Position numbers and translations under genes: made by a program | Shown here: piece after piece, positions 1 to 35,684 of the stretch | Layout: each line of letters begins with the position of its first letter | How positions within the stretch are numbered: position 1 is the stretch's first letter | Source: a virus | IMG/VR virus record: IMGVR_UViG_3300020215_000104 | Coordinates: 1 to 35,684 of that record | DNA: 35,684 nucleotides | Direction: 5' to 3' (one strand) | Notes under the pieces: generated by a model | The model's input: the letters and a program-made list of their open reading frames with translations, nothing else | Databases searched by the model: none | What the model was told of the DNA's origin: nothing

Positions 1-330
1 CTCGGTGTTCCGCCGCAGCTCGAGATGCTGGCGGATCGCATCGTGAACTCGACGGGCCTGCCGGGCTCGGCGGACAACGACCGCAACTCGATCAAGGCGC
101 GTCGCAACATCGAGATCGTGGTCAACCCGCTGCTGACGTCGGCGACCGCCTGGTTCCTCCTGGCGAAGAACAAGGAACTCCACGGGTGCAAGTCGTACGA
201 CCGCGTGCCGATCACCATCGAGGAAACCCTGATGGATACGCGCACGCGCAATCGCATGACGCCGGTGCGGTTCCGGTCCTCGTGGTTCTGGCAGCACGCG
301 CAGAACGCCTGGGGCACGGCGGGCGCGTAA
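1..330 (+). CDS. Major capsid protein, C-terminal part (5' end outside window)
   Basis: The reading frame is open from base 1 and ends at a TAA at 330, so only the last 109 residues are present. The segment resembles the C-terminal domain of phage major head proteins of the Mu gpT-like/HK97-fold type: a 'PPQLE' lead-in, a middle 'IEIVVNPLL' strand followed by 'AWFLLAKNK', and a closing 'TRNRMTPVRFRSSWFW' stretch. This pattern (a described reference protein, then strand, then an aromatic-rich end) is typical of capsid subunits. It would form the head shell. A terminator-like hairpin follows, as is common after highly expressed capsid genes. Family assignment is by recollection. Confidence 0.75.
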   Translation, partial: LGVPPQLEMLADRIVNSTGLPGSADNDRNSIKARRNIEIVVNPLLTSATAWFLLAKNKELHGCKSYDRVPITIEETLMDTRTRNRMTPVRFRSSWFWQHAQNAWGTAGA

Positions 331-397
331 GCGATCAGGAGTCGGCTGCCGCGCGAGTTGGATAAGGACGCGGCGGCCGATGCCGTCACTCTCTTTG

Positions 398-463
398 ACC
401 GAGCGGGTGCCCTGTTGACGGCATGGGGTGGGGCAACCGTGGCTCTGCCCGCTCGGTTCTTTT
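398..463 (+). terminator. Rho-independent terminator-like hairpin after the capsid gene
   Basis: A perfect 10-bp inverted repeat (ACCGAGCGGG at 398-407 and CCCGCTCGGT at 448-457) brackets a 40-nt loop. The loop can fold further through GCCC at 409-412 and GGGC at 431-434. A T-rich run (TTCTTTT) follows directly at 457-462. The site lies in the 148-nt gap between the capsid stop and the next start codon. It would limit read-through from the capsid gene. The long loop is unusual for a simple terminator. Confidence 0.6.
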
Positions 464-478
464 CACACGGGAGCAGCG

Positions 479-835
479 ATGAGAGCACGTAGCACGAACA
501 CCGGCATGCACCTCAGCAACGACCTGGTGTCGAATGTCGAGTCCTCGCACGGCGTGCAGTTGACCGGCGGATCGACTGGTGGCGTCGTCCAGGCGATCGG
601 CGACGACGACAACATCACTCTGTTCGTTCGCGGCAAGGGCACGGGCGCGGTGGTGCTCGGCTCGTCGGTGAGCACGCCGCAGTTTCTCCAGAACGCGGCG
701 GTCGGCTCGACGGCGGCGGCGGCGGCGCTCGGCAACATCGGCGGCGCGGCGGGCCCGACGGCGCAGGCGCAGGTCGGCTGGATCAAGATCGGCGAATCCT
801 CGGGCGGATCCTGCTTCGTTCCGTACTGGAAGTAG
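479..835 (+). CDS. Small virion-region protein, Gly/Ala/Ser-rich
   Basis: The protein has 118 residues. The ATG at 479 is preferred over an upstream in-frame ATG at 428 because GGGAGCAG precedes it and the earlier start would lie inside the terminator hairpin. The sequence is rich in Gly, Ala, Ser and Val with repeated short strands ('GVVQAIGDDDNITLFVRGKG', 'GAVVLGSS'), and ends in 'SGGSCFVPYWK'. This looks like a beta-rich capsid decoration or head-stabilising protein, and its place directly after the capsid gene fits. No specific family was recognised; the structural role is inferred from position. Confidence 0.7.
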   Translation: MRARSTNTGMHLSNDLVSNVESSHGVQLTGGSTGGVVQAIGDDDNITLFVRGKGTGAVVLGSSVSTPQFLQNAAVGSTAAAAALGNIGGAAGPTAQAQVGWIKIGESSGGSCFVPYWK

Positions 836-839
836 GCCG

Positions 840-1139
840 ATGCTGGAATACAACCGGCTCTGGACCTTCACTAGCACGGGCGCGGGGGCGTGGGAGGATG
901 CGTTTCACGCCCGCGAGCACAACTTCATCGTCGAGACCGCGGCCGGGTCGACCGCGACCGTGGTGATCGAGCAGCGGCGCAGTAATGGCTCGGTGGCCGT
1001 GCAACTCGGCACGTCGATGAATCTCGACGCCTCCAGCGGGACCAGTCAGCAGTTGACCGGCGCGTTCTATCAGGTGCGGGCGCGCGTGACGGACATGACG
1101 TCGACCGGCACGGTGTACGTGCAGGGGGTGGGCAACTGA
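840..1139 (+). CDS. Small beta-rich virion-region protein
   Basis: The protein has 99 residues and starts 4 nt after the previous stop. Its TGA overlaps the next ATG (TGATG), so the two are probably translationally coupled. The sequence alternates short hydrophobic strands with Thr/Ser/Gly turns and has no long helix, signal peptide or membrane segment. The C-terminal half ('GAFYQVRARVTDM', 'GTVYVQGVGN') reads like a beta-sandwich edge. Its size and place between capsid and connector genes suit a head decoration or minor structural protein, but no family was recognised. Confidence 0.7.
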   Translation: MLEYNRLWTFTSTGAGAWEDAFHAREHNFIVETAAGSTATVVIEQRRSNGSVAVQLGTSMNLDASSGTSQQLTGAFYQVRARVTDMTSTGTVYVQGVGN

Positions 1140-1834
1140 TGCGCGGCTGGGTCAAGCATGGCCTATTCGCGGTGGCGCTGCTGATTGGGGCGGCGGTGGT
1201 CGCCGAGAGTCAGCAGACGCGGATTAATGGCCTGTTGCAGACCGTGAATGCACAGTTTGTGACGGCAACATCGTGGTTCCGTGGCCCTGATGGATCCACC
1301 ACGACTCCGGGATTTAGCTTCACCAACGACACAAATACCGGACTCCGCAATCCTGGGAATCAACTGTATGTGGTGGTGAACGGTTCGGATCGTGCGCTGC
1401 TGGACGCGAGCGGTTTGGACCTAGCGACGAACCCGTTGGTGTTCGGCACTGGCTTCGGTTCGGCTGACATCCGCGTCCGTCGCACCGCCGCCAAGACCCT
1501 CACCGTCGATGACGGGGCAGGAGGGGCGCTGACGGAAGTGCGGGTTATCGGCGCGTTGCGCGCATCCACGGGCATTACGGACGATCGGTTCAACAACCAG
1601 CGTATTCCGGTTGCGGACTCAAACGGCACATTCCAGCAGTCTGCCAGCCTGACGTTTACGGGCACCCGCCTGACGTATCCGGTGGCGCAGTTGACGCCGC
1701 AGGCGAGCGCGCCGTCGTCCCCTGCGGCCGGTGACATCTACGTCGATTCCACGCCGGCCCCTGACGAGTTGTGCTTCTACGACGGTGCGGCCTGGCAGGG
1801 TATCAGCTCCGGCACCGACGCCAATTGCAGTTAG
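1139..1834 (+). CDS. Exported or fibre-like protein with signal-peptide N-terminus
   Basis: The protein has 231 residues and its ATG overlaps the previous stop. It begins with a basic stretch and a hydrophobic core ('HGLFAVALLIGAAVVAES'), which looks like a signal peptide or membrane anchor. The rest is beta-rich and fibre-like. 'FTNDTNTGLRNPGNQLYVVV' and the ending 'GDIYVDSTPAPDELCFYDGA' recall phage tail-fibre or collagen-adjacent modules, where 'YDGAAW' endings are common. A secreted N-terminus on a gene inside the virion cluster is odd: it may be a cargo or surface protein rather than a virion subunit. Function is unknown. Confidence 0.7.
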   Translation: MRGWVKHGLFAVALLIGAAVVAESQQTRINGLLQTVNAQFVTATSWFRGPDGSTTTPGFSFTNDTNTGLRNPGNQLYVVVNGSDRALLDASGLDLATNPLVFGTGFGSADIRVRRTAAKTLTVDDGAGGALTEVRVIGALRASTGITDDRFNNQRIPVADSNGTFQQSASLTFTGTRLTYPVAQLTPQASAPSSPAAGDIYVDSTPAPDELCFYDGAAWQGISSGTDANCS

Positions 1835-1845
1835 GGGAAGGAACC

Positions 1846-2217
1846 ATGCGCCGCATCCTCGTCATCCTGATCGCCGCGCTCGCGATGACCGCTCCGGCGG
1901 TGGCGCAGGAGAGCGTCACCCTCACGACACCGGCCAGCATCGGCACGCGCTCGACGTGGCGACCGTCGCTCCTGACCATCGAACTGCAGCCGGATAACAC
2001 CTGGCGCGTGGTGATCGAAGCGAGAGACAACCTCGGACTAACCGTGCGGTGCGACCACACGGGCGCCGATGCGGCGGCACTTGTCACGGCGTTGAACACC
2101 GCCGACATGCGAACCAACAGCCTGCACAAGCGGCTTCTGACGCATCTCCAGAGCGCCGCCGCGCATGGGGGCGTGGCGAAGATTGGCGCCGGCAGTGTCA
2201 CGGGAACGGCGCAGTAA
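1846..2217 (+). CDS. Small secreted protein with signal peptide
   Basis: The protein has 123 residues. The ATG at 1846 follows a GGGGAAGG ribosome-binding site. An in-frame start at 1771 is rejected because it lies inside the previous gene. Residues 1-21 form a classical signal peptide: two Arg, a hydrophobic core 'ILVILIAALAM', then a probable cleavage after 'AVA' before QE. The mature part is a small beta/alpha domain with a single Cys ('LTVRCDHTG') and a helical segment. Export to the periplasm or envelope is inferred. It is the second consecutive gene with an export-like N-terminus, which is unusual in a head-gene cluster. No family was recognised. Confidence 0.72.
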   Translation: MRRILVILIAALAMTAPAVAQESVTLTTPASIGTRSTWRPSLLTIELQPDNTWRVVIEARDNLGLTVRCDHTGADAAALVTALNTADMRTNSLHKRLLTHLQSAAAHGGVAKIGAGSVTGTAQ

Positions 2218-2221
2218 GCGG

Positions 2222-2416
2222 ATGCCGACTATTCGCGACACCCTGACCGCCAAACTCGAGCGCCTCCGCGACAAGAAGGCGCGGTTGCAGGCCGAAGCGG
2301 TAGCCGTGCAAGCCGAGATCGACCGCCTGAAGGCGACCAAAGACGCGCTGACGCCGGCGGATGACGTGAAGCTGGCGGACCTGCAAGCGGTGGGCGTGAT
2401 CAAGCCGTGCGACTGA
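2222..2416 (+). CDS. Small coiled-coil protein
   Basis: The protein has 64 residues and starts 4 nt after the previous stop. It is highly charged and helical: residues about 8-45 show heptad spacing of Leu/Ala ('KLERLRDKKARLQAEAVAVQ') typical of a coiled coil, and it ends 'VGVIKPCD'. It is encoded just before the connector gene. It might be a small scaffold, a chaperone or a virion-associated coiled coil; the sequence does not decide. The start at 2222 is chosen because it avoids a long overlap with the upstream gene. Confidence 0.65.
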   Translation: MPTIRDTLTAKLERLRDKKARLQAEAVAVQAEIDRLKATKDALTPADDVKLADLQAVGVIKPCD

Positions 2417-2420
2417 CGCG

Positions 2421-3215
2421 ATGACGTTTGAACAGCTTTATAAGGGCGAACTCTCGATTCGGCTGAACAACTCCGACACGCAAGTGTTGTTCACGTCCAC
2501 GCGGCGCCAGGTGGCGATCCGTGAGGCGGAAGAAGAGTTTGCCGACCTGACCGAGTGCCTCACGCGCGTCTCGACGATTGCCTGCTCCTGCAACGTCACC
2601 GAATACACGCTGACGTCCACCTCGCTCCAGAACAGCACCGATTACGTGCGACTGGCGAAGCAGGGCGTGGAGTTCGTGCATACCTCGAGCAACGACGTCG
2701 TCACGCACGCCTCGGGCGATGGCTTCCCGCGCCGGGATCTGGTGTGGCGCAACCAGTTCGACCAGGGCTGGCGCACGTCGACGACCCCCGTGCAGGTGCC
2801 GAGCGGCTTCTACATCCGCGAGGATGGCGGGCAGGTGATTCTCGGCCTGAACGAGCCGCCGCGTGTGGGCAGTTCGGAGACGGCGAAGGTCTATGTGCCG
2901 TACGTGGCGCGGCCCGAGACGATGGCGACGTCGACGTCCGAGCCGTTCACGGTGGGCGGGGTGTCGCGGGCGGATCTGCGCGTGTACCACAAGGCGCTGC
3001 CGGAATACGCGGCGTACAAGCTCCTGCCGCTCGTCGGCGACAAAGAAGGAGCGCAAGAGGCGCTCCAGAAGTTTCTCGGCTATGTCGCCCGCTACGCGCA
3101 GAACCAGCGGCCGAAGGGCGGCCAGCATGTGACGGTGGCGCGATCGTATCTGCGCGAATCGATGCGGCGCGGCGGCCGGGATCACGACGCGGGATCGGGA
3201 TGGGCGCGGGCGTGA
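2421..3215 (+). CDS. Phage head-tail adaptor/connector-like protein
   Basis: The protein has 264 residues and starts 5 nt after the upstream stop. The N-terminus ('TFEQLYKGELSIRLNNSDT') and the C-terminal helical part ('LPEYAAYKLLPLVGDKEGAQ') resemble phage adaptor proteins that sit below the portal and create the tail-docking surface. In those proteins a central beta domain is flanked by helices. The gene position, after the capsid cluster and before the tail propeller gene, fits this role. The assignment is from general pattern and order only, and an unrelated structural role is possible. Confidence 0.6.
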   Translation: MTFEQLYKGELSIRLNNSDTQVLFTSTRRQVAIREAEEEFADLTECLTRVSTIACSCNVTEYTLTSTSLQNSTDYVRLAKQGVEFVHTSSNDVVTHASGDGFPRRDLVWRNQFDQGWRTSTTPVQVPSGFYIREDGGQVILGLNEPPRVGSSETAKVYVPYVARPETMATSTSEPFTVGGVSRADLRVYHKALPEYAAYKLLPLVGDKEGAQEALQKFLGYVARYAQNQRPKGGQHVTVARSYLRESMRRGGRDHDAGSGWARA

Positions 3216-3394
3216 GTGGGTCCGTCGTGCGTGTGCGACTCGTCTGCGGGTGCGGCGTCACGTTGGGGAGCGTCGACGACGTCCCGCAGTGCGCGGAGCA
3301 TGGCGAGCGACGGGTGGCCCATGTGAACGCCCCCCCGCCCCGGTTCCGCGCCGTGGACTGCGCGGCGGATGGCCCGCTGGTGCGAAAGGACTGA
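3212..3394 (+). CDS. Small Cys-containing protein of the phage structural cluster
   Basis: The protein has 60 residues from the GTG at 3212, which overlaps the upstream stop as GTGA. An in-frame ATG at 3200 is the alternative. The sequence has a Cys-rich turn ('RLVCGCGVTLGSVDDVPQCA') followed by His and a conserved-looking tail ending in 'DGPLVRKD'. The Cys/His arrangement (CxC, C, H) could bind zinc. Small proteins with this look recur in podovirus-like structural clusters beside the next Pro-rich gene, as far as I recall. The exact role is unknown. Confidence 0.6.
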   Translation: MSGSVVRVRLVCGCGVTLGSVDDVPQCAEHGERRVAHVNAPPPRFRAVDCAADGPLVRKD

Positions 3395-3398
3395 GAGA

Positions 3399-4106
3399 GT
3401 GCCCGAGAACATTGGCTACAGCTTCGCGCCCGGTGCGGATGCGAACGGACAGGGACAGCAGCCGACCGCCGGCGGCAACGGACGGCCACGGGCGGCGGGG
3501 CAGGAGGCGGTCAGGATCCTGAACCTCCACGTGCCGAAGGCGCTGCCGTCGAATGCGCCCGTGAATCGCTCGCTGCTGACGGGGCCGGGCAGTGCCGCGG
3601 CCGGCAGTGATTCGCTGACGTCGATGGTGCGGGCGCTGATGGATGCGTTCAAGCCGCAGGCGCCGATGGGGGCTCCGGCGATGCCGCGCACCGTCTCGAA
3701 TCCCAACCCGGTGACAACGACGCCGATGCCGAGCATGCCGACGTTCCCGATGGGCGGGATGGACCCGGAGCCGCCCCGGAACCCGTCGCGCCCGTCGCCG
3801 TCGGTGCCGACGCAGCCACCGAGTCTCCATGCGCCGCCGGTGTTTGAGGGCTTCGTCGATACGCCGCCGATGCAGAATGCGCCGCTCTTTGACGACTGGA
3901 TGACGAACGAATCGCCGTACGAGAACGCCTATGCGGCGATCGGCGCGGACGATGACGAGCAGCGGCGCAAGTATCTCGATCAGGTGTGGCAGGCGTACAA
4001 CCAGGCGTTGCAGTCGCAGACCGCGCCGCGGCCAGCGAATCCGCCTGGACCGAGTTGGAACTGGAACGCCGGCAATACACCGACGAACGGCGGAACGAAC
4101 GCCTAG
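3399..4106 (+). CDS. Pro/Gly-rich structural-cluster protein
   Basis: The protein has 235 residues from the GTG at 3399, preceded by GAGAG. An in-frame ATG at 3369 lies inside the previous gene and is less likely. The N-terminus reads 'PENIGYSFAPGADANGQGQQ'. The middle is Pro/Met/Ser-rich and disordered-looking, and the C-terminal third is helical and acidic ('DDDEQRRKYLDQVWQAYNQA'). It could be a linker-type virion protein or an assembly factor. Its 3' end overlaps by 4 nt the 3' end of a convergent minus-strand gene. Confidence 0.65.
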   Translation: MPENIGYSFAPGADANGQGQQPTAGGNGRPRAAGQEAVRILNLHVPKALPSNAPVNRSLLTGPGSAAAGSDSLTSMVRALMDAFKPQAPMGAPAMPRTVSNPNPVTTTPMPSMPTFPMGGMDPEPPRNPSRPSPSVPTQPPSLHAPPVFEGFVDTPPMQNAPLFDDWMTNESPYENAYAAIGADDDEQRRKYLDQVWQAYNQALQSQTAPRPANPPGPSWNWNAGNTPTNGGTNA

Positions 4107-4591
4107 TGGGTATGCGGTTGCAGCGTCCAGACGACGCCGGTGACGTCCTGGCAGTCTTTGTTGCGGGCGCGCTTCATCTCGGAGTCGAACGCGATGCGCT
4201 TCGAGGTCAGGCGGATGGCGCCTGTCGCGAAGAGGACGCCGTTGAACTCGCCTTCGCCTTGGCACCGTTCAACGGCGATCGTTTCGTGGCTTCCGTCCGG
4301 CCGCGCCTCGGATGCGCCGCCGAACACGGACACGCGCAGTTTGAACTTGCCATCTTTCGTGACGGTGCCCTCAATCGTGCCGCTGTTGCGTCCCTTGTTT
4401 GTGGACTGCCAGCGTCCCGTGACCTTCCCATCGTCAGCGATGGTGAGGTGCGCGATGGTGGGTCCGACGGTCAGCCCGCGGGAATCGTTGAACTCGAGCG
4501 CGCCAATCCATTCTGCCTGACGGGGAACGTCCGTCGTGGCCGTGGTGGTCTGCCAGCCGAACAGTCCAAGCAGCAGCATCAGTACGCGCAT
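4103..4591 (-). CDS. Secreted beta-rich protein on the opposite strand (moron candidate)
   Basis: The protein has 162 residues and is read on the minus strand between two plus-strand virion genes. It starts with a short hydrophobic signal-like segment ('MRVLMLLLGLFGWQ', with a second in-frame ATG at 4579). The mature part alternates strands with charged turns ('LTIADDGKVTGRW', 'GTIEGTVTKDGKFKLRVSVF'), suggesting a small beta-barrel or sandwich. Two Cys residues (in 'VERCQG' and 'NKDCQD') could form a disulfide in the periplasm. Only about 20 nt separate its start from the next plus-strand ATG, so its promoter must lie inside that gene. Opposite orientation and export fit a lysogenic-conversion moron; no family was recognised. 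Confidence 0.7.
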   Translation of the reverse strand: MRVLMLLLGLFGWQTTTATTDVPRQAEWIGALEFNDSRGLTVGPTIAHLTIADDGKVTGRWQSTNKGRNSGTIEGTVTKDGKFKLRVSVFGGASEARPDGSHETIAVERCQGEGEFNGVLFATGAIRLTSKRIAFDSEMKRARNKDCQDVTGVVWTLQPHTH

Positions 4592-4611
4592 ACGGCAGAG
4601 GCTACCGCCTG

Positions 4612-6507
4612 ATGGCTGCCGGAATCAAGGCTCGTCCGCCCCGCGCCGCCCGCGTCAAACAGATCCTCCCGGTCACTGACCTGACCGGCGGCCTCGACCT
4701 GCGCCGCTCCGAAACCCTGCTCGCGCCGGATCGTGCCCGGTCACTCAAGAACTTCTCGCTCGAGGAACCCGGCGCCCTCATCGTTCGCCCCGGCTACCAG
4801 CGCACCTCGACGATCACCTGGTTCAATGGCCGTCCGCAGGGCGGGCAGCGGGTTTACCTCGCCAATAGCGCCTTCACGCTCATTGCGGGCGAAGGCAAGG
4901 TGTTCAAGCCGTCCGATGCGTGGGGCGGCTCGACGTCGCCGGTCTATTCGACGCTGTCCACCGGGAATCACATTTTCTTCCCGTATGACCGCGACCTGGC
5001 GATGGTCATGGACGGGGCCAACCGGCCGCGGTTCACGACGAACGGCACGGACTGGCACCTCGCCGGCACCGATGCGCCGAGCAGTGGCGCGACGCTGTCC
5101 TCAGTCAGCACCGGCGGGTTGAGCAGCGGCGAGATCGCGGTCATCTACACCTACAAGCACCGCGGCACCGCGCACGAAAGCAACCCGTCGCCAGCGTCGA
5201 CCATCACGCTCAGTGCCAGCTCGGGCGCGGTCCATGCGACCGCCTCGCCGTCGACGGATCCGAAGAACGACGCCTACGTGTGGTACGCGCGCAAGGTGCT
5301 CCCGGACCTTGAGGGCGTCTATCGCAAGTACAGCTCCGGCGCGGCGTCGACGGTCACCATCGCCTCGTCGGCCTGGACGAGCAACGATGAAGCGCCGAGC
5401 AATCACGACGTGCCGCCGACCGGCCTGCGGTTTGGCGTGTCGTGGAAGTCGCGGTGGTGGGCGCCATCGGGCAGGGTGGGGAACCGCCTGCACTTTACCG
5501 AGCTGTTCCAGCCGCAGTCGTACCCGTCGCTGTTCTTCATCGATATTCCGTTCGAGAAGGGCGACAGCATCACGGCGCTGCAGCCGTTGGGCGACACGCT
5601 GCTGGTGTTCGGGCAATCCGGCGTGTTCCTCATCATCGGGCAGACGTCGCTCGACTTCGAGGTGCGTCCGTCGCAGGGTGGCGAAACGGGCGCATTCGGT
5701 CAGCGGGCGGTCGCGAAGGTGGAGCAGGCCGCGCTCCACGCCGGCGGCGATGGCGTCAACAGCTTCGATGGCGCCGGGGACCGCAGCCTCGAGCACGACA
5801 TCGCCACCGCCTGGTCTGACCTGGTGCAGAACACCGGCAGCACGGACCTCGCGCACGTCGCCGCCCTCTACGACCACCAGCGGCAGGAAGTGCGCCTCGC
5901 GGTGCCGCGCGTCTACCCGACGGGCGCCCGCGGAGAGCTGGTGCTGAACCTGGATCGCACGCGCGAGAACCGGGGCACGCCCGCCTGGTGTACCACCGAC
6001 CGCGACATCGCGCTTTACATGCACTGGAACGGCAACGAGCCGACAGCGGGCAACCGCGGGCGGATCTTCTCGATGCCGAGCACGGTGGGCGTGGTGGACG
6101 AGGAAGTGATCGAAGTCGGGGCGAACAGCTCCAACCTCGCAGCGGAATACGAGAGCCCGACGCTCTCCCTTGGGCTACACCGGGCGCGCGTGACGGAGTT
6201 GCACGTCGAGTACGAACCGAACGGCGGCGCCTTGGCGGCTGAAGTCACGGTCGACGGCATCACGCACGGCCCGTACACGCTGCCGACCGGCGCGGGGCTG
6301 GCGACCTACGACGCCGACGATGCGCTGTATGACACGTCCAACTATGCCGGCTCGGGCCGGCGCAAGGCGTACCAGATTCTCCCGCTGGAAGCTGAGGGCC
6401 GCACGGCATCGGTGCGTCTGACGTACACGGGCACGGATCGACAGCGGTTGTTTACGTTCGCGCTCGGCATCCTGCCGGAGAGCGGCGTCAGACAGGTGAG
6501 CGAGTAA
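4612..6507 (+). CDS. Large tail/nozzle-type structural protein (beta-propeller-like)
   Basis: The protein has 631 residues. The N-terminus ('DLTGGLDLRRSETLLAPDRA', then 'SLKNFSLEEPGALIVRPGYQ') is a pattern shared by phage tail hub or stabilisation proteins, in which a list of sites is bound and then blades of a beta-propeller follow. Repeating strand-turn units continue to about residue 480 ('LLVFGQSGVFLIIGQ', 'AALHAGGDGVNSFDGAGDRS'). The C-terminal 130 residues look like a separate beta domain. P22 gp10 and T7-type nozzle proteins are the nearest functional analogues I can name. The TAATG overlap with the next gene shows coupling. The role is inferred. Confidence 0.65.
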   Translation: MAAGIKARPPRAARVKQILPVTDLTGGLDLRRSETLLAPDRARSLKNFSLEEPGALIVRPGYQRTSTITWFNGRPQGGQRVYLANSAFTLIAGEGKVFKPSDAWGGSTSPVYSTLSTGNHIFFPYDRDLAMVMDGANRPRFTTNGTDWHLAGTDAPSSGATLSSVSTGGLSSGEIAVIYTYKHRGTAHESNPSPASTITLSASSGAVHATASPSTDPKNDAYVWYARKVLPDLEGVYRKYSSGAASTVTIASSAWTSNDEAPSNHDVPPTGLRFGVSWKSRWWAPSGRVGNRLHFTELFQPQSYPSLFFIDIPFEKGDSITALQPLGDTLLVFGQSGVFLIIGQTSLDFEVRPSQGGETGAFGQRAVAKVEQAALHAGGDGVNSFDGAGDRSLEHDIATAWSDLVQNTGSTDLAHVAALYDHQRQEVRLAVPRVYPTGARGELVLNLDRTRENRGTPAWCTTDRDIALYMHWNGNEPTAGNRGRIFSMPSTVGVVDEEVIEVGANSSNLAAEYESPTLSLGLHRARVTELHVEYEPNGGALAAEVTVDGITHGPYTLPTGAGLATYDADDALYDTSNYAGSGRRKAYQILPLEAEGRTASVRLTYTGTDRQRLFTFALGILPESGVRQVSE

Positions 6508-7160
6508 TGGCGAACTATCCGACATCCGACCCGAGCTTTTCGGACAAGAGCCCCGGCCAAAAGATTCAGTCGGCCCACATCGACGCGCTGCAAGACGAAG
6601 TGGTGGCGATCGGCTCGGCGCTGCGCGGAACACTCCAGCACGCCGTGACCGTCGGCACGGGTGGCCTCACGGTGTCGAGCGGCGGCCTGACGGTGAGCAC
6701 GGGGGCGGTGACGTACGGGCAGCGGCCGACCGAGCCGCCGCCGGACGCAGCGCTGTCGTTTATGGCGAGCATTCAGGATCTCGGCTCGTCGCTCGCCAGC
6801 ACGCTCAGCTTCGGCAGTTTGGCCTACGCCATCAATTCGTCGATGTACGCGGCCGGCCAGCCCACGCGGCTGACGCCGCAGTCGACAGGGCTGTATCACG
6901 TGTCCGCGCAAGTCGTGCTCGCCGGGACGCCGACGGCGGCGTCGCATGTGTTCCTTCGGGTCGTCGATTCGAGCGGCGGGCTCATCGGCGCCAACAGCGT
7001 TCAGAGTTCGGGGGCTATGGCGATCCAGTGCCACGGCTTCAAACGGTTTGATGTGCTCGGCGGTCACGTCTCGTGTCAAGTCGTGAACAACAGCGGCGGC
7101 TCGACGTTGTCCGTGCAGGCGGGTCAGCAGTTCACGTGGTTCTCGCTGGTGAAGCTGTAG
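6507..7160 (+). CDS. Tail fibre/receptor-binding-type protein
   Basis: The protein has 217 residues and its ATG overlaps the upstream TAA. The N-terminus 'TDPSFSDKSPGQKIQSAHID', followed by 'ALQDEVVAIGSALRG', is typical of virion-attachment segments of fibre proteins. A Gly/Thr/Val repeat of triple-helix or shaft type follows ('GGLTVSSGGLTVSTGAVTYG'). From about residue 95 a compact beta domain ('TGLYHVSAQVVLAG', 'GHVSCQVVNNSGGSTLSVQA') resembles the C1q/TNF-like jelly roll seen at fibre tips. It probably contacts the host surface. Orientation and order fit a short fibre gene. Confidence 0.65.
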   Translation: MANYPTSDPSFSDKSPGQKIQSAHIDALQDEVVAIGSALRGTLQHAVTVGTGGLTVSSGGLTVSTGAVTYGQRPTEPPPDAALSFMASIQDLGSSLASTLSFGSLAYAINSSMYAAGQPTRLTPQSTGLYHVSAQVVLAGTPTAASHVFLRVVDSSGGLIGANSVQSSGAMAIQCHGFKRFDVLGGHVSCQVVNNSGGSTLSVQAGQQFTWFSLVKL

Positions 7161-7520
7161 ATGGATCTCGGCTACATCAAAGCGCAACTCGGCGCGGTGA
7201 GCGATGCCGGGACGCGCAAGGCGCTCACCGAGATTTTCAAGCACGTGTGCGAAAGCGTGGATCTGGGCGAGCCGACGCACCAGACCCGCGCCGGCAACGT
7301 GGCGGCCTACTACCAGGCGTCGACGACGGGCCTGAGCACGGGCGAGTTTTCGTTTCAGCACGGCCTCGGGGTCGCGCCGTCGTTTGCGATCCCGGTGTTG
7401 GACTTGCGGCAAGCCGGCGCCCACCTGGTGCCGTTGGAAGTGGCGCGCGTAGCCGATACGAAGCGCGTCTACCTGAAAAGCACAAGCACGAATGCGGCGT
7501 TCGTGCTGTTGATTGGATAG
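7161..7520 (+). CDS. Small tail-associated protein
   Basis: The protein has 119 residues and starts directly after the previous stop. An N-terminal helix ('GAVSDAGTRKALTEIFKHVC') precedes a beta-rich C-terminal domain ('FQHGLGVAPSFAIPVLDL', 'KRVYLKSTSTNAAFVLLIG'). This last motif is like the terminal strand of phage tail-tip or fibre-associated proteins that display a small jelly roll. It is likely part of the tail-fibre unit with its neighbour, but no firm family was recognised. Confidence 0.65.
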   Translation: MDLGYIKAQLGAVSDAGTRKALTEIFKHVCESVDLGEPTHQTRAGNVAAYYQASTTGLSTGEFSFQHGLGVAPSFAIPVLDLRQAGAHLVPLEVARVADTKRVYLKSTSTNAAFVLLIG

Positions 7521-7535
7521 GAGCCTCCCCACCCT

Positions 7536-8336
7536 ATGACGAATCGACGCATCGCGATTGTCGGCACCGCTGAGAGTTGGCGGCAGACACCGTGGACAGA
7601 CCCGACCCTCGAGATTTGGTCGCTGAACGATGCCTACGTGCTCGGCTTCCCGCGTATCGATCGGCACTTCGAGATCCACCCGATCAACAAGATGGTGTTT
7701 CGGTCGAAGCACCAGCGCGTGATCAGGGCCGAGGACGTGCCGCCGGGATCGTTCCTCCGACCCGAGGGGCACATCGAGTGGCTGAAGCGGACGGCGCAAA
7801 CGATCCCGGTGTTCCTGCAGGACGAACCCGATGCGTCGTGGCCGGTGAACGCGCGCCGGTTCCCGATCGAAGCGGTGCAAGCGGAGTTCGGCATCTATTG
7901 GGCGAGCGGCCCGGCCTACATGGTGGCGCTCGCGCTGCTCGAGGGTGTCAGCGAGATTCACGTCTACGGCATCCACCTGGCGACGGCGCACGAATACCGG
8001 GAGCAGCGGCCGAACTTTGAATGGTTGCTCGGCATCGCGCAGGGCCGCGGCGTCAAGGTGGTGATGTCGGATGCGTCCCCGGTGCTCAAGCATCCGTGGC
8101 GTTACGCCTACGACGAGAAGCCGCAGCCGGCGCCGAGCCCCTACGCGGACGAGTGGGCGGCGGTGCAGAAGGAAAAGGCGGCGCTCATCTCGGCGCTGGT
8201 GACGTGGCCGGTGGGCAAGGACAAGACGCGACAGCTGGAGCGGCTGAAGCGGTTGCAGGTCATCGAGGCCGACATTCAGCAGCAGTCGGCGAAGCGATCG
8301 ATGGGTGGCACGCTGGCGATCCGGTCAGCGGCATAG
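7536..8336 (+). CDS. Rossmann-like protein, possible glycosyltransferase/MptE-like fold
   Basis: The protein has 266 residues. It opens with a nucleotide-fold strand-loop ('RIAIVGTAESWRQTPW') followed by 'LEIWSLNDAY' and 'RIDRHFEIHPI'. Later come 'GIYWASGPAYMVALALLEGV' and 'IHVYGIHLATAHEYREQRPN', which in related phage proteins form a second nucleotide-binding half. This layout is reminiscent of sialyltransferase-like or DUF115/MptE-like folds. The C-terminus from about residue 195 is helical and coiled-coil-like. A sugar-nucleotide role is a guess: it could modify fibres or host surface sugar. A GGAG sits about 13 nt upstream of the ATG. Confidence 0.6.
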   Translation: MTNRRIAIVGTAESWRQTPWTDPTLEIWSLNDAYVLGFPRIDRHFEIHPINKMVFRSKHQRVIRAEDVPPGSFLRPEGHIEWLKRTAQTIPVFLQDEPDASWPVNARRFPIEAVQAEFGIYWASGPAYMVALALLEGVSEIHVYGIHLATAHEYREQRPNFEWLLGIAQGRGVKVVMSDASPVLKHPWRYAYDEKPQPAPSPYADEWAAVQKEKAALISALVTWPVGKDKTRQLERLKRLQVIEADIQQQSAKRSMGGTLAIRSAA

Positions 8337-8346
8337 GAAGGCGCAC

Positions 8347-9210
8347 ATGCCAGATCCGATTCAGAACTACCGGGACATGCGCTTTGATGAGCGCGGCCGT
8401 CCCTATCTCGTCACGGCGAGTGGGCAGCGGTCGTATGTGCCGCCGGCGATGGCGGCGCAGTATGCCGGATTGTTCAACGAGGCGGCAGCGGCCAACGCCA
8501 TCGCGACCTTCGGACCAGAGACGGTCCAGCGTCTCCGGCAATTCGCGCAGGCTGGCGGTGTTACGCCCGCGAATCCGAGCGGCAATGTCCCGCGCAACAC
8601 CTTCGCCAGCCAGAACAACGGATGGAACCCTGATCAGGGCGAGTACGACACCGGCATGAACTGGAGCGGCCTCGGTGGCGCCATCTTGGGCGCGGCCGGG
8701 CTGTCGGTGCCTCTCGCGGTTGGCCCCGCGATCGCTGGTCCGGCCGCTGGCGGGGCGAGTGGTGCGGCGGCACCGGCCGTGGCGGCGCCGGCCTCGAATG
8801 CCGCGGCAGCGCCGGCTTCTGGCCTGCTGCCGACGAGTGTGCCGGCGGGATTGAAGGCTGCTGCACAAACCACCGTGGGGCCGTCGGTAACGTCTTTAGC
8901 TCCGGTCGGTTCGGTGTTGCCACCGGCTGCGACGACGGCCACGAACGCGGCGGCGGGCGGGTGGCGCGGGGCCGCGAATCAGGCGCTCGATAACGCTGGC
9001 CCGCTCACGGCCCTCATCGGTGCGCTGGCGGGTGGCGGCGGGGGTGGCGCGCAGGGCGGCGAGTCCGACGAGGTCCGCCGCATTCAGCGCATCACGGAAG
9101 CGCGGATGCGACGCGCGGATCCGCTGCATCAAATGATGGTGCAACTGGCGGCGTCACGAATGCCCACGAGTGTGCAGCGGCCGGTGCCTGACGTGCCGCT
9201 CCCGGAGTAA
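8347..9210 (+). CDS. Ala/Gly-rich internal-virion-type protein
   Basis: The protein has 287 residues from the ATG at 8347 (AGGAAGG upstream). A folded N-terminal part (residues 1-80, 'YVPPAMAAQYAGLFNEAAA') precedes a hydrophobic stretch ('LGGAILGAAGLSVPLAVGPA') and long Ala/Pro/Gly runs. The end carries a charged helix ('DEVRRIQRITEARMRRADPL'). Hydrophobic Ala/Gly segments like these occur in ejection proteins that cross the cell envelope with DNA. It heads a run of four such genes. A role as an ejected or internal virion protein is inferred from composition and context. Confidence 0.6.
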   Translation: MPDPIQNYRDMRFDERGRPYLVTASGQRSYVPPAMAAQYAGLFNEAAAANAIATFGPETVQRLRQFAQAGGVTPANPSGNVPRNTFASQNNGWNPDQGEYDTGMNWSGLGGAILGAAGLSVPLAVGPAIAGPAAGGASGAAAPAVAAPASNAAAAPASGLLPTSVPAGLKAAAQTTVGPSVTSLAPVGSVLPPAATTATNAAAGGWRGAANQALDNAGPLTALIGALAGGGGGGAQGGESDEVRRIQRITEARMRRADPLHQMMVQLAASRMPTSVQRPVPDVPLPE

Positions 9211-9212
9211 CT

Positions 9213-10337
9213 ATGGCCTACGTCGATTATCTCGACACGCGCGACGACGACCTCGAGCAGCGCCAGCGGGTGCGCCAGCCGGCCATCACCAGCGGCCCGG
9301 CGGGTCCGGCGTATCCCGGCACGCCGCAGCCGACCGTGCGGCGGACGGATACGGAAGTGGACTACGGCGGGGGCAAAGTCGCCACCAAGACCGACGGCGG
9401 CTGGATGTATCCGTGGCTCCGGCCACAGCCGTTTCAGGACGTCCTCAGCGATACCGACGTGACCGCGCAGGAGCGGTACGGGCAGATCCGCAGCCAGGCG
9501 GCGGCGCAGGGATTGCGCGCGGACGAGAGCGATGCGACCCTCGGCAGCCTCTTTGGCAAGTCGGGCTCCGTGCAGGGCACGATGGACGCCATCGCGAAGG
9601 CGCAGCAGGGCGGCGCCTCGCGGGACAGCTACAACCTGCCGGCGGTGCCGTTCCAGTTCTCGGATCCCTATACCAAGCAACTCGAGGACATGGCCCGGCA
9701 GCAGATCGGGCAGTTGTCGCAGCCGCAGAGTAATCCGCAACTGGAGAAGTTGCTGGACTTCCTCGGTAAACGCTTCGAGTCGCTGACCGCGACTCCCGGC
9801 TACGCGCCCGAAGAGTTGGCGGTGCTGCGGACCCAGATGCTCGATCCCATCGAGCAGGACCGCACAGCGTCGCGCAACCGGGCGATCCAGCGCGCGGCCA
9901 CGGCGGGCTTCCTGCCGACCTCCGGGATTACCGAACTGACGCAGAGCCCGACGGGCGGGACGGAGCCGCTGGATCTCGCGTTTGACCGGATGCGGGCGGC
10001 GGCGCAGCGTGACGTCGCGATGAACGCGATCACCAAGCGCAATCAGGATCTCAATCAGGCGGTCAACATCGGCCAGATCGCCGGCGTGCAGATTCCGCAG
10101 ATGCAGCGGCAGGAGGACCAGGGCCGCCGGCAGGAGCTCTTGGCGCTCGCCTCGCTGCTCTACGACCTGCCGGCTCGCGCGCTCCAGCAGGCGCAGTCGG
10201 TGGTCGGCGGCACGGAAGGACCGCGTGACCTGTTCGCGCAGGCGATGCAGCAACAGCAGATCGCGCAGCAGCAGCGACAGATGAATGAACAGCGATTCGC
10301 CGCACTGATGCAGGCGGTGATGGGGCTTGACTTCTGA
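9213..10337 (+). CDS. Internal virion/ejection-type protein
   Basis: The protein has 374 residues and starts 2 nt after the previous stop. It is mostly helical and Gln-rich, with a region of regular helices from about residue 150 ('YTKQLEDMARQQIGQLSQPQ', 'QRDVAMNAITKRNQDLNQAV') and a strongly Gln-rich C-terminus ('AMQQQQIAQQQRQMNEQRFA'). This composition is typical of podovirus internal proteins between tail and lysis genes. Its stop overlaps the next ATG. No catalytic motif is visible. The name reflects position and composition only. Confidence 0.6.
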   Translation: MAYVDYLDTRDDDLEQRQRVRQPAITSGPAGPAYPGTPQPTVRRTDTEVDYGGGKVATKTDGGWMYPWLRPQPFQDVLSDTDVTAQERYGQIRSQAAAQGLRADESDATLGSLFGKSGSVQGTMDAIAKAQQGGASRDSYNLPAVPFQFSDPYTKQLEDMARQQIGQLSQPQSNPQLEKLLDFLGKRFESLTATPGYAPEELAVLRTQMLDPIEQDRTASRNRAIQRAATAGFLPTSGITELTQSPTGGTEPLDLAFDRMRAAAQRDVAMNAITKRNQDLNQAVNIGQIAGVQIPQMQRQEDQGRRQELLALASLLYDLPARALQQAQSVVGGTEGPRDLFAQAMQQQQIAQQQRQMNEQRFAALMQAVMGLDF

Positions 10338-11716
10338 TGCCTGAGACGCCTTTCGACCTCGCACCGGAACCGCTCGCGGACCCGCTCGACCTGTCCGCGA
10401 TGACAGAGGCGCGCACGCCGCCCTTCGTGTCGCCGGGCTCGCAGGCGCCGAAGCCGCCCGACGACAAGAAGCGACTGATGAAGCTGGCGATCATGCTGCC
10501 GCTGGCGATGAAGGCTGGCCCCGGTGCGGTGGATGGCGTGCTCAAAGCGTTCGCGCAGTCGCAGGTGACGGACGAACAGCGGGCGCGACAGGCGCAGATC
10601 GACAGCCGCGCGCAGGATCAGCAGGACTGGACGCGCACCTATCAGCAGCGGCAACTCGACCACCAGTCCAAGACGCAGCAGCGCCAACTCCTGGACGACT
10701 TCGCGACGAAGGTGCAGGGGCTCGATGACCCGGCCGCCATCAATGCGCTGACGCAGCTCTATACCGCGCAGGCGTCCCGCCTCGGCATCCGGCCGGAGGA
10801 TCTGACCGCCTACGCGAAGCCCTATCTGGAGCCGTCACGGGTGCAGCAGCGCGCGGCGGCCAAGAAGATCGCGCAGTTGAAGTCGGAGCACGGCGCCGAC
10901 AAGTGGATGGAGATCGGCGCGCAGTTCACGCATCGGCTGCCGGGAGTGGAGCAGCCGGTGTCGTTCGATCAGTTGCTCGGCATGGCCGGGATGCAGCGCG
11001 ATCCGAATGCGCCGAAAGCGCAGCAGCCATCAGCGATTCTGCCCGATGTGCCGCTGGATCGGCAGCACGCGATGGCGGTTGCCGCGGGGAACGAGACGCT
11101 GGCGAAACAGATCGAAACCGCGATGTCACGGCAGGACGCAACCCGCCGCGATCCACCGCGCCAGCCTATTCAGGTGATGGTGGGGAACTCTGGGCTCACA
11201 CGCGACCAGGTGAGCGCCGCCGCAGGGCTGCGTGACGACTTCCGCACGGAGTCGAAGGACTTCAGCGCCGCTCGGGACGGATACGAACGGATGCTGGCGG
11301 CCGGGACGGATCCATCACCGGCCGGCGATGTGGCGCTGCTGTACGGGTTTATGAAGTTGCTGGATCCCAACTCCGTCGTGCGTGAAACGGAGTTCGCGAC
11401 GGCTGCGCGCACGGGGTCGCTGCCGCAGCAGATTCAGGCCGCGGCTGAGCGTGTGGTGAACGGGCAGCGGCTCACGAAGGAGCAGCGTGCCGACTTTATG
11501 AATCGCGCCCGCGGCTTGTTCAGCAAAGCACAGAACCGACAGAACGCAAGGAAGGCTAATTATCAGCGCCTCGCTGAGCGGTCGGGCGTTCCCGCCGAAT
11601 TGGTGGTGATGGACGATGCGCCGGTCGAAGAGTCGCCAGCGCAACCGGCGGCAGCGCCAGCCGCCGGGCCAAAAACGCAGCGCATCGGGCGCTTTGAAGT
11701 CACGGTGGCGCCGTAG
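10337..11716 (+). CDS. Internal virion/ejection-type protein, helical
   Basis: The protein has 459 residues and overlaps the previous stop by the usual TGATG. A Pro-rich N-terminus (residues 1-45) precedes a short hydrophobic segment ('LMKLAIMLPLAMKAGPGAVD') and long charged helices ('ARQAQIDSRAQDQQDWTRTY'). The C-terminal half is Ala/Arg-rich ('TAARTGSLPQQIQAAAERVV') and ends with a Pro/Ala linker. It probably belongs to the same internal-protein set as its neighbours. No enzymatic signature was seen. Confidence 0.6.
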   Translation: MPETPFDLAPEPLADPLDLSAMTEARTPPFVSPGSQAPKPPDDKKRLMKLAIMLPLAMKAGPGAVDGVLKAFAQSQVTDEQRARQAQIDSRAQDQQDWTRTYQQRQLDHQSKTQQRQLLDDFATKVQGLDDPAAINALTQLYTAQASRLGIRPEDLTAYAKPYLEPSRVQQRAAAKKIAQLKSEHGADKWMEIGAQFTHRLPGVEQPVSFDQLLGMAGMQRDPNAPKAQQPSAILPDVPLDRQHAMAVAAGNETLAKQIETAMSRQDATRRDPPRQPIQVMVGNSGLTRDQVSAAAGLRDDFRTESKDFSAARDGYERMLAAGTDPSPAGDVALLYGFMKLLDPNSVVRETEFATAARTGSLPQQIQAAAERVVNGQRLTKEQRADFMNRARGLFSKAQNRQNARKANYQRLAERSGVPAELVVMDDAPVEESPAQPAAAPAAGPKTQRIGRFEVTVAP

Positions 11717-11718
11717 CC

Positions 11719-13173
11719 ATGCCGAAATACACGGTTCGGGATCCCCGGTCGAACAAGGTCGTCACGCTGGAGGGCGACGCGCCGCCCACAGAGCAGGAGC
11801 TACATCAAATCTTCGCGTCCATCAACGGCGGCGGCGAGCATGCGTGGCGCACGGCGATGGGGCACCCGGACACGTTGAAAGGGATGGCTGACCCGTTGAT
11901 CGGGATCGCTAAGAGCGGGATCGATGCGGTGATCGGAGCCGGGGAAACAGCCTACAACGTCGTCCCTGGCGTGCGCCACCTTGTCGACGCTTTGCATGGA
12001 CCATCAGCGCAGTCGTATAGCGCCGCACGTGAGCAGGTTGGAACGCCGACTAACGACGCCCAACGGTTGGGTTTCGTGGCGGGCCAAGTGGGGCAGTTCG
12101 TTGCGCTCCCGGCTGCCCGCGGCGGCGTCATCGGCCGTGCCGCAACCGAAGGCACGCAGGCCGGCGCGCTCACGGCGGCGCAGGGTGGCGATGCGCGTGA
12201 CGTCGCACTGTCGGCCCTCACCGGCCCGATTGCGCCGGTCGCGTCTCGGTCCACTCCGGCGGTCGGTGCCGCAGCCTCGAAACTGCGCGAATCGGCCGAG
12301 GCGAACGTCAGCCAAGCGTTTAACCCCACCGGCCTGCGGAACAAAAAACTCGCCGAGCAGGTGGCGCCTGGCGTGTTGCAGCGCGGGACATACGCGCTCA
12401 CGCGGCAAGGGCTCAAGGACAAGGCCAGTCGCGAACTCGACACCTTGAGCGGGAAGTTCGACGAGGCGTCAGCTGCCCTACCTTCGGGCGATCGAATGCC
12501 GGTGGAGCCTGTGCGCGAGGTTATCCAGCAGGAGATGTTGGGGCTCCTTCAGAAAGGCAGCGCGGGCAAGTCCGTCCCTGTCAACCCGCAGAAGTATCAG
12601 GCGCTCGAGGAACTCGACGCCACCCTCGAGCAACTTGGGGACAAGGTGTCGCGCGAAACGCTCCAGGCATTCAAGGAGGAATGGGGCGATGCGGTGGCGC
12701 GTGGCGGTGGGTTCGCTGAGCGGGCGGGGGATGCGCTGACGCAGGCCCAGCTCTGGGCCAAGCGGAAAGGCTACGAAGCCGTCCGCCGCGAGCTGGCCAA
12801 GGATGCGCCGAACATCGATGCACTCAACGCCGAGTGGTCCTTCTGGAGCAAGGTGCAGGAGGTTGCCGAGGCCACGATTACGCGGGAGAAGCCACAGAAA
12901 GGCGCCTTACGGCGGATGGGCGGATTGTTGGGTGGCGTGGCCGGATTCTCCAACGGTGGCGCGCAGGGGGCGGTGATCGGCGCCGGAGTCGGCAGTCAGT
13001 TGATGCGGGTGATGGATTCGCCAGGATGGAAGCTCGCTTCCGCGCACGCAAAGAACAAGTTGGCAGAGGCGCTGGTGTCGGCGGACCCGGAGCGTATCGG
13101 GGCCGCCGTGGGCCGTGTCGTCGCCTCGATGCCCGTGCAGCACCGGCCGATCCAGCCGGTTGCGGCGCACTAG
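11719..13173 (+). CDS. Large internal virion protein with N-terminal phage-type tag
   Basis: The protein has 484 residues. The first 30 residues ('PKYTVRDPRSNKVVTLEGDA' then 'PPTEQELHQIF') match a short N-terminal module seen at the start of many large podovirus internal proteins, where it is thought to mediate packaging into the head. The rest contains Ala/Gly-rich hydrophobic patches ('VAGQVGQFVALPAARGGVIG', 'GGLLGGVAGFSNGGAQGAVI') and long helices. This is the last of the internal-protein run and directly precedes the lysis block. Function in DNA ejection is inferred. Confidence 0.65.
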   Translation: MPKYTVRDPRSNKVVTLEGDAPPTEQELHQIFASINGGGEHAWRTAMGHPDTLKGMADPLIGIAKSGIDAVIGAGETAYNVVPGVRHLVDALHGPSAQSYSAAREQVGTPTNDAQRLGFVAGQVGQFVALPAARGGVIGRAATEGTQAGALTAAQGGDARDVALSALTGPIAPVASRSTPAVGAAASKLRESAEANVSQAFNPTGLRNKKLAEQVAPGVLQRGTYALTRQGLKDKASRELDTLSGKFDEASAALPSGDRMPVEPVREVIQQEMLGLLQKGSAGKSVPVNPQKYQALEELDATLEQLGDKVSRETLQAFKEEWGDAVARGGGFAERAGDALTQAQLWAKRKGYEAVRRELAKDAPNIDALNAEWSFWSKVQEVAEATITREKPQKGALRRMGGLLGGVAGFSNGGAQGAVIGAGVGSQLMRVMDSPGWKLASAHAKNKLAEALVSADPERIGAAVGRVVASMPVQHRPIQPVAAH

Positions 13174-13394
13174 CGGAGATGGGCGAACCCTGACAGGCGG
13201 AAGTAGTACGCGATGGCGATGATCGCGCCGGCGAGGACCAAATACCACTTCACGCCGAGATAGACGAGGCGGATCGGTAAAGGCCACTTCGCGGCGCGGG
13301 CGTCAAGACGAGCGAGCCAAGCCAAGCGGACAAGGGTAACACACGAGGCGGGGACCGGCAGCTGGCTAGAGCGACCGGCCCCCTGAGCAGGCAC
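13170..13394 (-). CDS. Small membrane protein on the opposite strand
   Basis: The frame is up to 74 residues from a GTG at 13394, or 51 residues from a TTG at 13325; the start is uncertain and no clear Shine-Dalgarno site was seen. The C-terminal half has a membrane helix ('VKWYLVLAGAIIAIAYYF') preceded by basic residues. Third codon positions are strongly GC, as in real genes here. Its place next to the holin and endolysin, on the opposite strand, is unusual. It may be an antiholin or a spanin-like piece, but no such motif is visible. It occupies most of the 307-nt gap between plus-strand genes; nothing else was seen in that gap. Confidence 0.5.
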   Translation of the reverse strand: MPAQGAGRSSQLPVPASCVTLVRLAWLARLDARAAKWPLPIRLVYLGVKWYLVLAGAIIAIAYYFRLSGFAHLR

Positions 13395-13480
13395 AGCAAG
13401 TCATCGGAACCTGCGGCACCTACCTGGGCGGGGACTCTACCCCATCCAGCCGTGATCGCGGCATACAGGGACGGCGAGAT

Positions 13481-13738
13481 ATGGGAGACCTGACGCGCGA
13501 CGAGTTCTTGGCCCACATGGGGTATCTGCGGGAGGACATCGCCGGCGTGCATACGCGCCTCGATGCGTTGAACGGGCAGACCCGCAAACACGGCGAGGCG
13601 ATTGCCGTCTTACAGGATCGCGACACCGATAGCCGCTCCGAGGCCCGTAAAGGCGGGCTCATTTCCGGCGCGACCGCCGGCACCTTCGTCGGCGGGATCA
13701 TCGTCGCGCTGTATCAATACTTCGGCGGCGGCAAGTGA
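13481..13738 (+). CDS. Holin-like small membrane protein
   Basis: The protein has 85 residues and its ATG follows GGCGAG. The N-terminal 55 residues form a charged helix or coiled coil ('FLAHMGYLREDIAGVHTRLD'), and residues about 59-80 form one membrane span ('GLISGATAGTFVGGIIVALY'). This one-span design with a cytoplasmic coiled coil resembles XhlA-type and class III holins. Its stop overlaps the GTG of the endolysin gene, as in typical holin-lysin pairs. It would permeabilise the inner membrane at lysis time. Confidence 0.7.
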   Translation: MGDLTRDEFLAHMGYLREDIAGVHTRLDALNGQTRKHGEAIAVLQDRDTDSRSEARKGGLISGATAGTFVGGIIVALYQYFGGGK

Positions 13739-14232
13739 GCGAGCCGATCTGGCTCTCCGTCGCGAGAGCCTTCGTCGGCATCGCGGAGACGCCCGGCCCG
13801 GCCTCGAATCCCGCAATCCTGCGGTGGGCCGCCGACATCCACGCACCCGCCTACGGCAGCGATGACACGCCATGGTGCGCGGTCTGGATGAACCGGCTGC
13901 TGCTCGCGTGTCAGTTGCCGATGGCCGGCACCGGCTACGACCTGCTGCGCGCCAAGTCCTTCGCCACCTGGGGCCAGAAGCTCGCCGCCCCGGCGCTCGG
14001 GTGCGTGCTCGTGTTCAAGCGGCCAGAGGGGTATCACGTCGGCCTCTACGTCGGCGAGCGGGCTGACGCCTACCGCGTGCTCGGCGGCAATCAGTCCAAC
14101 GCCGTCACCTACACCTGGATCGACAAGACGCGCCTGGTCGCCTGTCGGTGGCCGGCGGGCGTGCCGCTGCCGGCGCCGGCCCCCGTGACGGTCGCGACCG
14201 ATGGGCAGCCGGTGTCGCGGAATGAGGCGTGA
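13735..14232 (+). CDS. Endolysin, TIGR02594/CHAP-like cysteine amidase
   Basis: The protein has 165 residues from the GTG at 13735, which overlaps the holin stop. It fits the TIGR02594 family of NlpC/P60- or CHAP-like hydrolases: 'WLSVARAFVGIAETPGPASN' near the start, the catalytic Cys48 in 'DDTPWCAVW', the catalytic His101 in 'GYHVGLYVG', and 'VLGGNQSN' after it. It would cleave peptidoglycan cross-links or the amide bond during lysis. The last 20 residues are Pro/Ala-rich. No signal peptide is visible, so release depends on the holin. Assignment is strong at the superfamily level. Confidence 0.85.
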   Translation: MSEPIWLSVARAFVGIAETPGPASNPAILRWAADIHAPAYGSDDTPWCAVWMNRLLLACQLPMAGTGYDLLRAKSFATWGQKLAAPALGCVLVFKRPEGYHVGLYVGERADAYRVLGGNQSNAVTYTWIDKTRLVACRWPAGVPLPAPAPVTVATDGQPVSRNEA

Positions 14233-14233
14233 G

Positions 14234-14419
14234 ATGGACCGACAGCCGCGCATGGTCGAAGTCGCACAGGTCAACGAACGGGGGCGGCTGGTGGTGCTGC
14301 GCCTCGAAGCGCACACGCTGCACTACGCCCGCGCGCACGGGTGGATGGTGTGGGACGACTTCGAGAAGTTGATCGCGACCCCGACGAGTCCTCAAGGAGA
14401 CGGCGACGATGGCGCTTAA
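14234..14419 (+). CDS. Small protein between lysin and DUF1353 genes
   Basis: The protein has 61 residues from the ATG at 14234, which has GAGGCG about 4-9 nt upstream. A further in-frame ATG at 14222 also exists. The sequence contains 'MVEVAQVNERGRLVVLRLEA', then 'ARAHGWMVWDDFEKLI', and a Gly/Asp-rich end. It overlaps the next start by 11 nt. There is no membrane segment or recognisable domain. The role is unknown; it may serve in the lysis region. Confidence 0.55.
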   Translation: MDRQPRMVEVAQVNERGRLVVLRLEAHTLHYARAHGWMVWDDFEKLIATPTSPQGDGDDGA

Positions 14420-14831
14420 GAATGGCTGGTTCCTGACGCCTCTCCAATTGCAGGAGATGGAGGACGGTAGCCACTTCAAAGTCCTGTCGCCTCTCGTCTA
14501 CTGCGCCAAGCCCGGCACATTCTACGAAGTACCAGCAGGCACCGTGACGGACTTCGCAAGTGTCCCGCGCGTGCTGTGGAACATCTTGCCTCCGTTTGGC
14601 AAGCACTCAAGGGCGGCCGTGCTGCACGACTGGCTCTACCAAGCGGCGCCTCGCCGTATGACTCGTGGTCAGGCTGACGCGCTGTTTTGCGACGCCATGC
14701 GCGCGTGCGGAGTGGGGTGGCTGACGCGGCGCGCGATGTACGCGGGGGTTCGGGTTGGAGGGGGGGTGGCGTGGCGGCGGTATCGGGGCGCTTCGCCCAC
14801 CGTCGCGGACGCCGGTTCTGGGCGTAGCTAA
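14409..14831 (+). CDS. DUF1353 family protein
   Basis: The protein has 140 residues. The ATG at 14409 is preceded by AAGGAG at 14394. The core matches DUF1353: 'VPAGTVTDFASVPRVLW', then 'PPFGKHSRAAVLHDWLYQ', then 'TRGQADALFCDAMRACGV'. Conserved His, Asp and Asp residues in 'HDWLY' and 'QADALF' look metal- or catalytic-site-like, but the biochemical role of the family is not established to my knowledge. DUF1353 genes are common near phage lysis and late genes. A 17-nt palindrome covers its stop codon. Confidence 0.85.
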   Translation: MALKNGWFLTPLQLQEMEDGSHFKVLSPLVYCAKPGTFYEVPAGTVTDFASVPRVLWNILPPFGKHSRAAVLHDWLYQAAPRRMTRGQADALFCDAMRACGVGWLTRRAMYAGVRVGGGVAWRRYRGASPTVADAGSGRS

Positions 14832-14838
14832 GCTACGC
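14822..14838. repeat. Perfect palindrome over a stop codon
   Basis: GCGTAGCT at 14822-14829 and its exact reverse complement AGCTACGC at 14831-14838 flank a single central base. The palindrome covers the stop codon of the DUF1353 gene and lies about 17 nt before the next ATG. It is too short in loop to be a good terminator and has no T run. It could be an operator-like site or a chance event. Confidence 0.45.
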
Positions 14839-14855
14839 GAACAGGAGCAGACGGT

Positions 14856-15008
14856 ATGACATTGCCACCGTGCCCGTCGTGCGAGCGGGCGCTCAACAAG
14901 GTCGGCGCCGAAGCACAGGGGCATGTCTGGACGGACTGCCCCCATTGCAAGCAGACGGCGCTCGTCCGCCTGACGGATCAGGTCATCGTCCGCATCGGCA
15001 AGCCGTAA
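14856..15008 (+). CDS. Small zinc-ribbon protein
   Basis: The protein has 50 residues. The ATG is preceded by CAGGAGCAG. It contains two Cys pairs, 'CPSCERAL' near residue 6 and 'DCPHCKQTA' near residue 28, which form a typical four-Cys zinc ribbon. Its TAA overlaps the ATG of the next gene (TAATG), so the two are coupled. It may bind nucleic acid or act as an accessory of its neighbour. The role is not defined. Confidence 0.6.
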   Translation: MTLPPCPSCERALNKVGAEAQGHVWTDCPHCKQTALVRLTDQVIVRIGKP

Positions 15009-16318
15009 TGGCGCAACCGCCACTGTCGCCGGAGGTCGCCCGCGCAACCCTCGCGGCCTTGGCGCAGCATGGGACCGTCACGGCCGCGGCTGCGGCGTGC
15101 GGCTTATCGCGCGCCACCTTCCAAGCACGGCTCGCGCGGGCGCGGCAGATGGTCGCCGGCACGCCAGCTCCGGCCGCGTCTGAGCCGCACGACTCCATCT
15201 CGGTCTCGGGTGACGCCTGCGAAGTCACCAAGGCCACGACCGAGCGCGTCCGCACACTGGCGGATCTGATTCGCGTCTGCGAGATCGATACGGTCGAATG
15301 GACGGTGGAGCGGTGGGTCTGCAACAAGTGGGACTCGGCTGCGAAGCTCGGGAAGGACGCGAGCGAGCGGATCACCGTCACCGAGTTGTATCAGGTCAAG
15401 GTGTGGCTGAAGCGCAACACGCCGCTCGTCGTCGCGCGAGACGTGCTGGCGGACCTGGTGGCCGATGCGAAGCGCCAGATTGCCCCGCGGCCGTTCAAGC
15501 CGCCACGGTCTCCCCGTGGGTTGATGCTGGAAATTAACCCCACCGACCTGCACCTGGGCAAGCTCGCATGGGGCGCGGAGACCGGGTGGGAGAACTACGA
15601 CGGCAAGATCGCCGAGCGGATTCTCGAGCAGGCCGTCGAGTCCATCGTCGGCCGAGTCGCTGGGCAGAAGTTCGAATCCGTCCTGCTGGTCGCCGGCAGC
15701 GACTTCTACCATTCCGACACTAAGCAGGGCACGACCACCAAGGGCACGCCGCTCGACAACGACAGCCGGTACCACAAGACGTTCCTGTCGGGGCATCGGC
15801 TGCTGGTGCGCGTCATCGATCGGCTCGCGGCGCATGTCGCTCCGGTGCGCGTGGTGGTGGTGCCGGGGAATCACGACACGCTCTCAGCGTTCCATCTCGG
15901 GCACGCGCTCGACTGCTACTACCACCAGACGAAGCACGTCTCGGTCGACAACGCGCCGACGATGCGGAAGTACCACCAGCACGGCCGCGTCATGCTGATG
16001 TTTACCCACGGCAACTCGGGCAAGCTCGAGAAGTATCCGCTGCTGATGGCGCGCGAGCAGCCGCAGATGTGGGCGGACACGTGGTATCGGGAAGCGCACA
16101 CCGGGGACAAGCACCAGACCAAGACCCTCGAGGTCAACGGCGTGCGGGTGCGGATCCTGCCGGCGCTCTGTCCGCCCGATGCGTGGCATTCGGACAATCA
16201 CTTTGTCGGCCAGCAGCGCAGCACGGAGGCGTATCTCTGGCACCGCGAGGAAGGCTTGGTGGGGACGGCGATGTACACCATCCCGTCGCCGAGCGCGTGC
16301 GCGGAAGGGGCGGCGTAA
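15008..16318 (+). CDS. Calcineurin-like metallophosphoesterase with N-terminal HTH
   Basis: The protein has 436 residues. The first 45 residues form a helix-turn-helix-like segment ('AALAQHGTVTAAAAACGLSR'). Residues about 170-400 carry the metallophosphoesterase signatures: Asp180-x-His182 in 'NPTDLHLGK', 'GSDFYHSD' at 230-237, 'PGNHD' at 286-290, His334 in 'FTHGN', and 'GDKHQ' at 366-370. These residues bind two metal ions in calcineurin-like phosphatases. Homologous phage proteins of this size are known to me; their substrate is uncertain. A DNA- or nucleotide-related role is suggested by the HTH part. Confidence 0.85.
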   Translation: MAQPPLSPEVARATLAALAQHGTVTAAAAACGLSRATFQARLARARQMVAGTPAPAASEPHDSISVSGDACEVTKATTERVRTLADLIRVCEIDTVEWTVERWVCNKWDSAAKLGKDASERITVTELYQVKVWLKRNTPLVVARDVLADLVADAKRQIAPRPFKPPRSPRGLMLEINPTDLHLGKLAWGAETGWENYDGKIAERILEQAVESIVGRVAGQKFESVLLVAGSDFYHSDTKQGTTTKGTPLDNDSRYHKTFLSGHRLLVRVIDRLAAHVAPVRVVVVPGNHDTLSAFHLGHALDCYYHQTKHVSVDNAPTMRKYHQHGRVMLMFTHGNSGKLEKYPLLMAREQPQMWADTWYREAHTGDKHQTKTLEVNGVRVRILPALCPPDAWHSDNHFVGQQRSTEAYLWHREEGLVGTAMYTIPSPSACAEGAA

Positions 16319-16861
16319 ATGGACGCGGCGCTGGCGTGGATCGGGCAACTCGTCGAGTTCTTCGGCCGGTTCTTCCCGCGCCTGCTCCTGCTCAATACCA
16401 CTGAGGGCGCGGTCAAGTTCGTGCGCGGCAGTCGCCCGGTGCTGCTCGAGCCGGGCCTGCACTTCTACTGGCCGCTCGTCACCGAAGTCAAAGCGTGGGT
16501 GGTCGCCCGCCAGTCGGTGAACCTCTCGGCGCAGACCATCACGACGAAGGACGGCAAGGTGCTCGCGGTCGGTGGGCTGCTCATCTTCCGCATCGTGGAT
16601 GCGATGCCGCTGATCGCCCATACCTGGAACGCGGACGCCACCGTGCGGGACATCTCGGCCGGCGTGATCCATGACGTGTGTAGCCAGTCGGAGTGGGGCG
16701 AGCTCCAGATGGCGAAGAACGACGGCACGCTCAATCGGGCGCTGAAGCGGGAGTTGCGGCGGCGACTCTCCCGGTTCGGCGTGAAGGTCTTGGACGCGAC
16801 ACTCACCGACTTCGCGCCGTGTCGCGTCTATAAGCTCATCACCAGCAACTCGGCGGACTAA
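16319..16861 (+). CDS. SPFH/band-7 domain protein
   Basis: The protein has 180 residues and starts directly after the previous stop. The first 27 residues are hydrophobic or amphipathic ('AWIGQLVEFFGRFFPRLLLL') and could anchor it to the membrane. The rest is an SPFH (stomatin/prohibitin/HflK) domain: 'NTTEGAVKFVRGSRPVLLEP', 'GLHFYWPLVTEVKAW', 'TITTKDGKVLAVGGLLIFRI'. A helical tail follows ('LKRELRRRLSRFGVKVL'). SPFH proteins assemble into membrane rings and can regulate membrane proteases such as FtsH. A phage copy next to lysis genes is unusual. Its role is unknown. Confidence 0.8.
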   Translation: MDAALAWIGQLVEFFGRFFPRLLLLNTTEGAVKFVRGSRPVLLEPGLHFYWPLVTEVKAWVVARQSVNLSAQTITTKDGKVLAVGGLLIFRIVDAMPLIAHTWNADATVRDISAGVIHDVCSQSEWGELQMAKNDGTLNRALKRELRRRLSRFGVKVLDATLTDFAPCRVYKLITSNSAD

Positions 16862-17118
16862 TGGACACCACAGCACTGCTCACCGAACGCGGGACCACGC
16901 ACGGATCGTTCACCGATAACGCCCGGTACGCCCAACGGCTCCGCGCCTTCTGGCGTACCTCGCCAGCCTGGGAGTCGATGCCCGACGAACACCGGGAAGC
17001 TCTGGATCAGATTGCCGGCAAGCTGTCGCGCATCCTGTCGGGGCAATCGACGTTCCGGGACCATTTCGACGACATCGCTGGTTACTCGGTGCTGGCGGCG
17101 AACGCATGCCCGCGCTGA
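16861..17118 (+). CDS. DUF6378-like phage protein
   Basis: The protein has 85 residues and its ATG overlaps the upstream stop. The pattern 'ERGTTHGSFTDNARYAQRLR', then 'EALDQIAGKLSRILSG' and 'HFDDIAGYSVLA', is the signature of a widespread small phage protein family (DUF6378, as I recall). It is all-helical. The MazG-like look of 'Q...K..RI...' suggests nucleotide binding, but that is only a resemblance. It overlaps the next gene by 13 nt. Confidence 0.75.
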   Translation: MDTTALLTERGTTHGSFTDNARYAQRLRAFWRTSPAWESMPDEHREALDQIAGKLSRILSGQSTFRDHFDDIAGYSVLAANACPR

Positions 17119-17357
17119 CCGGGCTGTTCCTACGAGGCTTCTGTCAAGTGTTCCCCGTCGCCGCGAATACCGCGCTCATCGCCCGCGGCCACCTGTGGGC
17201 GGTGTTCGTGCTCGGCTACTGGATCAGTCTGGTGTGGCGGAAGAACGCCCGCCATGCGGCGGCGGAGTGGGGCGGGCTAACGGATCACGCCTACGCGCTC
17301 GGCGCGGCCGTGGCGAGCGTCTCAGGGCCGGCGCTCGTCGCTTGGTGGCTGGCCTAG
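17106..17357 (+). CDS. Small two-span membrane protein
   Basis: The protein has 83 residues, with two or three hydrophobic segments: 'LFLRGFCQVFPVAANTALIA' at the start, 'LWAVFVLGYWISLVW' in the middle, and 'AYALGAAVASVSGPALVAWW' at the end. The middle loop is basic ('RKNARHAAAEW'). Similar membrane proteins are frequent at the end of phage late operons, as far as I recall. It is the last plus-strand gene before the terminator at 17388. It may take part in lysis or exclusion; no family was confirmed. Confidence 0.65.
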   Translation: MPALTGLFLRGFCQVFPVAANTALIARGHLWAVFVLGYWISLVWRKNARHAAAEWGGLTDHAYALGAAVASVSGPALVAWWLA

Positions 17358-17368
17358 CCGGTTCGGAA

Positions 17369-17595
17369 CCAGACTCGGTACCACAGACCGGATCCGACAT
17401 CGTCTGAATCCGGCCTGTTTTGTCCATTTCCGTCCCCCACAGTTTGCGCGGCTTACAAGGCGAAACCCGCGTCTTTATTGGAGGAAAATGACACGAAAGT
17501 GTTGGGGCGGATGACGGGTCTCGAAGGCGTCAGCCGCGCTGATAACTACTTATCCCGCTGATCGTTAGCGCCGGGTCCAGACTCGGGAACCACAG
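17369..17595. repeat. Imperfect direct repeat pair beside the integrase gene
   Basis: CCAGACTCGGTACCACAG at 17369-17386 recurs as CCAGACTCGGGAACCACAG at 17577-17595, differing by one substitution and one insertion. The second copy lies inside the 3' end of the integrase gene. The 208-nt spacing and the place next to the recombinase are compatible with an attachment or arm-binding site, but no core identity with a host gene can be tested here. The gap 17424-17545 also holds two tiny frames, at about 17488, with a GGAGGAAA before the first ATG; I do not call them genes. Confidence 0.35.
17388..17421 (+). terminator. Terminator-like hairpin ending the late operon
   Basis: CCGGAT at 17388-17393 pairs with ATCCGG at 17408-17413; the 14-nt loop contains a further 3-bp GAC/GTC pair. 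CCTGTTTTG follows immediately, giving a short T run. It lies 30 nt after the last plus-strand late gene and before the convergent integrase. It would stop late transcription from entering the integrase gene. The stem is short, so strength is uncertain. Confidence 0.55.
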
Positions 17596-18697
17596 AAAAT
17601 CCCCCAAACCGCCCTTCGAGCGCCTCGCTCATCCGCTGCAACCGGCTGTTCAGGACGGGCACATACATCCGTCGCGTCATGCGCGGATCGGTGTGGCCAG
17701 CGCCGGCCGCGATGTCGTGGAGGTCGATGCCGCGCTCGCTGGCGGTAATCCAGGTCGAGTGCCGCGCCTGGTAGAACCGCACGCCCGCCGGCCAGCCCGC
17801 CGAGCGCAGCGCCCGCACGAAGCCGCCGTGGAAGAACGGCCCCCACGCATTCGCCTCTTTGAAGAGTTGCCAGGCGGCGAGCATATCGTCGTTCAGGTAG
17901 AGGCCGGGGCAGAAGCCGCCTTTGCCGTCCCGCGGCACCCACACGCGCTGCTCGAGATCGACATCGCCCGGTTCGGCGCGCATGACCTCGGACGGGCGCT
18001 TGCCGGTCGACACCAGCACACGGAAGCGGGCGCGCGTCTTGGCGTCCTTCAGGATGCCGGCACGCTCGCGGCGCTGGAGTTCCTGATCGATGGCGATCAT
18101 CGTCGCATCGGGCACGCGCTGGATCGGCGTGCGCGTCACGGGTAAGTGCGCGACGTCATCGCAGGGTGTCGGCGCCTTCGCCCCGTCGAGCACATGGAAC
18201 AGGTGGCGGAGCGTGTCGCAGTAGTGGTTGATCGTCTTGGGCGATAGCGGGCCGGTATGCACGCGGCGCCGTTTGGTCGGCTGCGGGCGATCCGGCCGGC
18301 CTTCGGTGAGCCAGTAGACGCGGGCGGCGAGGACATCGGCGCTCGTGAGGCGGTGCCGGTAGACGTTGCCGTAGAGTTCGCACCACGCGACTAGGTGATC
18401 CTCGCGATCGTCGGCCGACTTCAGGTGCGCGACCAGCTTCAGGTATCGGGCGGCATCGCGGCGTAGGGTGTACAGCTCCGCGGCGGGTGTGGCCTCCCGG
18501 CCCTTGGCGGTCAGCTCGGCGTGCTTGGCCTTCAGCTCTTTGAGGGTCGAGTCGGGCGGCATCCGCTCGGAATACGGCACGCCGCCCACGGTCACGCGGA
18601 CTTCGTAGCTGCTGCCCTTCTGGCCGTCCTTGCCGTCCTTCGAGCCGTCGCGATAAATGCCTTTCGCGACGCGGACGCGCTTACCGACGCGGGGCAT
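17546..18697 (-). CDS. int: Tyrosine-type site-specific integrase
   Basis: The protein has 383 residues and is read on the minus strand. It joins an N-terminal DNA-binding part (residues 1-60, basic), a SAM-like core-binding domain (about 80-185) and a catalytic domain (about 195-370). Catalytic residues are visible: Arg234 in 'STGKRPSEVM', Lys259 in 'RDGKGG', Arg312 and His313 in 'FYQARHSTWI', His335 in 'GAGHTD' and the nucleophile Tyr345 in 'RRMYVPV'. The usual first His of box II is replaced by Tyr309, a tolerated variant. It would integrate or excise the phage genome. It converges with the late operon. Confidence 0.93.
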   Translation of the reverse strand: MPRVGKRVRVAKGIYRDGSKDGKDGQKGSSYEVRVTVGGVPYSERMPPDSTLKELKAKHAELTAKGREATPAAELYTLRRDAARYLKLVAHLKSADDREDHLVAWCELYGNVYRHRLTSADVLAARVYWLTEGRPDRPQPTKRRRVHTGPLSPKTINHYCDTLRHLFHVLDGAKAPTPCDDVAHLPVTRTPIQRVPDATMIAIDQELQRRERAGILKDAKTRARFRVLVSTGKRPSEVMRAEPGDVDLEQRVWVPRDGKGGFCPGLYLNDDMLAAWQLFKEANAWGPFFHGGFVRALRSAGWPAGVRFYQARHSTWITASERGIDLHDIAAGAGHTDPRMTRRMYVPVLNSRLQRMSEALEGRFGGFSVVPESGPGANDQRDK

Positions 18698-18727
18698 GTG
18701 TGACCTTGGATGTCATGGACTTTCGCT

Positions 18728-18767
18728 ATTCTTTTGCGGACGGCATACGACAGAATCGTAAAAGAAT
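18728..18767. repeat. Inverted repeat in the AT-richer integrase upstream region
   Basis: ATTCTTTT at 18728-18735 and AAAAGAAT at 18760-18767 are exact reverse complements 24 nt apart; the interval carries a second short inverted pair (ACGA/TCGT). The region 18698-18869 is AT-richer than its surroundings and lies directly upstream of the integrase gene. It could bind a regulator, the excisionase or integrase arms. No convincing sigma-70 promoter for the integrase was found in it, though TTGTTA on the minus strand is a possible -35. Confidence 0.4.
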
Positions 18768-18869
18768 TAACAACCTCAGCCATTGAAACGGAGTACAAAC
18801 TGATCTACCGTTGCGTCGGCATCCTGATTTTCTTCCGTCCGTAATACCGTCTTGACCGGAGTGTGTTCC

Positions 18870-19178
18870 ATGCCTCACTCGTCGGCGGCGTCCCCGTTAG
18901 TGAGTGCCTTGGAGGCCGTTACCCTCGGCGTCCTCGGTTTGCCCTTGGATGTGGTGCAGGAGCAATTCTTAGCCCTGCCTCCTGATCTGCAGGCGGCGAT
19001 TCTGCTGTGGATTCGTCGCGAATGGGAGATGCACGGCGCTTGTCTGCAAAGTGCATCATCCGCTTCAAGATGCCACGCGCCTCTTCATCCAACGCCGGCC
19101 ACAGCTCGGCAATCTGCCGTCCTTCGATTTCCGCGTCGGTCAAAGCGCGCGGCGCAGCTACATCCGCCCCCTCGATAA
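18870..19178 (+). CDS. Uncertain small gene convergent with and overlapping the repressor
   Basis: The frame has 102 residues from the ATG at 18870, with GGAG about 9 nt upstream. The first 50 residues look protein-like and helical ('SALEAVTLGVLGLPLDVVQE', 'LPPDLQAAILLWIRREWE'). The second half ('SASSASRCHAPLHPTPATAR') is antisense to the repressor and looks like a shadow. The last 260 nt overlap the repressor gene on the other strand. Either this gene or the repressor tail may be annotated too long. No family was recognised. Confidence 0.35.
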   Translation: MPHSSAASPLVSALEAVTLGVLGLPLDVVQEQFLALPPDLQAAILLWIRREWEMHGACLQSASSASRCHAPLHPTPATARQSAVLRFPRRSKRAAQLHPPPR

Positions 19179-19395
19179 ACGTGGAGAGCGGCACCCCGAT
19201 CGCCCGACAGATGGCCACGGCGGTATCCAGGTCCGCCCACCGCGGCTCGGGCGCGTTCTCGTCCACGTATTGCGTGACCCAATTCGGTGTTCGATCAATG
19301 GCTCGCGCCAAGGCTGAGGCGCGGCCATGTTCGGCTTTCACATATGCCCGCACGTACGCCTTCAGGCGCTGTGCGATCGGCCCCGCCTTCGCCAT
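18919..19395 (-). CDS. XRE-family repressor (CI-like position)
   Basis: The protein has 158 residues and is read on the minus strand. The N-terminal half carries a helix-turn-helix ('GRASALARAIDRTPNWVTQY' at about 24-43), followed by 'ADLDTAVAICRAIGVPLSTF'. The C-terminal 45 residues are Pro/Arg-rich and disordered. There is no LexA-type Ser-Lys protease domain, so induction would not follow the lambda CI route. It faces the Cro-like gene across the operators at 19409-19486, where it probably binds TTCACGA half-sites. It would maintain lysogeny. The gene overlaps a plus-strand frame at its 3' end. Confidence 0.8.
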   Translation of the reverse strand: MAKAGPIAQRLKAYVRAYVKAEHGRASALARAIDRTPNWVTQYVDENAPEPRWADLDTAVAICRAIGVPLSTFIEGADVAAPRALTDAEIEGRQIAELWPALDEEARGILKRMMHFADKRRASPIRDESTAESPPADQEAGLRIAPAPHPRANRGRRG

Positions 19396-19408
19396 TCATC
19401 TCGCATCT

Positions 19409-19486
19409 TCTGTGAAAAAGTTCACGAAGTAATAACTTTCACGAACCGCTAAAAATAGTTGTTGACGCGAGTTCACGATTCGTGAA
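19409..19486. promoter_or_regulatory. Operator cluster of the genetic switch
   Basis: TTCACGA occurs at 19421-19427, 19438-19444 and 19472-19478. The last is half of a perfect 15-bp palindrome, TTCACGATTCGTGAA (19472-19486). The first is paired with TCTGTGAA at 19409-19416 as a weaker inverted half. The 102-nt space between the divergent repressor and Cro-like genes therefore holds about three operators. The strongest lies within the promoter of the Cro-like gene. Binding by the repressor and Cro is inferred from position. Confidence 0.75.
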
Positions 19487-19490
19487 TACT
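19462..19490 (+). promoter_or_regulatory. Sigma-70-type promoter of the Cro-like gene (PR-like)
   Basis: TTGACG (19462-19467, 5 of 6 consensus bases) and AATACT (19485-19490, 4 of 6) are spaced by exactly 17 nt. The strong palindromic operator at 19472-19486 fills the spacer, so a bound repressor would exclude polymerase. The expected start point, about 7 nt after the -10 box, falls at 19497-19498, on the start codon of the Cro-like gene. Confidence 0.72.
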
Positions 19491-19497
19491 CTGCGTC

Positions 19498-19746
19498 ATG
19501 CTTCCGAAGGCCAAGCGCGACGCAATCAGGCGGCACTTCCGCCTGCTCCGCATCGCCATCGATAAGACCCAACTCGAAGTCGAGCAGGAAGCCGGCATCG
19601 CGGCCGGTCGCTACTGGCAGATCGAGAACGGCGTCAAGTTGCCCGAGCCCGACGAGTGCCGGCGACTGGCGCGCGTGTTCCGGGTCCGGGTCGGGGATCT
19701 CCCAACCGCCACCACCGAGCCGCCGAAGGAGGCGAAGGCGTCATGA
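19498..19746 (+). CDS. Cro-like XRE regulator
   Basis: The protein has 82 residues. It is a single helix-turn-helix domain: 'RRHFRLLRIAIDKTQLEVEQ', then 'EAGIAAGRYWQIENGVKLPE', which is the XRE pattern of helix 2, turn and recognition helix. 'PDECRRLARVFRVRVGDLP' completes the fold. It is divergent from the repressor and is the first gene of the early operon, as Cro is in lambdoid phages. No Shine-Dalgarno site precedes the ATG and the predicted transcript starts at the ATG, so the message may be leaderless. The last 10 residues are basic and disordered. Confidence 0.82.
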   Translation: MLPKAKRDAIRRHFRLLRIAIDKTQLEVEQEAGIAAGRYWQIENGVKLPEPDECRRLARVFRVRVGDLPTATTEPPKEAKAS

Positions 19747-19988
19747 CGCCTCGCGCCTTCGATCCGCTGGATCGCGCGACGTGGCCCGACGTCCTCTCGA
19801 TCGAGGAAGTCGCCCTCATCTATCGCCGGAGTGCGGAAGGCATCCGGCATTCCCTGAAACCGAGTGCGCGACGGGTGGCGTTCAGCCCGCGCCCGTTCTT
19901 GGGTCGGCCGTTGCGCTGGCGCAAGGCGGACGTGATGCGGGACTTGGACGGCCAGCGGTCGGTGCCGTCGCTGCGGAGGCTCGCATAG
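19743..19988 (+). CDS. Excisionase-like DNA-binding protein
   Basis: The protein has 81 residues and its ATGA overlaps the Cro-like stop. 'LSIEEVALIYRRSAEGIRHS' resembles the winged-helix of HTH_17/excisionase proteins, and 'FLGRPLRWRKADVMRDLDGQ' resembles the wing-and-helix end ('R.W...D...'). It may act as the excision factor with the integrase, or as a transcription regulator. The gene lies second in the early operon. Assignment to the MerR/Xis-like group is moderate. Confidence 0.65.
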   Translation: MTPRAFDPLDRATWPDVLSIEEVALIYRRSAEGIRHSLKPSARRVAFSPRPFLGRPLRWRKADVMRDLDGQRSVPSLRRLA

Positions 19989-19990
19989 CC

Positions 19991-20152
19991 ATGTCGATCG
20001 ACCTGGTGCTCGACGGCTGGATGGCGGCGCTGGTGGTCGCGACCGTGTGCGAAGGCATCGCCCTGGTGTGGGTGCTGCGACAGGTGCGGGCACGGACGCA
20101 TCAGGCGAATCCTCACTGGACAGAGGAAGGGAAAGGACCGCAGCGATGGTGA
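19991..20152 (+). CDS. Small membrane protein
   Basis: The protein has 53 residues and starts 2 nt after the previous stop. One membrane span is visible, 'AALVVATVCEGIALVWVL', followed by a basic tail ('RQVRARTHQANPHW'). It overlaps the next ATG by 7 nt. Small one-span proteins are common in early phage operons, where they may exclude other phages or alter host membrane enzymes. No family was recognised. Confidence 0.55.
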   Translation: MSIDLVLDGWMAALVVATVCEGIALVWVLRQVRARTHQANPHWTEEGKGPQRW

Positions 20153-20454
20153 AGAAGAACGAAGGGTCGCGCGTGGAGGGTGCGGGAGTCGCGAGCGACG
20201 GTTACTCCCTTGTTGACGATCTGCGCGATGCCGCCGACTACCTGCGGAGTCTCGATGCGGAGTTCATGCCGGACCCCGCGATGTTGGCGAGTTGTGGCGA
20301 CGCCATCGGTCGCGCGCTGGTGGTGCTGGCGCAGCGAGACGCGCTGCTGGCGTCGCTGAAGGCCATCCGGTTTCTCTCCGGTCGGGTCTGGGGTATCGCG
20401 GCAGCCGCCATTGTCTCGGTCGAACCGGCCGAGCGAGAGAAGGAGAGCAAGTAG
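20146..20454 (+). CDS. Small early protein with shared N-terminal module
   Basis: The protein has 102 residues. It starts 'MVKKNEGSRVEGAGVASDGY', has a helical middle ('SLVDDLRDAADYLRSLDAEF') and ends with 'AQRDALLASLKAIRFLSG' and 'VEPAEREKESK'. Both its N-terminus and its 'QRDALLA' end recur in the next gene, so the pair likely arose by partial duplication. The helical C-terminus looks like a short coiled coil. Function is unknown. Confidence 0.65.
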   Translation: MVKKNEGSRVEGAGVASDGYSLVDDLRDAADYLRSLDAEFMPDPAMLASCGDAIGRALVVLAQRDALLASLKAIRFLSGRVWGIAAAAIVSVEPAEREKESK

Positions 20455-20510
20455 ATGGCGACGAAGAAAGACACAGATACGCGCGTGGAGGGTGCGGGAG
20501 TCGTGAGCGA
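20169..20510 (+). repeat. 30-bp direct repeat at the 5' ends of two adjacent genes
   Basis: Bases 20169-20198 (starting GCGCGTGGAGGGTGCGGGAG) and 20481-20510 are 30 nt long and differ at a single position. They lie 23 and 26 nt after their start codons and in the same reading frame (encoding RVEGAGV). Shorter copies of the GCGCGTGGA core occur in the same codon frame at 23108, 34114 and 35212, with a variant at 26057. Confidence 0.85.
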
Positions 20511-21219
20511 GCCCCAACGTACCGCGGCCTTCGTTGCGCCCAACTCGGATGAGGCCGCCGTGATGGCGGCATGCCGGGACCATTCCGTGTGGCGGCTGGT
20601 GAATCGAGTCGAGGCACTGGTCGAAGCCACCAGGCAAGCGCCAGCCCATTTCCTGCGCCACGCAGCGTCTATCTCGTGGCTGCTTGCCGAGATCCGTGGC
20701 GAAGTGCGGAAATCGGTGATGGCGCAGAGCGCCAACACTAGTGACCCGCAAGTCGACTTCGCGCTTCAGGTACTCCGCAACTGTGGCGTCGATACCGAGT
20801 GCGGCGCGTGCATGGAGATCGCGTTCTGTGGCTCGCATCTGACGGCGCCGGAGCATGAGTGCGGGCGCGCGATGCTCGCGAACAAGCTGATTCAGCCGCT
20901 CCCGTGGCGCGCGGAAGCCCAATGCGATGACCTGTGGCGCGTCGTCGACACCAACGACTTCACGGTGCTTGGCGGCGTCACGGCCGACGAGGCCCGCTAC
21001 ATCGTGGAAGCCTGCAACGCCTATCCCGCCCTCAAGGCGCAGCGAGACGCGCTGCTGGCGGCGCTGAAGGCGGCGACCGGGTACATGACGAACGCAGTCA
21101 TCGGCGTGAGAGCCGGCGAGAAAAAGGATGCGACTGTCGCCACCTTGAACGCTGGCCTGTACCGCACGCGCGCCGCCATTGCCTCGGTCGAATCGGCCGA
21201 GCGCGAGCAGGAGAAGTAG
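20455..21219 (+). CDS. Early protein with shared N-terminal module
   Basis: The protein has 254 residues; GGAGAG precedes the ATG. It starts 'MATKKDTDTRVEGAGVVSEP'. A middle domain has conserved-looking Cys ('RNCGVDTECGACMEIAFCGS') and His/Cys ('LTAPEHECGRAML') clusters. The C-terminal part has 'ALKAQRDALLAALKAATGYM' and 'SVESAEREQEK', matching the previous gene. It is probably a modular early protein with a zinc-binding middle. No family was recognised. Confidence 0.65.
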   Translation: MATKKDTDTRVEGAGVVSEPQRTAAFVAPNSDEAAVMAACRDHSVWRLVNRVEALVEATRQAPAHFLRHAASISWLLAEIRGEVRKSVMAQSANTSDPQVDFALQVLRNCGVDTECGACMEIAFCGSHLTAPEHECGRAMLANKLIQPLPWRAEAQCDDLWRVVDTNDFTVLGGVTADEARYIVEACNAYPALKAQRDALLAALKAATGYMTNAVIGVRAGEKKDATVATLNAGLYRTRAAIASVESAEREQEK

Positions 21220-21612
21220 GTGGCGATCGATCAGCCGAACGAGCCGACGCACATCTACGAACTGAACTGGCGCGGCGAGGTGTGTTCCTACCCGATTGTG
21301 CACCGCACGACTAAGACCGTCGTGGTGCGCTCTGGCTACGACGGGCGCAACCGCCGCGTGTCGCTCCATAACGCCAATTTCTCTGTCGAGGCGCTGTGGG
21401 ACCGCGTGCTGGACGAAGCCGACCGGGAGGTCATGTTGGCGCACGCGCGGTGGCTGGGCGCCAAGGCCCGGAGGCAGGAGCGTTACGACCGCGCGCCCTC
21501 GTCGGTCCGTGAGGCGCGCGGCGATCAATCGCCAGCGGCCGGGCGCGAGTCCGACGCGGAACGCGGACGCGAAGCCGTCCCCGCGCCGCAGATCCAAAAG
21601 GACGTGCGCTGA
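21220..21612 (+). CDS. Small early protein, basic C-terminus
   Basis: The protein has 130 residues from the GTG at 21220, directly after the upstream TAG. A compact beta domain ('IYELNWRGEVCSYPIVHRTT', 'VVVRSGYDGRNRRVSLHNAN') is followed by a helix and an Arg-rich tail. The last 13 codons overlie a 39-nt repeat (21563-21601) shared with the end of the gene at 27288, but read in a different frame. Its TGATG overlap with the next gene shows coupling. Role unknown. Confidence 0.65.
   Translation: MAIDQPNEPTHIYELNWRGEVCSYPIVHRTTKTVVVRSGYDGRNRRVSLHNANFSVEALWDRVLDEADREVMLAHARWLGAKARRQERYDRAPSSVREARGDQSPAAGRESDAERGREAVPAPQIQKDVR
21563..21601 (+). repeat. Dispersed repeat, copy 1 (gene 3' end)
   Basis: This 39-nt stretch (starting GCGGACGCGAAGCCGTCCCC) matches 27660-27699 with about four differences including one indel. 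Shorter relatives of its centre (GCGAAGCCCTCCCCGCGCCG) lie at 33414-33433, and more degenerate ones near 34037 and 34468. The copies are translated in different frames, so the similarity is at DNA level. Confidence 0.75.
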
Positions 21613-21956
21613 TGTCCTCACTGCCCATCCTCAAAGGCGATCCGGTCCTGGATGGCCTGTCGCATCTCGCGGATCGCGGCGGCGAGGCGGGAACCGGATC
21701 GCTGGGGCTGCTGCACTGCCTGAGCGACCCGGTCCGAGTGGGGGATTGCTGGTGGGTGAAGTGCGCGTGCGGCTGGTTGCGGGCCTTCGACCGTCGTGAG
21801 GACGTGCCGCTCGTCTGCGGTGTCGCGGACGCGGAGGCCGACCTGTTGGCGGCGACCTTCAAGGCGCGGCAGGAGTTCGCCACGCGCAAGGCGCTGATCG
21901 ACAGCGTGACCGAGATCGAACAACGGCATCTGGTGCGGGCGACGGCGACGGTCTGA
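21612..21956 (+). CDS. Small early protein with Cys motif
   Basis: The protein has 114 residues. The middle shows Cys residues in 'GDCWWVKCACGW' and 'VPLVCGV', which could hold a zinc ion. The C-terminus is a long helix ('ADLLAATFKARQEFATRKAL'). It overlaps the upstream stop. No family was recognised. It could be a small nucleic-acid binding or regulatory protein of the early operon. Confidence 0.6.
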   Translation: MSSLPILKGDPVLDGLSHLADRGGEAGTGSLGLLHCLSDPVRVGDCWWVKCACGWLRAFDRREDVPLVCGVADAEADLLAATFKARQEFATRKALIDSVTEIEQRHLVRATATV

Positions 21957-21966
21957 CGAGTTCGAC

Positions 21967-22314
21967 ATGACGATGACGAAGCTACAGCGAGCCTTGCCGC
22001 CGATGGAACTTCAGAGTGTTTCGGGGCGCGGGCATACCGCGAAGGCGACCCTTCAGAAAGTTTCGTCCCACCCGTCAGGGCTGGTGCTGCAGGCGCTCAA
22101 TCGCGCGTCAATTTCGCAGAAGGAAGCGGCGCTCACGATGGGGATTTCGGAATCGCTGCTCGCCCGCCAGTTGAAGGGGGATGAGCACCTGTCGTGGCAG
22201 CGGATGTTCTCGCTGCCGGATGCGTTCTGGTTGGAGTTGCTGATCGTGTTGGCCGAGGCGCGCGGGATCGCCACGGTGCGGACGCAGATCGAGTTTGAGC
22301 GCAAGAGCGCGTAG
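21967..22314 (+). CDS. HTH regulator
   Basis: The protein has 115 residues. Residues about 40-70 form a helix-turn-helix ('ALNRASISQKEAALTMGISE', then 'SLLARQLKGDEHLSWQRM'), followed by a helical C-terminal segment ('FWLELLIVLAEARGIATVRT'). This resembles CII- or XRE-like phage regulators in which SQKE.A..MG starts helix 2. It may control early or integrase transcription. A second ATG lies two codons downstream of the first. Its place after Cro and small early genes is like that of cII in lambda, but no further evidence supports that name. Confidence 0.7.
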   Translation: MTMTKLQRALPPMELQSVSGRGHTAKATLQKVSSHPSGLVLQALNRASISQKEAALTMGISESLLARQLKGDEHLSWQRMFSLPDAFWLELLIVLAEARGIATVRTQIEFERKSA

Positions 22315-22322
22315 GAGCAGCG

Positions 22323-22664
22323 ATGTCTAAGGTTGCGACGATGTTCCCGATTGCCGACGTGACGACCGCCGAAATGGCGTTCGGCGGCGACACCGACAAG
22401 CTGATGCCGGCGATGAAGGACATCCCAAAACAGTTCCGCAGCCACAACGGCACGAAGTGGAACCGCTTGGCGAGCGACTGGTTCTTCAGCGGCGTGGAGA
22501 ACCTGAGCTTACAGCCGCGCGATGGCGTGGACACGCAGAAGGCGCTCCGGCACATCCGCGCGATTCTCATTTCCTTCGCGCCGAAGCACGAGCACAAGGA
22601 AGCAGGAATCGCCTACCTGCTCGACCAATGGTTCAGCGATGGGACGTGGGACCGCGCCAAGTAA
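22323..22664 (+). CDS. Early protein of unknown function
   Basis: The protein has 113 residues; AGGAGCAGCG precedes the ATG. The sequence is mixed alpha/beta and ends with a conserved-looking helical stretch ('TQKALRHIRAILISFAPKHE', 'HKEAGIAYLLDQWFSDGTWD'). There are no Cys clusters or membrane segments. It is followed by a 193-nt gap. No family was recognised. Confidence 0.65.
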   Translation: MSKVATMFPIADVTTAEMAFGGDTDKLMPAMKDIPKQFRSHNGTKWNRLASDWFFSGVENLSLQPRDGVDTQKALRHIRAILISFAPKHEHKEAGIAYLLDQWFSDGTWDRAK

Positions 22665-22753
22665 CAGCACGGCCTAGAGGTTGGAGTGCTGAAGGTTCAG
22701 GCTCGCGACGGGCTGATCAATCGACGGGATTGAGAGGAAGAGAACCGGCGCGT

Positions 22754-22830
22754 GTGGGCGATGCGAGCGCACCGCCCCACTCCACGACATGAAGAAGGCC
22801 GCGGCGCTGCGGGTAACAGCGCCCACGGCC
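22754..22830 (+). promoter_or_regulatory. Structured GC-rich leader before the recombination operon
   Basis: Two hairpins occur in the 193-nt gap 22665-22857. GTGGGCG (22754-22760) pairs with CGCCCCAC (22773-22780) with one bulge. GGCCGCGGCGCTG (22797-22809) pairs with CAGCGCCCACGGCC (22817-22830) around a 7-nt loop, with one mismatch and one bulge. Neither is followed by a T run, so they are not simple terminators. They may stabilise or regulate the message for the following genes. The rest of the gap shows nothing convincing. Confidence 0.4.
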
Positions 22831-22857
22831 AAGTCCACATACCGAAACGGAGTCGAT

Positions 22858-23082
22858 ATGGAGACCAGTCCTCAGAGTAACAGACCGCACCTCCGGCTGG
22901 CGTGGAGCCATCCGGGATTCATTCAGCCGCCGTTGCCGATGCCGCAGGTCGAGGTGTGCTGCCTCGCGGCCCGGTGCCCGTTTCGTGCGACGGCCATCGA
23001 TAAGGACCGCGCCCTGGCGAAGCTCGAGGCGCATCTGTCGTCGTTTCATCCCGAATACCTCGGGCCGGATCGGGCGGCGTAG
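22858..23082 (+). CDS. Small zinc-finger-like protein
   Basis: The protein has 74 residues from the ATG at 22858, which has a good GGAG Shine-Dalgarno site. An in-frame ATG at 22789 lacks one and lies between the two hairpins. The C-terminal half has Cys-x6-Cys ('VEVCCLAARCPFRATAI') and two His ('KLEAHLSSFHPEYLG') spaced like a C2H2 zinc finger. It sits 2 nt before the ERF gene. A nucleic-acid-binding role is possible. Confidence 0.6.
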   Translation: METSPQSNRPHLRLAWSHPGFIQPPLPMPQVEVCCLAARCPFRATAIDKDRALAKLEAHLSSFHPEYLGPDRAA

Positions 23083-23084
23083 TC

Positions 23085-23822
23085 ATGCCGCAACAGAAAG
23101 CAGGTACGCGCGTGGAAACGATGGGTCGCACGAACAATAGCCCTACCGCGGGGCAGGGCGTCGCTGACGCCGGCAGCGGTGTCTCTCTGCCGCGCAACGT
23201 CTACGCGCTGATCGCGGCGGTGAGTGCAGAGCTGGCGCAGACGGGTATCAGCAAGAACCGCGAGAACCAGCAGCAGCACTACAGCTTCCGCGGGATCGAT
23301 GACGTCTACAACGCGCTCGCGCCCGTCCTTGCCCGTCATGGCCTGGTCATTCTGCCGCGCATGGTGAGCCGAGCGTGTGTTGAGCGCACGACGCAGAAGG
23401 GCGGCGTGCTGTTCTACACCACCGTCGAGGCCGAGTTCGAGTTCGTGTCGGCGCATGACGGGAGCCGCCACACCGTGCGGACCTACGGCGAAGCGATGGA
23501 CTCGGGCGACAAGAGCACGAACAAGGCGATGAGCGCCGCCTACAAGTACGCCGCGATGCAGACGTTCTGCATCCCGACCGAAGGCGACAACGACACGGAC
23601 GCCACCACGCACGACGGGATTGCGCCGAAGGACGACGGCTACAGCGACTTCCTGGCGGACATGGAAATCGTCGCGCAGGAACAGGGCTACGAGCCGCTGG
23701 TGGCCGCGATCAACAAGGCAGCGGAAGCGCACCGGACGAAGCTGCGGGCCGATGGCCGCAACTGGTCGCGCCTGAAGCAGATGGCCGAGGCGGCTGATAA
23801 GTCGCGCAAGGAGGCCGCGTGA
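23085..23822 (+). CDS. erf: ERF-family single-strand annealing recombinase
   Basis: The protein has 245 residues. The N-terminus (residues 1-35, including 'GTRVE') carries the short shared early module. The ERF domain follows: 'VYALIAAVSAELAQTGISKN', 'YSFRGIDDVYNALAPVLARH', 'ERTTQKGGVLFYTTVEAEFE', 'GEAMDSGDKSTNKAMSAAYK' and 'FCIPTEGDND'. ERF proteins anneal complementary single strands during phage DNA recombination and genome circularisation. The C-terminal 50 residues are a helical tail. The next gene, an exonuclease, overlaps by 4 nt, giving the usual recombinase-exonuclease pair. Confidence 0.95.
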   Translation: MPQQKAGTRVETMGRTNNSPTAGQGVADAGSGVSLPRNVYALIAAVSAELAQTGISKNRENQQQHYSFRGIDDVYNALAPVLARHGLVILPRMVSRACVERTTQKGGVLFYTTVEAEFEFVSAHDGSRHTVRTYGEAMDSGDKSTNKAMSAAYKYAAMQTFCIPTEGDNDTDATTHDGIAPKDDGYSDFLADMEIVAQEQGYEPLVAAINKAAEAHRTKLRADGRNWSRLKQMAEAADKSRKEAA

Positions 23823-24490
23823 AGCCGTTCGACGTCATCACGGCCGACCAGCGCAGCTATGCGTGGTACGCCGCACGCCTCGGCTGCCTCTGCGCCTCCG
23901 ACGCCGCGAAGATGTGCGCCACCGTCAAGAGCGGGGAAGCCGCCGCCCGGCGTGATCTGCGGATGCGCCTCGTCTGCGAGCGGCTGACGGGTCGGCCGGT
24001 CGAGGACACCTACACGAACGCCGACATGCAGCGCGGCCTGGAGTTGGAGCCGCAGGCGCGCATCGCCTACGAGTTCAAGGCCGGCGTATCGGTGCAGCAG
24101 ACCGGCTTTCTGCGCCACCGGGACATGCTGGCCGGCTGTTCCCCGGACGGCGTGATCGGGGACTTCGACGGGCTGGTGGAAATCAAGGCGCCCCGGCCCG
24201 CCCGACACCTCGAATACCTGCGCGGTGGGCGCGTGCCGCTCGATTACCTGCCGCAGTTGACGCACCAACTCTGGATCAGCGGCGCGCAGTTCGTGGATTT
24301 CGTCAGCTTCGACCCGACGATGCCGGAGCGGTTGCAGCTGTTCGTGGCGCGGCTCGAGCGGGACGAGGCGGCGCTGGCGACGTACGAGAAGAAGGCGCTG
24401 GCCTTCCTGGCAGAAGTGGATGCCGAAGTCGCGGCACTGCTGACGATGGCAGACCACGAATCGGTGATGCGCGCCGCGGTGACGGCGTAG
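23819..24490 (+). CDS. YqaJ-like viral recombination exonuclease
   Basis: The protein has 223 residues from the GTG overlapping the ERF stop. It belongs to the YqaJ/lambda-Exo fold of PD-(D/E)xK nucleases: 'RGLELEPQARIAYEF', then 'GCSPDGVIGDFDGLVEIKAP' with the Asp and Glu-x-Lys catalytic residues, then 'YLPQLTHQLWISG'. It degrades one strand from double-strand ends and gives the ERF protein single-stranded DNA. The C-terminal 50 residues form a long helix. It lies in a compact operon with the SSB-like gene. Confidence 0.93.
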   Translation: MKPFDVITADQRSYAWYAARLGCLCASDAAKMCATVKSGEAAARRDLRMRLVCERLTGRPVEDTYTNADMQRGLELEPQARIAYEFKAGVSVQQTGFLRHRDMLAGCSPDGVIGDFDGLVEIKAPRPARHLEYLRGGRVPLDYLPQLTHQLWISGAQFVDFVSFDPTMPERLQLFVARLERDEAALATYEKKALAFLAEVDAEVAALLTMADHESVMRAAVTA

Positions 24491-24501
24491 GAGAACGGGC
24501 G

Positions 24502-24762
24502 ATGGCAGACGACAAGGTGTTCCTGCGGTGCAGCGCGAAGGCGCGCACCTTCAACAACGGCGGCTCGGTGTTGCGGCTCGGCGTGAAGGTCGAGGACTTG
24601 ATCGCGTTCGCCAAGCAGCACGGCAACGAGCGCGGCTACCTGAATCTGGAAATCAAGGAGCGGCGCACGGCCGGCAAGTACGGCGACACGCACAGCGTGA
24701 CGCTCGACACCTACCAGGGCAAGGGCAACGGAGCGGCGGCGGGCGAGGAACCGCCCTTCTGA
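24502..24762 (+). CDS. Small protein with SSB-like acidic tail
   Basis: The protein has 86 residues; GGAG precedes the ATG by about 10 nt. The body is beta-rich ('DKVFLRCSAKARTFNNGGSV', 'GYLNLEIKERRTAGKYGDTH'). The C-terminus 'AAAGEEPPF' looks like the acidic hydrophobic tip of single-strand DNA-binding proteins. Following ERF and YqaJ, it is likely a single-strand DNA-binding or recombination accessory protein. It is shorter than classical SSB and shows no clear OB-fold signature by eye. Confidence 0.65.
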   Translation: MADDKVFLRCSAKARTFNNGGSVLRLGVKVEDLIAFAKQHGNERGYLNLEIKERRTAGKYGDTHSVTLDTYQGKGNGAAAGEEPPF

Positions 24763-25016
24763 TGGACGCCGGGCACTGGAACGGTGACGACGATCGCGAC
24801 TTCGGCCCGGTGGTCGAAGAAGAACGGTGCTGGGATTGCCACGCGGCCGAGGACGAGGACTGTGCCCCGGACTGCGGCTGTCTCTCCTGCCGGCGTGAGG
24901 TACCGACGGCGCGACAGCGGCGGATCCTGCACCACGCGAACGCGGCACGGGTGCGCGGCGAGCACGAGATGGCCGATGTGTTCATGGCCCTGCTGAAAGA
25001 GGAGTTGGCGGCGTGA
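24762..25016 (+). CDS. Small Cys-rich protein
   Basis: The protein has 84 residues and overlaps the previous stop. An acidic N-terminus precedes 'CWDCHAAEDEDCAPDCGCLS', with six Cys within 24 residues including CxxC pairs, and a helical basic C-terminus ('ARQRRILHHANAARVRGEHE'). Zinc binding is likely. The GTG of the next gene overlaps its stop. No family was recognised. Confidence 0.6.
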   Translation: MDAGHWNGDDDRDFGPVVEEERCWDCHAAEDEDCAPDCGCLSCRREVPTARQRRILHHANAARVRGEHEMADVFMALLKEELAA

Positions 25017-25186
25017 CCCTGAACGAAGAACGGATCCAGGAGTTGATCGCGGCGCTCGAGGAATGCCGCGACTACTTCGACACGCGGGCGGATGTGACCG
25101 ACGACGGCGAGGGGCGACCGCAGGCGAATACGGAGCTGCGCCTGTGGGAGCAGATCGACGCGACGCTGGCGCGGTGCAAGCGGTAG
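25013..25186 (+). CDS. Small helical protein
   Basis: The protein has 57 residues from the GTG at 25013. It is predicted all-helical and acidic ('EERIQELIAALEECRDYFDT', 'LRLWEQIDATLARCKR'), suggesting a small helical hairpin. It fills the space between the Cys-rich gene and the NinB-like gene with overlap on one side and a direct stop-start junction on the other. Function is unknown. Confidence 0.55.
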   Translation: MTLNEERIQELIAALEECRDYFDTRADVTDDGEGRPQANTELRLWEQIDATLARCKR

Positions 25187-25528
25187 ATGGCCGAGCGCGA
25201 ACAGGTCTCGACGTGCAAGACGTGCCGGCGCCCGTTCAAGCGGACGCTGAAGCAGAACGCCTACTGGCACGCCGAGCCGTTCCTGAAGTTGTCGCAGGCG
25301 ATGGGGGTGTCGGTGAACCACGCCAAGTTCATCGCCATGACCGAGTTTTGGGGATGGGAGCCGGTGACGGTGCGGGGCGAGCGCCTGATGGTGCCGGTGA
25401 AGGTGCATACCTCGGACATGACCGTGCAGGAGGGAACGGCCTTTCTGGATTGGTTGATTCCCTGGGCGGCGGAAGAACACGGCGCGGAGATTCTGCTGCC
25501 GGATGAATGGCAGACGAGGGCGGCATAG
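25187..25528 (+). CDS. NinB-like recombination protein
   Basis: The protein has 113 residues. An N-terminal CxxC pair ('STCKTCRRPF') precedes 'RTLKQNAYWHAEPF', which resembles the Q-N-A start of the NinB fold. 'HAKFIAMTEFWGWEPVTVRG', 'VPVKVHTSDMTVQEGTAFLD' and 'WLIPWAAEEHG' match the middle and C-terminal NinB pattern. NinB-type proteins bind single-stranded DNA and assist recombination. Its place after ERF, YqaJ and the SSB-like gene supports this. Assignment is by resemblance. Confidence 0.6.
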   Translation: MAEREQVSTCKTCRRPFKRTLKQNAYWHAEPFLKLSQAMGVSVNHAKFIAMTEFWGWEPVTVRGERLMVPVKVHTSDMTVQEGTAFLDWLIPWAAEEHGAEILLPDEWQTRAA

Positions 25529-25702
25529 ATGAACACCGAAACACAAGCAGCCGTTCAGGTAATCGCGATGGTTTTTTGGCCTGTATCGGCGGTCGCGTTT
25601 GGTTGCTGGATGGATAGCGCTGCGGCCGGTTGGTTCTGGCTGTCGGCGACGTGGCTGGTATCCGTGATTCTCGACACCGCAGCCGAGAAGGTTGGCCGAT
25701 GA
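25529..25702 (+). CDS. Small membrane protein
   Basis: The protein has 57 residues and starts directly after the upstream stop. Two hydrophobic segments are visible ('VIAMVFWPVSAVAFGCWM' and 'WFWLSATWLVSVILDTA'). The last codons overlap the ATG of the next gene. A membrane role such as superinfection exclusion is possible but untested. No family was recognised. Confidence 0.55.
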   Translation: MNTETQAAVQVIAMVFWPVSAVAFGCWMDSAAAGWFWLSATWLVSVILDTAAEKVGR

Positions 25703-26034
25703 CACCACTCCCACTCTTTGATCGGATCCGCCGCGAGCGCACCGCCACCGACGCGGACCTGGCGCGCGTGATCAGTGCCTTGGCGGGGCGCGGCTGGCGG
25801 AAACGCGAGGACGTCGCCCGCGAGTTGCAGCTGTCGATCCGCAAGGTGCGGGCGATTGCGGAAGCCTCGCACGGGCAGATCGTCGGCGGGAATCAGGGCT
25901 TGGCGTTGACCTGTGAGATTCCGGGGCCGGAGGCCGAGCGGTGTGCGCGGCGGTTGGAATCGCAAGGGCGGGCCATGTTGCAGCGGGCCGTCCAGATTCG
26001 TCGGGCGATGCACTCGACACAGAAGGCGGCGTGA
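25699..26034 (+). CDS. Winged-helix/HTH protein
   Basis: The protein has 111 residues. 'DADLARVISALAGRGWRKRE', followed by 'DVARELQLSIRKVRAIAEAS', reads as a winged HTH with a recognition helix near residues 46-58. The C-terminal half is basic and helical ('ERCARRLESQGRAMLQRAVQ'). It may regulate transcription or support replication. It overlaps both neighbours by 3-4 nt. No specific family was recognised. Confidence 0.62.
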   Translation: MTPLPLFDRIRRERTATDADLARVISALAGRGWRKREDVARELQLSIRKVRAIAEASHGQIVGGNQGLALTCEIPGPEAERCARRLESQGRAMLQRAVQIRRAMHSTQKAA

Positions 26035-26219
26035 TGGAAGAACAAAAAGCAGACAGGCGCGTGAACGCTTCCAACGAGGTGACGCGCCACGCGCTTGAAC
26101 GTATCGCGCAATTGGCGTGGCGCGGCTATGGAGATTGCGCGTACTGCCGACGGGTCTACGAGATATGCCGCGATGACATCGGAGTGATGGACGGCGGCCA
26201 ATGGCGGGCCGCGCGCTAA
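26034..26219 (+). CDS. Small early protein with shared N-terminal module
   Basis: The protein has 61 residues starting 'MEEQKADRRVNASNEVTRHA'. This resembles the Lys/basic-RV module of several other early genes. 'CAYCRRVYEICRDD' gives CxxC and a third Cys for zinc. It overlaps both neighbours. Function is unknown. Confidence 0.58.
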   Translation: MEEQKADRRVNASNEVTRHALERIAQLAWRGYGDCAYCRRVYEICRDDIGVMDGGQWRAAR

Positions 26220-26413
26220 TGCTGCTGCGCTGGTTCTCCCGTCGTGATCCCGATCGCGTCGCGGCCTCCTGGTTACGGGATCAGCAGCGATCCCTCATGC
26301 GGATTGAGTATCACGGGCCGTCGATCACGCTGCCGATCCGACGACCGGATCAGCAGAACTCTGTGTGGAACTCGTGGGCCTTGCGGCGACAGGCGAGAAA
26401 GGACGTGGCGTAG
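26219..26413 (+). CDS. Small basic protein
   Basis: The protein has 64 residues from the ATG at 26219, overlapping the upstream stop (TAATG). An ATG at 26201 in frame would give six more residues. It is Arg-rich ('LLRWFSRRDPDRVAASWLRD') and ends 'RRQARKDVA'. It may bind DNA or be an unstructured small protein. The stop overlaps the GTG of the next gene. No family was recognised. Confidence 0.5.
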   Translation: MLLRWFSRRDPDRVAASWLRDQQRSLMRIEYHGPSITLPIRRPDQQNSVWNSWALRRQARKDVA

Positions 26414-26823
26414 TGACGAAGAAGAACGAGAGGCGCGCCGGCGAATCGGTTGCTGATTCCAGCGCCAATGCTACCGCGTCGGCGGGCAGTGTGACTCGTG
26501 GCAACGGTGACTCGGTACGACACACGCCGGGGCCGTGGGCCGTCAATCCATTCAAGGCGCAAGTCGATGCCTTCGACATCGGCGAGCCGTTGCCGGTGTG
26601 CCAACTGCTGTGGCCGACCGAACTTCGCACCGAAGCGGTGACAGAGGCCAACGCGCATCTGATCGCTGCCGCGCCGGAGTGTCTGGAGGCGTTGAGAGCA
26701 CTGCGCCTTCGGCTGCATTTTGTCGGGATGCCACAAGAGCCCAGGCGCGACGACGGACGCCCTGACTGGCGACCAGAGATCGCGCTAATGGAAGCCGCCA
26801 TCGCGAAGGCAGAAGGTCGCTAA
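26413..26823 (+). CDS. HTPGPW-type phage protein
   Basis: The protein has 136 residues from the GTG at 26413. It begins 'MTKKNERRAGESVADSSANA', similar in style to the shared early module. Then come 'HTPGPWAVN' and 'ANAHLIAAAPECLEALRALR', and a C-terminal helix 'ALMEAAIAKAEGR'. Proteins with HTPGPW...NA.LIAAAPELL are widespread in tailed phages, although their function is not established to my knowledge. The first 30 residues appear to be an added N-terminal tag. Confidence 0.72.
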   Translation: MTKKNERRAGESVADSSANATASAGSVTRGNGDSVRHTPGPWAVNPFKAQVDAFDIGEPLPVCQLLWPTELRTEAVTEANAHLIAAAPECLEALRALRLRLHFVGMPQEPRRDDGRPDWRPEIALMEAAIAKAEGR

Positions 26824-26828
26824 TCCCC

Positions 26829-26864
26829 ATGAGCCTCTTTACCTGGCCGAAGGGCGAGACGTAG
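26829..26864 (+). CDS. Possible 11-residue leader peptide
   Basis: ATG at 26829 opens an 11-codon frame (MSLFTWPKGET) whose TAG abuts the ATG of the HNH-like gene at 26865. It could couple translation into that gene, which has no clear ribosome-binding site of its own except AGGGCGAG inside this frame. It may equally be chance. Confidence 0.2.
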   Translation: MSLFTWPKGET

Positions 26865-27287
26865 ATGGCGAATCCCTCATTGAAAGCCGGCGCCCTGGCG
26901 AAGCCGCTGCCGCGGGCCTTGAAGAAGGCGCAGGACCGCCGCGAGGCCAACGCTGCACTCGATCAGGCGTATGCCGACGTCGACCTGAGGGATGGTCCCT
27001 ACAGCCGCATCTCCGGCCGCTACACGTCGTCAGGCGCCGTCGATCCGCGTGTGCGTCGGGAGCATCACCACATCCGGCCGCGCTCGACGCATCCGGAGTT
27101 GACGGCGGACCCGCGCAACATCTTCGTCTGCACGGCCGAGGAGCATCAGTTGATCCACGCGGGCGCGATTGAAGTGGAAGGCGTGAACGCGGCAAAGGAG
27201 CTGCGCTTCCACTGGAACCGGGCGATGGTGGCGCGAGGCAAGGAACCGTTTGAGATACGACAGCACAGGACGCGGAGGGATGGATAG
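26865..27287 (+). CDS. HNH-type nuclease-like protein
   Basis: The protein has 140 residues. After a basic N-terminus, residues about 43-100 resemble a phage HNH domain: 'GPYSRISGRYTSSGAVDPRV', then 'REHHHIRPRSTHPELTADPR', 'NIFVCTAEEHQLIHAG'. His67-69, Asn85, His94 and His98 correspond to metal-binding and catalytic positions. It lacks the CxxC zinc knuckles of many HNH enzymes. It could cut DNA during packaging or act as a homing nuclease. Confidence 0.72.
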   Translation: MANPSLKAGALAKPLPRALKKAQDRREANAALDQAYADVDLRDGPYSRISGRYTSSGAVDPRVRREHHHIRPRSTHPELTADPRNIFVCTAEEHQLIHAGAIEVEGVNAAKELRFHWNRAMVARGKEPFEIRQHRTRRDG

Positions 27288-27710
27288 ATGCAGTTGACGA
27301 TGACCAGCCCATGTCCCAAATGCCCGTTCCGAACAGACATCGCGCCATACCTGCGCGCGAGCCGGGCGGCTGAGATCGCTGATGGCCTGACGCGCCTCCA
27401 AGGCTCGTTCCAGTGTCACGCGACGGTGGACTACTCGGGTGACGAGCCACGCGAGGATACGCCTAATGCGCAGCACTGCGCCGGGGCGCTGATCGTGCTG
27501 GAGCGGATGAACCGCCCGAACCAGTTGATGCGCTGGATGGAGCGGATCGGCGCCTATGACCGTCGCGGGCTCCAGATGGATGCCCAGGTATTTGCGTCGA
27601 TGCGGGCGTTCATCGCAGCCCATGTTGCCAGCGGTCGGGCGCGTCCGGTTGCGCGGAAGGCAGACGCGAAGCCCTCGCCGCGCCGCAGATCCAAGAAGGG
27701 TGCGAAGTGA
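27288..27710 (+). CDS. DUF6283 family protein
   Basis: The protein has 140 residues. 'SPCPKCPFRTDIAPYLRASR' begins the DUF6283 signature, 'SFQCHATVDY' supplies Cys and His, 'AQHCAGALIVL' a further Cys, and 'QLMRWMERIGAYDRRGLQMD' closes it. The four Cys and His likely bind zinc. The C-terminus is a Lys/Arg-rich tail from 27660 that overlies the dispersed repeat copy. Function of the family is not established. The start could also be the ATG at 27300. Confidence 0.75.
   Translation: MQLTMTSPCPKCPFRTDIAPYLRASRAAEIADGLTRLQGSFQCHATVDYSGDEPREDTPNAQHCAGALIVLERMNRPNQLMRWMERIGAYDRRGLQMDAQVFASMRAFIAAHVASGRARPVARKADAKPSPRRRSKKGAK
27660..27699 (+). repeat. Dispersed repeat, copy 2 (gene 3' end)
   Basis: A 40-nt stretch (starting GCAGACGCGAAGCCCTCGCC) matches 21563-21601 at about 36 positions. 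Here it is read in frame as a basic tail 'ADAKPSPRRRSKKG', whereas in the copy at 21563 another frame is used (GREAVPAPQIQK). Confidence 0.75.
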
Positions 27711-27835
27711 AGCCGAGTTACGACGCGATCCAGAAGGGGGCGGTGTTGACGACGTGCCTGCGCTGTGGGCGGTCCTACTACATGACCCATCCCCAGCCCT
27801 ATTGTCAGACGTGCCGAGAGCAGGAGCAGAAGTGA
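27707..27835 (+). CDS. Small zinc-ribbon protein
   Basis: The protein has 42 residues from the GTG at 27707, overlapping the upstream stop. It is a single four-Cys zinc ribbon, 'TTCLRCGRSYYMTHPQPYCQ' plus 'TCREQEQK', with CxxC pairs 15 residues apart. Its stop overlaps the GTG of the methyltransferase gene. It might be a regulator or an accessory protein. No family was recognised. Confidence 0.6.
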   Translation: MKPSYDAIQKGAVLTTCLRCGRSYYMTHPQPYCQTCREQEQK

Positions 27836-29580
27836 CCTCAACCCTGTTGCACGGCGACAGCCGCGACGTGCTGGCGACCTTACCGGAGGCGTCCCTCGAC
27901 GCTTGCGTGACGGATCCGCCCTACGAGCTTGGCTTCATGGGGAAGGCGTGGGACCGCAGCGGTATCGCGTTCGATCCCGCGTTCTGGCGGCTGGTGTTCC
28001 GCGTAATGAAACCGGGCGCGCATCTGCTCGCCTGTGGCGGGACGCGCACCTATCACCGGATGGCGAGCGCCATCGAGGATGCGGGCTTTGAGATTCGCGA
28101 TTCACTGGCGTGGTTGTATTCGACTGGATTCCCTAAGAGCCTGAATGTCTCCGTCAACGATGCCTTCTGCCAATGCACACCGTCCGCGCAGACGGCCGAA
28201 CGTGTCCTGCGATCTGTGTGGCGCGGGCATGTATCGGCGTCCGTCGACGCTGGCGACGAACGCGGGGAAGTTCTGTTCACGGGCTTGCAGGAACCGAGCG
28301 CACCGACCGACGGGCCGCAGGGGTCCGAACCCCAGATTGCAGGGGCCGCGCAATCCGGCATGGAAGGGGGGTGTGACGGTGTTCCGCAAGCATGGGAACT
28401 ACAAGCCGATCACGTACGTGCGGTGCCCGCCGGAGTTTCTAGCGATGGCGCGTGCGGACGGGTATGTGATGGCACACCGGCTCATCATGGCGCGATTGGT
28501 AGGGCGCCCGCTGATGCGAGTCGAAGTGGTGCATCACGTCAACCACAACCCGCAGGACAACGCACCGGAGAACCTGGAACTGTGGCCGGACAACCGCTCG
28601 CACAAGCTGGCGGAGCATGGCCGGTTTGTTCTCGGTGTCGCAAACCTGTTGTGCCCGAAGGACTCGGCACGGCGCTGAAACCGGCGTATGAGCCGATTGT
28701 GCTGGCGCGCAAGCCGTTCAAGGGCAATGTGGCCGGGAACGTGGCGAAGTTCGGGACCGGGGCGCTGAACATCGACGCCTGCAGGGTCGCGAGCGGGGCC
28801 GACCACGCGGAGAAATGCGCGTCTGTAGTGGGCCTTGCATCGAATCGCAACGGGAACTGTTACGGCGAGTGGACGGGCGAACGCGAGGACTCCTACAGCC
28901 AGCTTGGCCGCTGGCCTGCGAATGTCTGCCTCGATGACCTCGCCGCGCTGGTGCTGGACGAACAGAGCGGGGACGTCGGCGGCGGCATCCCGAGTGGCGA
29001 GCGCAATGGGCCATCGTGGGACGGCGGCGGTGGGTGGGCAGCGTACAAGTCCCAAACGGGACACGAAGATTTCGGCGGCGCCTCCCGCTTCTTCTACGTC
29101 GCCAAGCCCTCCCGCGAAGAACGCGACTACGGCTGTGATGACCTGCAGGCGCGCACGGCGGGCGAAGCCACGCACCGGGACGACGGCACGGCTGGCTTGA
29201 ACAGCCCGCGCGCCGGCTCAGGCCGCACCGGAGGCGCCCGCAACATCCATCCAACCGTGAAGCCCGTCGAGTTGATGCGCTGGCTGGTGCGGCTGGTGAC
29301 GCCGCCCAACGGCACCGTGCTCGATCCGTTCATGGGCAGCGGCACGACCGGCATGGCCTGCAAGTACGAGCAGCGCGGATTCATCGGCATCGAGCGGGAG
29401 GCCGACTACCTCGAGATTGCCCGGCGACGGATTGCGGCGGTGGCGCCGCTGTTTGGAGCGCCGCAGTTAGCTCCGGCCGGCGACGCGGTAGCCCGCGCCG
29501 TCTCGGGTCAGGCAGAGCCGAACACGCGCGCATCTAAAAGCTCTTCGCTTTTTCCTGATGGCACTGGAGAAGCCGCATGA
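27832..29580 (+). CDS. Amino-DNA methyltransferase (N4-C/N6-A, beta-class order), interrupted by nested HNH frame
   Basis: The frame has 582 residues from the GTG at 27832. Motif IV (DPPY) is at 28-31 in 'VTDPPYELGFMGKAWD', and the AdoMet motif I (DPFMGSGTT) is at 498-506, an order typical of beta-class N6-adenine/N4-cytosine methyltransferases. Homologous-looking sequence runs to about residue 107 ('WLYSTGFPKSLNVS') and resumes at about 280 ('GTALKPAYEPIVLARKP'). The intervening roughly 170 residues are low-complexity and lie over an HNH endonuclease frame. Whether this insert is translated, bypassed or breaks the enzyme cannot be told from sequence alone. It likely protects phage DNA from restriction. 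Confidence 0.85.
   Translation: MTSTLLHGDSRDVLATLPEASLDACVTDPPYELGFMGKAWDRSGIAFDPAFWRLVFRVMKPGAHLLACGGTRTYHRMASAIEDAGFEIRDSLAWLYSTGFPKSLNVSVNDAFCQCTPSAQTAERVLRSVWRGHVSASVDAGDERGEVLFTGLQEPSAPTDGPQGSEPQIAGAAQSGMEGGCDGVPQAWELQADHVRAVPAGVSSDGACGRVCDGTPAHHGAIGRAPADASRSGASRQPQPAGQRTGEPGTVAGQPLAQAGGAWPVCSRCRKPVVPEGLGTALKPAYEPIVLARKPFKGNVAGNVAKFGTGALNIDACRVASGADHAEKCASVVGLASNRNGNCYGEWTGEREDSYSQLGRWPANVCLDDLAALVLDEQSGDVGGGIPSGERNGPSWDGGGGWAAYKSQTGHEDFGGASRFFYVAKPSREERDYGCDDLQARTAGEATHRDDGTAGLNSPRAGSGRTGGARNIHPTVKPVELMRWLVRLVTPPNGTVLDPFMGSGTTGMACKYEQRGFIGIEREADYLEIARRRIAAVAPLFGAPQLAPAGDAVARAVSGQAEPNTRASKSSSLFPDGTGEAA
28160..28678 (+). CDS. HNH endonuclease nested inside the methyltransferase gene
   Basis: The frame has 172 residues from the ATG at 28160 (or five more from 28145) and lies in the +1 frame of the methyltransferase. 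It has 'SCDLCGAGMYRRPSTLATNA' and 'KFCSRACRNRA' (four-Cys zinc finger), 'NPAWKGGV', 'DGYVMAHRLIMARLVGRPLM' and the HNH core 'VEVVHHVNHNPQDNAPENLE', then 'LWPDNRSHKLAEHG'. This is the standard layout of phage free-standing HNH homing endonucleases. It ends inside resumed methyltransferase sequence. No ribosome-binding site is obvious before the ATG. Confidence 0.85.
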   Translation: MPSANAHRPRRRPNVSCDLCGAGMYRRPSTLATNAGKFCSRACRNRAHRPTGRRGPNPRLQGPRNPAWKGGVTVFRKHGNYKPITYVRCPPEFLAMARADGYVMAHRLIMARLVGRPLMRVEVVHHVNHNPQDNAPENLELWPDNRSHKLAEHGRFVLGVANLLCPKDSARR

Positions 29581-30065
29581 CGGTCTTAGCGATCGATCCC
29601 GGTCCTGAGCAGAGCGCCTATGTCGTGTGGGACGGCCGATCCGTGCAAGACCACGGGAAGGACGCGAACGACCTGCTGCGCGGCTACCTCGGATGTACGC
29701 CGTTGCCGGTTGTGATTGAGCAGATCGCAAGTTACGGCATGGCCGTTGGGGCCGAGGTCTTTGAGACCTGCGTATGGACAGGCCGTTTCATGGAGGCCGC
29801 CTCGCGGAGTCAGTTCCGGCCACCCGTGATCCGCCTGCCGCGCCGCGACGTGAAGCTGCACTTGTGCGGCTCCGCTCGCGCGAAGGACAGCAACATCCGC
29901 CACGCCTTGATCGATCGCTTCGGCGGCAAAGAGAAGGCCATCGGCACGAAGGCATCGCCTGGGCCGCTCTACGGCTTGAAGGCGGATACCTGGCAGGCGT
30001 TGGCCCTCGCGGTGACGTGGTTGGACTTACACGGCCAGCCCGCCCGCGACGAGACGGCGAGCTAG
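29577..30065 (+). CDS. RuvC-like Holliday-junction resolvase
   Basis: The protein has 162 residues and its ATGA overlaps the methyltransferase stop. It shows the RNase H-like fold: Asp7 in 'VLAIDPGPEQ', Glu48 in 'PVVIEQIASYGM', then 'EVFETCVWTGRFMEA' and Asp137 in 'KADTWQALALAVTW'. Those acidic residues are in the catalytic positions. It would resolve branched recombination or replication intermediates before packaging. Phage RuvC-like enzymes of this size are common near replication genes. Confidence 0.85.
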   Translation: MTVLAIDPGPEQSAYVVWDGRSVQDHGKDANDLLRGYLGCTPLPVVIEQIASYGMAVGAEVFETCVWTGRFMEAASRSQFRPPVIRLPRRDVKLHLCGSARAKDSNIRHALIDRFGGKEKAIGTKASPGPLYGLKADTWQALALAVTWLDLHGQPARDETAS

Positions 30066-30247
30066 AGGACGACAGAACGTGATCGGATTGAACGCTGCGC
30101 GCGAGTGGCGGCGGTAAGTGACCGGTTAGTAAGCGAGTTAGACGGTTTCGAGCGGTGCGTGCGGCTGACGCGCACCAGCAATCAGACAGCACATCAACCC
30201 TTACCTTCAGGACATGGCAACTCGCGCACTCGTCAGGAGGCTCACCG

Positions 30248-31162
30248 ATGCCGGCTGACCGGATGTTCCACAAGCGACTCGGGCACTCGCAGAAAGTGTC
30301 CGCGCTGACCGATTTTGAATATCGCGTCTGGTCGCAATACCAGCTGTCGGCGGATGACTTCGGGGTGATGCGGAAGTCCGCCGTGCAACTCCAGGCGGAC
30401 AATGACAACCTCGCGAAGCGTTCAGCGACCACGATTCATCGAGCTTTGAAGCATCTGGTTGAAGTCGGGCTGTTGGTCCGCTTCGATCACCAGCTCCAGA
30501 GCTACGTCTGTCAGCGAGACTGGCAGGATTTCCAAAAGGTCACGTACCCATCCAAGACCATCAACCCGAAGCCGCCAGCCGACCTGATCGCGACGTTTTC
30601 CGAACAAACTCGCGAGTTGTTCGAGCTGCACCCCGGCGCACGCAAGCTGCTGACGAAGAAAAACTCCGAGAAAACTTCAGAAGAACTTCTGGAAAACTCC
30701 GGGAAAACTTCAGAAACATTTTCTTCCCCGCGCGCGTGCGCGCCCGCGAAACGGCTAACGGCTAACGGCTCAGGGCTAACGGCTCATGGCTTGGAAGGGG
30801 GAGCGGGGGGAACCGCGCCGCTCGATCTGTGGCTGCGCGAGCTGCAGGACTCGCGGTATCCCTCCCGCCGCGTGACGCGCAATCACATCACGTCCACCGC
30901 GTTCGTCGACGCCATGCTCGGCTATCCCGAAGGACCGCACGCGGCGTGGGCGCTGTTGTGCGCGAACCTGGCGGCCAACATCGCCAGCCACGAATGGCGC
31001 GTTCGCGGCTACGTGCCGAAGCTCGAGAACTACCTGCGCGACGGGTTGTGGCGGAACGACCCGCATCCCGTGAACGCGCCGGCCGCCGAACAACTCACCG
31101 CCAAGACGAATCGCACCCTGTCGGCCGCGGCCGAGATTCTTGGGGAACGGAGGCCCGCATGA
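30248..31162 (+). CDS. Replication initiator-like protein with internal origin-like repeats
   Basis: The protein has 304 residues. The ATG at 30248 has a strong AGGAGG 8 nt upstream; upstream in-frame ATG codons lack this. Residues 1-110 look like a winged-helix DNA-binding domain ('ALTDFEYRVWSQYQLSADDF', 'TTIHRALKHLVEVGLLVRFD'). A linker at about 135-185 is encoded by tandem repeats (see 30660 and 30753). The C-terminal 110 residues are helical ('GPHAAWALLCANLAANIASH', 'GYVPKLENYLRDGLW') as in helicase-recruiting replication proteins. The preceding 182-nt gap (30066-30247) shows only a 6-bp hairpin at 30154-30176. Confidence 0.75.
   Translation: MPADRMFHKRLGHSQKVSALTDFEYRVWSQYQLSADDFGVMRKSAVQLQADNDNLAKRSATTIHRALKHLVEVGLLVRFDHQLQSYVCQRDWQDFQKVTYPSKTINPKPPADLIATFSEQTRELFELHPGARKLLTKKNSEKTSEELLENSGKTSETFSSPRACAPAKRLTANGSGLTAHGLEGGAGGTAPLDLWLRELQDSRYPSRRVTRNHITSTAFVDAMLGYPEGPHAAWALLCANLAANIASHEWRVRGYVPKLENYLRDGLWRNDPHPVNAPAAEQLTAKTNRTLSAAAEILGERRPA
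30660..30714 (+). repeat. Five tandem 11-bp A-tract repeats (origin-like)
   Basis: The units are AAAACTCCGAG, AAAACTTCAGA, AGAACTTCTGG, AAAACTCCGGG and AAAACTTCAGA, each 11 bp, at 30660-30714. A longer 23-bp view gives 30660-30682 and 30693-30715 with one mismatch and 33-bp spacing. Since 11 is not a multiple of 3, protein coding cannot explain the periodicity. A-tracts repeated once per helical turn produce bent DNA. The region is AT-rich in a GC-rich genome, as expected for an origin unwinding element. Confidence 0.8.
30753..30794 (+). repeat. Six tandem 7-bp repeats (iteron-like)
   Basis: GGCTAAC, GGCTAAC, GGCTCAG, GGCTAAC, GGCTCAT and GGCTTGG follow one another without gaps. The last units are degenerate. 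They lie 39 nt after the A-tract array, inside the same gene, and are separated from it by an alternating CG/TG stretch (30729-30743). A 7-bp period does not fit codons. They may be binding sites for the initiator protein encoded by the same gene. Confidence 0.75.
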
Positions 31163-31671
31163 CCGTCGAAGAATGCACCGCCATCCTCGCGCCCGTCGCG
31201 CTGGCCCTGAGAGCCGACGTCGACGCGCCGACCTTCCGTGCCTATGCACGGGCACTCGAAAACGTCCCTGCGGGGCTGCTAGAGGCCGCAGCGGGCAGTC
31301 TGCTCCAGCGTGCGGACGTGAAGTTCTTTCCCACGGCGCCCGAGTGGCGCGGGTTCTGTGAGCAGGAGCGGCGTCGGCTCCTGGCCCTGCACGCCTACGA
31401 CGGCTGCGCGGAGTGCGAAGGATCGAAGGGTTGGCGGGCGGTGCAGGCCGAGCGCGGGCCGGCGGTGGAGAAGTGCCCGTGTCGCCAGCGCCATGCCGAC
31501 AAGCTCGAACGGCTTGGGTTGACCACGGCACCGCTCGCACAGTTGCCCGCGGCGACGGAGCCGGAGGCGGACTACCACGACGAGCCGGAGACGTTCGACG
31601 CGCTGCCGGTTGACGTGCGCGGGCGACTCGGATCAATCGCGAGCGCACACAGCTTGCGGAGGGTGAAGTGA
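31159..31671 (+). CDS. Putative replication accessory protein (helicase-loader position)
   Basis: The protein has 170 residues and its ATGA overlaps the initiator stop. It is mainly helical in the N-terminal part ('TFRAYARALENVPAGLLEAA', 'FFPTAPEWRGFCEQERRRLL'). A zinc-like Cys set follows ('DGCAECEGSKGWRAV' and 'EKCPCRQRH'). The N-terminal features ('F..Y...L......LL.AA....') resemble lambda-P-like or DUF-type helicase loaders that follow initiator genes. That function is inferred from order only. Confidence 0.6.
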   Translation: MTVEECTAILAPVALALRADVDAPTFRAYARALENVPAGLLEAAAGSLLQRADVKFFPTAPEWRGFCEQERRRLLALHAYDGCAECEGSKGWRAVQAERGPAVEKCPCRQRHADKLERLGLTTAPLAQLPAATEPEADYHDEPETFDALPVDVRGRLGSIASAHSLRRVK

Positions 31672-31841
31672 TGCGCCGTCTGATGGCCTACATCAAACGT
31701 GGCGAGTTCCAGACGGGACTTATCGATGTGTTCCCGTGGGGCAACGGAGACTTCCGCCCGAGCATCTGGTTTCGGGTGCCGGGCGGCTGGATCGCCATCT
31801 TCTTCGGCTGGCAGTGGCCGAGCGTATTGGTGCTGCGATGA
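31671..31841 (+). CDS. Small aromatic-rich protein
   Basis: The protein has 56 residues and overlaps the neighbouring genes at both ends by a few bases. 'FQTGLIDVFPWGNGDFRPSI' is followed by a hydrophobic segment 'GGWIAIFFGWQWPSVLVL' that may associate with membranes. No family was recognised. Confidence 0.5.
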   Translation: MRRLMAYIKRGEFQTGLIDVFPWGNGDFRPSIWFRVPGGWIAIFFGWQWPSVLVLR

Positions 31842-32464
31842 CAGCCGCAAATATGGATCGACGCAATGAGCAGGTCCGCCCGGCCTTGGGTCGGCCGCCA
31901 CGATTGGTGCCTGGTCCGCCGGTCCTGTGCCGCACCTGTCAGACGGTCCGTATCGCGCCGTCGCACGCGCAGAACGGCTACGTCAACTGCCGGGCCTGCC
32001 GCCCCCCGCGCCGGCCGATCGAATACGTGCCCTGTCCGTGTGGCACCGGCCAGATCCGCGGCGGGGACTACCGCAACGGCACCCGGCGCTGCCGGACCTG
32101 TATCGGGGCGCAGGGCATCGGCGGACGGAAGGCGAGCGCGTATCACCCGTGCGGCTGCGGCGGCCAGATCGCGGCGAGCGCGTGGGCGAGCGGCTTGCGG
32201 CGGTGTCGGGCCTGTCGGGCACAGCAGCCGGGCGCCATGCCGCGGACCCGGACGCCACGGGAGGCCGTCGTGCGGCGGCCCAGGCCTCGGTTGGTGCAGT
32301 CCTCGACGCCGTCCTGGTGGATGACGGTGGATCGCTCCGGCTTCACCGCACGAGCGGAGCAGGAAGTGACCCGGATGCAGGCGAGTCCGAAGGGCTCCTA
32401 CATCCCCTACATGGGGGAAGCGATGGAGATCCGATCCCACCGATCGCAGGGAGAGGCGGCGTGA
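31838..32464 (+). CDS. Multi-zinc-ribbon protein
   Basis: The protein has 208 residues. It has a series of Cys pairs: 'CRTCQTVRIA', 'NCRACRPP', 'VPCPCGTGQI', 'RCRTCIGAQ', 'HPCGCGGQI' and 'RCRACRAQQ'. These suggest two or three zinc ribbons within residues 30-125, with basic linkers. The C-terminal 80 residues are Arg/Ser-rich. It may bind nucleic acid. It precedes the cytosine methyltransferase, with a 4-nt overlap. No family was recognised. Confidence 0.6.
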   Translation: MTAANMDRRNEQVRPALGRPPRLVPGPPVLCRTCQTVRIAPSHAQNGYVNCRACRPPRRPIEYVPCPCGTGQIRGGDYRNGTRRCRTCIGAQGIGGRKASAYHPCGCGGQIAASAWASGLRRCRACRAQQPGAMPRTRTPREAVVRRPRPRLVQSSTPSWWMTVDRSGFTARAEQEVTRMQASPKGSYIPYMGEAMEIRSHRSQGEAA

Positions 32465-33330
32465 GCCTCACGGTCGGGTCGCTGTTCGCTGGTATTGGCG
32501 GGTTTGATCTCGGGCTGGAACGAGCCGGGATGCAGGTCAAGTGGCAGGTTGAGATCAATCCGTTCTGCCGGCGGGTGCTCGAGAAACACTGGCCGGGTGT
32601 GAGGCGTTACGAAGATGTCCGAACGGTTGGAGCAGAGCTTGAGCGAGTCGACGTCATCTGCGGCGGATTCCCCTGTCAGGACATCAGCAGCGCCGGCGCC
32701 AAGGCTGGTCTCGATGGCGAGCAGTCCGGTCTTTGGTTCGAGATGTCTCGACTCATTCGCCTCTTACGACCCAGATACGTCGTTGTGGAGAACGTCGCAG
32801 ATCTCCTTTCTCGGGGGCTTGGCCGCGTTCTCGGAGATTTGGCCGCGAGCGGGTATGACGCGGAGTGGGACTGCATACAAGCTGCGGCCATTGGCGCCCC
32901 GCATGGCCGTGACCGTCTCTGGCTCGTCGCTTATCCCCACACCGACAAAGGGCGACGCGAAATCGGCGGCCAACGCGACAGCACGACGCTTCAGGGTGCC
33001 GCCCACGGGAGTACACGCCGGCACGACCTTGACCGACTACGTACGGATGTACCCAACGCCGATGGCGCGCACCAAGGGTGGGCGCGGCGGTGGACGGGGC
33101 AAGGGATCGATTTCGAGAGGTGGCGGGCTGATGCTCGACAACGTGCTGGGTGGCAAACCGAACCCGACATTCGTCGAGTGGCTGATGGGGTATCCCCTGG
33201 GATGGACAACGCTCGACTCGCCGCTCTCGGCAACGCCATCGTCCCATTCATCGCCGAGTGGATCGGATACCGGATCCTCGAAGCGGAAGCGGCAACAGTA
33301 ACGGACGCAGGAGATACCCATGCAGCGTGA
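32461..33330 (+). CDS. dcm: Cytosine-5 DNA methyltransferase
   Basis: The protein has 289 residues from the GTG at 32461. The canonical C5 motifs are present: I 'FAGIGG' at 9-14, IV 'GGFPCQDIS' with the catalytic Cys72, VI 'ENV' at 110-112, VIII 'QAAAIGAPHGRDRLW' at 140-154, and X 'RLAALGNAIVP' near 259. The target recognition region (about 160-240) is short, basic and Arg/Gly-rich. It methylates host- or self-specific sites, probably to evade restriction. A second protein-like frame covers most of the gene. There is no accompanying restriction enzyme. Confidence 0.92.
   Translation: MSLTVGSLFAGIGGFDLGLERAGMQVKWQVEINPFCRRVLEKHWPGVRRYEDVRTVGAELERVDVICGGFPCQDISSAGAKAGLDGEQSGLWFEMSRLIRLLRPRYVVVENVADLLSRGLGRVLGDLAASGYDAEWDCIQAAAIGAPHGRDRLWLVAYPHTDKGRREIGGQRDSTTLQGAAHGSTRRHDLDRLRTDVPNADGAHQGWARRWTGQGIDFERWRADARQRAGWQTEPDIRRVADGVSPGMDNARLAALGNAIVPFIAEWIGYRILEAEAATVTDAGDTHAA
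32615..33301 (+). CDS. Second protein-like frame overprinted on the cytosine methyltransferase gene
   Basis: The frame has 228 residues from the ATG at 32615, in a different frame of the same strand. It contains stretches such as 'YDPDTSLWRTSQISFLGG', 'EIWPRAGMTRSGTAYKLRPL', 'SLIPTPTKGDAKSA' and 'NPTFVEWLMGYPLGWTTLD'. These are features I recall from a widespread phage protein family found together with such methyltransferases. That memory is unverified. It lies over motifs IV to X. No strong ribosome-binding site was seen. Translation is uncertain; it may be real overprinting or a preserved artefact of the methyltransferase code. Confidence 0.5.
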   Translation: MSERLEQSLSESTSSAADSPVRTSAAPAPRLVSMASSPVFGSRCLDSFASYDPDTSLWRTSQISFLGGLAAFSEIWPRAGMTRSGTAYKLRPLAPRMAVTVSGSSLIPTPTKGDAKSAANATARRFRVPPTGVHAGTTLTDYVRMYPTPMARTKGGRGGGRGKGSISRGGGLMLDNVLGGKPNPTFVEWLMGYPLGWTTLDSPLSATPSSHSSPSGSDTGSSKRKRQQ

Positions 33331-34108
33331 CGCGGTAGTTCCAGGTGGTGAGTTGGCGAAGCACGGCCTGTCCACGCGCGACGAAAAGCACTTCTCCCCC
33401 GCGTCCGGTGGAGGCGAAGCCCTCCCCGCGCCGGAACCGTTGATCGAGCAGTTGCTGGCACTCGCCAACACCCTCGGTAACGGCGACGAGGACATCGTGC
33501 GTGAGGCCGCGCGAGTGCTGTCAGCCTCCGGTGCGCCGCAGACCGCGCAGGAGCCGGACGAGGACGAGCGCGACCACATGCAGCGTTCCCCCGCCGATAC
33601 GACCGGCTATCGCCAGAAGGCGCAGACCGCGCAGGACGAGCTTGCCGACCTGCTGCCCGATTTGCTTGAGGCAGGCGTTTGCGAGATTCCTCAACCGCTT
33701 CGACGACGGACATACCTGCTGTGGCAACAACTACGGGCTTACGGTGTGCCGCAGACCGCGCGGGAGTGGGGGCTTGACGCCGAGAAGCTGAAAGCCTTGG
33801 CCAAAGAGCACGACGCACGGCCTGCCGAGGCGCAGACCGCGCAGGAGCAGGCACCAGAGCAACCGGAGTTGAAACCGTGCCCGTTCTGTGGCGCGGAGGC
33901 CGAAATCGTCGCCGTCGAGGAACCAAGCAACGTCGGGGGATACGTCGTCAGTTGCAAGGGGTGCGAAGCATCGACGCGCGTCTGGTTCCCGATCAAAGAC
34001 CGTGTGGATGGAATCTTGCGGGATGCGTGGAACCGGCGGCAGCCCTCCCCACCCTCCGCCCCTCTCGCGGAGCAGGGACAGAGAGAACAAGAGCAGGAGA
34101 AAAGCTAA
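33320..34108 (+). CDS. Lar-like restriction-alleviation protein with repeat-rich N-terminal region
   Basis: The protein has 262 residues; AGGAGATACCC precedes the ATG. The Lar-like zinc domain is near residue 185-240: 'LKPCPFCGAEAEIVAVEEPS', 'VVSCKGCEASTRVWF' and 'ILRDAWNRRQ', with CxxC...CxxC and the closing W-N-R-R typical of the family. Lar-type proteins alleviate host type I restriction. The N-terminal 180 residues carry four in-frame copies of QTAQ/QTAR and read as a variable linker. Its start lies 11 nt inside the methyltransferase gene, supporting a shared anti-restriction role. Confidence 0.7.
   Translation: MQRDAVVPGGELAKHGLSTRDEKHFSPASGGGEALPAPEPLIEQLLALANTLGNGDEDIVREAARVLSASGAPQTAQEPDEDERDHMQRSPADTTGYRQKAQTAQDELADLLPDLLEAGVCEIPQPLRRRTYLLWQQLRAYGVPQTAREWGLDAEKLKALAKEHDARPAEAQTAQEQAPEQPELKPCPFCGAEAEIVAVEEPSNVGGYVVSCKGCEASTRVWFPIKDRVDGILRDAWNRRQPSPPSAPLAEQGQREQEQEKS
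33538..33846 (+). repeat. Four in-frame GCAGACCGCGCAGGA repeats
   Basis: Copies occur at 33538-33552, 33622-33636, 33751-33765 (one mismatch) and 33832-33846, encoding QTAQE, QTAQD, QTARE and QTAQE. Spacings are 84, 129 and 81 nt, all multiples of three. They divide the linker part of the Lar-like protein. Confidence 0.75.
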
Positions 34109-34693
34109 ATGACGCGCGTGGACGGACACAGCCAACTCGATCGGCCTTCGGCCTCTACGGGATCTACCGCGGCCAACTCCAAGCTGACCCCGGCGATGGT
34201 GGATACGCTGCTGGTCAGTGCCGTTCGGTATGCGCTCGGGCGTCAGTCGTACATCGTCGGCGTGACCTGCGACATGGTGCGCGCGGCGAACCCGAACGCA
34301 GACGTGCGCGCCATCATCCGGCGCGACATCGACAACTGCCGCGACTACGGCATGGAGATGGACCGTGTCGAGTGGAGAGCTCTGCGCGAGTGGTTGGATA
34401 AACCACAGGCCGCCGTCGCGGTAGATCCCCAAGCTGCTGATACGGGAACGCTTCCCACGCGCGAAGGGAAGCCCTCCCCACCTTCCGCGCCGGTCACGGC
34501 GCTGATCGCCAAGATGCGCGAGGGCATGTGTTTGGGCCATCGCGACGGCTGTATGGCAGGCGTCTGCATCGTTTGCGGGAAGCCGTGGCACGCCCCGAAA
34601 GAGTGGCACTTCGGACACGAGTTCCAACCTGTGTCTGATTGCGTGTGCGAACTCGAAGCCTGTCTCTCAGCCCTGACACCGGAGGGGAAATGA
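34109..34693 (+). CDS. Early protein with shared N-terminal module
   Basis: The protein has 194 residues and starts directly after the previous stop. It begins 'MTRVDGHSQLDRPSASTGST', carrying a short form of the RV(E/D) module. A helical domain follows ('VDTLLVSAVRYALGRQSYIV', 'DVRAIIRRDIDNCRDYGMEM'). A 'PSPPSAP' linker repeats that of the upstream gene. A Cys-rich part closes the protein ('MAGVCIVCGKPWHAPKEW', 'DCVCELEACLS'). No family was recognised. Confidence 0.62.
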   Translation: MTRVDGHSQLDRPSASTGSTAANSKLTPAMVDTLLVSAVRYALGRQSYIVGVTCDMVRAANPNADVRAIIRRDIDNCRDYGMEMDRVEWRALREWLDKPQAAVAVDPQAADTGTLPTREGKPSPPSAPVTALIAKMREGMCLGHRDGCMAGVCIVCGKPWHAPKEWHFGHEFQPVSDCVCELEACLSALTPEGK

Positions 34694-34974
34694 GCCTCAC
34701 CGAAGACGACTACGAAGCGATGCTCGACCTCCCGCATGGGCGCGGACGGAGCTGCAACCTGTGCAAGCAGAAGGACGAGCGGATCACGGCGCTGCTGGCC
34801 CACGTGCGGCACAAGGACGGATGCAACGCGCTACGGTGCATGAAGTGCGGATGCCCAGTAGAACCCATTAATCAACATCTCGTATGGATTGGCGGGAATG
34901 ATCGCCTCGACCATGCGGTGGAACGCGGAACCTGCACCTGCGGCCTCTCAGCCCTGACGGAGCAGCCCAAATGA
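34690..34974 (+). CDS. Small Cys-rich protein
   Basis: The protein has 94 residues and overlaps the upstream stop (ATGA). It contains 'SCNLCKQKDERITALLAHVR', 'LRCMKCGCPV' and 'GTCTCGLS': CxxC twice plus CxC, with His, a probable zinc-binding pattern. No family was recognised. The start at 34690 is preceded by GGAGGGGA, a strong ribosome-binding site. Confidence 0.6.
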   Translation: MSLTEDDYEAMLDLPHGRGRSCNLCKQKDERITALLAHVRHKDGCNALRCMKCGCPVEPINQHLVWIGGNDRLDHAVERGTCTCGLSALTEQPK

Positions 34975-35174
34975 GGACGTTCCACGTCGTCAGAGTCACG
35001 AAGTCGGCGCGGGCCGGGCAAGGGCGGTGGGCGGTCGCGCGTCGCCGTGATCATTGGCTCGATGGTGCGTTGGACCTCGAAATCGTTGACGGCGAGGACC
35101 GCCACTACAGCAAGGCTCAGGCGCGGGCGCGGGCAACGGAACTGGAAGCGACTACGCGGACGGAGCAGCCATGA
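34971..35174 (+). CDS. Small basic protein
   Basis: The protein has 67 residues and overlaps both neighbours by 4 nt. It has a beta-like N-terminus ('TFHVVRVTKSARAGQGRWAV') and a helical C-terminus ('HYSKAQARARATELEATTRT'). This strand-strand-helix pattern resembles small DUF2188-type proteins, but the match is weak. Role unknown. Confidence 0.55.
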   Translation: MRTFHVVRVTKSARAGQGRWAVARRRDHWLDGALDLEIVDGEDRHYSKAQARARATELEATTRTEQP

Positions 35175-35497
35175 GCAGAGACGACCAGCAGGAAGCACAA
35201 GAACAGGATGCGCGCGTGGACAGACAGCCCAGAATCGACCGTCGCCCTACCGCAGCGAGCCACGGGGCAGCTCCAGCGCCCAAAAAGCGGAACACCGCCC
35301 CGAAGTTTTCGTGCCCGATGTGCCGCAGCCGCCTGAGTCATGTGATCCCGCACAAGGCCAAGTGCTACGGGACCACCACCGACGACGCCGGCCGCGAGAT
35401 TTACCGGCGCCTGCGGGCCTGCAATGACTGCGGGACGGCCTACAGCACCACCGAGGGCGTCGAGCGCATCGTGCGGCGCCAGGAGCGGGCGGCATGA
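35171..35497 (+). CDS. Zinc-ribbon regulator-like protein with shared N-terminal module
   Basis: The protein has 108 residues. Residues 1-40 are disordered and include 'DARVDRQPRID', the RV(E/D) module. The C-terminal part is a zinc ribbon: 'FSCPMCRSRL', then 'RLRACNDCGTAYSTTEGVER', similar in style to NrdR-like ribbons (CxxC...CxxC followed by YxTxE). It probably binds DNA or RNA. It overlaps the following gene by 4 nt. Confidence 0.62.
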   Translation: MSRDDQQEAQEQDARVDRQPRIDRRPTAASHGAAPAPKKRNTAPKFSCPMCRSRLSHVIPHKAKCYGTTTDDAGREIYRRLRACNDCGTAYSTTEGVERIVRRQERAA

Positions 35498-35684
35498 CGT
35501 GGCAGCCGATTGCGACAGCCCCCAAGGGCCTCAGCGCGGACGATGTGCTGCTGTATGGGACTGATGATGAGGGCGATCCGCAGATGTGGGTGTCAAATGC
35601 CGAGTACGCGCAGCCGTCAGAGTGGTACGGCGCGCGCCTACTAACGCCGACGCACTGGATGCCATTGCCGGAGCCACCACAAAC
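35494..35684 (+). CDS. DUF551 domain protein, 5' part (3' end outside window)
   Basis: The frame is open to the end of the window; 63 residues are visible. The pattern 'WQPIATAPKGLSADDVLLYG' at the start and 'LTPTHWMPLPEPPQ' at the end matches DUF551, a small phage protein family with W..I..AP and THWMPLP ends. The function is unknown. The start overlaps the previous stop (ATGA). The remainder is truncated by the window edge. Confidence 0.8.
   Translation, partial: MTWQPIATAPKGLSADDVLLYGTDDEGDPQMWVSNAEYAQPSEWYGARLLTPTHWMPLPEPPQ

Follow-up and report, generated by a model that had tools for sequence, protein, structure and literature searches.

A putative HNH homing endonuclease gene nested in the +1 frame of a phage DNA methyltransferase gene

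The closest described relative of the locus reported here is the ShiLan domain, an HNH concealed out of frame in the methylases of mycobacteriophages (PMC11855218, 2025), whose insert had earlier been reported simply as an insertion (PMC9957025, 2023). According to the available parts of the former paper, the ShiLan insert has no host-frame stops, carries its HNH in the third frame and is neither an intron nor an intein; homing is regarded as probable, a hairpin-like loop is predicted and no ribosome-binding site was found. The available parts of PMC9957025 describe the same methylase gene also with a LAGLIDADG intein, and those of PMC12613952 describe Applejack in terms like those of the StellaBean-type nested HNH. 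An out-of-frame HNH in a phage methylase is thus a known kind of arrangement (PMC11855218), from which the present locus differs in frame, insertion site, nuclease branch and a proposed cysteine clamp. The arrangement is also recurrent; an initial annotation of this DNA contained neither the recurrence nor the published sister case.

The methyltransferase gene and its nested frame

The window, that is, the whole stretch of DNA analysed, is the entire IMG/VR virus record IMGVR_UViG_3300020215_000104 (35,684 bases). An open frame runs uninterrupted from 27556 to 29580 on the + strand, reaching back to an ATG at 27556, and holds a second ORF (28145..28678) in another frame. The methyltransferase likely starts at GTG 27832, a choice that rests on an AGGAG just upstream. 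The features are as follows.

27832..29580, + strand: beta-class N6/N4 DNA methyltransferase, read through the insert; 582 aa, GTG start, stop at 29578-29580
27832..28146, + strand: methyltransferase N-terminal block, DPPY motif to GFPKSLN; pLDDT mostly >85
28145..28678, + strand: nested HNH_3 nuclease ORF in the +1 frame, 177 aa; complete ORF (Pfam, PHROGs)
28147..28659, + strand: insert in the methyltransferase frame, 171 codons (~513 nt); bounds approximate, from comparison with the HNH-free homologue L012
28168..28176, + strand: methyltransferase-frame CxC pair (C113, C115), proposed as the upstream half of a metal clamp
28469..28591, + strand: HNH_3 core (HH...N...H) of the nested ORF (Pfam, aa 109-149)
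28627..28638, + strand: methyltransferase-frame CxxC pair (C266, C269), proposed as the downstream half of a metal clamp
28660..29577, + strand: methyltransferase C-terminal block, GLGTALKP ... FMGSGTT

The initial annotation had described a complete HNH frame within a methyltransferase gene whose own frame stays open, and both the ORF list and Pfam bear this out. The host frame matches N6_N4_Mtase (PF01555) in two stretches (1.2e-29; 104.2 bits against a cut-off of 26.7), and the nested frame matches HNH_3 (PF13392; 7e-8; 32.4 bits against a curated cut-off of 24.8). PHROGs concur, with phrog_67 for the outer protein and phrog_20891 for the inner one. Both methyltransferase motifs are present, DPPY preceding motif I in the beta-class order. 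The two conserved-looking blocks noticed earlier are halves of a single methyltransferase domain: the best fold match of the protein in Foldseek, CcrM (6pbd), aligns over 554 columns (E 5.3e-12).

Comparison with insert-less methyltransferases, a check proposed at the outset, mapped the insert to about 28147-28659, between FPKSLN and GLGTALKP. It had been reasoned that the nesting would be a coincidence if most homologues had a middle region of the same length and no HNH. This is not what was found: homologues exist in both HNH-free and HNH-filled form, the insert is missing from the former, and the linker of the L012 type reads SGFPKSLNLGEGLGTALKP, with no room for a nuclease. The nuclease ATG at 28145 lies on the insert boundary, with a second in-frame ATG at 28160, where the initial annotation had placed the start, and its TGA stop (28676-28678) spans the conserved L-K codons of the host's LKP. 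The nuclease stop falls at these LKP codons in 11 of 33 listed +1 elements.

GC content by codon position is 0.61/0.52/0.80 in the N block and 0.68/0.56/0.80 in the C block. Within the insert it is 0.78/0.65/0.51 in the host frame and 0.65/0.51/0.79 in the HNH frame, a phase shift indicating that the insert is built as a nuclease gene, the host-frame reading being secondary.

Elsewhere in the window, a further weak HNH match (phrog_144, 2e-4) comes from 26865-27287, two genes before the methyltransferase. The stretch 32615-34108 suggests an anti-restriction region, as it holds another DNA methyltransferase ORF (phrog_1008) and, after it, a Lar-like restriction alleviation ORF (phrog_599).

Recurrence across viruses and constraint on the two frames

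Searching IMG/VR with only the nuclease protein as query returned 34 loci with 30 different cores. The host frame, one base ahead of the nuclease, had no stop across the match in any of the 34, and the third frame had 4 to 17. The same ORF matched both methyltransferase blocks at 31 loci; L119 matched the N block only, and L089 and L118 the C block only. In a wider clade of 83 non-identical cores (HMM score >=160), assembled from the 80 best of 237 relatives in a profile-based IMG/VR scan, 12 loci from a set with a single genome for each species, phage records and the earlier loci, 78 elements lie inside a methyltransferase ORF, and all 78 are at +1. Few relatives were found on plasmids (6 records). 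The five non-nested members comprise L172 and L180, where the methyltransferase blocks form separate ORFs flanking the nuclease, L196, where the nuclease is antisense between the blocks, L204, which looks degenerate, and L160. The H-N-H and zinc Cys columns are conserved in 79-83 of the 83 nucleases, and one four-Cys finger precedes the HNH core.

By strict patterns, both methyltransferase motifs are present in 57 of the 78 nested hosts; among the 21 misses, five hosts are cut by the 3' contig end and one by the 5' end, and some nested hosts may be defective or split again. Four nested hosts (L098, L116, L188 and L189) share a similar tail (about EQKKELFKWLYENA) and lack motif I, and in L098 and L116 a separate ORF further downstream gives a C-terminal methyltransferase match.

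Host-frame stops were compared with those expected from a synonymous-codon shuffle within each nuclease, which leaves its protein and codon usage unchanged. For the window gene alone, 0 stops were observed against 4.22 expected (2000 shuffles, P=0.005); together with the 34 host-open loci, this speaks against the nested frame being a coincidence. Across the 78 nested elements there were 0 stops against about 489 expected (286.3 in the direct group, 193.0 in the intein group and 10.0 in others, with 0 in each), a zero that is partly by construction because 'nested' is defined by an open enclosing ORF; the 34/34 host-open loci and the 78/83 nested clade members are counts free of that definition. 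The third frame of the same elements had 688 stops against about 628 expected, and in the direct group slightly more than in the shuffles (413 against 345-398). In the five non-nested relatives, 83 host-frame stops were found against 83.4 expected. Taken singly, 75 of the 78 elements had P<=0.05.

The depletion is visible at the level of codon pairs, since a T-ending codon before one that begins with AA, AG or GA creates a host-frame stop. In nested elements T-ending codons occur in 0 of 2425 such positions and in 1904 of 6212 positions before other codons; the corresponding figures in non-nested relatives are 83/175 and 153/367. The reverse shuffle, of host codons, gave 0 HNH-frame stops against 210.7 expected, with 51 of 78 elements at P<=0.05 singly. 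Of the three positions of the HNH codons the third varies most (identity 0.477, against 0.694 and 0.752 for the other two; 316 direct pairs), indicating that the nuclease sequence is the dominant constraint. Given the depletion of stops in nested elements and its absence from non-nested relatives, both frames look selected.

We also considered relatives of the ShiLan nuclease (21 of 27 loci examined, the remaining six being short weak matches). Four lie in methyltransferases and have zero stops at +2; of the 17 outside methyltransferases, 16 have stops in both other frames and L222 is open in one. Single high-GC ShiLan-type elements did not reach significance by shuffle (Mantra, P=0.43; L014, P=0.22).

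The host-frame loop, its cysteine pairs and the intein-nested form

Host-frame columns of non-intein elements were tested against stop-free shuffles (z>3). Nine of 152 stood out, against five in the third frame, and six of the nine are the neighbouring W, P, C, C, G and K at the downstream end (z up to 28); across the same 152 columns the loop interior gave little per-column signal beyond the clamp. The intein group had three outstanding host-frame columns, none at the downstream clamp end. A CxC or CxxC stands upstream of the nuclease core and a CxxC downstream of it; of 50 non-intein elements, 38 have both halves, 6 a single half and 6 neither. Neither half was present in any of 62 distinct HNH-free linkers (up to 100 residues). 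The CxC...CxxC pair is probably a metal-binding clamp that closes the base of the loop. Some methyltransferases with no window-type HNH (L005, L008 and L011) have in this linker a longer in-frame insert, which by eye resembles a helix-turn-helix.

In the AlphaFold model the methyltransferase core is mostly above 85 in pLDDT and the two cysteine regions are at 58 and 69 by block, while residues 118-261 fall to about 31-41 and are predicted to be disordered. The structure alignment covered 36 of 47 listed non-intein hosts, mostly clamp carriers. It is conceivable, though unlikely, that the host-frame loop has a conserved function of its own, for example in DNA recognition, the overlap then being a two-product innovation; this would be compatible with the explanation that we favour below. 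Host-frame similarity in non-intein elements does exceed that of shuffles by 0.16-0.35 per site, compared with 0.04-0.21 in the third frame, but the few columns that stand out are concentrated at the clamp end, and the predicted disorder also argues against such a role.

In 28 of the 78 nested clade members the methyltransferase gene contains an intein, and the nuclease is encoded within that intein, out of frame. The intein site (about WxYG|SGFPKS) is about 10 codons from the window's insert, and the junction TGN|S-GFP is present in 27 of the 28; L202, whose C-terminal part is missing, was counted as an intein by hand. The intein start was found by pattern in 22 of 28, that of L192 being doubtful and apparently false. 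A profile of the N-part of 19 inteins matches solved inteins (AceL NrdHF intein, 9.3e-7), and Pfam on five intein hosts gave a sub-threshold Hint_2 in one only. Reading of the window sequence revealed no intein blocks and no TGN|S junction, nor did Pfam or NCBIfam report an intein there. Beside the intein-nested +1 HNH, a second, ShiLan-like HNH at +2 was seen within the host gene itself at three loci (L099:3875-4102, L175:3833-4030 and L192:4049-4231).

Starred branches of the nuclease tree force at least two changes between intein and direct settings; L088, which is direct and has no clamp, is sister to the intein-borne L099 (support 99/92). We regard it as an even question whether the clade writes a gene that is readable in the host frame from end to end, with clamp cysteines at most non-intein sites, and alternates this with overprinting of inteins. 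If it does, we propose that some inteins have a homing endonuclease encoded out of frame. The intein form may already have been described in a preprint on non-canonical inteins of actinobacteriophages (doi 10.1101/2025.01.02.630785).

Proposed mechanism, alternatives and comparison with known systems

We consider it likely that the locus is a mobile HNH homing gene in the methyltransferase linker, in +1, with a stop-free host frame, two protein products and putative homing. In a phage DNA methyltransferase gene, the variable linker would receive an HNH homing-endonuclease gene in the +1 frame; the host frame would stay free of stops, and the full methyltransferase would be made with an extra, mostly disordered loop of ~170 residues, its base probably closed by the CxC...CxxC metal-binding pair. 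The HNH nuclease would be made separately from an internal start. Its targets would be methyltransferase genes without the insert, cleaved close to the GFPKS/GTALKP codons, and repair would then copy the insert into the cut gene. Cleavage, homing, metal binding, methyltransferase activity and the mode of nuclease translation are parts of this mechanism that we infer.

What is directly supported is that two frames are open and the host frame avoids stops, that the nuclease residues and, in the host frame, the downstream CxxC are conserved, and that clade members occupy more than one kind of host context: loop, intein and, in a few members, a split, antisense or degenerate arrangement. The avoidance of host-frame stops across the clade and the retention of the HNH residues favour one option of the initial annotation, that a single stretch encodes two proteins; that both are made is a prediction and the best reading. 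The insert is best read as a homing endonuclease gene that the enzyme accommodates, with no splicing involved, in the form of a disordered loop.

Among solved structures, the HNH model matches the homing endonuclease I-HmuI best (Z 5.8, rmsd 3.8, 75 aligned), a Z within the range of common arrangements. Foldseek with the same model gave no match at E<=0.001, and no solved sequence relative of the nuclease was found at E<=0.01. An internal ribosome-binding site was considered and rejected: the best Shine-Dalgarno match among candidate nuclease starts reaches at least 5 bases in 14 of 83 elements, against about 25% for random positions, and without such enrichment the translation of the nuclease is not explained.

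The initial annotation had also allowed that the enzyme is broken, the nuclease having inactivated the methyltransferase and the host frame being open through high GC only. The GC of the window nuclease ORF (0.65) and the 21 hosts that lack the strict motif would fit such a reading. We nevertheless judge it improbable, because ten nested elements of only 34-41% GC have 0 stops each where 7.0-12.5 are expected, stops are as frequent as expected in the five non-nested relatives, and the window methyltransferase keeps both motifs. In addition, at L238:2110-3300 the methyltransferase ORF is still open although the nuclease ORF, of the different, StellaBean type, is truncated.

Some restriction enzymes are small HNH proteins, and the coupling of nuclease and methyltransferase in 78 of 83 members could be taken for a nested restriction-modification pair, in which the HNH protein cuts and the methyltransferase protects its sites. 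This we hold to be similarly improbable. Some members of the host family lack the nuclease, as the 62 distinct HNH-free linkers attest; others have an HNH of unrelated type in that linker (StellaBean, PF01844), a ShiLan-type HNH at another position or, according to the available parts of PMC9957025 and the ShiLan sequence, a LAGLIDADG-type intein; the nuclease clade itself shifts between intein and non-intein settings.

Splicing, the remaining option of the initial annotation, is very improbable: HNH homing endonucleases are often intron-borne (PMC11855218, available parts), but the check for a group I or II fold returned no Rfam intron family at E<=1 over 27832-29580, the insert of ~513 nt is nearly all nuclease ORF, and a self-splicing intron would not demand the avoidance of host-frame stops seen throughout, the openness then being accidental. 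The sole Rfam match was a weak snoRNA at 29431-29528, which lies outside the insert and is not an intron.

A dual-coding homing gene, the reading preferred here, bears on how such elements are accommodated. Mobile nucleases inserted in genes usually spare the host by means of an intron or intein; this clade points to read-through as a third way, and the same nuclease clade switches between read-through and intein packaging. It is also a warning that homing endonucleases are missed when annotation covers the host frame only, and it offers a clean system for testing the translation of internal out-of-frame phage genes. The available parts of PMC11855218, PMC9957025, PMC12613952 and PMC2988022 contain no selection test of this kind, no clamp and no intein-nested form.

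The published methylase intein has a LAGLIDADG endonuclease domain (PMC9957025, available parts), whereas the inteins of this clade carry an HNH out of frame. According to the available parts of PMC2988022, mobE in nrdA of phage Aeh1 is, like the window element, an HNH homing gene in a phage coding region with host function kept. However, mobE splits nrdA into two polypeptides; the window host is one ORF, and in the clade only L172 and L180 look split in this way.

The methylases of StellaBean, Molly and SG4 resemble the window in having the same linker, the same CxC...CxxC ends and a nested HNH at +1, but the StellaBean nuclease is unrelated, being a PF01844 HNH rather than HNH_3. The nested HNH is annotated in StellaBean and Molly and not in SG4. 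A comparison of StellaBean with ShereKhan did not reveal a clean insertion, the linker being replaced (184 nt against 694 nt) and not just interrupted.

The window and ShiLan share the host gene family, an out-of-frame HNH_3, an open host frame and proposed homing, and neither has an intron or intein signal. They differ in frame, ShiLan and Mantra being at +2 and the window, with all 78 nested clade members, at +1. They differ also in site: ShiLan lies downstream of GTALKP, next to EPIVVARKP, and ends just before AFEPIVVARKPL, whereas the window insert lies between FPKSLN and GLGTALKP, away from EPIVVARKP. The window, unlike ShiLan, has the CxC...CxxC pair at the insert ends, and its nuclease, with 34.3% identity across 72% of the query, belongs to another branch. 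Of the other marks of the ShiLan domain, a central HNH between flanking zinc fingers and a disjunct distribution among related methylases, the window clade shows one four-Cys finger before the HNH core, and its host family includes HNH-free as well as filled homologues. Judged by these sequence comparisons, the window element is probably a dual-coding sister family to the ShiLan domain and probably a homing endonuclease gene.

Follow-up and report, generated by a model that had tools for sequence, protein, structure and literature searches.

The window, that is, the whole stretch of DNA analysed here, was a virus record from IMG/VR, 35,684 bases long. It carried a replication gene, as the original prediction had claimed, and the N-terminal half of its product matched phrog_1408 (E 2.9e-8) and phrog_2149 (E 4.7e-8), both of which are annotated as 'replication initiation protein'. 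The only Pfam matches of the protein were winged-helix families, all below threshold. Neither Phage_rep_O nor PF06970 (RepA_N) was matched at E<=0.1 by the window protein or by the N-domains of the family, and a PDB sequence search with the initiator returned spurious matches only. The AlphaFold2 prediction of 16 homologous N-domains gave a confident fold (pLDDT 86.5). The best viral matches of this fold were phage replisome organizers ('Replisome organizer', E 1.7e-6), and its top PDB match, which was weak (E 0.025, TM 0.43, rmsd 8.1), was the plasmid initiator 4pt7_B.

The protein encoded directly downstream of the initiator had no Pfam match. Among relatives, the gene in the slot after the initiator encoded a DnaB helicase in L004 and an IstB/DnaC-like ATPase in L039, and it was annotated as 'helicase loader' in the phages PantheRoc and Che8. 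By synteny, the product of this gene in the window is a putative helicase loader. An integrase gene was located at 17546-18697. Two DNA methyltransferases (27556-29580 and 31978-33330) lay on either side of the block containing the resolvase and the initiator, and a third methyltransferase-like frame (32615-33301) overlapped the second of the two methyltransferases. No Rfam families or tRNAs were found in the window. The features of the locus are listed in Table 1.

Table 1. Features of the initiator locus in the window.
Feature	Position	Strand	Description or basis
Replication initiator gene, 304 aa	30248..31162	+	N-terminal winged-helix domain, array-bearing linker, variable C-terminal domain
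Conserved N-terminal domain (aa 1-131), DNA-binding by prediction	30248..30640	+	44-58% identity between the window protein and 15 homologues
Most curved segment of the contig (predicted) and second least stable 70-bp segment	30655..30724		Spans array 1
Array 1, five iteron-like 11-bp units	30660..30714	+	Core YTCNGRR, spacing of one helical turn, lattice kept in relatives
CG/TG alternating tract between the arrays	about 30729..30748		Sequence; most Acidobacteriota-type relatives have a comparable CG tract
Array 2, six 7-bp units, consensus GGCTAAC	30753..30794	+	Sequence; lag-7 statistic; relatives
G-rich tract AAGGGGGAGCGGGGGG	30793..30813	+	Sequence; comparable tracts after array 2 in several relatives
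Downstream gene, helicase-loader position	31159..31671	+	Overlaps the initiator stop (ATGA); relatives in L017, L019

The five units of array 1 started at 30660, 30671, 30682, 30693, and 30704 in exact phase and read, in order, AAAACTCCGAG, AAAACTTCAGA, AGAACTTCTGG, AAAACTCCGGG, and AAAACTTCAGA. They had been described as AAAAC-type 11-mers, which fitted the array except for the third unit, which reads AGAAC. The conserved part of the 11-mer was an imperfect TTCNGAA palindrome (YTCNGRR in the window) and not the A-tract. The six units of array 2 started at 30753, 30760, 30767, 30774, 30781, and 30788; three were exact and three imperfect (GGCTAAC, GGCTAAC, GGCTCAG, GGCTAAC, GGCTCAT, and GGCTTGG). 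Thus the in-phase 11-bp units, the CG/TG tract and the 7-bp units of the original prediction were all present, and its remark that neither period is divisible by three, so that the pattern is no protein repeat, was correct. A G-quadruplex as the universal role of array 2 was considered and dismissed, since GGCTAAC holds GG pairs only.

Local periodicity was scored as the number of matches at a given lag within 44 nt (lag 11) or 35 nt (lag 7). Across the 35.7-kb contig, the highest lag-11 score was 31/44 at 30659, with a runner-up of 24, and the highest lag-7 score was 29/35 at 30750, with a runner-up of 19. The maxima reached in 200 Markov simulations, 29 for lag 11 and 25 for lag 7, were both under the window values. 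When the codons of the initiator gene were shuffled synonymously, keeping the protein, none of 300 shuffles reached the observed value at either lag. Taken across the entire linker, the lag-11 autocorrelation of the window did not rise significantly above synonymous shuffles (z 0.7), because array 1 occupies only part of the linker; for this reason the local 44-nt statistic was used instead.

The proposed bend of the DNA was followed up with a simple wedge model. The predicted curvature at 30657 was 140 degrees per 60 bp, the maximum of the contig (mean 29, sd 15.5). In the linkers of relatives it was 47-107 degrees at most, and A-tracts were mostly absent. An intrinsic bend is thus strongly predicted in the window, yet it is not the feature shared by the family. 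The CG tract and the heptamer array beside array 1 were not AT-rich, and the unstable segment was array 1 itself. Given its low stability and predicted curvature, array 1 of the window may itself aid strand opening. The cumulative GC skew around 30.7 kb, which had been suggested as a check, gave no support: there was no switch at the locus, and the curve climbed through it with a plateau only, which was uninformative.

Homologues of the initiator came from viral contigs and Vicinamibacteria MAGs, and L046-L048 were obtained from a genome of the same family. Searching the genome contigs with the window protein alone found nothing, and the search succeeded with an alignment of the N-domain. The phylum-wide domain search detected the initiator family in 1/396 genomes, so prophages bearing this initiator are rare. 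In one Vicinamibacteraceae MAG, the initiator-origin module was present four times, each copy different (L035-L038).

The C-terminal parts of these relatives diverged widely, but their linkers repeatedly carried an 11-bp lattice and then a CG tract, followed in about half of the relatives by a GGCTAAC array. In a reduced set of homologues from the protein or domain search, the periodicity of the linker peaked at lags 11, 22, 7, and 14, and these peaks were absent from the N-domain of the same genes. The 11-bp unit in the Acidobacteriota MAGs was a TTCNGAA-type palindrome, repeated in exact phase up to 10 times; in L038, ten consecutive cores were spaced exactly 11 bp apart. Among pairs of TTCNG cores within 46 bp, 133 of 170 were separated by multiples of 11 bp, compared with about 16 expected, although close relatives inflate these counts. 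The lattice was not significant in L017. Since the copies ran through all three reading frames in the Acidobacteriota-type relatives, the 11-bp units are not a peptide repeat.

The GGCTAAC array was found at the same place as in the window in eight relatives (L004, L005, L018, L019, L021, and L046-L048). Seven (L020, L022, L023, and L036-L039) lacked it or carried other simple repeats instead. In L015, the array occupied the linker position of the relatives (near 1540-1600) in inverted form, reading GTTAGCC on the gene strand. This again argues that the peptide was not the thing preserved. The arrays were conserved in order and place, with selection on the DNA rather than on the peptide. GGCTAAC heptamers as a general Acidobacteriota repeat were also considered and rejected, as GGCTAACGGCTAACGGC occurred in just 4 of 297 genomes, in all cases outside the initiator gene. 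Arrays of GGCTAAC and related heptamers were seen, rarely, in unrelated contigs, where the DNA holding them was apparently non-coding (L008, L009, L011-L014, and L049-L052). L021 had an extra domain of ~110 residues, nuclease-like by eye, that separated the N-domain from the arrays (gene nt ~390-740).

Starting from the window, a protein search also reached three Mycobacterium phages at 29% identity: Babsiella, Journey, and Xeno. The N-domain of Babsiella in turn retrieved 309 phage records (Mycobacterium, Gordonia, Streptomyces, Corynebacterium, and others), and the arrays were read in 19 of them, e.g., Che8, Babsiella, and Bernal13. Nearly all of these 19 possessed an 11-bp lattice, mostly of the TCGCGA type, which in most was followed directly by (GGGGAACA)n, an array with an 8-bp unit. 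In Austintatious and PSonyx, the second array consisted of the 7-bp unit GGGAACA instead of GGGGAACA. The linker lattice alone failed to exceed synonymous shuffles in some actinophages (e.g., Xavia, MooMoo, and PantheRoc), because spacings of 10 and 11 bp were mixed.

The actinophages had a second, small 11-bp cluster inside the coding region of the N-domain, at gene nt 150-215 (e.g., L064, L066, and L070). Clade by clade its unit was that of the linker: TCGCGA, the Che8 type, or the CTCACTGAGTC type (PSonyx and Austintatious). The 11-mers of the N-domain and the linker shared 17-18 of 18 positions within a clade in many cases, compared with 10-14 across clades and 11-14 in controls; in Babsiella and Bantam, the agreement was weak. 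The 11-bp unit thus differed from phage to phage and changed with the clade of the initiator. The two clusters co-varied, as expected if a single protein reads both.

DNA-only scans led back to the same gene. The motif GGGGAACAGGGGAACAGGGG was found at no fewer than 80 loci in IMG/VR. Among the 80 loci listed, 78 encoded the initiator N-domain and had the array downstream of it, in the linker and on the same strand, and in the remaining two the array was near the end of the locus. These 78 loci comprised about 47 distinct N-domains and many types of 11-mer, and the GGGGAACA array occurred in all three frames. The constancy of array 2 among these loci partly reflects their selection, and the sample selected by protein agreed with it. 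A scan for a lattice of four TTCNGNA units returned 58 loci. The N-domain was present at 10 of these, with the lattice in the linker, 21-204 nt downstream of the N-domain, in all ten cases; the other 48 had no recognisable N-domain, and some were intergenic.

The position within the initiator gene, the partner genes, the palindromic units spaced by one turn and their change with the initiator argue for an origin in which array 1 supplies the initiator iterons. We consider it likely (probability about 0.85) that this region of the window is a bipartite origin in the initiator gene, in which the 11-bp units would be bound by the initiator and the 7/8-bp array would be the unwinding site. The original prediction had likewise read the region as the phage origin, with bent DNA and binding sites for the initiator encoded by the same gene, and this is partly supported. 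In its favour are the initiator gene and the same array layout at the same place in relatives of several phyla, as expected for an origin bound by the product of the gene that contains it; the GC skew lent no support, and the bend, strongly predicted in the window, is not conserved. The arrays probably differ in function: the 11-mers suit predicted binding by the initiator, and the 7-mers are probably not the same binding site.

In the mechanism proposed here, the origin would be nested in the linker-coding part of the initiator gene. The N-terminal winged-helix domain would bind the 11-bp palindromic units, which, lying one turn apart on one face of the helix, would place several initiator molecules side by side. 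The 7-bp array (8-bp in actinophages) would stand in for the unwinding element; the strands would open there, and the product of the following gene would deliver the helicase for loading. Array 2 lies where lambda and SPP1 have an AT-rich unwinding element. It is taken as the putative site of opening and loading because RK2 and similar origins depend on the repeats of their unwinding element, which are bound in single-stranded form.

Several other explanations were weighed against a bipartite origin. It is very unlikely that the arrays are neutral short repeats, generated by slippage, tolerated in a disordered linker and read by nothing. The linker is indeed of low complexity and poorly conserved as protein, and heptamer arrays are known from unrelated intergenic DNA. 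However, periods of 7, 8, and 11 shift the frame with every unit, whereas slippage within a gene should favour multiples of three. Neutral repeats would also have to account for an order and place that stayed constant over phages of several phyla, for the failure of synonymous shuffles to reproduce the pattern, for the inverted array of L015 and for the recurrence of the actinophage unit in a second cluster within the well-folded N-domain. Initiators often autoregulate, and the winged-helix domain has weak matches to repressors; nevertheless, an operator role of the 11-bp array, with the initiator repressing its own operon and no origin being present, is highly improbable. The array is some 400 bp inside the gene, array 2 and the helicase-loader synteny would be left unexplained, and in the precedents of lambda O and SPP1 gp38 an origin is found at exactly such a place.

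A centromere-like partition site in one or both arrays is scarcely credible, since the integrase makes an extrachromosomal prophage unlikely, the proteins scanned included no identifiable partition protein, and the gene concerned is an initiator. The repeats are nonetheless short and helically phased; R1 parC has 11-bp repeats, and the parS of RedRock-type mycobacteriophages has eight copies of an 8-bp motif. There is next to no likelihood that function resides in the intrinsic bend and depends little on the sequence of the units. The curvature maximum of the contig at 30657 speaks for it, but the relatives, mostly without A-tracts, reach only 47-107 degrees, and in them the palindromic core and the 11-bp spacing persist.

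That origins can be located inside initiator genes is already known from lambda O and SPP1 gene 38. The lambda origin contains four iterons of 18-19 bp. It lies in the middle of gene O, in lambda as in its Stx-phage relatives, with direct-repeat iterons that adjoin the unwinding region and are intrinsically bent (PMC7466680). The window resembles it in having arrays in the middle of the initiator gene, iteron-like units beside a second element, and a predicted bend. It differs in that lambda has longer iterons and an AT-rich tract, whereas here the units measure 11 bp, one helical turn, and the tandem 7/8-bp repeats beside them are not rich in AT; moreover, the window protein lacked a Phage_rep_O match. 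In SPP1, the organizer G38P binds direct repeats of oriL in its own gene 38, and gp39 and gp40 are the helicase loader and the helicase (PMC6316719). The likeness to the window is one of layout; SPP1 uses an AT-rich DUE and has a second origin, oriR. The arrangement in the window is best read, by analogy, as a distinct bipartite variant of this plan.

The RepA_N plasmid initiators (pSK41 and pTZ2162) and the PLE RepA combine a DNA-binding N-domain, semi-palindromic iterons and a host-specific C-domain, and 4pt7 is named as a RepA_N structure (PMC7145576). The window resembles them in its predicted DNA-binding N-domain and its palindromic units, and 4pt7 was the top, albeit weak, PDB match of the N-domain fold; however, RepA_N iterons are inverted repeats of 8-9 bp around a poly-A tract, and PF06970 was not matched. 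For the integrase-less mycobacteriophages with RepA-mediated prophage origins, whose initiator has an N-terminal HTH, an origin upstream of or within repA was suggested, and repeated motifs were sought near repA with none reported (Wetzel 2020; PMC7157519). Likened by description, those phages differ from the family of the window, in which the arrays are obvious.

Descriptions of the 11-bp and 7/8-bp arrays were not found in the literature outside subscription journals. The sources searched describe neither the 11-bp lattice of one turn, nor the 7/8-bp array coupled to it, nor the occurrence of both in phages of several phyla. From this signature, an origin can be predicted in several hundred sequenced phages, among them many cultured phages of Mycobacterium and Gordonia, so that the origin becomes directly testable in laboratory strains. 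It also suggests how a GC-rich origin could open without an AT-rich element.

The sequence of the 7/8-bp array seems to track the lineage of the host. As it is common to phages with very different initiators and seemingly follows host lineage, a host factor may read array 2. A further type emerged from the lattice scan, with GTTCCGAACCA units followed by (ATGGAGG)n; the hosts of these phages are guessed to be Alphaproteobacteria. We tentatively entertain, as a possibility somewhat short of an even chance, a bipartite origin code shared across phyla, in which a phage-specific 11-bp array would be coupled with a 7/8-bp array set by host lineage and read by a host replication factor. Under such a code, GGGGAACA would stand for Actinobacteria, GGCTAAC for Acidobacteriota and ATGGAGG for the presumed Alphaproteobacteria, and the 7/8-bp array might replace the AT-rich unwinding element in GC-rich genomes. 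Separating a phage-specific from a host-following array would then distinguish, by sequence alone, the DNA read by the initiator from that read by the host machinery. At a separate locus (L104, 10201-10370), ~16 copies of a perfect 11-bp unit, TTCAGTAGTCG, were found in DNA that is apparently non-coding and belongs to no initiator gene.
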